Shown: positions 1-40,214 of the stretch, piece after piece | Layout: every line of letters begins with the position of its first letter | Position numbering within the stretch: position 1 is the stretch's first letter | DNA from: Candidatus Woesearchaeota archaeon | GTDB lineage: Archaea; Nanobdellota; Nanobdellia; Woesearchaeales; 21-14-0-10-32-9 | Direction of reading: 5' to 3' | Assembly: GCA_021735165.1 (NCBI GenBank) | Contig: JAIPHP010000012.1 | Span: forward strand, 1 to 40,214 | DNA length: 40,214 nucleotides | The notes under the pieces: generated by a model | Seen by the model: the letters and a program-made list of their open reading frames with translations, nothing else | Database searches by the model: none | Told to the model about the DNA's origin: nothing | Translations under genes and position numbers: made by a program

Positions 1-361
1 TGCCTTGACTGTAATTCCATACGTGACCTGTTTTAGCAACAAAAAAATCCACAGAATTCAAACCATAAACCTCCGCAGCATCCCTGCCCTGAGAAGAGCA
101 GCACAAATAAAAACCATGACCAGGCTCCTGATTAAAATGGCCCGAAAGCTGCAAATCCCAACTAACATCAAAACCAGAAAGACAGGAAACGCCACGCTCC
201 AACAAATTATGAACATAACAATCCATCGTGCCTTTACTACGACTAAGCAAACCCAAACTCAGCTCAATTTCCTCCTGCGGAACCTGCGCACTAACAGTCA
301 AAATTAATAGAAGTATAAAAAACAAGAAACCAAACAACAAACTTATTCGTCCACCCCTCAT
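1..361 (-). CDS. Secreted protein of unknown function, truncated by window edge
   Basis: An open frame runs leftward from an ATG at 361 to the window edge without a stop, so only about 120 N-terminal residues are visible. The first 25 residues are a signal peptide: a basic start (MRGGR), a long Leu/Phe/Ile core and a VSA-Q cleavage-like site. The exported part contains four Cys residues, including a CC pair, which suggests an extracytoplasmic fold. I recognise no domain. A TATA-like box at 381-393 lies about 26 bp upstream of the ATG, so the mRNA is probably leaderless, which supports this start. The opposite-strand frame over the same bases is a shadow. Confidence 0.72.
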   Translation of the reverse strand, partial: MRGGRISLLFGFLFFILLLILTVSAQVPQEEIELSLGLLSRSKGTMDCYVHNLLERGVSCLSGFDVSWDLQLSGHFNQEPGHGFYLCCSSQGRDAAEVYGLNSVDFFVAKTGHVWNYSQG

Positions 362-380
362 GAATTAATTGTAAGAACAA

Positions 381-393
381 ATATTTATATAAT
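381..393 (-). promoter_or_regulatory. TATA-like box for the leftmost secreted-protein gene
   Basis: On the minus strand this reads ATTATATAAATAT. Its centre is about 26 bp before the ATG at 361, the spacing expected of an archaeal leaderless promoter. Confidence 0.5.
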
Positions 394-465
394 TTATCTT
401 TTTCAAATGTGTACTATTTCAAGCTCAACATCAATTTTTTTTTTTTTAAAGGTACGTCTTAAGAA

Positions 466-900
466 TTATTTAGAATCCTCATCTAACCAAGTATTCAATT
501 CTTTTCTAGTAACAAAAGACATAGGATTCCACATATCAAGATATTTCTCTAAAACTTTAAAATCTCTTTGTTTAACCGCTTGAGCAATTTCCATACGCAT
601 TAAACCAATTTGTTCATTTAAATCCGCAACTTTAGTTTTCAATTCCACTAAATCATCATTAATAAGATGTTTTTCTTTATAAAAAGTTCTTTGAGTATCT
701 AAAATCGTTTGATCTGTAATTTGAACTTTTTTTCTCAAATTATAATATTTATCTTCAATAATCCTAAGACTGCTACTAATATCTGATAAAGTCTTGCTAA
801 TACTATTTAATTCAGAATTCTTAGAAGAGAAAGGCGTAGAACTGCTTTGAGAAGCACCATTATGTGAATAAAAAGAAGACCCAAAATCTTGCGAAACCAT
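466..900 (-). CDS. Coiled-coil protein of unknown function beside the secretion ATPase
   Basis: This 144-aa soluble protein has a Ser/Asn-rich N-terminus (about 1-35), then heptad-like helices at about 35-100, and a short conserved-looking tail (about 118-142) with the motif NPMSFVTRKELNTWLDE. The start is supported by an AGAGGTG ribosome site just before the ATG. It is divergent from the secretion ATPase/TadC operon, separated by 136 bp with a promoter on each side. Archaellum loci often carry small coiled-coil accessory proteins (FlaC/D/E), so an accessory or scaffold role in the neighbouring motor is possible. That is inference from position and shape only. Confidence 0.75.
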   Translation of the reverse strand: MVSQDFGSSFYSHNGASQSSSTPFSSKNSELNSISKTLSDISSSLRIIEDKYYNLRKKVQITDQTILDTQRTFYKEKHLINDDLVELKTKVADLNEQIGLMRMEIAQAVKQRDFKVLEKYLDMWNPMSFVTRKELNTWLDEDSK

Positions 901-940
901 TATACACCTCTTAACAAAAAGTAAATAAGAACAAAGACTA

Positions 941-988
941 CTTAAATATTTTCATTTAAAAAAAGCCAAACACCAAACATTTAAATAA
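941..988. promoter_or_regulatory. Divergent promoters for coiled-coil gene and secretion ATPase operon
   Basis: The minus-strand box is AATATTTAAG (941-950), about 45 bp before the ATG at 900. The plus-strand box is TTTAAATA (980-987), giving a start near 1010 and a leader with the strong AGAGAGGA ribosome site (1026-1033) before the ATG at 1037. Confidence 0.45.
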
Positions 989-1036
989 TAACAAAGAAAA
1001 AATATATCTAAAAAAGAAACAAAATAGAGAGGAAAT

Positions 1037-3352
1037 ATGACGATCCAAAAAAGAGGGGAAGGATTCTTCAAGGACTTTAAAGTAGAAAAAGAAGGAGCAG
1101 ATAACGTGCTTTACATAAACTACGAAAAAGTCCCAAGAGTTCCAAGCATAGAAGATGATGCGCTGTGCATGGCAAAAACCTGTGAATTACTACAAACAAA
1201 CCCAAGCGTAACAAAAATAGTATTTACACAAAAACATGACTATCAATACGATTACGATCAAATAAAACTATTACAAGAACTAGTAAAAATACAAAAAAAT
1301 TTGATACAAAACAAAGAAATATTCTCATATCAAAACCTAAACAACTTATCAGGCGAAGATGCAAAATATGAATTGACAAGAAGATATAATGAAACACACA
1401 ACCTAATATTCAATCAACTATTAAAAGACCCAATAGGAACATACATAGAACTAACAAGAATTCTAAGAAGAGAAAAGATAGAATTAGATAAAGAATTTGA
1501 CCAAAAATTTTACGTAGCAAGAAAAAATTACATTTCATTACTAAACTACCTACTAAAAACAATAGAAAATACCCATCTAATACAAATAGCAATACCATAT
1601 ACTGCAGGATATAAAATAGGATCAAGAGAAATATACAGAAAAATATTCATGCCGGATATAAAACCAGATTTTATGTTTACAAAAATAATGGCTACATATC
1701 CTAAAGACGCCGAAGAAGTGATGAACTATAACATAGGAGATACAGAAGTAATCATATTCAAAATACCAGACAACATACAATATTTATATCATATAACGCC
1801 GCCAGAATTTAAACTAAGTGAAGAAAAATACGAAGTGCTAGATCTTGCAAGAAAAATACTGTCTGAACATCAACCAGAAGAACAAGATTTCGTGAATCCT
1901 GAAAGAATGCGTGAAGTATTCCAAAACGTTGGTAGTGACTTATTACAAGAACTAATAACAAGCAAAAAAATCAAAATAACACAACAAGAACTAAACGAAC
2001 TCACAAAAATATTGATAAGATATACAGTCGGATTCGGACTGATAGAGGTGCTATTAGAAGACGAGTATGTGCAAGATATAACGGTGAACAGCCCTACAGG
2101 AGAAACGCCCATATTTTTAGTGCACGGAAAATTCAATGAGTGCAAAACGAATATAATCCCGAGTATAAATGACGCAGAGAGCTGGGCATCAAAATTAAGA
2201 TTATTATCTGGAAGACCATTAGACGAGGCAAATCCTATACTGGATACTGATATAGAAATACCAAATGTAGCAAAAGCAAGAGTCGGAGTAATTTCAAAAC
2301 CACTAAATCCCACAGGTATTGCATACGCATTTAGAAGACACAGAGATAAACCTTGGACTTTGACATTATTCATAAAAAACAAAATGATAACGCCTCTAGC
2401 CGCAGGATTAATGAGCTTTTTAATAGATGGAAATAGAACTATGCTAGTAGCCGGAACAAGAAGCGCAGGAAAATCATCACTATTAGGCGCAGTAATGGTA
2501 GAAATAATGAGAAAATATAGGATAATAACAATTGAAGATACATTGGAACTTCCAGGAACACAACTAAGAAAACTAGAATACAATATTCAAAGCATGAAAG
2601 TAGCATCAGCACTAAGTAGCGGAACTTCGGAAGTAAGTGCAGACGCAGGAATAAGAACGACTCTAAGATTAGGAGACAGCGCTTTAATAGTTGGAGAAGT
2701 AAGAAGCACAGAAGCACAAGCACTCTATGAAGCTATGCGAGTAGGTGCACTGGCAAATGTAGTGGCGGGAACAATACACGGGGATAGCCCATACGGTGTG
2801 TATGATAGAGTTGTCAATGATCTAAAAGTTCCAAAAACAAGCTTTAAAGCAACAGACTTAATAATAGTAGCAAATCCAATAAGAAGCGCAGACGGATTAC
2901 ATAAATGGAGAAGAGTTACACAAATAACTGAAGTAAGAAAAGACTGGGAAGACGATCCTTTAAGAGAAAAAGGATTCGTAGACTTAATGAGATATAACTC
3001 AAAAAAAGACGAACTGGAGCCAACAGATGAATTATTGAATGGAGATTCAGAACTTCTAAAAGCAATAGCTGGAAACGTAAAAGACTGGGCAGGCAATTGG
3101 GACGCAATATGGGACAATATACAATTAAGAGCGAACATAAAAGAACTAATAGTAAAAACAGCAGAAAAAGAAAATAAACTAGAGCTGTTAGAAGCACCAT
3201 TTAACATAAGCGCAAATGATCAATATCACAGAATAAGTGATAAAATAAAAAGTGAAACAGGAATCTTAGATTCAAAAAAGATATACTCCGAATTCAAAGA
3301 ATGGTTAAAAACACAATTAAAAAGAATAAACTCAGAAGAAAAGGAGAATTAA
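1037..3352 (+). CDS. Type II/IV secretion or pilus assembly ATPase (VirB11/TadA/FlaI-like)
   Basis: This 771-aa protein is a hexameric secretion-type ATPase that would power pilin assembly from the cytoplasmic face. The first ~280 residues are a divergent N-terminal region, and the RecA-like core follows. The Walker A motif is GTRSAGKS at 473-480, the Walker B region is ALIVGEVR at 549-556 with catalytic Glu554, and the His box is GTIHGDS with His581. It is longer than bacterial VirB11 (~330 aa), as is usual for archaeal members. The ATG follows an AGAGAGGA ribosome site. The stop abuts the ATG of the TadC-like membrane partner (TAAATG), so the two form an operon. Likely substrates are the class III-signal proteins at 23.4-27.8 kb. 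It could equally serve an archaellum-like filament, as no other archaellum genes are visible. Confidence 0.93.
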   Translation: MTIQKRGEGFFKDFKVEKEGADNVLYINYEKVPRVPSIEDDALCMAKTCELLQTNPSVTKIVFTQKHDYQYDYDQIKLLQELVKIQKNLIQNKEIFSYQNLNNLSGEDAKYELTRRYNETHNLIFNQLLKDPIGTYIELTRILRREKIELDKEFDQKFYVARKNYISLLNYLLKTIENTHLIQIAIPYTAGYKIGSREIYRKIFMPDIKPDFMFTKIMATYPKDAEEVMNYNIGDTEVIIFKIPDNIQYLYHITPPEFKLSEEKYEVLDLARKILSEHQPEEQDFVNPERMREVFQNVGSDLLQELITSKKIKITQQELNELTKILIRYTVGFGLIEVLLEDEYVQDITVNSPTGETPIFLVHGKFNECKTNIIPSINDAESWASKLRLLSGRPLDEANPILDTDIEIPNVAKARVGVISKPLNPTGIAYAFRRHRDKPWTLTLFIKNKMITPLAAGLMSFLIDGNRTMLVAGTRSAGKSSLLGAVMVEIMRKYRIITIEDTLELPGTQLRKLEYNIQSMKVASALSSGTSEVSADAGIRTTLRLGDSALIVGEVRSTEAQALYEAMRVGALANVVAGTIHGDSPYGVYDRVVNDLKVPKTSFKATDLIIVANPIRSADGLHKWRRVTQITEVRKDWEDDPLREKGFVDLMRYNSKKDELEPTDELLNGDSELLKAIAGNVKDWAGNWDAIWDNIQLRANIKELIVKTAEKENKLELLEAPFNISANDQYHRISDKIKSETGILDSKKIYSEFKEWLKTQLKRINSEEKEN

Positions 3353-5596
3353 ATGGACCGAAAAGATCTTGATTATATAGAATTCAAAAAAAAATATAAA
3401 AAAAAATTAGCTAATGAACTAGGAGATCAAATAGAAGACGCTAAACCAATTACGACAACAGACTACGAAAAATTCAAACAAACATTCATGCCAAAAAATT
3501 TTACATTATATGAAAAAGCATGCAATTTTTCAGAAAAAACAATACCTATGACTCCAGACAAAAAAAAAATACCTGATATAGAAGAAGCAATAAAGGTAAG
3601 TCATCTAAACATAAGCCCTACTGGAACAACAAGCTTTGCCGCGTTAATATCATTACTAATGATTTTATTAATGATCTTTTTAGGTTTTATAATAATGTTA
3701 ACTGACACAACAGGAACAACAGACATAATGTTTTTTGTGCTAAGTGGACTAATCCTTGCAGCTATATTATTTATACCGCTAACAAAACTGCCATTCATAA
3801 TTTCTAACACTTGGAGAATGAAAGCAAGTAATCAAATGGTTCTAAGCATATTTTACATAGTTACATACATGAGACACACTCCTAATTTGGAACTGGCAAT
3901 AGATTTCGCCGCAGAACATCTAAACCCCCCGCTAAGTTTAGATTTTAAAAAAGTAATTTGGGATATTGAAACAAACAAATTCGATTCAGTAACAGATTCT
4001 CTAGACAACTACATGGAAACTTGGAGAAAATATAACTCTGAATTCATAGAAAGCACACATTTAATACAATCATCATTGTATGAAAACACAGAATCAAGAA
4101 GACAAGACGCTTTAGACAAATCACTAAAAGTTATACTGGATGAGACATATGAAAAAATGTTGCATTTCACGCACGACTTAAAAAGTCCTATAACAACACT
4201 GCACATGCTAGGAATAATATTACCGATACTAGGACTTGTAATACTTCCCTTAGCCACATCATTTATGCCTGAGATAAAATGGTATCATTTATTTATGCTA
4301 TATAACATAATTTTGCCAATACTAGTATATTATATGGGCAAAGAAATACTGTCTACTAGGCCTTCAGGATACGGAGGAATAGATGCGGGCACCATAAAAG
4401 AAGCATCAAAAACCCAAAACGTAATAATTAGATTAGATCAAAAAAAAGATTCAAATAACAAAATAGAATTAACACCTATGACTATAGCACTAGGAACCTT
4501 TTTAATATTGTTTTTAATAGGAATATCTCCTTTACTAATTCACTCGCTCAACCCTGATTATGACTTAGTAATAATTAAAGGACGCATACTGCCTGTAAAC
4601 CAATACGATGTAGAAAATACAGATGAAGTACTAATAAAACTAATAGATTATAGACAACAAACAATAAATAATGTGGATGTACTCATAGGACCATATGGTT
4701 TAGGAGCTAGTATGTTAAGCTTGTTAATACCTTTATCTTTAGGACTCGGATTGGGATTATACAGTAAACTAAAAAGTGGAAACTTATCAGGTATACAAGA
4801 AAAAACAAAAAAACTAGAATTAGAGTTTGCATCTGCTTTATTTCAGTTAGGAAACAGATTAGCAGACGGAATACCTGCTGAAATAGCTTTTAGTAATGTT
4901 GCAAAAACGATGAAAGGAACACAGTCAGGTAAATTCTTCGAAGAAGTAACTGTGAAAATAGTAAAACTAGGAATGGGTGTTGAAGAAGCCATATTTAATC
5001 CTAAAATAGGCGCACTAAAAAATTATCCGAGTTCAATAGTAGAAAGTAGTATGAAAGTCTTCTTAGAAAGCAGTAAAAAAGGGCCTATGATTGCAAGCCA
5101 AGCATTAATGACTGTGGCAGAATACATAAAGTCAATGCATAGAGTTGATGAAAGACTAAAAGATTTAATGGCAGATATAGTAAGCAGTATGAAATCACAA
5201 ATAAGTTTTCTAACGCCTGCAATAGCAGGAATAGTTGTGGGAATAACAAGCATGATAACCCAAATATTAGGAAGTCTTTCAGATAAAATACAACAATTTG
5301 ATTCAGGCGCAGGAGGGCAACTAGCTGATGCTTCATCAATATTTGATATGCTAGGAGGCGGCGGAGTTCCCACATTCTTTTTTCAAACAGTGGTGGGTTT
5401 GTACGTAGTGCAAATATCATACATTCTAACAATAATAGTTTCCGGAATAGAAAATGGGGCAGACGAAATAAGTCAAAGAGAAGAAATAGGAAAAAACATG
5501 CTAAAAAGCACAATAATTTATACGTTAATAGCAGGTGCATGCACTTTAATATTCAGCATAATAGCTGCACAACTAATACAAGGAATTTCAACTTAA
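3353..5596 (+). CDS. Type II secretion F-domain membrane protein (TadC/FlaJ-like)
   Basis: This is the integral membrane platform partner of the upstream ATPase. The 747 residues contain about nine hydrophobic segments, near 89-116, 124-148, 280-305, 310-329, 376-400, 449-473, 620-642, 676-700 and 719-743. Between them lie two large cytoplasmic helical regions (~150-280 and ~475-620), consistent with two T2SSF domains in tandem as in long archaeal TadC/FlaJ proteins. The second carries the typical LASALFQLGNRLADG-like helix (here FASALFQLGNRLADG). The ATG immediately follows the ATPase stop, and an AAGGAG ribosome site lies inside the ATPase 3' end (3341-3346). The 3' end overlaps the convergent transglutaminase-like gene by 9 bp. 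Confidence 0.92.
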   Translation: MDRKDLDYIEFKKKYKKKLANELGDQIEDAKPITTTDYEKFKQTFMPKNFTLYEKACNFSEKTIPMTPDKKKIPDIEEAIKVSHLNISPTGTTSFAALISLLMILLMIFLGFIIMLTDTTGTTDIMFFVLSGLILAAILFIPLTKLPFIISNTWRMKASNQMVLSIFYIVTYMRHTPNLELAIDFAAEHLNPPLSLDFKKVIWDIETNKFDSVTDSLDNYMETWRKYNSEFIESTHLIQSSLYENTESRRQDALDKSLKVILDETYEKMLHFTHDLKSPITTLHMLGIILPILGLVILPLATSFMPEIKWYHLFMLYNIILPILVYYMGKEILSTRPSGYGGIDAGTIKEASKTQNVIIRLDQKKDSNNKIELTPMTIALGTFLILFLIGISPLLIHSLNPDYDLVIIKGRILPVNQYDVENTDEVLIKLIDYRQQTINNVDVLIGPYGLGASMLSLLIPLSLGLGLGLYSKLKSGNLSGIQEKTKKLELEFASALFQLGNRLADGIPAEIAFSNVAKTMKGTQSGKFFEEVTVKIVKLGMGVEEAIFNPKIGALKNYPSSIVESSMKVFLESSKKGPMIASQALMTVAEYIKSMHRVDERLKDLMADIVSSMKSQISFLTPAIAGIVVGITSMITQILGSLSDKIQQFDSGAGGQLADASSIFDMLGGGGVPTFFFQTVVGLYVVQISYILTIIVSGIENGADEISQREEIGKNMLKSTIIYTLIAGACTLIFSIIAAQLIQGIST

Positions 5597-6268
5597 AGAA
5601 TCAAACATATTAAGATCGTAAATAAATTTTTTGTGCATATTCTTTTCGTAAACCTTAAGGAGAGTAGACATATTATCTTCTTTGAATTTATGCATTTTTT
5701 CATAAGAATCAATACCCGAATCCTTAAAATCCAAGCTTTCAAAAACAGGAACGTAAGGAAGAATCTCAAAATCACACGTACTCAAAACCGCATTTTTTCT
5801 TTGAGGATTAATAATCAAAACATTATTGCCTTTAAAGACTCTAGAAAAAACACGGCCATGAAATTCTTTTCCAAACAAATAATTAACATGAAACGCATCA
5901 TAAATAGATGTAGGTATTCCTTGAGCTATCATAAATGTCCTAAACAACAAACCATAATCTGAACAACTAGGAATAACTCCTTCTCTTAATATCCTATCAG
6001 CACTTCTAACTCTAAAATTATCATCTTTAACCTGCCCAGAAATTTGTCTTTCATAGTTATTCCTCGGATTTTCATAATATTCTATATGAATAGGCATCTC
6101 AAAAACAAAACGTGAAGTCTCATTAATAACATTAAATAAAGAGGGATCATCAAATTTTTCATCCAATCTCTGCTTCAAAATATTTATATTTTTTTTAATT
6201 AATTCAGTAACTTGACTTAATTCTCCTTCATTTAACCAATAATCGTAATACACAATCTTTAGAAACAT
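5588..6268 (-). CDS. Transglutaminase-like superfamily protein
   Basis: This 226-aa protein has the order of a cysteine-protease/transglutaminase fold. Cys102 sits in SCSDYGLLFRTFMIAQGIP, the usual nucleophile helix ending in GIP. His137 sits in FHGRVFSRVF, and a third polar residue near Asn154-Pro155 (LIINP) stands where Asp is usual. No signal peptide is seen, so it is probably cytoplasmic. It could crosslink, deamidate or cleave peptide bonds; the substrate cannot be told. It converges on the TadC-like gene and is divergent from the methyltransferase with only 28 bp between starts. A TATA-like box at 6279-6289 is rather close to this ATG, so a GTG at 6253 is an alternative start. The Asn in place of Asp lowers certainty about catalysis. 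Confidence 0.72.
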   Translation of the reverse strand: MFLKIVYYDYWLNEGELSQVTELIKKNINILKQRLDEKFDDPSLFNVINETSRFVFEMPIHIEYYENPRNNYERQISGQVKDDNFRVRSADRILREGVIPSCSDYGLLFRTFMIAQGIPTSIYDAFHVNYLFGKEFHGRVFSRVFKGNNVLIINPQRKNAVLSTCDFEILPYVPVFESLDFKDSGIDSYEKMHKFKEDNMSTLLKVYEKNMHKKFIYDLNMFDSLS

Positions 6269-6296
6269 TAATTAATATATAAAGATTAACAAAAAA
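6269..6296. promoter_or_regulatory. 28-bp intergenic spacer with shared AT-rich promoter
   Basis: The start codons of two divergent genes are 28 bp apart. TAATATATAAAG (6272-6283) can serve as a TATA element in both directions, so the two promoters probably overlap and may exclude each other. Confidence 0.4.
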
Positions 6297-6812
6297 ATGA
6301 GCGATAAAACAACAAAATACTATGATGCAATATCTTCAGGTTACGATGAATTATACGGAGAAGAACAAAGAGACAAATTCAAAATCATAACAAAAGAAAT
6401 AAATCCAGAAAAAAACGAAACACTTTTAGACATAGGATGCGGAAATGGAATAAGTGCGGAGTTCTTTGACTGCAAAATATTAGGGGTGGATCCTTCAAAA
6501 GAACTAATAAAAAAAGCTAAAGAAAAACACTCTAAAAAAACATGGAGCATAGGAAAAGGAGAATGCATAACCAAAAATTATTCAAACCAAAAATTCGATT
6601 ATATAATATGCGTATCGACAGCACATCACATCAAAAACATAAAAAATCTTATCAAAGATATCAAAGAACTTTCAAAACCAACAACAAAACATTGTTTTTC
6701 TCTTCTCAAGAACAGTAAACGAAATGAAGAAATGTTGGAGGAAATACAAAAAAAATTCAGAATCACAAAAAAAATATTAGGAGACAAAGACTTAATTGTT
6801 TTCTTTGAATAA
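6297..6812 (+). CDS. Small class I SAM-dependent methyltransferase
   Basis: This 171-aa protein has a Rossmann methyltransferase core. Motif I is ETLLDIGCGNGISAEFF (about residues 41-57), motif II ends in the acidic GVDPSKEL that binds the SAM ribose, and motif IV is FDYIICVSTAHHI. It is short for a small-molecule (UbiE-type) methyltransferase because the C-terminal strands are compressed. The substrate is unknown. The ATG is close to the upstream TATA-like segment, consistent with a leaderless or very short leader. It is divergent from the transglutaminase-like gene and converges on the large nucleotidyltransferase gene. Confidence 0.85.
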   Translation: MSDKTTKYYDAISSGYDELYGEEQRDKFKIITKEINPEKNETLLDIGCGNGISAEFFDCKILGVDPSKELIKKAKEKHSKKTWSIGKGECITKNYSNQKFDYIICVSTAHHIKNIKNLIKDIKELSKPTTKHCFSLLKNSKRNEEMLEEIQKKFRITKKILGDKDLIVFFE

Positions 6813-6831
6813 ATAAGTTGTATAAAATGTT

Positions 6832-9303
6832 TTATTTAATGAATTCCCCAACTACATTAGCCAACACTATCTTTTTATTTTTTTCAGGAACAGTTTTAAA
6901 ATATTCTATCGCTCTTTCAGATATTAAAGGGTTTTCTCTATCTATTCTATAAAGAACATAAAAACTTTTTTTGAAATCTCCTTCTTCAAAATATTTGTTG
7001 GAAAGATTTGTAGCAAATTCACTAACTTTCTCTTGCTTAACAACGTCTCCTTTCAATCTAGTCTCATAAGTTTTTCTAAGACCGGCATCATTACCAAGCT
7101 CTATTTTTTTCTCCCAATCATTAAACACAATAGAAGAAACATCATCAATAGCATACGTACTCATTATTTCTTTAATTTGATCATTGTTTAAACTAGATAT
7201 ATTATCTTCTAAATATATGTTTGCCAGATCTGACAAATAACGTCCATCTATATTCGTATTCTTAACAACATCAGTCAAACTAGCATATTTGGGGTGCAAC
7301 TTAAACTGAAATTCCGTTTCTTTTTGCAAATTAAATTCAGAAATGTATTCGCTTGCTAAATCTGACCATTTTTTATTATCATAATTCATTTCCAACAAGT
7401 CACTCAAATAACTAACTGCAACATCTTTACCAAAATATTCTTTGCCTTCTATTAACAATTTCGCTTTGATTTCTGTAGGAACGTCAGAATTAACAGTTTC
7501 CCTAATCAATTTAGCAGAATCAACATTTATTCCACTTGCAATCTTTTGTAATCTTTGCAAAATATTTTTTGGATGTCTCTTTGCTGATTCAACACAATGA
7601 TAAACAGCAATACTTTCTTTTAATTGTTCAGAAAAAAATTCAGGAACATCTTTGCAAAGAACATAACTAAGCGCGGCATCATTCTTAATATCTTGATATC
7701 TCATTTCAACAATTTTTTTTATATCCATATTTTGACTTTCTGCAAACTTTTTAGCAGATTTTGGTGCTAGTTTTATTAGTCTTCTAGCCACTAAATTGTT
7801 TGAACTATCCAGTAAATGTTCAGGCAACAAATACAAATTATCTAATTTATTTATGTTAGTAATATTTGAGTTACTTCTCTTTTTATACACGATGTTATCT
7901 AAATCAACATTTCCTATTTGTGCAAATTTCTTTGCCACAGAACTATCTTTAAGAACATACTCAGCTACTTTATTTTCAAATAATTCAGCAAAGTACCAAT
8001 TATCAGAGAAATCCACATGTTTTAAAGTATCATGCAATTCAAAGAATTCTTCAGGAGAACCATATTCCATGAATGAAGTATAGATAGAACTAACATTTTC
8101 TTTATCTTCCATACTTCTAAATAAAGTCAATAAATGTTTACCATTATTAAACAATTGAGTGCTTGTAGTATTGCTTGCTATAATAAATTCTTCTCCCTTC
8201 ACATTATCAAGAGTATAATTAGAAAATCTATTAAATACTTCGCCGTCTTTGAAAAAGAAATGCATTGGATCTGAATGAACAATGTCAAAACCTGCATAAT
8301 TAATTATTTCTCCAATAGGCCAATCAGACATTTTTTCTTTATAATTTGTTCTTTTTTGAATTTCTTTAAGCATATTTTTTGAGACTTTAGAAATGGCGAA
8401 GTCTGGCTTTTCATTATTTTCAAACCAAAAACCCTCTAAATCTCCTTTACTCCAGTAATCACTAATAACTCCAAGATCCAAATTTTCTTTGCTTGCTATG
8501 ATGTTCTTTTGCAAACCATCTTCAAAATTCTTTTGAACAATGTGATAAAAGGTTTTCATTTCATCTATTGCAATATTTTTGCCATTCCGCAACTTGTCAA
8601 TTATCTTAACAAGATACTCAGCACCCGCAGTTCTAGTCCCAAAACCATTTATCCCAGCGATATCATAGAACAATTTAGAATTATCTAAACTGTGTTTAAT
8701 GAAAGGAACTTTTGTTAGCAACTCTTGAAATCTTGAAGCAGAATATTTGTAATCTAATTTTGCTAAAGATTGTAAATCTTCTAAGTCCTTTTCTCTAGGT
8801 GTTCTGCCAAAACCTAAGATCTTTGAAGCAAAAAGAAACTCAGGACTTGTTATGTACACATCTAGAGATCCGCCTTTAAGTTCAGAATAATTCTTTTCAG
8901 AATCCCAATTAATTTCTTTAACAAATTTTGCGAGATTTTTATTTGACATTGAAAGAGTCTGGAAATAATTTTTAGCAGTTTGCTCATCTAACCTAAATTG
9001 AAACTTGTATCGAGATAAATTTATAACATCTAAATCATGATGTTCTCTCTTTTTACCTGTAAGCATTTCAATAGCCCAACCACCTGAAAGAACATATTTT
9101 ATTGTTTTTCCATAATCATCAGTTTGAGGTTCCTCTTTTAGTAATCTAATTAAATCTTCAGGACTTCCAGTATACCACTCCCAGAAATCAAAAGGCTTTA
9201 ATTTTTGAGCTATTTCAAGCCTTAGATCTTGCTTAAGAATTTCATCTAGCTTAAGCTTTTTCTTCTGTTTCAATTCTAAACCTAATTGTAATCCTAAATT
9301 CAT
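6832..9303 (-). CDS. Large protein with N-terminal nucleotidyltransferase domain and long helical tail
   Basis: The N-terminal ~250 residues have a nucleotidyltransferase fold. With the start chosen here, GGWAIEMLTGKKREHHDLDV covers residues 74-93 and supplies the Gly-Gly-Trp and the Asp90/Asp92 metal pair, as in AadB/LinA-type and AbiEii-type enzymes. The remaining ~570 residues are hydrophilic, mostly helical, and look like a repeat or solenoid scaffold. I recognise no second catalytic domain. A TTG nine bases upstream also fits, but the ATG at 9303 lies 27 bp from a TTTATAAA box (9327-9334), so a leaderless ATG is preferred. The AadB likeness does not mean drug resistance; nucleotide transfer to RNA or protein, or a defence role, is equally possible. 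Confidence 0.75.
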   Translation of the reverse strand: MNLGLQLGLELKQKKKLKLDEILKQDLRLEIAQKLKPFDFWEWYTGSPEDLIRLLKEEPQTDDYGKTIKYVLSGGWAIEMLTGKKREHHDLDVINLSRYKFQFRLDEQTAKNYFQTLSMSNKNLAKFVKEINWDSEKNYSELKGGSLDVYITSPEFLFASKILGFGRTPREKDLEDLQSLAKLDYKYSASRFQELLTKVPFIKHSLDNSKLFYDIAGINGFGTRTAGAEYLVKIIDKLRNGKNIAIDEMKTFYHIVQKNFEDGLQKNIIASKENLDLGVISDYWSKGDLEGFWFENNEKPDFAISKVSKNMLKEIQKRTNYKEKMSDWPIGEIINYAGFDIVHSDPMHFFFKDGEVFNRFSNYTLDNVKGEEFIIASNTTSTQLFNNGKHLLTLFRSMEDKENVSSIYTSFMEYGSPEEFFELHDTLKHVDFSDNWYFAELFENKVAEYVLKDSSVAKKFAQIGNVDLDNIVYKKRSNSNITNINKLDNLYLLPEHLLDSSNNLVARRLIKLAPKSAKKFAESQNMDIKKIVEMRYQDIKNDAALSYVLCKDVPEFFSEQLKESIAVYHCVESAKRHPKNILQRLQKIASGINVDSAKLIRETVNSDVPTEIKAKLLIEGKEYFGKDVAVSYLSDLLEMNYDNKKWSDLASEYISEFNLQKETEFQFKLHPKYASLTDVVKNTNIDGRYLSDLANIYLEDNISSLNNDQIKEIMSTYAIDDVSSIVFNDWEKKIELGNDAGLRKTYETRLKGDVVKQEKVSEFATNLSNKYFEEGDFKKSFYVLYRIDRENPLISERAIEYFKTVPEKNKKIVLANVVGEFIK

Positions 9304-9326
9304 AACATTCAAGTAAAAAACTGTGA

Positions 9327-9334
9327 TTTATAAA
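9327..9334 (-). promoter_or_regulatory. TATA box (TTTATAAA) deciding the start of the large nucleotidyltransferase gene
   Basis: The box centre is 27 bp from the ATG at 9303, which favours that codon over the TTG at 9312. The sequence is palindromic and could also act on the plus strand. Confidence 0.45.
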
Positions 9335-9337
9335 ACT

Positions 9338-9525
9338 TTCGTTACTGGCGAGTGGTCGTGGAGTGGTTTTCAATTTCTCTTATAAATGCCCTGTCCAGTA
9401 GTAAAGTTGAAATAGTTGAATTTTGATATTTTAGAGCCTGAGATTGGAAAGTAACGAATCAGCATCATAATAAATAATTAAATAAATATCCTAAGCAAAT
9501 CAGGCTCCTTACTGAATTTTTTTTG
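9338..9525. other. Candidate structured RNA or leader in a 400-bp gap
   Basis: No gene fits between 9304 and 9709. The gap holds a perfect 9-bp long-range stem, TTCGTTACT (9338-9346) with AGTAACGAA (9450-9458), and an alternative 6-bp stem, TACTGG (9343-9348) with CCAGTA (9395-9400). An 8-bp stem, GAGCCTGA (9434-9441) with TCAGGCTC (9501-9508), is followed by a T-run (about 9518-9525) that would terminate a plus-strand RNA. A TATA-like element near 9482-9489 on the minus strand would start an RNA close to 9459, where the 9-bp stem begins. A small hairpin, TCTCTG/CAGAGA, follows at 9584-9603. Strand and function are unknown. Confidence 0.3.
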
Positions 9526-9657
9526 TAATCTCTAATTTGGCAAATTTCATTTTCAAAATTTCGAAAAGATTGACGCGCAAATATCTCTGGATTTCTTCAG
9601 AGACAACTAAACAACAACAAAATTTATAAATACAAGTATACGCTTTAGTATATTGTT

Positions 9658-9675
9658 ATATGTATGAATACATAT
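9658..9675. promoter_or_regulatory. 8-bp palindrome, possible operator before low-complexity protein gene
   Basis: ATATGTAT and ATACATAT are separated by GA. The palindrome lies downstream of a TATA-like box (TTTATAAAT, about 9622-9630) and 34 bp before the ATG at 9710, where a dimeric repressor could block transcription. Confidence 0.35.
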
Positions 9676-9709
9676 GCGTTTATCTAGAAAAAGAAAAAAA
9701 GGTAAAAAA

Positions 9710-10426
9710 ATGAATAAAATAACAGATATACAAGACCAAAGCGTAAGACAATTGGCGATGACGCTCAGACAATCAGGGCTAGCAGCATCAGAAACAGAAG
9801 CAATAAGGATGGCGACTGCAATGTCCTTTACAAGCAACAAAGTCAACAAAACATTTGAAGATAGAAAAGATGGCGCAACAATGGGGCTAAGTCACCTAAA
9901 TAAAACAAAACCAAATAACGAACCAGCTACAAAGCCACAAACTCAAACGTCAGATATTGATCCTCAGACAACAAACACTAGAACTGAAACTACAGAGTCT
10001 AAATTGCAATCTTCAAACTACGAACCACAAACTACAGAACAATATATGAAACCTAAAGAAAACACAGAACCTACATTAAATGAACTATATGAAGAAAAAA
10101 CTACAAAACCAGAAACAAAACCAGAAACAACTCATTCTATACAAATAGAAGAAGATGAAGAACTAATAAAGCAAGACCTCATAGAATCTAACAAGGATCA
10201 CAAACCAGAAACTCAAACTATGGAACATAGGCAACAAACACAATATGCAACTCAAAACTCAGACAACAAACAAATAACGGAACCAGAAATTCAAACAACA
10301 GAGCCAGATGCTAAAAATGAGGAACAAAACAATCAAACCCCTGAACGTAAACCACCAAGAAAAAGATTCGAAGACATGGCAGAATCCAAAGTTGACTTAG
10401 GTTCGGTATTTAATTTCAACAAATAA
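9710..10426 (+). CDS. Low-complexity Thr/Gln/Glu-rich protein of unknown function
   Basis: This 238-aa protein has a short ordered N-terminal region (about 1-60) with a helical, UBA-like look (LRQSGLAASETEAIRMA). It is followed by ~150 residues dominated by T, Q, E, N, K and P with drifting TTEPE/PETQT-type repeats, and a short C-terminal motif rich in Arg/Lys and Asp (KRFEDMAESKVDLGSVFNF). There is no signal peptide or membrane segment. An upstream ATG at 9674 is in frame, but the ATG at 9710 follows a GGT-containing purine stretch and starts a more plausible protein. The conserved-looking ends joined by a disordered linker suggest a tether or scaffold. The repeat DNA resembles an inserted segment in trm1 (see findings). 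Confidence 0.65.
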   Translation: MNKITDIQDQSVRQLAMTLRQSGLAASETEAIRMATAMSFTSNKVNKTFEDRKDGATMGLSHLNKTKPNNEPATKPQTQTSDIDPQTTNTRTETTESKLQSSNYEPQTTEQYMKPKENTEPTLNELYEEKTTKPETKPETTHSIQIEEDEELIKQDLIESNKDHKPETQTMEHRQQTQYATQNSDNKQITEPEIQTTEPDAKNEEQNNQTPERKPPRKRFEDMAESKVDLGSVFNFNK

Positions 10427-10436
10427 TTTTTTTTCT
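10427..10436 (+). terminator. T-tract terminator
   Basis: Eight T residues directly follow the stop codon, as in archaeal intrinsic termination. No strong hairpin precedes them. Confidence 0.45.
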
Positions 10437-10457
10437 AATTGTTTATTATTTATTGAC

Positions 10458-10546
10458 AAATTGTTTTAACATAGCGTTTTTAGGTTGATAAATTATGTTG
10501 TTTGCAAATTAATTTTAATGATTTGACGCTTAATAGTTAACAATTT
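10458..10546. other. Nested inverted repeats in the 277-bp gap
   Basis: Three nested stems share one centre: AAATTGTT (10458-10465) with AACAATTT (10539-10546), AGCGT (10473-10477) with ACGCT (10526-10530), and CAAAT (10505-10509) with ATTTG (10521-10525). The order is consistent with one folded element. The AT content is high enough for some of this to be chance. The rest of the gap holds only the promoter of the next gene. Confidence 0.25.
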
Positions 10547-10632
10547 AATCAAAGAACTTCAAAGAATTATTTAGCACAACAAGTTTGCTGTTTATAAAAA
10601 TCACACAAATAACTTAAAAAAGAACCAAAAAC

Positions 10633-10698
10633 TATATAAATCATTTCTCACTCTAAGATGATAACATAACAAATCATAATTAAACAGCCGCGGGAGGT
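10633..10698 (+). promoter_or_regulatory. Promoter and ribosome site of the surface protein gene
   Basis: TATATAAA lies at 10633-10640. A leader of about 40 nt ends in GGGAGGT (10692-10698), an unusually strong ribosome site for this window, and suggests high expression. Confidence 0.55.
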
Positions 10699-10703
10699 AA
10701 AAA

Positions 10704-12332
10704 ATGAATAAAAAAATAATTATAGGCACAATAGCAATAATAGCACTTATTCTAATGACAATGAGCGCAACAGCACTGGATTTAACTAAACCAAACAACT
10801 ACACAGTAAATTTGGGAGACTCTGTGAATTTTCAACTAACACATGACTACCCAGCAGGAAACGTAACTTACACAGTAACAGGTGGTGGAACAATAGATGC
10901 AACAGAAACATATTCCTGGACACCAACATCAAACGATGAAGGAAACAACACAATCACAATATTTGCTGCAAACATAACAGACTCAGATGATAACGATACA
11001 GAAACATTTAATGTTGAAGTATTACTAAAAGAAGGAACATTTGGCGCAGATTCAATAGAGCTTGGCTCAGAAGACCAAGAAAGAAACACTACAATAACTA
11101 AAACATGGATAGTTACAAATACAGGAGACAAAACAATAAACAACATAGCGATAGAAACAACAGGCAATTCTGAAGATTACGAACTAACTGCAACAGGAGA
11201 CAAAACAACACTATCTCCTGGAGAAAACCTAACAGTAACAATAAGTACGCGAATACCCTGGACGCAAAATTCAGGAAGAGAATCAATAGGAACAATAAAA
11301 CTAACATCAACAAACGCAGATGACTACACAAACACAATATACTTAACAACAGAAACCAAACTATACGTAAAAGCGACCTTTGAAAGAACTGAAGGAAGCG
11401 ATAAATCAGCAACAAGTGATAGATCAATAGACCTTGAACCATTTGAAGACGTATCTATGATAATAGAAGTTGAAAACAGATTTAGCGATAGAGGAGATAC
11501 AGAAGATTTTGAAATCAGAAACATAAGAGTTAAAATCGACAGCAGAGAAATAGACGAAATAGACAATCAAGATGAAGATCTATCAGATTTAGACCCTGAA
11601 GAATTAGACGAGGTAACCTTTGATTTTTCCATGGATCCAAATGAAGTTGACTTTAACGATGAACCATACGAAATAGACATAGAAGTCACAGGAACTGACA
11701 TTAATGGAGCAACACACACAACAAAATTCACAATAACAATAAATTTAGACAGAGAAAATGAAGACATAAGATTTGATTCAATAACAACTTCAAAATCCTT
11801 CATAAACTGCGACGAAACATCAGTATATATAGACTTCACACTATATAATGTTGGAACAAGAAACCTAGACGATGCAATGGTAAGGGTAGAAATAGACGGC
11901 ATAGATGCCAGAACTTACCTAAGAGAAATAGAATTGGACGAAGGAGAAGACAGTGAATTCAGAGTAAGATATGATTTTCCAGAAGATGAAGAATTAGAAG
12001 ATGGATTATACTACATGGATTTAAGAGCATACCCTGACGGAGCAGATAACGAATACACAGACACAGACACAATAGAACTAGAAGTTAGAGGATGTTCAAC
12101 AACACAAGATACTGATGACGACAAAGAAGATACAAAAACTGATGATGATAAAACAACTGTAGTAACAACTCCTCCAACAGTTCCTGCAACAACAGGACAA
12201 CCAGTGTCCACAAGCACAGGAAGCAAAATAATAAATACCAGTAGCAACGGATATTTAATAGCTCTAGGAGTTATAGTTTTAGTATTAATAATAATGGTTG
12301 CAGGACTACTAGTTGTAATACTAAAAAAATAA
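10704..12332 (+). CDS. Membrane-anchored extracellular surface protein with Ig/CARDB-like domains
   Basis: This 542-aa protein is exported and held by its C-terminus. A signal peptide spans residues 1-24 (MNKKIII...MSATA). The ectodomain is strongly acidic and rich in Thr/Asn, with beta-sandwich character: an Ig-like stretch near 30-105, another near 120-225, and a CARDB-like domain near 360-460 containing two Cys. A Thr/Pro/Ser-rich stalk (about 460-510) with repeated Asp/Lys leads into a single transmembrane helix (about 515-539) ending KK. The layout resembles archaeal S-layer-associated or adhesion proteins. Promoter and ribosome site are both strong. Binding partner unknown; S-layer component is the main alternative. 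Confidence 0.82.
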   Translation: MNKKIIIGTIAIIALILMTMSATALDLTKPNNYTVNLGDSVNFQLTHDYPAGNVTYTVTGGGTIDATETYSWTPTSNDEGNNTITIFAANITDSDDNDTETFNVEVLLKEGTFGADSIELGSEDQERNTTITKTWIVTNTGDKTINNIAIETTGNSEDYELTATGDKTTLSPGENLTVTISTRIPWTQNSGRESIGTIKLTSTNADDYTNTIYLTTETKLYVKATFERTEGSDKSATSDRSIDLEPFEDVSMIIEVENRFSDRGDTEDFEIRNIRVKIDSREIDEIDNQDEDLSDLDPEELDEVTFDFSMDPNEVDFNDEPYEIDIEVTGTDINGATHTTKFTITINLDRENEDIRFDSITTSKSFINCDETSVYIDFTLYNVGTRNLDDAMVRVEIDGIDARTYLREIELDEGEDSEFRVRYDFPEDEELEDGLYYMDLRAYPDGADNEYTDTDTIELEVRGCSTTQDTDDDKEDTKTDDDKTTVVTTPPTVPATTGQPVSTSTGSKIINTSSNGYLIALGVIVLVLIIMVAGLLVVILKK

Positions 12333-12337
12333 AATAA

Positions 12338-12367
12338 TTTTTTTCTTTTTAATTCAATTTTTTTTTT
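12338..12367 (+). terminator. Series of T-tracts after the surface protein gene
   Basis: Three T-runs (12338-12344, 12346-12350, 12358-12367) directly follow the stop. Repeated U-tracts are typical of efficient archaeal termination. The rest of the gap to 12506 shows nothing but the next promoter. Confidence 0.5.
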
Positions 12368-12505
12368 GAACAAATAAAATAAAGCAAATAATAATTCCTA
12401 CTAAGCACGGAAAAATACAAAATAATATTGAATATCAAGAATAAATCACGAAAAATTGTTCAAAGAAATAGTAAAAAGTTTAAATTAAATTTTGCGTAAA
12501 CCAAA

Positions 12506-12919
12506 ATGAACACTCTTAAAAAAACAATAAACACAATAGCAACAATAATCCTAAGCACTATACTTTCCTGCACAAATAACTATAAAGACTTAAATGGGAC
12601 ATACGAATATCAAGGCAAAAAAATAATTTATGAATCAAAATATGATGCCGTATTTAACGGCCAAATCATAGAAAGATTAACAATAATATATCAAGGAAAC
12701 ACATACGAATTAAGAGAACTAAACAAAAACAATGCGAGCATAGAAGCAATAATTATAAATGGAAAAAAAATAGAAGAAGACAATATCTTAGAAAAAGGAA
12801 CAGAACTATTCAAAAAATACAAAACAATGATGCCCCAACTTAAAAAAACACTAGATAAAAACAAAACAAAAAAATATGATGATATAAACTTAGCAATAAC
12901 AAAAATGTACGAACTATAA
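12506..12919 (+). CDS. Small lipoprotein of unknown function
   Basis: This 137-aa protein begins with a basic N-terminus, a hydrophobic core and a lipobox ending ILSC (Cys at about residue 22), so the mature protein is probably lipid-anchored outside the cell. The first half of the mature part is beta-rich (YEYQGKKIIYESKYDAV) and the end is a Lys-rich helix. I recognise no family. A TTTAAATT element (12479-12486) lies about 24 bp before the ATG, suggesting a leaderless transcript. It converges on taw3 with a 6-bp overlap. Confidence 0.7.
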   Translation: MNTLKKTINTIATIILSTILSCTNNYKDLNGTYEYQGKKIIYESKYDAVFNGQIIERLTIIYQGNTYELRELNKNNASIEAIIINGKKIEEDNILEKGTELFKKYKTMMPQLKKTLDKNKTKKYDDINLAITKMYEL

Positions 12920-13498
12920 TTCTTTGACAATTTCCTTTTCAAATTTTCTCAAAAGCTTCTGATTCTTCTCAAAACGTTCATTAGCTTGCTTAACAAGAAA
13001 CCTAACAAACTTATCATCAACAAATAATTCACAGTTCTTAGCAATAGGAACGTCCATTTTGTTATTAAAAATAATTTCGACCATGATTCTTTTATTAGAA
13101 GAACCAATAACGCCGCTATGTTTTAACCCAAGATTTCTACATAATTCTAACAATTTTTTTGCATGTAAGTCTGATCTGCAAGCGATATGAAAAATAGGGG
13201 CTTCTTGCCTAAACCATAAACTTTCTTTTGGAATATTTTTCAAAGCATACAAAATCTCAGCAGCAGTAACAGTTCTATGCTCCACAAAATGCCAGCCAGA
13301 CTCATCTTTTCTACCGGACTCTGCCTCAAAAAACAAACTAATTCTGCCACTGCAAGAACTCGTAGTATAATAATTAATTTTACGATTAACAGCTTCAATA
13401 ACAGGAACTGCTTTTAAATCTACATCTCCCTTAAAAGACTTATCTGGCTTATACAATTTTTCCAACATCATCTTCTTAGTATGATCAAAAGCATCCAT
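12914..13498 (-). CDS. taw3: tRNA-Phe wybutosine-pathway methyltransferase Taw3/TYW3
   Basis: TYW3-family enzymes methylate N4 of the tricyclic base made from G37 of tRNA-Phe during wyosine/wybutosine synthesis, using SAM. The 194 residues match the usual size. The family signature YYTTSSCSGRISLFFE lies near residues 43-58, preceded by the D-K-S-x-K-G-D-V-D region near 19-27. A second conserved stretch (WFRQEAPIFHIACRS) is near 102-116. The protein starts at the second of two nearby ATGs seen from the gene's 5' side. Other wyosine genes (Taw1, Taw2) are not in this window. It sits 32 bp downstream of the symporter gene on the same strand and may be read through from it. Confidence 0.93.
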   Translation of the reverse strand: MDAFDHTKKMMLEKLYKPDKSFKGDVDLKAVPVIEAVNRKINYYTTSSCSGRISLFFEAESGRKDESGWHFVEHRTVTAAEILYALKNIPKESLWFRQEAPIFHIACRSDLHAKKLLELCRNLGLKHSGVIGSSNKRIMVEIIFNNKMDVPIAKNCELFVDDKFVRFLVKQANERFEKNQKLLRKFEKEIVKEL

Positions 13499-13530
13499 AA
13501 CTCTTAAGAAAAAAAAGAAGTTTAAAAAAT

Positions 13531-14961
13531 TTATTGCAAATGTCTTTTAGGAAACAGCAAAGTTACACTTGTGCTTGCAACAACCATGAAAACAGACGCA
13601 ACTGCTTGAAGCCATAAAATGTTTGCAATATTAGCATAAAAAAAGAACGGCATGCCAATTACTATTGCAATCAATATCCCATAAAACATACTCTTTGGAT
13701 TAATCCTGTCCAAATATAACGTTAGTATTGTAGGTACAGATATTGAAGCAACTATACTTATGCTCAGGAACCAGAGATGTTGCAATCCAATACCTTGAAT
13801 AAAGTGAGCGCCGTATGCAATCAACAATCCTATAACTCCTGCACCAAACATAGCAAGTCTTCCAGACCTCAACAATGCTTTTTCACTTTTTTTCTTTGAA
13901 ACATCAGTAATCCAAAGTGAACTAAAAGCAGAAATGCCTGAATCTATGGTTGAACTTAATCCTGCAATCATTATAAGTATAAATATTGCTGCAATTCCTT
14001 TTGGCACCAGGTTAGTTACTGAAATTATACCAATTAAAGAAGGATCTGTACCTGCAGGCAACGTAATGCCTAAAGCAGGATTAGCACCCATAAAACCTAG
14101 AAGAGATAACATTATAGGAACAACTGCAAACAATATTCCTCCAAAAACAAATGCTTTAGTTATCTGTTTTTTCTTCAATGCAAAAGTTCTTTGCCAGTAC
14201 TGTTGATCCGCAATAGTTCCTGAAATCAAACCTATTGAGTTTATCAAACCTAAAGAAAACATAATTGCAGGATTAAAAATATTAGTAAATTGTCCTGTAA
14301 GACCGCCTAACCCGCCAGCAACTGCTGAAAGTCCTCCTGCAGAGGAAACTGCCCAGGGAACAATCAAAAATATCCCTACAACTATAAGACCCATCTGAAC
14401 CATGTCTGTAATCATTGAGGCTTCAAGACCAGATATTAAAGTGTAAATAAGAGCAATTCCTATAAGTATTGGTATAACAACGAGCAGAGGAATTCCTGTC
14501 AAAAGCGAAATCATTGTTCCTCCCGCGAATACGTTAAAAGCTATTGCTAGTATCTGGTTAAAGAAAAAAGGAATTAAATACAATTTGTGAAGTTTAGTGT
14601 CTTTGAATTTTTCTTTTATCCATTGAGGTAAAGTATATCCTTTAGGAAATTTTTCCCTTATTTTTGGAGCCCAAAAGGCAAACAATATTAGTGCAAATAT
14701 ATTAGGCATTGTAAACCAAAATATTCCAGCCAATCCATTCTGGTAAGACATCTGAATCGAGACGAACAATGCACCAGCCCAAATCCATGAAGCTGCAATG
14801 CTCGTACCTCCTTTGAACCATCCAACTTTTCTGTTTGCTACAAGAAAACCTTCTCGGTGGTTCATTGAATTTTTCTTGGAAAAAAAATAGGTTAATAAAA
14901 TCATAACCACTCCAAAACCTATCAAAAATATTATTCCTTGTATTTGTGTTATAAATGTCAT
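13531..14961 (-). CDS. Sodium/solute symporter (SSS/SLC5 family)
   Basis: This 476-aa polytopic membrane protein has about 12-13 hydrophobic helices in the arrangement of the SSS family, which couples uptake of urea, amino acids, sugars or monocarboxylates to sodium. Recognisable parts are the N-terminal helix, ASWIWAGALFVSIQMSYQNG (helix 2 region), the GYTLPQWIKEKF loop, and AGLSSTIDSGISAFSSLW in the helix carrying sodium-site Ser/Thr residues. The helix 2/3 pattern is closest to urea (DUR3)-type members in my judgement, but the substrate is unproven. The ATG follows a GAGG ribosome site. It is divergent from a TrmB-family regulator, with palindromes in between, so the regulator probably controls uptake. 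Confidence 0.9.
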   Translation of the reverse strand: MTFITQIQGIIFLIGFGVVMILLTYFFSKKNSMNHREGFLVANRKVGWFKGGTSIAASWIWAGALFVSIQMSYQNGLAGIFWFTMPNIFALILFAFWAPKIREKFPKGYTLPQWIKEKFKDTKLHKLYLIPFFFNQILAIAFNVFAGGTMISLLTGIPLLVVIPILIGIALIYTLISGLEASMITDMVQMGLIVVGIFLIVPWAVSSAGGLSAVAGGLGGLTGQFTNIFNPAIMFSLGLINSIGLISGTIADQQYWQRTFALKKKQITKAFVFGGILFAVVPIMLSLLGFMGANPALGITLPAGTDPSLIGIISVTNLVPKGIAAIFILIMIAGLSSTIDSGISAFSSLWITDVSKKKSEKALLRSGRLAMFGAGVIGLLIAYGAHFIQGIGLQHLWFLSISIVASISVPTILTLYLDRINPKSMFYGILIAIVIGMPFFFYANIANILWLQAVASVFMVVASTSVTLLFPKRHLQ

Positions 14962-15017
14962 TTTGTATCATCCTCTTTTTTGCATAGCTCTCGCTAAGTC
15001 TGTTTTTATCTCATTCT

Positions 15018-15036
15018 CAGAACAATAAACGTTCTG
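15018..15036. promoter_or_regulatory. 6-bp inverted repeat in the symporter leader
   Basis: CAGAAC and GTTCTG are separated by 7 bases. The site lies within or at the start of the predicted symporter 5' leader, so it could be an RNA hairpin or a protein site. Confidence 0.4.
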
Positions 15037-15041
15037 CTTTC

Positions 15042-15060
15042 TTTACTACTTGTTAGTAAA
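15042..15060. promoter_or_regulatory. Candidate operator overlapping the symporter promoter
   Basis: TTTACTA and TAGTAAA form a perfect 7-bp inverted repeat around CTTGT. The site lies between the minus-strand TATA box (15061-15073) and the expected start site, a repressor position. Its TACT-N7-AGTA core resembles the halobacterial TrmB-type motif, from memory. Confidence 0.5.
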
Positions 15061-15073
15061 TAATATATATAAA
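15061..15073 (-). promoter_or_regulatory. TATA box of the symporter gene
   Basis: Read on the minus strand this is TTTATATATATTA. It gives a start near 15040 and a leader of about 80 nt. Confidence 0.5.
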
Positions 15074-15078
15074 TTGTT

Positions 15079-15095
15079 GTGGTAGTAATCACCAC
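15079..15095. promoter_or_regulatory. Second inverted repeat, upstream of the trmB promoter
   Basis: GTGGT and ACCAC flank 7 bases. The site sits just upstream of the regulator's own TATA box (15109-15117), where it could mediate autoregulation. Confidence 0.38.
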
Positions 15096-15108
15096 CAAAA
15101 TCAAAAAC

Positions 15109-15117
15109 AATATAAAC
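15109..15117 (+). promoter_or_regulatory. TATA box of the TrmB-family gene
   Basis: AATATAAAC is centred about 25 bp before the ATG at 15138, indicating a leaderless transcript. Confidence 0.5.
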
Positions 15118-15137
15118 TTCCTAAAAAATAAAACAAT

Positions 15138-15881
15138 ATGCATGAAGAAACATTAAGAGAAGCAGGGTTAAGCTCAAACGAAGCAAAAGTATACGAAGCG
15201 CTCCTCGAAATTGGAGAATCTTCAGTACAAAACATTTCCTTAAAAGCGAAAGTCCACAGAAGAAACACATACGACGCCCTTAGCAAACTTGAAGAGAAAG
15301 GACTTGTGTCAGAAGTTTTTGTAAAAGGAGAAAAAAGATACAAAGCAATAACCCCAACAAAACTAATAGAACTACTGAAAGAAAAGGAAGAAAAAATAAA
15401 CAAAATACTCCCCGAACTTGAAGCAAAACACAAAGAAAAAGAAGAAAAAGAAGAAGCATACTTCTACAGAGGAACAGAAGGATTCAAAGTATACTTGCAG
15501 AACATACTAGAAACAAGAGAAACAGTATACTTCATAGGTGCAAAAGGTTTCTGGCTCGACCCAAGACTAAAACACTATATGACTCATTTTGAAAAAGAAC
15601 GAAAAAAGAAAGGAATAAAATTCATGCACCTCTTCGACCACGAAGTAAAAAAAGAAAAACCAGAAATTCTCAAACTAGTAGGAAAACCATACAAGTTCCT
15701 TCCAAAAAAATATTCTTCACAAACATCTGTAGACATATTCGGACCATACGTTGTGACATTCATAGGCGTAAAACCAGGCGAACTTGAAGAAGAACCAGTT
15801 CAGTTCGTACTAAAAAGCAGACGTCTTGCAGACGGCTACAGAAAATTCTTCCAATTCATATGGGATCACTGCGAAGAATAA
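15138..15881 (+). CDS. TrmB-family transcriptional regulator
   Basis: This 247-aa protein has the TrmB winged helix at residues 1-75: LREAGLSSNEAKVYEALLEIG, then a recognition region HRRNTYDALSKLEEKGLV and the wing KGEKRYKAITPTKL. A coiled-coil linker rich in Lys/Glu (about 78-112) follows. The C-terminal domain (about 115-245) has the YFYRGTEGFKVYLQNIL start typical of TrmB regulators with a phospholipase-D-like fold; the longer sugar-binding domain of TrmB proper is not evident. It is divergent from the sodium symporter, and palindromes lie over both promoters, so it probably senses the transported compound or a product. Leaderless ATG. It ends 1 bp before the convergent glycosylase-alkyltransferase gene. 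Confidence 0.9.
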   Translation: MHEETLREAGLSSNEAKVYEALLEIGESSVQNISLKAKVHRRNTYDALSKLEEKGLVSEVFVKGEKRYKAITPTKLIELLKEKEEKINKILPELEAKHKEKEEKEEAYFYRGTEGFKVYLQNILETRETVYFIGAKGFWLDPRLKHYMTHFEKERKKKGIKFMHLFDHEVKKEKPEILKLVGKPYKFLPKKYSSQTSVDIFGPYVVTFIGVKPGELEEEPVQFVLKSRRLADGYRKFFQFIWDHCEE

Positions 15882-15882
15882 A

Positions 15883-16656
15883 TCATTTATGTTTATAGAA
15901 ATATTTCTCATCTATTTTGTTATTTATTATTTTAACACATTCACTTTCAAGAAGAGCCTTCTTTTTTTTCAAACCCTCCGCAAATCCTCCAAGAGAGCCA
16001 TCACTAGCAACAACTCTATGACAAGGAACTTCAGGCGCCCAAGAATTTTTGTTCATAATCTGACCGACAGCTCTATAAGCCTTGCTTCCGACACGATTTG
16101 CAAGTTCTTTATAAGTTGTTACTTTTCCTTTCGGAACAGCAAGAAGCGCAGTATAAATTTTTTGCTTTAGACTCGGCTTAAAATATTTTTTGTATTCATA
16201 GACTTTCTGATCAAAAGAAAGTCTAGCATATCTAGGACTAGGTGATGGAAGCGTTAATGTTTTTACGGTTATATCTGAAAAAATCTTCCTGAAAATATTC
16301 TCGACGAATTTACTTGTAAAAAATATCTTTTTAATTTCCTTATTATGTTTTAGAATATTTTTTATGTCCATATACTCAATTATTTCAAGATTCTTATCAG
16401 AGGAATCTCCTTTTTTTCTTCTGCATTTCATTATGATGTCAGTCATGGCAATATTATTAATTTCAAGAAACAACTCCTTCTTTCTTTTTGTCTTAATATC
16501 TGTTTTATAAATACTCTCAATTATTTTCCAAAATTGATTTTGTTTGCTAGAGTAAAAAAAATCATTTTTACTAAGACTTATAGGGGGGAAACTTCCAATA
16601 ATAAGAAATTCTGCATTCCTAGGAACATAATGAGGAAATGGATGAACAATTATCAT
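15883..16656 (-). CDS. DNA base-repair fusion: family 6 (HDG-like) glycosylase plus O6-alkylguanine-DNA alkyltransferase
   Basis: Two repair domains lie in one 257-aa chain. Residues 1-160 resemble the uracil-DNA glycosylase superfamily, closest to family 6 hypoxanthine-DNA glycosylases: motif 1 is LIIGSFPPISLS (18-29), Asn40 lies in KQNQFW, MTDIIMKCRRKKGDSSD is near 71-87, and the motif LPSPSPRYARLSFDQK is at 136-151. Residues 163-241 are an Ogt/MGMT domain with VPKGKVTTYKELA, RAVGQIMNKN and the acceptor Cys212 in PCHRVV. The alkyltransferase takes methyl groups from O6-methylguanine; the glycosylase would excise deaminated bases. Cys212 is present, so this is not an alkyltransferase-like (ATL) protein. 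The ATG has an AATAAATAAG-like element just upstream. Confidence 0.85.
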   Translation of the reverse strand: MIIVHPFPHYVPRNAEFLIIGSFPPISLSKNDFFYSSKQNQFWKIIESIYKTDIKTKRKKELFLEINNIAMTDIIMKCRRKKGDSSDKNLEIIEYMDIKNILKHNKEIKKIFFTSKFVENIFRKIFSDITVKTLTLPSPSPRYARLSFDQKVYEYKKYFKPSLKQKIYTALLAVPKGKVTTYKELANRVGSKAYRAVGQIMNKNSWAPEVPCHRVVASDGSLGGFAEGLKKKKALLESECVKIINNKIDEKYFYKHK

Positions 16657-16699
16657 AATAAAAAATAAGAATGCTTATTTATTACTTTTATGGTTGATT

Positions 16700-16809
16700 A
16701 TTGCGCGCTAGCGAAGGGGGTTTAATACTCCGACCTGCACAAAAATCTTTGATTTTTGGCATGCGAATAAAAACTTTGTTTCTGTGCATTTAGGTCGATA
16801 GCACGCAAT
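16700..16809. repeat. Structured repeat unit A
   Basis: The outer arms are ATTGCGCGCTA (16700-16710) and TAGCACGCAAT (16799-16809), with 10 of 11 paired. The inner arms are CGACCT-GCAC (16731-16740) and GTGC-attt-AGGTCG (16784-16797). The core holds two small hairpins: CAAAAATCtttGATTTTTG (16740-16758) and AAAC-ttt-GTTT (16771-16781). The stretch 16723-16764 recurs as 16838-16879 in unit B with 40 of 42 bases identical. Confidence 0.75.
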
Positions 16810-16810
16810 C

Positions 16811-16923
16811 TGAAAATCGCGATAAGCGACTGAGTCGTAATACTCCGTCCTGCTCAAAAATCTTTGATTTTTGGCATGCCAGAAACTTTTAGTTTCTTAG
16901 CAGACTCGGAGCAGCGATTTTCA
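16811..16923. repeat. Structured repeat unit B
   Basis: The outer arms TGAAAATCGC (16811-16820) and GCGATTTTCA (16914-16923) pair over 10 bp. The inner arms are CTCCG (16843-16847) with CGGAG (16907-16911) and CTGCT (16850-16854) with AGCAG (16899-16903). The core hairpins are CAAAAATCtttGATTTTTG (16855-16873) and AGAAAC-tttta-GTTTCT (16881-16897). Unit B starts 115 bases after unit A in the shared segment and ends exactly at the stop codon of the next minus-strand gene, so it could also act as that gene's 3' structure. Confidence 0.75.
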
Positions 16924-17721
16924 TTATTTCTTAATAAGCTTTTGCATAGCATTTACAAAATCATCAGCTTCTTTAAAGTACTTCTCAAAATCAGAACCAT
17001 CAACTTCCCTAATCTTGCCATGTAAAATATCCTTAGAAAGCATGAAAAACTTCCTGGCAATACCAGGGTACTTAGCACCTATCAATTTCTTACTAACAAG
17101 CTTAGAATCTAAAAATTCAGCGACATGATCAGGACTTGGAGGAATCTCATTAATACTCATCAAAGCAGCATGACTAGCATCCATAACCGCCCAATACAAA
17201 TCAATACAAGCCTGCGCTAGTCTACTCCTGGCCGCCTTAATACTTCTAGGTGCCCTATTAAAATAACTCCACAAAGCTTCACTACTAGGTCTTAATCTGC
17301 CCTGGTGCAACAATAATTGAATAGGGTCAAAAAAACCAGTATCAATCAAAGCATAACCGTCCCTTAAAATATTCAAAGCAATAGGATCTCCATTCCGAAT
17401 ATACTCCCAAAAGCTAGTAAACTTCATACTTGTAACATGAATTTTAGGATCTACTTTACGAACAATGTTTTCAACAATCAAACGATACCCTTGAACCATT
17501 TCTTTGGACAAAATAACAGAAACATCATCAACAATCAACAAAATATCAATATCATTAGATTTCTGCTTTGCTCTAGCAGCACTTCCAAATAAAACGACCG
17601 CTTTTAACAAATCCTTAAGTTCTTTATGAGCTTCTTTAGCAAACCTATACGCAGTATCTAAAACAACAGCAGAATAATTATCTTTTTCTTTATGTGTTCT
17701 TTTATGAATATTAAAGTCCAA
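16924..17721 (-). CDS. Nucleotidyltransferase protein with HEPN-like helical C-terminus (MNT-HEPN type)
   Basis: This 265-aa protein has an MNT-type nucleotidyltransferase domain: VVLFGSAARAKQKSNDIDIL with Gly-Ser at 46-47 and the metal-binding Asp57 and Asp59. The C-terminal half (about 140-265) is all helical and resembles the HEPN-like domain often found fused to or beside MNT proteins. I do not see a clear HEPN Rx4-6H RNase motif, so a toxin activity is unsupported. The start is a TTG at 17721, chosen because AGAAGGGGTGA lies 4 bases before it; a longer frame to a TTG at 17796 lacks such a site. A TATA-like CTATTTAAAATAC lies upstream. The 184 bp between this gene and the next upstream minus gene show nothing else. 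Confidence 0.78.
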   Translation of the reverse strand: MDFNIHKRTHKEKDNYSAVVLDTAYRFAKEAHKELKDLLKAVVLFGSAARAKQKSNDIDILLIVDDVSVILSKEMVQGYRLIVENIVRKVDPKIHVTSMKFTSFWEYIRNGDPIALNILRDGYALIDTGFFDPIQLLLHQGRLRPSSEALWSYFNRAPRSIKAARSRLAQACIDLYWAVMDASHAALMSINEIPPSPDHVAEFLDSKLVSKKLIGAKYPGIARKFFMLSKDILHGKIREVDGSDFEKYFKEADDFVNAMQKLIKK

Positions 17722-17905
17722 CGACTCACCCCTTCTAAAACAATAATGAAAGAGGTATTTTAAATAGTTTTCCCTTAAAAAGAAATCAGGATACAAATAA
17801 ACTCTGGATACTTATCTGTAAACCATAATTTTTATTCGCATAAGATTAAACGTTTCTTTTCAATGTCAAAAAAACAAAATACACTTACAAAAAATGCTTG
17901 TAAAT

Positions 17906-19924
17906 CTACTCTAAAGGAACATCTGACCAAGGTTTCCATTCATTGCTTGGAACATAAGGTCCTGCAATAAAATAACTAGGATGTCCATACCCAAAATGAG
18001 CATTTCTAACCTGTCTAAACCTCTGAGCTCTTTTCACACCATAAATCGGACTGCCTATCAATTCTAAAGTATCAGGAACTTCTCGACCAATATTATAAGA
18101 TCCTTGCTCAACAATAATATCTTTAATTTTATTTTTTTCTATAATTTTAAGAAAATCTTTCATAGGAATATTACCTTGGCCAGGACTTAAATGTTCATCA
18201 TCATACCCAAAATTATCTGCCAAATGAATGTGGCCAACATATCCTTCCTTTGTAAGTTTGTCTGTCCATTTTAAAAGCCATTTATTAAAACGTTTATCTC
18301 TTTCTTCAGGAGTCTCACCATCTTTAGCTTCAAAATTAGACCTGAATAAATTTAAATGACCAACATCCAAAGTTCCTTTAATGTGCGTCTTAGCAAGCTT
18401 ATTTGCCTCTTCTTTTGAATGACCTTCTAAAACAAGCTGTTTTTGCATCCTCTCCCTTGAGGCCTTAATTAAATTCATATATTCTTCCGGATGACTACCA
18501 TAAAAACGAGTATCCCAATTTTCAGGAGCAACATAAATCGGTTCGTCTAAATCAGTCTTATACCTTTGATATTTACGCATGGCTTCCATGCCTGCATTAG
18601 CAACAGTTTCTGCGGTTTTTTGAACGCCATATTTTTCTATGCTCATAATTCTTTTTGCTTTTTTTTTATATTCTTCAGCTTGAGCATCTGCAGTGGCAGA
18701 AGATTCATGAATGTGTTTTAAAGCATTTTCTTGCAACTTCAAATTTTTCAAAAATTCTTTCTCGTAATCTTGTGAAGTTGCTCCTCTTTTTAACAACTCT
18801 GGATCTGACTGATCAAAAAGCACTAATAATTCCTTAGCTAATTTATCTTTTTTATCATCTGGAACTCTAGATTTGGCTTCATTATATGAATCCCATTTTT
18901 GCTTAAGTAACTTAAATTTTCTTTCCTCTGTCTCATAATACCTGCCGTGAAACAAAGAATTTCCCATAGCCGCTGCAGCTTGATTTTCAAGCTGAGTCTT
19001 AGCAAATAATTCCTCTGGAGTTATATGTTCATTATGCATGTTGTTATATTCTTTAGCTTCTTTAACAAGGTCATTCCAAGACAACTGTTGAATATCAAAA
19101 TGATTCGTGTCATAATTATATTTAGGCACTCTATCAATTAATCTGTTAGCATCAGCATTTCTTGGAATAAAATTACCATGCATATCAAGCCAATCATTTT
19201 CTCTAAAAACGTGACCATTAGGGTCTTTTTTTCCAACTAGACCTTTATCCTTCGCAGTCATATAAATAGGTCTATAAACCTCTTGATTTTTAGCTATTGA
19301 AGGAATTATGTGTCCTGTTTTAGAATCAATAACTAATTTAGGTGCTTCTTCGTCTTCTTCTGCAAAAGACTTAAATTTAGCATTACTAAACTGAGAATCC
19401 TTAACTTCACTAAGAGGTCTCATCCACTCTTGAAAATGAAAAACAATTGCCCCGCCTTTAGTTGCAGTTGCTGAAAAATCAATTGCTTTTTTTATTTCTT
19501 TAAGAACCGCTTCTCTAGCTTCGCCACTAAAATTCTCCCTTGTAAAACCTGCAAGACTCTGACTATGAACTCCTGCATGAGTGCTGGTTTTCATCTCGTT
19601 TTGTGTTAACATCTCTCTAATATCTTGCCTATCTAAAGAACCAAAACTTTCAGGAGTTGGTTGTTGACTATTACCTTTTCCTTGTCCTATAAAAGAAAAC
19701 TCTATTTTTCTGTTGCCCTGCATAATCCGTTCTTTTAAACTTTGTAAAGTATTACCCATAGGATTAGTTGCAGTACCAATTTCTTCATGGGTAAAATTGA
19801 GTTCTCCATCTGGTACTATAGGGTTTCCTTCTTCATCTACTTCTGCTAAATCATCCGTTCTAATAAAAGGATCATCTGAAAATTCATTTTTGGGATTAAA
19901 ATAATCGCCGCTTCCAAATTCCAT
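17906..19924 (-). CDS. Oversized xylose-isomerase-like TIM-barrel protein
   Basis: This 672-aa protein has motifs of the AP-endonuclease-2/sugar isomerase TIM-barrel superfamily: STHAGVHSQSLAGFTRENF (about 112-130), GTLDVGHLNLFR (about 515-526), HIHLADNFGYDDEHLSPGQG (about 562-581) and IIVEQGSYN (about 600-608). These carry the usual metal-ligand His, Asp, His and Glu. Typical members are ~280 aa; here a mostly helical, charged segment of roughly 270 residues (about 250-515) separates the first barrel motifs from the last ones. The product could isomerise or epimerise a sugar phosphate or act on DNA; no substrate can be assigned. A TTTATAAA box (19946-19953) lies 25 bp before the ATG, so the mRNA is leaderless. 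Confidence 0.78.
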   Translation of the reverse strand: MEFGSGDYFNPKNEFSDDPFIRTDDLAEVDEEGNPIVPDGELNFTHEEIGTATNPMGNTLQSLKERIMQGNRKIEFSFIGQGKGNSQQPTPESFGSLDRQDIREMLTQNEMKTSTHAGVHSQSLAGFTRENFSGEAREAVLKEIKKAIDFSATATKGGAIVFHFQEWMRPLSEVKDSQFSNAKFKSFAEEDEEAPKLVIDSKTGHIIPSIAKNQEVYRPIYMTAKDKGLVGKKDPNGHVFRENDWLDMHGNFIPRNADANRLIDRVPKYNYDTNHFDIQQLSWNDLVKEAKEYNNMHNEHITPEELFAKTQLENQAAAAMGNSLFHGRYYETEERKFKLLKQKWDSYNEAKSRVPDDKKDKLAKELLVLFDQSDPELLKRGATSQDYEKEFLKNLKLQENALKHIHESSATADAQAEEYKKKAKRIMSIEKYGVQKTAETVANAGMEAMRKYQRYKTDLDEPIYVAPENWDTRFYGSHPEEYMNLIKASRERMQKQLVLEGHSKEEANKLAKTHIKGTLDVGHLNLFRSNFEAKDGETPEERDKRFNKWLLKWTDKLTKEGYVGHIHLADNFGYDDEHLSPGQGNIPMKDFLKIIEKNKIKDIIVEQGSYNIGREVPDTLELIGSPIYGVKRAQRFRQVRNAHFGYGHPSYFIAGPYVPSNEWKPWSDVPLE

Positions 19925-20017
19925 AAAAGTTAATATGTAATCATCTTTATAAATTTTATTAAGAGTTTTTATTTAATAAAAAAATTTGCATTAATAAATA
20001 ACGTACGCCCTCAAAAA

Positions 20018-20539
20018 CTACTTTTTAACTGCATTAAGAAGACTTTCCATTCTTGAGAGATAACTTCTAGGATCTTTCTTAGTAATATAACTTTCTTCAG
20101 CACGAATCTGAGAAATTTTATAAGAGACTTTTGACAAAAAGTTTTTTTCACTTTGAGTAATATAACCAGCATCTGCTTTTTCCATCAAATTTTTAACTTT
20201 CCCATAAAAATCTCTGTTTGCAACGTCATACAAATTTTTCTTCTCCAAAGAATTATATTCTCCTTGCGAAATTATTATGTTGCTCATTTCGTCAATGTTT
20301 TGCGTGATGTTTTCATCTAAAGATTTAGGTTTTTTTCTTTTTTTCTCATCTTCAAGAAATTTCTCTATTTCTTCTTTTTCTATTTCTCGCACAGTTTCTG
20401 CAATTTTTTCTTTAATTTTCTCAGAATCTTCTTCTAATTCTTTTTTTAATTTCTCAAATTCTTTTTTCTTCTGGTTTTCCTTAGATTGTAAAATTTTTAA
20501 CTTTTCAACAAGACTAACAGGATTATCATCGTCAACCAT
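20018..20539 (-). CDS. Coiled-coil protein coupled to the 533-aa unknown gene
   Basis: This 173-aa highly charged protein has a long Lys/Glu coiled coil at about 10-70, followed by a helical C-terminal half containing SQGEYNSLEKKNLYDVANRD and ITQSEKNFLSKVSYKIS. There is no signal peptide or membrane segment. The start is the ATG at 20539: the upstream gene's TGA and a GGTGATTAAA ribosome site lie immediately before it, which indicates translational coupling. An upstream TTG/GTG pair (20551, 20548) is in frame but less convincing. I do not recognise the family. It probably forms a complex with the upstream protein. Confidence 0.72.
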   Translation of the reverse strand: MVDDDNPVSLVEKLKILQSKENQKKKEFEKLKKELEEDSEKIKEKIAETVREIEKEEIEKFLEDEKKRKKPKSLDENITQNIDEMSNIIISQGEYNSLEKKNLYDVANRDFYGKVKNLMEKADAGYITQSEKNFLSKVSYKISQIRAEESYITKKDPRSYLSRMESLLNAVKK

Positions 20540-20544
20540 TTTAA

Positions 20545-22146
20545 TCACCAAGACAACAAACCGTGTGATTTCTTATAATTATTATAAACTTGCCACATTG
20601 CTCCGTTAGCACCTTTAATAGCTGATTTAATCATGTTAGGGTCAGGTCCTGCACTTTTAGGAGCAGAAACTCCTTTAAAATTAGCGGGTAAAAATAATTT
20701 TCCCATATCAAAAAAACCCTTGAAAACTGAAACAAATGGCTCAAAAACCGAATCATCACTTCTTATAGGTGTTAATTTAGGCTTGCCAGAGGAAACTTTT
20801 TTCTCTTCTTTTATAGTGCCTTCAGCCTCTTTTATATAGTTATCAAGATCATCTCCCAACATTTCCATGGCTGCTCTGAGTTGTTCATCAACTAAACTTA
20901 ACAGCTCTAAATCTTCATAATCGCGCATATTCTTATACGCTTGAATTTGCTCCATGGTCCAACCATAGCTTCTCATAGTCATTTTACCCCTGCCCACATG
21001 AACAGGTCCCTGATAATTTTCTTGTCTGTAAGGCATTGTAGGTCTAGTAGTAAATTCGTAACTCATCAAAACAACGCTGTAAAATTTCTTTTTAGGTAAT
21101 GGCTTATAAGCAATAGTTTCTATTTCAATAGTGCTTGATTCAAAACTAGAAACAATATCCGGACTATCGAGCTGTTTTTCATTCATAGTAAGTCTTTTAA
21201 TGTGTCTTAAATAAGGCTTAACCCAACCAATGTAAGTTTTAATAACTAAAAAATGCTGTCTTAAATATTTAATCTGAAATTTTCTTCTCGCTTCTAGTTC
21301 ACGTTCAGTCTTTTCCTTCCAAGTTATAAACTGATACAATTTTCGTTTAAGGACATTCTTGACATTTTTATTAACTTTCAAATCGTTCATTATTCTATCA
21401 ATATCTTCAATTTTATATACTGTAGTATTAAAAAATAGATCGGGAAGCACAGTATATCCAACTTGATTTGCTAAGTGATAAATGCTGCCTGGTTGAACTT
21501 GACCTCCTTTGTTCTCAGCAAAATCAGCGAAATATCCCTTAAGCGTAGAATCAGCGCTCTTAGATTTTCTCCAATCCTTATATGCTTGTAAACGTTCATC
21601 AATATTTCGCAGTTCACGTACAATCTGAAACAGAGTCCTGACTAATTCAGAAATGCCTCTTAAAAAACCACTAGCTCTATCTTCTTGAATACTCAATCTA
21701 TATTGTGATTGTCCAAAAAAAGCACTATTTTCAGCAGCAGTAAAAATATCTGTGACCTTCATCATAAAAGGAAATCCTTGATCTTGTCTGATGTGATTAA
21801 TGGACCAATAGTACAAATCTTCCATAGAAAGATTAAAAGACTCATGAACTAATTTCAATCTCCATCCAGGCTTAGGAAACCTAGTTGGATAATATTGTTG
21901 ATTAGATGACAAATTTACTTCTTCATCATATTCTTGATCTGCATGATCTCCAACGTATTCAGTAGATTCCTTATCAGCACCGCCTTTAGGAATAAAATAT
22001 CCTTTTTCCTTATCAAAACTATATTTTCCAGCGTGCTTTCTATCAAAAAAACCATATTTCACAAGTAATTGAGCATCTGTCATAGCATCTTTCATAAAAA
22101 CCACGTTTTGCAAGTCGAAATCCCTTTCATCTAAATACTTGAACAC
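20545..22146 (-). CDS. 533-aa protein of unknown function, probably conserved in this lineage
   Basis: This soluble, Tyr/Lys/Arg-rich protein has no signal peptide or membrane helix. Residues about 1-130 are mixed, 150-400 are strongly helical and basic, and a flexible Lys/Ser/Pro linker near 455-475 leads to a Gly/Ala-rich C-terminal region ending HGLLSW. The motif SYEFTTRPTMPYRQENYQGP lies near residue 375-395. I recognise no family or catalytic signature. The start used is a GTG at 22146, with the first in-frame ATG 17 codons later. The stop overlaps the ribosome site of the coupled coiled-coil gene. The pair behaves as a two-gene operon, so a shared structural or nucleic-acid-binding role is plausible. 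Confidence 0.72.
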   Translation of the reverse strand: MFKYLDERDFDLQNVVFMKDAMTDAQLLVKYGFFDRKHAGKYSFDKEKGYFIPKGGADKESTEYVGDHADQEYDEEVNLSSNQQYYPTRFPKPGWRLKLVHESFNLSMEDLYYWSINHIRQDQGFPFMMKVTDIFTAAENSAFFGQSQYRLSIQEDRASGFLRGISELVRTLFQIVRELRNIDERLQAYKDWRKSKSADSTLKGYFADFAENKGGQVQPGSIYHLANQVGYTVLPDLFFNTTVYKIEDIDRIMNDLKVNKNVKNVLKRKLYQFITWKEKTERELEARRKFQIKYLRQHFLVIKTYIGWVKPYLRHIKRLTMNEKQLDSPDIVSSFESSTIEIETIAYKPLPKKKFYSVVLMSYEFTTRPTMPYRQENYQGPVHVGRGKMTMRSYGWTMEQIQAYKNMRDYEDLELLSLVDEQLRAAMEMLGDDLDNYIKEAEGTIKEEKKVSSGKPKLTPIRSDDSVFEPFVSVFKGFFDMGKLFLPANFKGVSAPKSAGPDPNMIKSAIKGANGAMWQVYNNYKKSHGLLSW

Positions 22147-22218
22147 TTATTAAAATCGTCAAGCACACGATTAAAATTGAAATTTAACACGCACTTAATA
22201 ACATATCAAGTTTTCAGT

Positions 22219-22467
22219 TTATAAATTTTTTTCCTTAGGCGTAAATTTAATCACATTACCCACAAGTTTATGTTCGCAACTAACTTTAGAAAAAACTGAA
22301 CTAACTAGCTCAGAATAAACTTGTTTTCTATTGGTAGAACCTAGTAAAGATTTTAATAATTTAACACGTACAGGGCGCCTAGCTCTCAAATTTTTTAAAA
22401 TTTCACTAATCTGAGAATCATTTAAACCATTCTTTCCAATTTGAACATTAACGCATGAATCCTTCAT
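22219..22467 (-). CDS. CRM/YhbY-like small RNA-binding protein
   Basis: The 82 residues resemble a single CRM (YhbY-type) domain, an RNA-binding fold found with ribosomal precursors and group II introns. Visible features are VQIGKNGLNDSQISEILKNL (8-27), matching the IGKxGL...I..I start, then RRPVRVKLLKSLLGSTNRKQ and a final VGNVIKFTPKE strand. The usual GxxG-type loop is replaced by LLGSTN. The ATG overlaps the upstream NFACT-R stop as ATGA, so the two proteins are made together, which suggests both act on ribosomes or ribosomal RNA. Confidence 0.7.
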   Translation of the reverse strand: MKDSCVNVQIGKNGLNDSQISEILKNLRARRPVRVKLLKSLLGSTNRKQVYSELVSSVFSKVSCEHKLVGNVIKFTPKEKNL

Positions 22468-23258
22468 AATTTCAAGCCTCCACTAGGAAGATTCGCAATA
22501 ATGTCGTCATTAGTGGATAAACCAAACTTTTTCATAAGAATCTTACTAACTTCTCCTTTCTTAGAATCCCCTTGTTTTATTTCCACAAAGACATTACACT
22601 TCTTTTTTACAGCAGACCTAGGACCAGACATCACAATTTTATTGCCATCTTCATCTAAAAAAATACCTATTGCAAAATTAACGACGGGATCAAACAAAAC
22701 TTTCTTGCCTCTAATAACAAAAGCTCCTTTAGCGACATATTCTCCTGAATTTGCTTCTTTAGATACTTGATTAGGTAAAACCATAAAAACCTCAACGGAT
22801 CTAATCTTCATAGCCCAAGCTTTACTAAAAGTAACGGCCAACTCGGCAGCTTCCATCTTAGTCAAATCAGGAACTGCTAAGGCATTAGGATTTTTAATAA
22901 CAACAAAAGGGCTGCCTGGAGCTTCAGTGTGAAAAACTAAATCGTTCTTATCGACATGTTTTTTAATAATTAATTCATTAGACGAAGAATCTTTTCCACC
23001 AATAACTAAAAAACCATCAGAAGAAAAAAACCACCTAAAGTTTTCATACCAATTCTTCTTTCTATCTTTTTCAGACTTAATTTTCAAATCAGTTTTTAAA
23101 ACTTCGGACTGTTCACTAAGTAAAGCATCCAATTTCTTTTTTTCATTAAGTAAAGCTCTCTTGGTACCTTCAAGTTTCTTCTTAGCTTTTTTAGCTAAAT
23201 CAAAATAAATGGATGCGTTCTCATCCAAAGATTTTTCAACAAAAAAATCGACTTCCAT
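22464..23258 (-). CDS. NFACT-R domain protein, NFACT-N lacking (NEMF/RqcH-related)
   Basis: This 264-aa protein has a coiled-coil segment (about 10-75) followed by an NFACT-R (DUF814) RNA-binding domain. The signature KNWYENFRWFFSSDGFLVIG is near residues 70-89, followed by DLVFHTEAPGSPFVVIKNP near 107-125. Full archaeal NEMF/RqcH proteins of ~650 aa have NFACT-N and HhH domains before this; those are absent, so it is a stand-alone C-terminal half. NEMF/RqcH proteins bind the 60S/50S peptidyl-tRNA complex and add CAT tails, but the missing N-domain makes that activity doubtful. The ATG at 23258 is preferred over 23312 because an ATTTAAG box (23281-23288) lies 27 bp upstream. Confidence 0.85.
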   Translation of the reverse strand: MEVDFFVEKSLDENASIYFDLAKKAKKKLEGTKRALLNEKKKLDALLSEQSEVLKTDLKIKSEKDRKKNWYENFRWFFSSDGFLVIGGKDSSSNELIIKKHVDKNDLVFHTEAPGSPFVVIKNPNALAVPDLTKMEAAELAVTFSKAWAMKIRSVEVFMVLPNQVSKEANSGEYVAKGAFVIRGKKVLFDPVVNFAIGIFLDEDGNKIVMSGPRSAVKKKCNVFVEIKQGDSKKGEVSKILMKKFGLSTNDDIIANLPSGGLKL

Positions 23259-23393
23259 ACAAAAAAGAAAACAATCACTACTTAAATAATATTTCCTTTT
23301 AAAAAAATTCATGACAAAATAAATTACTTAAAAATAATCGTTGCGAATATATGTGTTTGCAATAAACAATAAATGCGCATATAAATAAAAAAA

Positions 23394-23852
23394 TCAATTA
23401 ACACATTTGGCTAATTGTTCAACAACCAAGCCTTTATCAGGGCAAAGTTCGACATTATCTCCTATCTTTATGGCTGGAATAAACTCAACCCTGGCATCTT
23501 CAGAGCCTTCATAGCCAACACTACCTTCAAAAAGCTGAGCTTTAGCCAAATCAGAATTTGCAAGTCTTTGCTCTGAAGTCCTAAAATTAGGTTTAATATA
23601 TCTATACATAACATACTCTAACTTAGCATTCCCAGAATTTTTTAGAATAATATTCAATTTACTATTATTTATATCAAAACAAATCATGTCTTTGCCCTGA
23701 AATTTTTGAAATTCTATCTCAACATCACTACAATCAGCCCTATTCTGAACGGCGTTAGAACCCCAACTCATAATCATAGTTCCAAGAGCCACAGCAAAAG
23801 CTATTAAAACAATAGTTACAATCAACGGAGAAACTCCTCTTTTATTTAACAT
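23394..23852 (-). CDS. Archaeal type IV pilin-like protein with class III signal peptide
   Basis: The N-terminus MLNKRGVSPLIVTIVLIAFA is the classic archaeal pilin leader: KRG|VSPLI cleavage, then a long hydrophobic helix that packs in the filament core. The ~125-residue ectodomain has three or four Cys residues and ends CVN. I use the ATG at 23852, giving a short basic leader. A GTG at 23864 is in frame, and a CTTTAAATAC box (23886-23895) is 26 bp from it, so a leaderless GTG start (MGLFMLNKRG) is also possible. Likely exported and polymerised by a pilus machine such as the ATPase/TadC pair at 1-5.6 kb. It is divergent from the pilin-like operon at 24 kb. Confidence 0.85.
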   Translation of the reverse strand: MLNKRGVSPLIVTIVLIAFAVALGTMIMSWGSNAVQNRADCSDVEIEFQKFQGKDMICFDINNSKLNIILKNSGNAKLEYVMYRYIKPNFRTSEQRLANSDLAKAQLFEGSVGYEGSEDARVEFIPAIKIGDNVELCPDKGLVVEQLAKCVN

Positions 23853-24053
23853 AAACAAACCCACAAAACAAACAATGCAAACACCGTATTTAAAGATTTT
23901 GGTCTGTATTAAGTATTAAGCAAGATAATGACTAAGACATCATAAAAAACCAAAATATGTGTCCAAATAAACCTCAAAATAAGAATATTAGAGACAAATT
24001 TATAAATTTAAACAAACAAAAAATAAAAAAAGAGGAAAAAAGGTTCTAAAATA

Positions 24054-26210
24054 ATGAATTTTACAAAAAAAAGAGGTCAAAGCGCAATAGAATTTTTAAC
24101 AATAGTTGCGATAAGTCTAATACTCATAATACCTGCCGCAAGCACAGTATTAAAAAATTCAGAACAAAATCAAAAAGAAATAGAAACACAACAACTAATA
24201 ACAATAGGTACAGAAATACTAACTGCTGCAGAAGAAATGAACATACTTGGAGAAGGAAGCTACATAATACTAGATATGCAAACTCCTGAAAGTCTAGAAA
24301 GTGTAAAAATAAGAAAAACAGGAGAAAATCAAGGAGAACTAATATTTACACAAAAATTTTCAGAAAAACTAAATGATATAGTGTTCTTTTCAGAAAACTT
24401 TAATTTGTTAGTTGGAACATCTGAACAAAATTGCGAAACAGAAATATGCGAAGTAATATTGCAAACCACAATAAACAGTTTGAAAATACAAAAAACAAGT
24501 GAAGGAATAAAATTAGAAAAAGAATATCAGGAACTAACACCTATATGTCAATCAGGAAATGAATGTTTAAGCAGATTATGCATAGAAGGCATTTGCAAAG
24601 AAAATTGTGAAAATGGAAAACAATGCAGTCAAAACTCAGACAATTCATACACCGACTTTGGAATATGCACATTTTACGATGGAAATCAAATATGTGATAC
24701 AGAAATAGCAAGAAAAACAGGAAATGCAATATATGGTAGTTGCTATGATACAATGCGAAAAGAATACTTACAAGGATATCAATGTGATCCAAATAGTTTA
24801 GCAGGAGGATTTACTACAGAGGGAACCTGTAGAACAGAAGAAGAAAAATGCGTAGACTGCAAAGGAATAACAACAGAAACAAAATTCACAAACCCAAAAA
24901 TAGTAATATCAAGTAAAGAATACTCTCTATGTGATGATGCAATAAGCATGGATCAATTCTGCATAGAAAACAAATATGATTATTATGAATCAAAAAACCC
25001 TTCGGGCGGAACAAATGATGGCGCTAAGTATAATATGATAACTCAAAAATGGACTGCACAAAGCTGTACAACTGTTCAAATAACATGCAAAAAATGTGTG
25101 GAATGCACAGAAAACGCGCACTGCTCGCCTGATTATATGTGCAACGAAAATAATGAATGCGTACAATGTATAACGAATGATGACTGCGAACCAGGATTTT
25201 TATGCAATACGAATAATGAATGCAAATGCATATCTATAGAAAAAAACATATTTGATCCACAAAAAACAATAAGCGGGACAGAGTATTACTTGCAAAATGA
25301 TGAAACAACAGCAACACAATACGCGACAGAAAAAGGAGGAACATATAAAGACAAAACATCTATATCTATAACAAAAAGGGACGCTGCAAAATACAAAGGA
25401 GAATGGATCTTTGAACCAACAACACAAATAATAAGTCAACTATCATATGACGTATGCGTAGAATGCACAGAAGATGCGCACTGCTTGGGCGGAACAACAT
25501 GCAACGAAAATAATGAATGTGTATGTCCGAACGGAAACACTTGCACGCTAGACGGTAAACAAGGCATCTGCACAAGTGATGGAACAAAAAATTCCTGCGA
25601 TACAGAAATAGCATCTTACTACGAAGAGATATATTACAAAGATTGTACAGGAAAACCTGACTACACTGAATGTGATTCAAACAACTTAATAACTGGATAT
25701 GACCAAAATGGTTATTGCTACAAAAACAAATGCGTAGAAGAATGTACAAATGGACAATCATGCGACTTAGAAAAAGACAGCGGACTATGCACAGAACAAA
25801 ACGGAATGCAAATATGCGACCTAAACTTAGCAGCAAGTTCAAGAACAGGACATTTATATTCAAATTGCATATCATCAACAACAGGACAAGACTGTCAAAA
25901 GGGTTCTTTAGCATCAGGAACATTCATCCCGGATGGAAGTTGTACAGAAGATGAAATATGCGCAGAATGCACTATGGACAGCGAATGTTATTCGAATCAG
26001 GGCAACAAAATATGTTACGAAAATACTTGCGATATAAAAGCATGTGGGCCATCACAAACAACAACGCCTTGTCCTGAAAATACATATTGCATAGTCTTTG
26101 ATGAAGCATTAGATCAATATTTTTGCAAAACTGAATGCAACACCGGAAAATATTACTACGACTCTACAACAGAAGAAATAAAACCCTGCCAAGCAACAGA
26201 CACAAAATGA
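24054..26210 (+). CDS. 718-aa pilin-like protein with large cysteine-rich ectodomain
   Basis: The leader KKRG|QSAIEFLTIVAISLILIIP is a class III (type IV pilin) signal with Glu5 after the cleavage site. A ~115-residue beta-rich part follows, then from about residue 165 to the end a Cys-rich region with two repeat kinds. One is short (VECTENAHCSPDYMCNENN near 348; VECTEDAHCLGGTTCNENN near 472; AECTMDSECYSN near 640). The other is longer (CENGKQC...GICTFYDGNQICD near 190; CPNGNTC...GICTSDGTKNSCD near 490; CTNGQSC...GLCTEQNGMQICD near 565). The latter also occurs in the metalloprotease-like lipoprotein at 34 kb. First gene of a three-gene operon; its stop overlaps the next ATG. It may be a tip adhesin. 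A TATA-like TTTATAAA lies near 23999. Confidence 0.85.
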   Translation: MNFTKKRGQSAIEFLTIVAISLILIIPAASTVLKNSEQNQKEIETQQLITIGTEILTAAEEMNILGEGSYIILDMQTPESLESVKIRKTGENQGELIFTQKFSEKLNDIVFFSENFNLLVGTSEQNCETEICEVILQTTINSLKIQKTSEGIKLEKEYQELTPICQSGNECLSRLCIEGICKENCENGKQCSQNSDNSYTDFGICTFYDGNQICDTEIARKTGNAIYGSCYDTMRKEYLQGYQCDPNSLAGGFTTEGTCRTEEEKCVDCKGITTETKFTNPKIVISSKEYSLCDDAISMDQFCIENKYDYYESKNPSGGTNDGAKYNMITQKWTAQSCTTVQITCKKCVECTENAHCSPDYMCNENNECVQCITNDDCEPGFLCNTNNECKCISIEKNIFDPQKTISGTEYYLQNDETTATQYATEKGGTYKDKTSISITKRDAAKYKGEWIFEPTTQIISQLSYDVCVECTEDAHCLGGTTCNENNECVCPNGNTCTLDGKQGICTSDGTKNSCDTEIASYYEEIYYKDCTGKPDYTECDSNNLITGYDQNGYCYKNKCVEECTNGQSCDLEKDSGLCTEQNGMQICDLNLAASSRTGHLYSNCISSTTGQDCQKGSLASGTFIPDGSCTEDEICAECTMDSECYSNQGNKICYENTCDIKACGPSQTTTPCPENTYCIVFDEALDQYFCKTECNTGKYYYDSTTEEIKPCQATDTK

Positions 26211-27385
26211 AAAAAGCACAAAGCTCAATGGAACTAATACTAATATTTAGTGTATCAATGATAATAATAGTTCCAACAATATACATATTCATAAACCAAG
26301 TATACGGCTCAGAAGCCCAAATAATATCAAATCAATTAAATAAAATCGGAAATGAAATGCGAACAACAGCAAAAGAACTCTACGTGCTAGGAAGCGATTC
26401 ATGGCTCACACTAGAATTTGAACTACCAACAGAAATAAAAGAAGTGCGATTAGACGGAAACGAAGATGCAATTGTATTTACATACCAAACAAAAGCAGGA
26501 ACATCATCAAGCGTAATATATTTTGAAAACCTAGATATTATAGCAGGACCAAATGAAACAGAAATTTGCACAGAAAGATGCATACTTAATCTAACACCTG
26601 GAAAAAACGAACTAAAAATGAAAGCAACAACCAACTTACAAATAAGACTAGAAACTACAATAGTATCGCAAGTAGAAACCGAATGTGGAAACGGATTCAT
26701 AGAAGGAACAGAAGAATGCGACAATGCAGGAAATAACGGGCAAACATGCAGCGCATCATACGATGAAACCTGTACATATTGTGATAATTCATGCAAAGAA
26801 CAAACAGTATCAGGGCCATACTGTGGAGACATAATAATAAATGGGCCAGAACAATGCGACACATACAAATTTATCACTAGTTGCGAAAGCAAAGGATTCA
26901 AAGGAGGAATACTATCTTGTGAAAACGAATGCTTAGACGTGACAACAGATAACTGCTATAATGCAGAAAATCAAGAAGCAGATTTCACAACAGAAGGACA
27001 ACTAACAACATATACAGATATTACATTTAAAGATGACTCAACATATCCGGGAACCGCTTTAATACAATATTGGTATAAAAATGGACGTCAAATAAAATAC
27101 GAGTCACTTGGACCAAAAGATTTCACACACCAATTTCAAGATCCGGGAACATACGAAATAAGATATCTGATTCAATTTCAAAACGGCCACCAATCTGATG
27201 ACAAAATAAAACAAATAACAATAAACACAAAATGCGGAAACGATGTAGCAGAACAAACAGAACTTTGTGACAACGAGGATCTAAAAGGAGAAACTTGCAC
27301 AACACTAGGATTCACAGGAGGAATACTTTCATGTACTGATATCTGCGAATTAGATTTAACAGGATGCACAGGAAACCCATCATGA
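26207..27385 (+). CDS. Pilin-like protein with CGNG/EECD cysteine repeats and PKD-like domain
   Basis: This 392-aa protein has the leader MKKAQSSMELILIFSVSM, a class III signal cut before QSSMEL. The ectodomain contains three disulphide-rich units of the myxobacterial-repeat (DUF4215-like) kind: CGNGFIEGTEECDNAGNNG (about 161-179), CGDIIINGPEQCD and, near the end, CGNDVAEQTELCDNEDLKG. A PKD-like beta-sandwich (about 258-340, FTHQFQDPGTYEIRYLI) lies between the second and third. The start is the ATG overlapping the previous stop (ATGA); a longer frame from 26135 would overlap the upstream gene and spoil the leader. Probably a filament-associated adhesin exported by the same machine as its neighbours. 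Confidence 0.85.
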   Translation: MKKAQSSMELILIFSVSMIIIVPTIYIFINQVYGSEAQIISNQLNKIGNEMRTTAKELYVLGSDSWLTLEFELPTEIKEVRLDGNEDAIVFTYQTKAGTSSSVIYFENLDIIAGPNETEICTERCILNLTPGKNELKMKATTNLQIRLETTIVSQVETECGNGFIEGTEECDNAGNNGQTCSASYDETCTYCDNSCKEQTVSGPYCGDIIINGPEQCDTYKFITSCESKGFKGGILSCENECLDVTTDNCYNAENQEADFTTEGQLTTYTDITFKDDSTYPGTALIQYWYKNGRQIKYESLGPKDFTHQFQDPGTYEIRYLIQFQNGHQSDDKIKQITINTKCGNDVAEQTELCDNEDLKGETCTTLGFTGGILSCTDICELDLTGCTGNPS

Positions 27386-27822
27386 TTAAACAAAAAAAAG
27401 CACAAACAAGCGTAGAATTCGTCATATTAATAGGATTTGGGATGCTCTTACTAATAATACTATTAAACATGTTTCTACAAAATATGGCGAATGTAACAAA
27501 ACAAAAAGAAGAATCAAGATCACAAGAAATATTCAACTTAATAAAAACAGAAATAGATCTTGCATACAGCACCAGAGCAAACTATACAAGAACATTCAAA
27601 ATACCCACCCAAATAAGTGGATCAGACATACAAGTAAGATGCATAGACAACCAAGACATACTAATAACAATAAACGAAAGAACCCATTATTTCTTACTAC
27701 AAAACATAACTGAAGGTTGCACACAGAACTTAAAACCAGGATCTGTAACAATAAAAAAAGAACATATACCTGATGAAAATGATCTTACACTAGACTACAG
27801 AATAATATTTATAGAAAACTAG
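27382..27822 (+). CDS. Small class III-signal pilin-like protein
   Basis: The 146-aa product starts MIKQKKAQTSVEFVILIGFG, with cleavage expected before QTSVEF and a following hydrophobic helix (LLLIILLNMFLQ). The ectodomain is only ~105 residues with two Cys, so this is the best candidate for a minor or structural pilin in the operon, next to two much larger partners. The ATG overlaps the upstream TGA (ATGA), which argues against the upstream ATG at 27364. Glu5 of the mature protein, needed for pilin packing, is present. Confidence 0.85.
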   Translation: MIKQKKAQTSVEFVILIGFGMLLLIILLNMFLQNMANVTKQKEESRSQEIFNLIKTEIDLAYSTRANYTRTFKIPTQISGSDIQVRCIDNQDILITINERTHYFLLQNITEGCTQNLKPGSVTIKKEHIPDENDLTLDYRIIFIEN

Positions 27823-27884
27823 AAAAACAAATAACTCACACCTAAACAAAAAATTTATATACTCCAACCTAAGTTTTTATACGT

Positions 27885-28514
27885 ATGATGAAGGGATTGA
27901 GGGCAGTATTTTCAAAATTCTTGAAAAAACTGTTTAAAAAGAAAAAACAAGTAAAACTAGGCTTGTATGGCCCGCCGAACGGTGGCAAAACAACCCTGGC
28001 AAATAAAATATGTCAAGACTGGCTCGGAGAAGACATGGGCTCTGTTTCTAATATAGCACACGAAACAAGAGAAATAACTGTAAAAGAAAGTATAACAATA
28101 AAATCTGGAAATAAAGAATTATCATTTAACTTAGTAGATACGCCTGGAATAGCAACAAAAATAGACTACGAAGAATTCCTAAAATCCGGAATGAAAGAAA
28201 AAGAAGCAAAAGCAAGAGCAAAAGAAGCAACAAAAGGAGTCATAGACTCAATAAAATGGCTTGACGATATGGACACAGTAATAGTTGTGCTAGACGCAAC
28301 ACTGGATCCTTATACGCAAGTAAACATAACAATAATAGGAAATTTGCAAGCAAGAAAAATACCTGTATTAATAGTTGGAAACAAAATAGATAAGAAAAAA
28401 TCAAACCTAAAAAAAATAGAAGCCGCATTTCCGCAATACAAAGTTATAGGAATAAGCGCAAAATTCGGAAAAAATATGGATGAATTTTACAAAGAACTAT
28501 TTGACCTGGTCTAA
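27885..28514 (+). CDS. arvA: Era-like small GTPase, ArvA/OapA type (vesicle formation)
   Basis: The 209 residues carry a basic amphipathic N-terminus (RAVFSKFLKKLFKKKK) and all GTPase motifs: G1 GPPNGGKTT (near 29-37), a switch Thr in HETREITVKE, G3 DTPG (near 85), G4 NKID (near 167) and G5 SAKFGKNM. The long GIATKIDYEEFLKSGMKEKE segment after G3 and DATLDPYTQVN match the haloarchaeal OapA/ArvA GTPase, reported to drive extracellular vesicle formation. arvB and arvC follow in the same order as there. TTTATATA (27854-27861) is 27 bp before the ATG, giving a leaderless mRNA. Assignment rests on remembered homology and order; the function in this lineage is inferred. Confidence 0.85.
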   Translation: MMKGLRAVFSKFLKKLFKKKKQVKLGLYGPPNGGKTTLANKICQDWLGEDMGSVSNIAHETREITVKESITIKSGNKELSFNLVDTPGIATKIDYEEFLKSGMKEKEAKARAKEATKGVIDSIKWLDDMDTVIVVLDATLDPYTQVNITIIGNLQARKIPVLIVGNKIDKKKSNLKKIEAAFPQYKVIGISAKFGKNMDEFYKELFDLV

Positions 28515-28519
28515 AAAAA

Positions 28520-28909
28520 ATGCTAACACTACAATTTATACCCTACCATGAAATGGAGAACTTAGACTCTGAAAAAAGAGTCTCTAAGCTACTTAAAGCA
28601 GTAAAAAGCAACAAGATAGTTTTAATGGAGGGAAGATTAAAAAGTAGTGAAGAAGCAGAACTAATAAGAAGAACCATGGAACAAATAAGTCCTGAGTTCA
28701 AAGGAATAGAATTAAGTGTGGTAAATACGCCTCACACCGATTCGAAATTTTTCAGAAAAATAAAAGGTGCACTAGTAAACATACTTCTAGGAGATAGACA
28801 TGGTTTAACAATAATAGGACCTGCAAAAATAATAAAAGAAATAAAACAAGATCCTGATAAAATACAGCTATTGACTGAAGAAGTAAAAACCTCAAAGAAA
28901 AAAAAGTAA
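28520..28909 (+). CDS. arvB: ArvB/OapB family protein (DUF2073)
   Basis: This 129-aa soluble protein matches the archaeal DUF2073 family: an N-terminal strand, the stretch RVSKLLKAVKSNKIVLMEGRLKSSEEAEL, ISPEFKGIELSV, then a Lys-rich segment and the strand GLTIIGPAKIIKEIKQDP. It has no catalytic signature. It lies 5 bp after arvA, so the two are cotranscribed. The family accompanies the ArvA GTPase in archaea and is thought to work with it in vesicle formation. The loop between strands is basic (KFFRKIKGALV). Confidence 0.82.
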   Translation: MLTLQFIPYHEMENLDSEKRVSKLLKAVKSNKIVLMEGRLKSSEEAELIRRTMEQISPEFKGIELSVVNTPHTDSKFFRKIKGALVNILLGDRHGLTIIGPAKIIKEIKQDPDKIQLLTEEVKTSKKKK

Positions 28910-28920
28910 AACTACAAAAA

Positions 28921-28958
28921 CTTTATATTCTACAACAATTATTTTTACAAATAGGTGA
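28921..28958 (+). promoter_or_regulatory. TATA box and ribosome site for the AUA-start arvC gene
   Basis: CTTTATATTC (28921-28930) would start transcription near 28950. GGTGA (28954-28958) is followed six bases later by ATA at 28965, the ideal start spacing, so this is a real start region without ATG, GTG or TTG. Confidence 0.55.
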
Positions 28959-28964
28959 ATAAAA

Positions 28965-29345
28965 ATACCACATCAATGCGTAAAATGCGGAAAATTACAT
29001 GGAGATGCATCATCAGCAATACTTGAAGGATGCTCGGATTGCGGTTCAAAATTATTTTTCTACGTAAGAAAAGATGCAATAGAAAAAGCAAAAAAAAGAA
29101 CATTTGACTTAACATCACAAGAAAAGGAGCAAATGGAAAAAGATGTTTACGAAATAATAGGTAGCGACATAGACTCTGATTTACCAGTGGTGCTAGACAT
29201 AGAAAGTATAAACATACTAAAACCAGGAAAATACGAACTTGACCTAGTAAATCTTTTCAAAAAGAAACAACCCCTAATATACAAATTGGAAGATGGTAAG
29301 TACATTGTAGATGTAATAGAAAGCTTTAAAAAAATAAGAGAATAA
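28965..29345 (+). CDS. arvC: ArvC/OapC zinc-ribbon protein with apparent AUA start codon
   Basis: The frame encodes 126 aa: PHQC at residues 2-5, a zinc ribbon with Cys5, Cys8, Cys23 and Cys26, a linker, and a C-terminal part, SINILKPGKYELDLVNLF, typical of the family. Archaeal homologues begin MPHQC, and here the codon before PHQC is ATA. The only upstream in-frame codons are another ATA and then TGA (28956), and no ATG/GTG/TTG occurs in frame until the ATG at 29133, which would remove the whole zinc ribbon. GGTGA lies six bases before the ATA. Either AUA is used, or the base is an error for ATG. It follows arvA and arvB by 55 bp and has its own promoter. Confidence 0.78.
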   Translation: MPHQCVKCGKLHGDASSAILEGCSDCGSKLFFYVRKDAIEKAKKRTFDLTSQEKEQMEKDVYEIIGSDIDSDLPVVLDIESINILKPGKYELDLVNLFKKKQPLIYKLEDGKYIVDVIESFKKIRE

Positions 29346-29418
29346 ATAACTACTTCTCAGTGCAAAAAATATAAGAAGCTTTATAAACAAGTGAAAATTC
29401 TCAAAAAAACAATTAAAA

Positions 29419-29928
29419 ATGGAAGATAAAAAAAGAAAAAAACTAACAGAAGAAGAAGAAATATTCCTATTAAACGAAGAGATCATATTAGAATTAACAG
29501 GAATGTTACCGGACGAAAAATATGCTTCTCAAAGAAAAATACTAGATCAAATAATAACAGTATCAAAAGAAAAAAACCTACCAGTTGCACACATATATCT
29601 GGCACTACAAGACCAAATCTATCAAAATTTAGTACAAGCCCCAGGAATACTTATAAATTCAACATTAAATATAGATACTCTGTGCGTAATAAATTACGTT
29701 CCAAACGAAACACAAAAAAAACAAGCAGAAAAAATAGGAGTAAATATAATGAGCACAGAGCAATACCTAAAAGCTCCTATAAAAGTAGCAGGAACAATAT
29801 TTGGATACAAATTCTTAAACCCAACTACAAACAACAAAGAACATCTAACAAACATAGAAAAATACATAAGCAAACAAGAAAATGAAAAAATACCCGCAAT
29901 AATATTGGATTATCAAAAAAACAAGTAA
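29419..29928 (+). CDS. Unknown conserved-looking cytoplasmic protein
   Basis: The 169 residues start with a charged stretch (MEDKKRKKLTEEEEIFLLN) and continue as an alpha/beta protein without Cys ribbons, signal peptide or membrane segment. Motifs visible are LPVAHIYLALQDQIYQNLVQ (near 54-73) and VINYVPNETQKKQAEKIG (near 94). I do not recognise the family. CTTTATAAAC (about 29378-29387) is 36 bp before the ATG, so a short leader is likely. The gene stands between arvC and trm1 on the same strand, with a gap of 33 bp to trm1, and may share a transcript with it. Confidence 0.68.
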   Translation: MEDKKRKKLTEEEEIFLLNEEIILELTGMLPDEKYASQRKILDQIITVSKEKNLPVAHIYLALQDQIYQNLVQAPGILINSTLNIDTLCVINYVPNETQKKQAEKIGVNIMSTEQYLKAPIKVAGTIFGYKFLNPTTNNKEHLTNIEKYISKQENEKIPAIILDYQKNK

Positions 29929-29961
29929 AAACATAAAAACAAACAACAAATTCTACCCTTA

Positions 29962-31074
29962 ATGAAAATAATAAAAGAAGCAACAACAAAAATACTTGCA
30001 GAAGAACAAAAAATAGTAGACAAAAAAATGCCAGTATTCTACAATCCTGTGATGAAACTAAACAGAGACATAACAATCTTACTACTGCAAGCGATCTGGG
30101 AACAAGGTTCAGAACACAGAGTTCAGACCACTAACCACAAACCACAGGTTATTGCAGATCCACTTGCCGGAAGTGGAATAAGATCTATAAGGATGATAAA
30201 AGAACTTCCTCAAAACATAACAAAAGAAATCTTGGTTAATGACAAAAAAGAAAATTACAAAGAATACATGAAAAAAAACATTGAACTAAACAAACTAAAT
30301 GAAGAACAAAGCGCAAAAATAAAAATATACAACGAAGACGCAAACACATTCCTATTTGAAAACAGACCCTTTGATTACATAGATATAGACCCATTCGGAA
30401 CACCAAACCCCTTCTTAGACTCAGCAATCAGAAGTCTTCGCTCTGACGGCATCCTAGCAGTCACTGCAACAGATACATCTGCTCTATGTGGAAGCTATCC
30501 AAAAGCATGCAAAAGAAAATACTGGGCAGAACCATTAAGAAACGAATTGATGCACGAAATAGGACTAAGAATACTGATAAGAAAAGTTCAATTAATGGGG
30601 ACAAACCACCAAAGAGCATTAGTTCCAACACTTTCATACTCCCATGATCATTACATGAGAATCTTCTTCAGATTCGACAAAGGAAAACAAAACATGGACA
30701 AAGTATTGAAACAACACGAACCATTCATGTTTGAAGGAAAAGAATATGGTCCTATTTGGAGCGGTCAATTAAATGATTTAGAATTATTAAAAAAAATATT
30801 GTCAGAAACAGAAAAAGAAGAAACACAAAAAAACATAGAAAAAAGAACAATAAAACTTCTCCAAACATTAAAAGAAGAAACACAAATAGAACAAATAGGA
30901 TTTTACGATATACACACATTAGCAAAAGGCAAAGAAGGAACACTGCCAAAATTTGAAACAATAATAAAAAAACTAGAAGAAAAAGGATACAAAGCAAGCA
31001 GAACACACTTCAGAGACACAGCAATAAAAACAGATGCGCCAAAAGAAGAAGTTATAAAACTAATTAAAAAATAA
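29962..31074 (+). CDS. trm1: tRNA (guanine26-N2)-dimethyltransferase Trm1
   Basis: Trm1 uses SAM to dimethylate N2 of G26 in tRNA. The 370-aa length matches archaeal members. Seen: PVFYNPVMKLNRDITILLLQ (near 24-43), the SAM motif VIADPLAGSGIRSIR (near 63-77), catalytic region FDYIDIDPFGTPNPFLDSAI (near 134-153), and TATDTSALCGSYPKACKRKY after it. C-terminally comes the YGPIWSGQLND motif typical of the archaeal enzyme. Between LLLQ and VIADP there is a hydrophilic stretch of about 14 residues (EQGSEHRVQTTNHKPQ) that looks inserted and whose DNA resembles the repeat region of the gene at 9.7 kb. Confidence 0.95.
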   Translation: MKIIKEATTKILAEEQKIVDKKMPVFYNPVMKLNRDITILLLQAIWEQGSEHRVQTTNHKPQVIADPLAGSGIRSIRMIKELPQNITKEILVNDKKENYKEYMKKNIELNKLNEEQSAKIKIYNEDANTFLFENRPFDYIDIDPFGTPNPFLDSAIRSLRSDGILAVTATDTSALCGSYPKACKRKYWAEPLRNELMHEIGLRILIRKVQLMGTNHQRALVPTLSYSHDHYMRIFFRFDKGKQNMDKVLKQHEPFMFEGKEYGPIWSGQLNDLELLKKILSETEKEETQKNIEKRTIKLLQTLKEETQIEQIGFYDIHTLAKGKEGTLPKFETIIKKLEEKGYKASRTHFRDTAIKTDAPKEEVIKLIKK

Positions 31075-31122
31075 ATTATAAAAAACACCTATAAATTTTT
31101 ATATCCAAGACGCTTTTTTCTT

Positions 31123-31154
31123 GAAGTTAAACTTTTTGCATGCAAAAAAACTTC
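31123..31154. repeat. Long palindrome between trm1 and the nucleotidyltransferase gene
   Basis: A perfect 16-bp palindrome, TTTTTGCATGCAAAAA (31133-31148), is flanked by GAAGTT (31123-31128) and AACTTC (31149-31154). The left side has four extra bases. It could be a transcript-end hairpin after trm1 or a dimer binding site. Confidence 0.5.
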
Positions 31155-31170
31155 GATAATCACTTTTTTT

Positions 31171-31220
31171 ATATATTTATTAATATCTATTAATATTTAT
31201 AGTAATATTTATATATTTAT
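31171..31220 (+). promoter_or_regulatory. Ten-base phased AT repeats at the nucleotidyltransferase promoter
   Basis: Related decamers follow each other at a 10-base step (TAATATCTAT 31181, TAATATTTAT 31191), and ATATATTTAT occurs at both 31171 and 31211. This phasing gives bent DNA or repeated binding sites. TTTATATA at 31208-31215 is 26 bp before the ATG at 31238. Confidence 0.4.
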
Positions 31221-31237
31221 ATAAAATAAGTAACAAT

Positions 31238-31900
31238 ATGTACATCTATAATGCAAAAAATACAAAACTTTTCAAAGAACGCTCTAAAGAAGCAGAAAAA
31301 ATACTAACCAATGTCCCAGTAAAAAATTGTTTTATTTCAGGATCTTTTCTTTACAAAAAAAAATATAACGATATAGATTTATTCGTAATTTCTAGAACAA
31401 ATAAAAAAATAAAACTAGAAAATAAAAAAATAAATATAACATTCATAGATTTTAATAAATTGCATTCCTTATTCGTGCATTCAATTTCAAAAAGTTGCAT
31501 TTCTAAAAACGTCATTCCATTAAAAGATCTGAAAGTAACAATTTCAGATTATTGGGAAATTATTAACGAAACAATCCCAACAATATTTAATGACAAAAAA
31601 AAATTCAAAAAACATATTCGATTCATAATTCTATATACAGAATATTTTAAAACAAATAAAATTTTAGATTCATTAGAACTATACGAAAAAATAAATTCTA
31701 TCAAAAACTACAAAGAACTAATACAATACATCAATGAAATACCTTCAATTATTTCCAAAAACAGAAAACAATCTTACCTAAAACGTTTTTTTTACACACA
31801 AGCAAAATATTACCGAAAGTTTTCCGAATATGACTCGACTAGATATTTATACAACTTATGCCATATGATAATTAAACATGGTAAATCCGAATACATTTAA
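31238..31900 (+). CDS. Nucleotidyltransferase-fold protein, likely accessory or TA-type
   Basis: This 220-aa protein has the core of an MNT-type nucleotidyltransferase: SGSFLYKKKYNDIDLFVIS, with Gly35-Ser36 and the metal Asp pair Asp45/Asp47, preceded by a helix and followed by a helical C-terminal half with many Lys/Tyr. Codon use is richer in T and pyrimidines than the surrounding A-biased genes, which suggests transfer. The next frame (31878) overlaps its 3' end by 23 bp and looks like a RelE-type toxin, so the pair may be a toxin-antitoxin module. A leaderless promoter lies at 31208-31215. Related proteins act as antitoxins, but substrate and polarity here are unknown. Confidence 0.7.
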   Translation: MYIYNAKNTKLFKERSKEAEKILTNVPVKNCFISGSFLYKKKYNDIDLFVISRTNKKIKLENKKINITFIDFNKLHSLFVHSISKSCISKNVIPLKDLKVTISDYWEIINETIPTIFNDKKKFKKHIRFIILYTEYFKTNKILDSLELYEKINSIKNYKELIQYINEIPSIISKNRKQSYLKRFFYTQAKYYRKFSEYDSTRYLYNLCHMIIKHGKSEYI

Positions 31901-32230
31901 ACGTAAAATTGAATCAATACTAACTCAAAACTACAAAATAGAATTCTTAGGAACAAATTTTGACAAAATAGTCAAATCATTAACTGAACCAAAAGCTAGC
32001 AAAATCCAAAACTGGATCAAACAAGTGATAAATAATAACATCAGGCCAATAAACCCTATAAAAACTGGACAATAAACGAGCTACTAACATTCAGATATCC
32101 ATTCTCAATCGGAAAAACCCAATACAGAATACTATTTGTCAAAGTCAAAAATTCAGTTTACATAGAATTCCATTTGGGAAATCACGAGTATTACGATAAA
32201 ATAAGAGATGAACTAAAAATAAAAAAATAA
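31878..32230 (+). pseudogene. Frameshifted RelE/HigB-like toxin candidate
   Basis: The first frame from 31878 gives 65 aa (FKRKIESILTQNYKIEFLG...) and stops at 32075. The second frame begins at 32039 and continues to 32230 as ...YKNWTINELLTFRYPFSIG then TQYRILFVKVKNSVYIEFHLG. Joined, they would give a ~117-aa protein with the RelE/HigB-like end (YRILFV...HEYYDKIRDELK). A single lost base near the CCC at 32054-32056 would cause it, since INP-YKNW then reads in one frame. The gene overlaps the nucleotidyltransferase and is translationally coupled to it. It is either inactivated or a base error; programmed shifting cannot be excluded. Confidence 0.6.
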
Positions 32231-32231
32231 T

Positions 32232-32801
32232 TCAATTCAGACTGTCAGAATAGAAGAACTCTTTGAACAAAGAATCTTTTCTAGCTTTTTCCTGTTTTTC
32301 TTTTATATTATTCTTTTTAACCCACTCCCTATGTCTTTCCTGCTCCGCCACACGAATAGAATCTATTTTATTTTGAAGATCTTCCTGAACACCACTTTTT
32401 AAGAAAAAATCATATTGATTTTTTATTTTATTTTGAAAATCGTCATCTAAATCAAAGAATCTGCTTTCAGTTATTACATTTCCATCTTGTTTAATTATTA
32501 TATTGGAACTTTTAAGACCACTTTCTATGTAGTCAAAATAAATAATCAACGACTTATTTCTTTTGTCAATAACTAATTGCAAATCATCTTCATATTGCTC
32601 AACTTTCAGAGAATAGGTAACATCGCCAATTTTTTTAGAATATTTGTGGCTTTTCCTATAAGGATTATCAATACTTTCTGGTGGCAGTCTTGAAAGCAAA
32701 TTTTCTATATTTTCCGCAGAGTTTTTATCTTCCTCTTCTTGTTTCCTATCACCTGAAACACAACCACTCAGAGCATACATCATAATCAGCAGCACAATCA
32801 T
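32232..32801 (-). CDS. Lipoprotein of unknown function with coiled coil
   Basis: The 189 residues open with a short hydrophobic leader and lipobox ALSGC (Cys14). The mature part is very hydrophilic: an acidic stretch (QEEEDKNSAENIEN), a beta-rich centre (IGDVTYSLKVEQYEDDLQLV) and a long Lys/Glu/Arg helix near residues 135-175. No family recognised. Together with the 62-aa gene 31 bp upstream it forms a small minus-strand operon, and it converges on the frameshifted RelE-like gene with only 1 bp between them. It may be part of the same transferred patch. Confidence 0.68.
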   Translation of the reverse strand: MIVLLIMMYALSGCVSGDRKQEEEDKNSAENIENLLSRLPPESIDNPYRKSHKYSKKIGDVTYSLKVEQYEDDLQLVIDKRNKSLIIYFDYIESGLKSSNIIIKQDGNVITESRFFDLDDDFQNKIKNQYDFFLKSGVQEDLQNKIDSIRVAEQERHREWVKKNNIKEKQEKARKDSLFKEFFYSDSLN

Positions 32802-32832
32802 TTTTTTACTGAATTAATTACGTTCATTTTTC

Positions 32833-33021
32833 TTACCTCTTTGAAATGATACAACCTCTATTAGATTTAAAATCAATAAAATCATAATTATTTTTTTCAG
32901 TTTTTATTTCTGCAATTGCAAAGCTGGAAACTATTAAAGCCAGACCCGTATAAGCTTTCCAATTATCTGTAAATTCATCTTTTATTTTTGTAATATAATT
33001 CTTATTTTGTTTGTAAATCAT
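32833..33021 (-). CDS. Small membrane protein of unknown function
   Basis: This 62-aa protein has a basic N-terminus, one hydrophobic stretch (YTGLALIVSSFAIAEI, about 24-39) and a polar tail. GAGGTTG lies upstream of the ATG, and a TTTTATATATTG box lies at 33068-33079, giving a leader of about 25 nt. It probably heads a two-gene operon with the lipoprotein. Function unknown; the single membrane helix would allow a role as a small toxin or accessory subunit, but there is no evidence for either. Confidence 0.5.
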   Translation of the reverse strand: MIYKQNKNYITKIKDEFTDNWKAYTGLALIVSSFAIAEIKTEKNNYDFIDFKSNRGCIISKR

Positions 33022-33153
33022 CTTTCATCAACCTCTTTTAACTTTGTTATTATTAGTTAGTAAAAAACAATATATAAAATTATCCAGATAAATATTTAAT
33101 AAAAGCAAAAATATCTAACTAAAGATTGTTAAAATTAAAAGCTAATAGTAAAT

Positions 33154-33161
33154 TTTATATA
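33154..33161 (+). promoter_or_regulatory. TATA box of the Lrp-like regulator
   Basis: TTTATATA is centred 27 bp before the GTG at 33184, which makes the gene leaderless and supports the GTG start. Confidence 0.5.
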
Positions 33162-33183
33162 GACACAAATCAAATAATACTTT

Positions 33184-34146
33184 GTGAAACTTGATTTACT
33201 CAATAAAAAAATATTATACGAACTGGAAAAAGACTCATCACAACCAGCTTCAAAAATAGCAAAAAAACTCAAACAATCAAAAGAAGTCATTCTATACAGA
33301 ATACATAAAATGGAAGAAGAAAAAATTCTTCTCGGATGCAGCGCAATAGTTGACATGGCAAAGCTAAACTATTTCACATTCAGAATATACATAAAATGGC
33401 AGAACATGACAAAAGAAGAAAAACAAAAATTCTACGATGAAATAAAAAACCATGAAAACGTATGGACAACAACAGTTATGCACGGAGCATGGGACTTTGC
33501 ATTCTTCATAGGAACCAAAGCAGACGAATACGTAACAAAATTCCACACAATATGGAACAACATACAAATAAAATACAAACACAAAATAGCAGCAACAAAA
33601 ATAGCACTATATGCTCCAGTTCATAATTTCAACAAACAATTCTTTTTTGATACTAAAGAACAACCAATCGAAAGAATATATGGAGCAGGAACCCCAATAA
33701 AATTCGACGAACTAGATGAACAAATAATAAAAGAATACTCTTCAAACGTCAGACAATCTCTAAACAAAATTGCAGAGAAACTAAAAACAACCACAGAAAC
33801 AATAAGACAAAGAATAAAAAAACTAGAAAAAAACAAAGTAATAGTTGGATACAAAATAAATCTGAATCTTCCAAAAATGAATCACCAAGGATACAGAGTA
33901 GACTTCGCATTAAATTCAATAGAAAGAAACAAAGAATTATTCGAATATCTAAAACAGCACAAATATTTCTATCAAATAAACAGATCAATAGGAGGAGCAG
34001 ACTTTGAAACAGAAATAGTAGTAGAAAGTCTTAATCATCTTCTGGAAATCCTAGAAGAAATAATGAATAGATTTAAAGACGTAATAAGAAACTATGACTA
34101 CATGGGCTACTCAGAATTTCCGAGCCTATCAATAGTGCCAGATTAA
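33184..34146 (+). CDS. Lrp/AsnC-family regulator with two tandem units
   Basis: The 320-aa protein contains two Lrp-like helix-turn-helix regions: LLNKKILYELEKDSSQPASK (residues 5-24) and ELDEQIIKEYSSNVRQSLNK (about 178-197), each followed by an effector-binding (RAM-like) part. Normal Lrp proteins are ~150 aa with one unit, so this is a duplicated fusion. Both recognition helices are complete (KEVILYRIHKMEEEKILLG and TETIRQRIKKLEKNKVIVG). A GTG start is used, supported by the TATA box. It lies 42 bp upstream of the metalloprotease-like lipoprotein on the same strand, and the palindrome in between (34166-34178) is a possible binding site. Effector unknown. Confidence 0.85.
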   Translation: MKLDLLNKKILYELEKDSSQPASKIAKKLKQSKEVILYRIHKMEEEKILLGCSAIVDMAKLNYFTFRIYIKWQNMTKEEKQKFYDEIKNHENVWTTTVMHGAWDFAFFIGTKADEYVTKFHTIWNNIQIKYKHKIAATKIALYAPVHNFNKQFFFDTKEQPIERIYGAGTPIKFDELDEQIIKEYSSNVRQSLNKIAEKLKTTTETIRQRIKKLEKNKVIVGYKINLNLPKMNHQGYRVDFALNSIERNKELFEYLKQHKYFYQINRSIGGADFETEIVVESLNHLLEILEEIMNRFKDVIRNYDYMGYSEFPSLSIVPD

Positions 34147-34158
34147 ATAATACCAAAA

Positions 34159-34178
34159 TATAAAAACTACTAGGTAGT
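34159..34178 (+). promoter_or_regulatory. TATA element with adjacent 5-bp palindrome before the metalloprotease gene
   Basis: TATAAA (34159-34164) is 27 bp before the ATG at 34189. ACTAC (34166-34170) and GTAGT (34174-34178) form a palindrome directly after it, a position where a repressor would block initiation. It shares ACTA/TAGT half-sites with the operator at 15042. Confidence 0.42.
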
Positions 34179-34188
34179 ACTTAAAAAA

Positions 34189-36567
34189 ATGAAAGAAAAA
34201 ATACTAACAATAACTCTTCTAATAGTAATTCTAATACTAACTGGCTGCACAACACAATACCTGGAAATGCAAAACATGCAAATAGAAAACACAAATCAAG
34301 CTGAGAATAAAGGAAGAACAACACAGAACACACAAACAGACGAACAAAATCAAGATATTGCTATTCAGAATGCAAACGGCCAAACGCTTGCCCCAGACCA
34401 CAAAACCCAGACAAACCCCACAACACAACAAACAGAACAATTTACAGAAGAAAAAACAATACACTACGACAATTTCGAAACAGGAGAATCAAAAACAATA
34501 ACAAAGATGATCCGTGAACAAAACACAAAATCACAAAATCAAGAACCCCAAACACAAAACATAAACAACCAAAATACAGAACAAAGCAACGAAATAAAAA
34601 TATTGACAATAATAATAAATTTTCAAGACAATCAAAATGCAACAGAAGAACACAGACAAAACTTTGAAGATGCATTCACAAACTACAAAAAATCAGTACA
34701 AAAATACTATGAAGAAGTATCAAATGGAGAAATAACAATAAACCCTGAAATAATAGGACCATACACAGTACCTTATGGATGGGAAAACACTGAATGCATA
34801 ACGGATCAAAACAACAATGAAAACACACAAAATCAAGAATTACAAGAATACGAAAAATGGATAAACTCAGCTATAAACAAAGCAGAAGAAGACAACTACG
34901 ACACAGAAGAATACGATAAGATAGCAGTTGCTTGGCCACACACAAATTCATGCTTTTTCTCAGGCATAACATACCTACAAGGAAATAAAGCACTTATAGG
35001 AATAAACAACGTAGCTTATTCAAAAGACTACAATTCAAAAGTTTTAATACACGAAATAGGACACTACAAAGAAAGAAAACTCATAGACCACCCTTTAGTA
35101 TATAAAAAAACAACTGGGTGCTACACACAAGAACAAAACCAAATAAAAATAGAAACAGAAAACTGCAGCTATACAGATACAGGAGCAACAGACGGAGATC
35201 CTTTTGACGTAATGGGGGCAACATTAGATGCAAGGCATTTCAATCCAGACACAAAACAAAAATGGCTCATACTACAAGAAACAAAAACGATCCTTTTAAA
35301 CCAAATGATAGAAAACAACGAAAACACAATAACCGAAAACATATATTTGGAAAGTAGTCAACAAACACCAAATATACTAATACTAAAAAACGAGGAAACG
35401 GGAGAAAAGTACGCATTAGAAATAAGAGAACCAAAAGGACTATTTGATGATTTTAAAGAAGAAGATCGCGTAGTGAATGGTGTAAGCATAAGAAACACAG
35501 AATACGAAAAATCAATATTAATAGATGCAACTCCGCAAACAGAGACATACAAAGACTCAGCATTCATACAAGGACAAGAACTAATAATAAACAAATACAT
35601 AAAATTAACATTCGAAAACCAATTAGAACAAAATCAAAGATATAAAGTAAAAATAGACATAATAAAAAAACCAATAGGGGAAGAATGCGCAAACGGAAAA
35701 CAATGCATAACAAACCTATGCGCACAAGGAATATGCAAAGAAACCTGCAATAACAAAGAAAGATGTAGCAACACAAACAAAGATTGGGAAAACGACGGAA
35801 TATGCACAAAAGACCAAAACCAAAAAAATATCTGCGACAAAAATACCTTAGCAATACAAACAGAAACTAGCACATACCATGATTCATGTCAAATAAACAA
35901 CCAAGAAATAAACCAAGAAATAATGTGCTACGCGCAAGACTTATCAAAAAATCTAAACGAAGCAAAAAAAGGACTATGCATAAAAAATACGTGCATAAAA
36001 AACATGAACATCATAATAGAGTCTGAACAATTACAAGATACAGAAGATGAAGACACAAAAATAATACCATATGCGTTACCCTTCACAATAAAATGGTATC
36101 TGAAAGAAAATTTGCAAAATTGTAAAATAACCCTAAAAGAAAAATTATATGATGAAAACAATCAATTACATCAAATAATACCTCTGCAAGAAAACACAGG
36201 AATAATAACTCTAACAACAAGAACAGAAAAAGGATACAAAGAAAAAATTCCAATGGACATAGAATGCACAGAACCAGAAAATACAAAACTACACTTGCAA
36301 ATAAAAACAACACTAGAAGGAAAATACGACTGCCAAGACTCAGACAATAATGATAATCCCTACAAAAAAGGAATTATAACAGGAATATACTTGCTAGATG
36401 GAACAAAACCCATAGATGCCTGTCAAGACAACCAGAAATTAACAGAATATTCATGCAAACAAGAACAAGGATACAAACCATTACCAATAAAACAAGCATA
36501 CTACAAAACAATCACTTGCGAAAACGAATGCATCAATGGAGCATGCACAATTCAGCAAGAACAATAG
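34189..36567 (+). CDS. Metalloprotease-like surface lipoprotein (M6/M11-like zincin) with Cys-rich module
   Basis: The 792-aa protein has a lipobox LTGC (Cys20), a Gln/Asn/Thr-rich linker (about 25-135), then a zincin domain. SVQKYYEEVSNGEITINPEI (about 168-187) is like M6/gametolysin starts, the zinc motif HEIGH lies at 288-292, and the Met-turn region is GDPFDVMGATLDARHFNPD (about 341-359). A beta-domain follows. From about 495 to 605 there is a Cys-rich module (CANGKQCITNLCAQGICKET, then DGICTKD...NICD) homologous to the one in the 718-aa pilin-like protein. The end holds another Cys-containing region. Probably a lipid-anchored extracellular protease, perhaps acting on host or neighbouring cell surface proteins. 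Leaderless ATG with palindrome upstream. Confidence 0.82.
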   Translation: MKEKILTITLLIVILILTGCTTQYLEMQNMQIENTNQAENKGRTTQNTQTDEQNQDIAIQNANGQTLAPDHKTQTNPTTQQTEQFTEEKTIHYDNFETGESKTITKMIREQNTKSQNQEPQTQNINNQNTEQSNEIKILTIIINFQDNQNATEEHRQNFEDAFTNYKKSVQKYYEEVSNGEITINPEIIGPYTVPYGWENTECITDQNNNENTQNQELQEYEKWINSAINKAEEDNYDTEEYDKIAVAWPHTNSCFFSGITYLQGNKALIGINNVAYSKDYNSKVLIHEIGHYKERKLIDHPLVYKKTTGCYTQEQNQIKIETENCSYTDTGATDGDPFDVMGATLDARHFNPDTKQKWLILQETKTILLNQMIENNENTITENIYLESSQQTPNILILKNEETGEKYALEIREPKGLFDDFKEEDRVVNGVSIRNTEYEKSILIDATPQTETYKDSAFIQGQELIINKYIKLTFENQLEQNQRYKVKIDIIKKPIGEECANGKQCITNLCAQGICKETCNNKERCSNTNKDWENDGICTKDQNQKNICDKNTLAIQTETSTYHDSCQINNQEINQEIMCYAQDLSKNLNEAKKGLCIKNTCIKNMNIIIESEQLQDTEDEDTKIIPYALPFTIKWYLKENLQNCKITLKEKLYDENNQLHQIIPLQENTGIITLTTRTEKGYKEKIPMDIECTEPENTKLHLQIKTTLEGKYDCQDSDNNDNPYKKGIITGIYLLDGTKPIDACQDNQKLTEYSCKQEQGYKPLPIKQAYYKTITCENECINGACTIQQEQ

Positions 36568-36571
36568 AAAC

Positions 36572-36585
36572 CCACTGAACAGTGG
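36572..36585 (+). terminator. Short hairpin after the metalloprotease gene
   Basis: CCACTG and CAGTGG form a 6-bp stem with a two-base turn (or 5 bp with GAAC), 4 bases after the stop codon. No T-run follows, so it may stabilise the mRNA end instead of terminating. Confidence 0.35.
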
Positions 36586-36630
36586 TAAAAATGATAAATT
36601 TTATAAATGAAAAGCTATTCTTAAAAAATA

Positions 36631-37425
36631 ATGTACTCAGATAATGATATAAAAGTTCTAGCACAAAATATGCGGGAAAAAATAAAACCAAAAGAAGTCA
36701 TTAAAACAGAAGATATAATGCTGAATAACAATCAAATAATGCTAGATTACATAATAAACGACAATCAGCTAGATGAAAAAGAAATATCAGAACTCCTAAA
36801 TGACTTTAAAGAGCTAAATAACCAACTAACAAACTATGCCTACACAACAAATGAAAAACCAGAACTTAATCTAAAACTAGGAATGATCATGCCAGATCCA
36901 TTTCTTTACCACCTACTAAATGATTATACTGAAAGAACAGTAATTAAAATAAAAAATCAATTAATAACAGGAAAAAAAGAACCATACGACCATAAAATTT
37001 CCAACACAAATTTGAAAATTTTTATTTTTAAAGACCAACTTAATGCCAATAAAGAAATTGCAGGATCTGCACTTACAAATGTAACAGAAGAAGAAATATA
37101 CATAAGACTAAGTTCAATACATTTCCAAAAATGCATGATGAAAAAAACAGAAACCTACAAAAACTTATCACAAAAGGAAAAAAATAATCTAGAAGATAAC
37201 CTAATAAAACTAAAAATAGGACACGAATTAAAAGAACTAGAGCAATATAATAAAAATGAGTTAAGTCAAGATTTTATGACAAGAGAAATAGAAAGTGAAA
37301 AAGGAGCTTTAGAATACGGAAAAAACAACAACATCTCTACAGAATTTTATAAAACAGTAATAGATGCATTAAAAAATGAACAAGAAAAAAATTTATGGTA
37401 CAATATCAGCCTTTCTTCTTTTTAA
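36631..37425 (+). CDS. Unknown protein with degenerate HExxE motif
   Basis: The 264-aa protein is soluble, helical at the N-terminus, and has a possible hydrolase-like centre: IGHELKELEQYN (His198, Glu199, Glu202) followed at about 20 residues by REIESEKGALEYG. This resembles HExxH metalloprotease segments with the second His changed to Glu, so activity is doubtful. An alpha/beta segment (LKIFIFKDQLNANKEIAG, about 128-145) precedes it. No family recognised. A TTTATAAA box (36600-36607) is 27 bp before the ATG, so it is leaderless. It overlaps the convergent 37406 gene by 20 bp. Confidence 0.68.
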   Translation: MYSDNDIKVLAQNMREKIKPKEVIKTEDIMLNNNQIMLDYIINDNQLDEKEISELLNDFKELNNQLTNYAYTTNEKPELNLKLGMIMPDPFLYHLLNDYTERTVIKIKNQLITGKKEPYDHKISNTNLKIFIFKDQLNANKEIAGSALTNVTEEEIYIRLSSIHFQKCMMKKTETYKNLSQKEKNNLEDNLIKLKIGHELKELEQYNKNELSQDFMTREIESEKGALEYGKNNNISTEFYKTVIDALKNEQEKNLWYNISLSSF

Positions 37426-37708
37426 CAACTAGCTCCATACACTCATTAGCTTTTTTTCTTGCAAAATTCTCAAGAAAATCTAACACATTATATTCTTCTT
37501 CTAGTTTGTCCTCATTAAGAACTAAACCAGCTTCTGAAAGAATAACAATTTTAGGAGCAACTTTGAGTTTATGTGTTGTTTTAAATAGTTGCTCTAATAA
37601 ATCAATGCTATTTTCAGCTATCAATAAATCATTATTTTTCAAAGCATCTTCGACTATACGTGTGTGCGCATCAACAATCTGTTTATATCTCTCAACATAT
37701 TTAACCAT
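37406..37708 (-). CDS. Small helical protein of unknown function
   Basis: The 100-aa protein is mostly helical and charged (MVKYVERYKQIVDAHTRIVE, later APKIVILSEAGLVLNEDK) with a basic tail KKKKG. It has no Cys cluster, signal peptide or membrane helix. The start is well supported: AGGTGAT lies just before the ATG at 37708. A plus-strand frame covers the same region, but the ribosome site favours this strand. It converges on and overlaps the 36631 gene by 20 bp. Function unknown. Confidence 0.65.
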   Translation of the reverse strand: MVKYVERYKQIVDAHTRIVEDALKNNDLLIAENSIDLLEQLFKTTHKLKVAPKIVILSEAGLVLNEDKLEEEYNVLDFLENFARKKANECMELVVKKKKG

Positions 37709-37824
37709 AATATCACCTAAAATACAATTGCGCTCAGCAATATAAAAACTTTTCTAAAAAATCCAACAAAAACAAAAAATGAATAAGTTAATAAATGAAT
37801 TAATAGTTCAATATTTTGTGTGCA

Positions 37825-38022
37825 GTTCCTCTAATGAAGACAATATCGCAGGGAAAAGAGACAAAAGTCAATGACCAAAAGTGCGCAACCGAAGAGGAAC
37901 CACTTTATTTAAAAACCAAAAAACATAAAAAAAGAACGTCTATACTTACAAGAATGATAGCGCAAAAAACAACACTACACTACCTGAGTATATCCGCAAA
38001 ACGGTTCTTTACTTTAGCGCTA
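37825..38022 (+). ncRNA. Candidate structured RNA in the 379-bp gap before the ABC-F gene
   Basis: No convincing gene lies between 37709 and 38087. The region is more GC-rich than other gaps and contains perfect stems: GTTCCTCT (37825-37832) with AGAGGAAC (37893-37900), AAAGAAC (37931-37937) with GTTCTTT (38004-38010), and TAGCGC (37958-37963) with GCGCTA (38017-38022), the last two crossing. The first stem is closed on the inside by ATGAAGA and CCGA, near matches to C and D boxes (RUGAUGA/CUGA). A weak TATA-like TTAATAGTT (about 37799-37807) precedes it. A 71-codon frame with a TTG start here is unconvincing. Strand and class are uncertain. Confidence 0.32.
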
Positions 38023-38087
38023 GCTCTATAAACTAACAAACCTAAACTTTTTTATTCTATGAACACAAAAATTGTGAGGCAATAGAA

Positions 38088-39689
38088 ATGATACTAAATA
38101 TAAAGAACCTAGAAAAAAAATTTGGAACAAACATATTATTCGAAAATGCAAGTCTTCAACTTAATGAAGGAGATAAGATGGCCTTTGTAGGTCAGAACGG
38201 AAGAGGAAAAACAACACTCATTAAATGCATTTCAGGAGATGAAGATTTCCAAGGATCTATAGAATTAACTCCTGAAACAAAGATAGCGGTGATGGAGCAG
38301 CAAAAAACTTTTGATGGAATAGCAGAAACTTTTAGAGAATACCTCAAACAAAAGAAAAACAAAATAAACAAAAAAATAAAAGAACTGGAAGAAGAAATGG
38401 GCAAACCAGAAGTTTATGAGAATCCTCAAAGATTTGACAAACTACTGCACGAACACGCCTTGCTCTGTTCCAGGATAACTGAAGACATTGAAGAAGATAA
38501 ACTCAAGACAAATCTGCAATCTCTGAATTTCCCATTAGAACTATTAGACCAACCAATATCAAGCTTAAGCGGAGGAGAAAAAACTGCACTAAGACTTTCA
38601 GAATGTTTAGGAAAAGAAGCCAACCTCCTCATACTAGATGAGCCCACAAATCATCTTGACTTCAAAGCCATCAACTGGTTTGAAGAATGGATAAGAAACT
38701 CCGGAAAGACCATACTAGTGATAACTCACGACAGAAAATTCCTAGACAATGTAGTAAACAGAGTGGCAGAAATAGAAAACAAAAACATCGCAGTTTACAA
38801 AACAAATTACACGGGATACTTACAGGAAAGAATAAAGCACAGAATAGAGATGCACAAACAACATCAAGCAACAGAGAAGGAAAGACAAAGACTAATGGAC
38901 TCCTCAAAACAGAAAAGGATATGGGCTTCTAAGAATGGAAACAAAAGTATGCGAATGCAAGCAGATAACTTGGAGAGAAGAGCAGAAGAATTACCTAAAA
39001 TAGAAGATCCTTCAGAATTGGAAAAAAAATATGAGTTCCAATGCAAAGAAGGAAAGAAAAGTAGCGACATGATCTTTGAAATAAAAAATATGTCTAAATC
39101 CTTTGGCACAAAAAAAGTGCTTGCCAACGTAAACCTGTTGATACACAGAGGACAAAAGATCGCGTTGATAGGAATGAACGGTATAGGTAAAAGCACTCTT
39201 CTTAAGATACTAAACAAAAAAATTGCCCCAGATTCAGGCGAAGCCAACCAAGGGCAGAACCTCAAAATAGGTTATTTTGATCAGGAAAGCAAAAATTTCA
39301 ATCCCGAAGAAAAAGTAGAGACTTACATGCTTGACCTTTACGGCAACATGCATGACAACCAAATCCAAAGCATGGCAAGAAAATTTGGCTTTGAACATGA
39401 TTTAAGAAAAAAGAAAATTAGTGCATTGTCAGGAGGAGAAAAAGCAAGATTACAACTGCTAAAACTGATGCTCGAAGAATATAACGTCCTGCTCTTAGAC
39501 GAGCCAACAAACCATCTCGACCTTGAGTTAAGGGAAGCATTAGAAAAAGCATTGAAGAATTGGGAAGGCACAATACTGTTTGTTTCCCACGATAGATTCT
39601 TCATAGATAGAGTGGCAACACATATAATGGAACTTGAAGAAGGAAAAATAAAAATTATGGAAGGCAACTACTCAAATAATTTTTCTTAA
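38088..39689 (+). CDS. ABC-F family ATPase (two ATP-binding domains)
   Basis: The 533-aa soluble protein has two ABC domains and no membrane part. Domain 1 has Walker A GQNGRGKTT (about 35-43), signature LSGGEKT (near 160) and Walker B LLILDEPTNHLD. Domain 2 has GMNGIGKST (near 362), LSGGEKA (near 448) and LLLDEPTNHLD. A linker near 225-320 with RIEMHKQHQATEKERQRLM is the P-site tRNA interaction motif region. ABC-F proteins act on ribosomes, relieving stalls or antibiotic binding. Ribosome site GTGAGG is 8 bases before the ATG. Such genes are mostly bacterial, so transfer is possible. It is followed by a bidirectional T/A-tract terminator. Confidence 0.93.
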   Translation: MILNIKNLEKKFGTNILFENASLQLNEGDKMAFVGQNGRGKTTLIKCISGDEDFQGSIELTPETKIAVMEQQKTFDGIAETFREYLKQKKNKINKKIKELEEEMGKPEVYENPQRFDKLLHEHALLCSRITEDIEEDKLKTNLQSLNFPLELLDQPISSLSGGEKTALRLSECLGKEANLLILDEPTNHLDFKAINWFEEWIRNSGKTILVITHDRKFLDNVVNRVAEIENKNIAVYKTNYTGYLQERIKHRIEMHKQHQATEKERQRLMDSSKQKRIWASKNGNKSMRMQADNLERRAEELPKIEDPSELEKKYEFQCKEGKKSSDMIFEIKNMSKSFGTKKVLANVNLLIHRGQKIALIGMNGIGKSTLLKILNKKIAPDSGEANQGQNLKIGYFDQESKNFNPEEKVETYMLDLYGNMHDNQIQSMARKFGFEHDLRKKKISALSGGEKARLQLLKLMLEEYNVLLLDEPTNHLDLELREALEKALKNWEGTILFVSHDRFFIDRVATHIMELEEGKIKIMEGNYSNNFS

Positions 39690-39708
39690 TTTTTTAATTT
39701 AAAAAAAA
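39690..39708. terminator. Bidirectional T/A-tract terminator between convergent genes
   Basis: T-rich bases (39690-39695) follow the ABC-F stop, and an A-run (39701-39708) gives U residues for the opposite gene. The two genes end here convergently, 19 bp apart. Confidence 0.45.
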
Positions 39709-40080
39709 TCATTGAACTACTTTAAAAAAGTCATTCTTGATATAATTAATTGGGACATCGACGTATTGAGCAGGTCCAAAACCCTTTTTGTAAAATAATT
39801 TTGTCGAATCAACTTTTTCTCCATAAATGTTTTTTAATGCGCCATTATGTTTATGTATTTCTGCAGCATCCCAACTGCCATCCCTATCAACATCCGTAAA
39901 TAAAGTATACCCCCAAACATCATGTTTTATTTTACTATATGGGTGAACAACAAGTGCCTGGTTTATTGTTGGACTCGGAAACACTAAATCTTTTAAGTCT
40001 TTTTTATCATCTTGATTAAACTTACAACTGACCAAATTGGACATTAAATACAACATAATTATACTTAGTTCTTTTTTCAT
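39709..40080 (-). CDS. Small lipoprotein with EF-hand/dockerin-like calcium loop
   Basis: The 123-aa protein begins MKKELSIIMLYLMSNLVSC, a signal peptide with a lipobox ending at Cys19, so it is probably lipid-anchored on the outer face. The mature part contains FTDVDRDGSWDAAEIHKHNG, with a DxDxDG loop typical of calcium-binding EF-hand or dockerin-like units, near residues 61-80. The rest is beta-like. No specific family recognised. It is on the minus strand at the right edge, next to the hairpin-rich repeat region. Confidence 0.72.
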   Translation of the reverse strand: MKKELSIIMLYLMSNLVSCKFNQDDKKDLKDLVFPSPTINQALVVHPYSKIKHDVWGYTLFTDVDRDGSWDAAEIHKHNGALKNIYGEKVDSTKLFYKKGFGPAQYVDVPINYIKNDFFKVVQ

Positions 40081-40090
40081 TACATTGTTT

Positions 40091-40132
40091 GATTACGGAT
40101 ACCCTACACTTTAGTGTAGGGAGGAAGTAATC
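40091..40132. repeat. Cruciform-type inverted repeat
   Basis: GATTAC (40091-40096) pairs with GTAATC (40127-40132). Inside, CCCTACAC (40102-40109) pairs with GTGTAGGG (40114-40121) around a TTTA loop. Each side has a 5-base internal loop (GGATA, AGGAA), giving a symmetric 42-base hairpin. It could end a transposable element or be a terminator/REP-like repeat. Confidence 0.6.
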
Positions 40133-40161
40133 CCTCCTTCTTATTTTTTTCAATAAAGTTT

Positions 40162-40202
40162 TTGGGCGCAAAGCGCCCAATGGATTTCGCGTAGCGAAAC
40201 CC
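40162..40202. repeat. Two GC-rich hairpins at the right edge
   Basis: TTGGGCGC-AAA-GCGCCCAA (40162-40180) is an 8-bp perfect stem. GGATTTCGC-gta-GCGAAACCC (40182-40202) pairs over 6 bp plus two flanking GC pairs. They stand out in an otherwise AT-rich setting and directly follow the cruciform repeat. Confidence 0.6.
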
Positions 40203-40214
40203 GGCGTATCAATT

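Follow-up and report, generated by a model that had tools for sequence, protein, structure and literature searches.

The repeat pair at positions 16700 to 16923 of the window (the whole 40,214-nt stretch analyzed here, which is contig 12 of a 1.10-Mb Woesearchaeota genome, 97.9% complete) is very probably one non-autonomous element derived from IS200/IS605 transposons, a PATE, in which unit 1 serves as the left end and unit 2 as the right end and which would be moved in trans by a Y1 TnpA through single-stranded guide/target pairing. The two repeats are not free-standing; together they make up one element of 226 nt. Because the shortest undeleted form of the family, about 136 nt between TTAT and TTAT, holds both units inside, the two units belong together. 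An earlier, sequence-only reading of this DNA had described a 42-base core repeated at a 115-base step, with an outer stem, an inner stem and small hairpins in each unit. All of these are present in the sequence (repeat detection gives 55 nt at 85% identity), and the four bases it named are correct, A16739 and T16785 in TGCA/TGCA and T16854 and A16899 in TGCT/AGCA. Both units also fold better than shuffled sequence, with RNA z scores of -2.7 (other strand -4.3) for unit 1 and -4.5 (other strand -5.0; DNA z -7.0) for unit 2. Its statement that no known element type is recognizable can be replaced, as the units are best read as transposon ends of the IS200/IS605 type. The parts of the window copy are as follows.

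16698..16701, +: left target/cleavage tetranucleotide TTAT, which lies in the flank and stays 5' of the element; it precedes 20/20 copies delimited at both ends, and the empty site has a single TTAT
16702..16927, +: whole element, 226 nt, gene-less, two-ended, PATE-like; boundaries from 20 copies
16700..16809, +: unit 1, the putative left end (helix 1 pair counts; the left end of an intact IS200 is laid out alike)
16700-16710 and 16799-16809, +: outer stem of unit 1, ATTGCGCGCTA / TAGCACGCAAT
16724..16727, +: predicted left guide tetranucleotide AATA, directly 5' of the left hairpin; matches TTAT under the IS608 rule (PMC5934647, PMC8266576)
16736..16788, +: double-hairpin module of 53 nt, TGCACA...TGTGCA, inserted into the loop of the left hairpin at CC|TTTAGG; by alignment to module-free copies, a mosaic of the site-A module and a nested module, GAATAAAAACTTTG
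16812..16922, +: unit 2, the putative right end (helices 4 and 5 with both-side changes)
16812-16820 and 16914-16922, +: outer stem of unit 2, GAAAATCGC / GCGATTTTC
16830-16836 and 16903-16909, +: middle stem of unit 2, CTGAGTC / GACTCGG
16839..16842, +: predicted right guide tetranucleotide AATA (guide/target covariation in 59/60 copies)
16851..16902, +: mosaic insert in which a left site-B half-module (TGCTC...GGCATGCC) runs on into a right site-D half-module (AGAAACTTTTAGTTTCTTAGCA)
16924..16927, +: right cleavage tetranucleotide TTAT, the element tip

A covariance model of the element matches the window at 16698-16927 with 109 bits. The window copy carries inserts and is probably no longer mobile, because the right arm of its right-end hairpin (GGGCGGAGATA) has been deleted.

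The further copies that the sequence-only reading had proposed to look for are abundant. A BLAST search of the same genome with the repeat sequence gave 95 matches, far beyond chance, which represent about 38 copies or copy clusters with unrelated flanks, and covariance-model searches found the family in relatives as well. The 20 copies delimited at both ends read TTAT|TGCG...TTAT, with TTAT 5' of every one of them (in one, L034, the automatic left boundary was set on an inner TTATTG); the right tip is TTAT in 19 and TTAA in the remaining one, and the flanks differ beyond TTAT. Complete copies range from 59 to 376 nt, and no transposase gene lies inside. Evidence for movement comes from a 180-nt copy at C8:19530, which is absent from G001, a genome of the same genus. 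At this position G001 reads TTATATTTTTG once and the copy-bearing genome reads TTAT-element-TTAT-ATTTTTG, and four other relatives are also without the copy. No target duplication beyond the targeting TTAT is seen at this empty site, which is the one clean site, the flanks of most other copies being too diverged or rearranged for a comparison of orthologous sites. Moreover, G010 bears four equal-scoring copies at different, unrelated sites, identical where read, and sets of equal-scoring copies occur in G038 and G151 as well. Mobility is thus supported both by the absence of the 180-nt copy in relatives and by the identical dispersed copies in G010, in a comparison of genomes from different species rather than strains.

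The family is distributed class-wide, often with identical copies in different places. A first covariance model matched 39 of 194 relatives at E<=1e-4, and a second model, built on the matches of the first, detected the element in 52 of 378 genomes of the class (E<=1e-6), among them members of several families from other orders. In a phylum sample 65 of 279 genomes were matched and, among the matches listed, all fall within the class; the majority of genomes, without a match, serve as a composition-matched control. Two exact-pattern scans of viral contigs gave no match, and a tRNA search of the window found none.

In IS608, on which the proposed mode of movement is modeled, four bases that adjoin each hairpin on its 5' side act as a guide and recognize the four bases of the cleavage site through cross and linear base pairing, A+16 pairing with T-3 and A+17 with T-4 (left guide AAAG with cleavage site TTAC, right guide GAAT with cleavage site TCAA; PMC5934647, PMC8266576). 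We read this rule as three pairs, g1:t2, g2:t1 and g4:t4, which fit both IS608 ends, and took as the guide position in the new family the AATA immediately before the hairpin. All three pairs are satisfied at the right ends of 59 of the 60 distinct copies, a count that is inflated by kinship between copies; with guides shuffled 20,000 times the mean was 31 and the maximum 42 fits of 60, the target being allowed two offsets alike in data and shuffles. The right-end combinations are AATA/TTAT (29 copies), AAAA/TTAT (12), AAAG/TTAC (11), CATA/TGAT (4) and, in one copy each, CAAA/TGAT, GAAA/TCAT and AAAT/TTAA, with AAAA/TCAT as the sole misfit. The TTAC state is spread over several taxonomic families, and TTAT copies occur in some of these too. 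At the left ends, the fourth bases of guide and target are complementary (A:T or G:C) in 44 of 49 resolved copies and other in 5. The two ends of L207 even differ from each other (left AATA/TTAT, right CATA/TGAT), and each fits the rule. Judged from these copies, the guide at each end and its cleavage site change together, as in IS608.

By analogy with IS608, each end would fold, as single-stranded DNA, into a hairpin on its outer stem, and a Y1 HUH transposase (TnpA) supplied in trans would bind both hairpins. Each hairpin's guide tetranucleotide would then pair with that of the cleavage site through g1:t2, g2:t1 and g4:t4, and TnpA would cut 3' of TTAT, excise a single-stranded circle and insert it 3' of another TTAT. 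No Y1 transposase is recognizable in the genome of the window (97.9% complete). A plausible source is seen in G033, where, besides gene-less copies of the element, an IS200 of 544 nt is present twice in identical form; the product of its tnpA has an HLH motif and a C-terminal tyrosine and matches the solved structures of ISHp608 and other Y1 TnpA proteins. The left end of this IS200 (GGGTTTAATACCCC, hairpin and outer stem) and its TTAT tips match the family; its right end has an ATACCCC hairpin, and its right guide GATA fits TTAT only via a G.T wobble. The ends of an IS200 in G010 likewise have near-terminal palindromes akin to those of the element. We infer, as the best account of these data, that mobilization takes place in trans by a TnpA of the G033 type, which in the lineage of the window was perhaps lost or was left unassembled. 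Across relatives, a Y1 transposase occurs in 10 of 19 element-bearing genomes versus about 6 expected, so that there is no clear tie to Y1 presence, and a search for TnpB (PF07282) in five close genomes gave one weak match below the cutoff. A Y1 transposase beside the element in G064 (L140) was considered as an autonomous form and rejected, as it is without matching ends. In G010, a decayed IS200 (L083 1300-1930, G010:C31) adjoins the orthologue of the nucleotidyltransferase gene (16924-17796) that borders the element in the window. At two contig ends (L043 1-130 and the end of L047, contigs C3 and C20), IS605-like right-end hairpins interrupt element copies, which suggests multi-copy IS elements that are absent from the assembly.

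The structure of the element appears to be maintained by selection. In nine module-free or stripped backbones aligned by MAFFT (nine were used because MAFFT on all 13 misaligned unit 2 of the G001/G010 subfamily), 95.9% of the cells are paired and 8 of 43 pairs are altered on both sides, compared with 34-44% paired and 0-1 both-side changes in slid controls of the same nine. In unit 1, for instance, GCTA/TAGC has become GTTA/TAAC, and in unit 2 AATCGC/GCGATT has become AATCCC/GGGATT. Among 35 order-wide copies, 38 of 43 pairs are altered on both sides, in an alignment that was fitted to the structure and so leans towards the model. Real covariation is found in stems other than the core TGCT/AGCA pair, and the selection on structure proposed by the sequence-only reading is supported by it. 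The specific compensatory change, A16739/T16785 to T16854/A16899, on which that reading had relied does not stand.

The reason lies in the composition of the longer copies. Compared with the module-free form, they have 50-57 nt cleanly inserted at one or more of five places in the backbone, namely CC|TTTAGG in the loops of both hairpins, AATAC|CCC, GGAGAT|AGACTCGG and TCTGAA|AATCGCG. Each such module consists of two hairpins whose short feet are complementary; each backbone site has its own module type, combinations differ between copies, and one module carries a further module nested inside. Most of the 42-base core shared by the two units consists of module sequence. In five other copies (L021, L023, L025, L034, L035) the intact site-B module has the form TGCTC...TGTGCA, with a T.T mismatch, so that T16854 occurs there unpaired, opposite TGTGCA; A16899 is part of TTAGCA, the end of the site-D module, which is found at another site in many copies. 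A compensatory mutation was thus rejected: the two halves come from two modules fused through a shared AGAAACTTT, with the hairpin arm between them lost. As read from the aligned copies, the TGCT/AGCA pair in unit 2 is the product of a deletion joining two modules, because that shared sequence links the left part of the site-B module with the right part of the site-D module. Outside the element, hairpin CAAAAATCTTTGATTTTTG and pairs of similar hairpins whose feet are TGC/GCA are found repeatedly across the order (G022, G035, G048, G055, G056 and other relatives; L057, L058, L060-L068).

It is worth asking whether the modules, rather than the two-ended element, are the mobile unit and the backbone merely their host. 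The 50-57-nt modules do occur in varying combinations, at set positions of the backbone and with no duplicated target, and similar two-hairpin inserts break the loop of the right-end hairpin in further families and in another order (L203, L215). Nevertheless, module-free backbones are themselves dispersed, some as identical copies, and modules, with their own type at each site, could ride on backbone copies and be exchanged by recombination, so that we consider this explanation highly improbable. In the favored reading, the modules have entered the palindromes at set positions and have recombined. About as slight is the chance that the units are REP/BIME-type repeats moved by a domesticated TnpA-REP. 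REPs are likewise short intergenic palindromes with a 5' tetranucleotide, and TnpA-REP is a Y1 enzyme (PMC8266576); however, REPs mostly carry GTAG and form inverted pairs, whereas the units here are direct, have AATA, AAAA, AAAG or CATA as guides and show defined left and right tips, and no tnpA was found in the genome of the window.

A functional RNA or 3'-UTR structure (a terminator or mRNA stabilizer) that is kept by selection on the RNA and has multiplied through duplication is unlikely, if a little less so. Such a role would agree with the good RNA folding and with the location of the copies, 33 of 35 of which lie outside the ORFs that a simple script predicts, with 13 between convergent genes and 1 between divergent genes (two-sided binomial, P about 0.002). 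Promoter avoidance explains this bias equally well, however, and in Rfam searches of the window and of 15 relatives' loci no family scored above its gathering threshold at the element. Moreover, it is at odds with copies that end precisely at TTAT, have unrelated flanks, are missing at one site in relatives and recur in identical form at dispersed sites, and RNA function does not predict covariation with a cleavage/target tetranucleotide. The two-ended element moved in trans remains by far the most probable explanation.

The element also contributes to neighboring genes. In about nine copies, opposing genes stop within the terminal CATTAT, where the element tip is the source of the stop codon; in the window, the tip TTAT supplies the stop codon of the opposing gene at 16924-17796 (-). 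One copy in L025 (1913-2858; G000:C27, about 10613-11558) lies in frame within the N-terminal portion of a predicted membrane-type ORF of 314 aa, and may be translated; Rickettsia palindromic elements are a precedent for translated in-frame palindromic elements. Elsewhere in the window, 15883-16656 (-) encodes a predicted protein in which two repair modules, a uracil-DNA-glycosylase superfamily domain and an O6-methylguanine methyltransferase DNA-binding domain, are fused in what looks like an unusual combination.

How DNA-DNA base pairing selects a target has been worked out in IS608, and the choice has been altered by design in the laboratory. Here such target choice has apparently evolved in nature, since besides the common AATA/TTAT other combinations fit the same three-pair rule, and some switches fall inside one taxonomic family; the elements could thus serve as a catalogue of workable guide/target pairs. 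For the poorly known, mostly uncultured DPANN archaea, they add an abundant mobile element missed by current annotation. More tentatively, and possible rather than probable, they may constitute a class-wide DPANN lineage of gene-less single-strand-DNA transposons, with targets naturally re-programmed several times by matched guide and cleavage changes, that hosts independently mobile 50-nt double-hairpin elements. A search for literature on Woesearchaeota repeats or small DPANN transposable elements found no relevant paper. New here are the lineage, the covarying outer stems, the class-wide spread and the natural guide/target series.

Known systems offer close parallels. The SMR-A small mobile repeats of Haloquadratum have inverted ends and insert into near-terminal palindromes of PATEs without target duplication (PMC3119063). 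The modules resemble them in insertion habit, being inserted exactly within palindromes (CC|TTTAGG and other backbone sites) without target duplication, but are about 50-57 rather than 110 nt long, have two hairpins and occupy fixed backbone sites. Double-hairpin elements of fungal mitochondria also consist of two adjacent hairpins and insert into one another; unlike the modules they are organellar, and we know of no link between them and IS200 ends. The element itself can be compared with the PATEs of Haloquadratum walsbyi, which are gene-less and multi-copy, have near-terminal palindromes related to IS605-type ends and lack target duplication (PMC3119063). It shares the PATE features that were tested, being multi-copy, too short for a transposase gene, with IS200/IS605-like palindromes and no duplication beyond the targeting oligonucleotide. 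It differs in belonging to another archaeal lineage, in the long covarying outer stems around each hairpin, in a class-wide two-unit layout found by covariance model and in guide/target covariation across copies. With IS608 and other IS200/IS605 members (ISHp608, ISDra2) it has in common the guide 5' of the hairpin, the cross and linear pairing and the insertion 3' of the target, so that by analogy it would work like IS608 without being an autonomous member of the family, as it has no transposase ORF inside. In contrast to IS608, it carries neither tnpA nor tnpB, its hairpin lies within a second, variable outer stem that is longer than in IS608 ends, and its target is most often TTAT, not TTAC.
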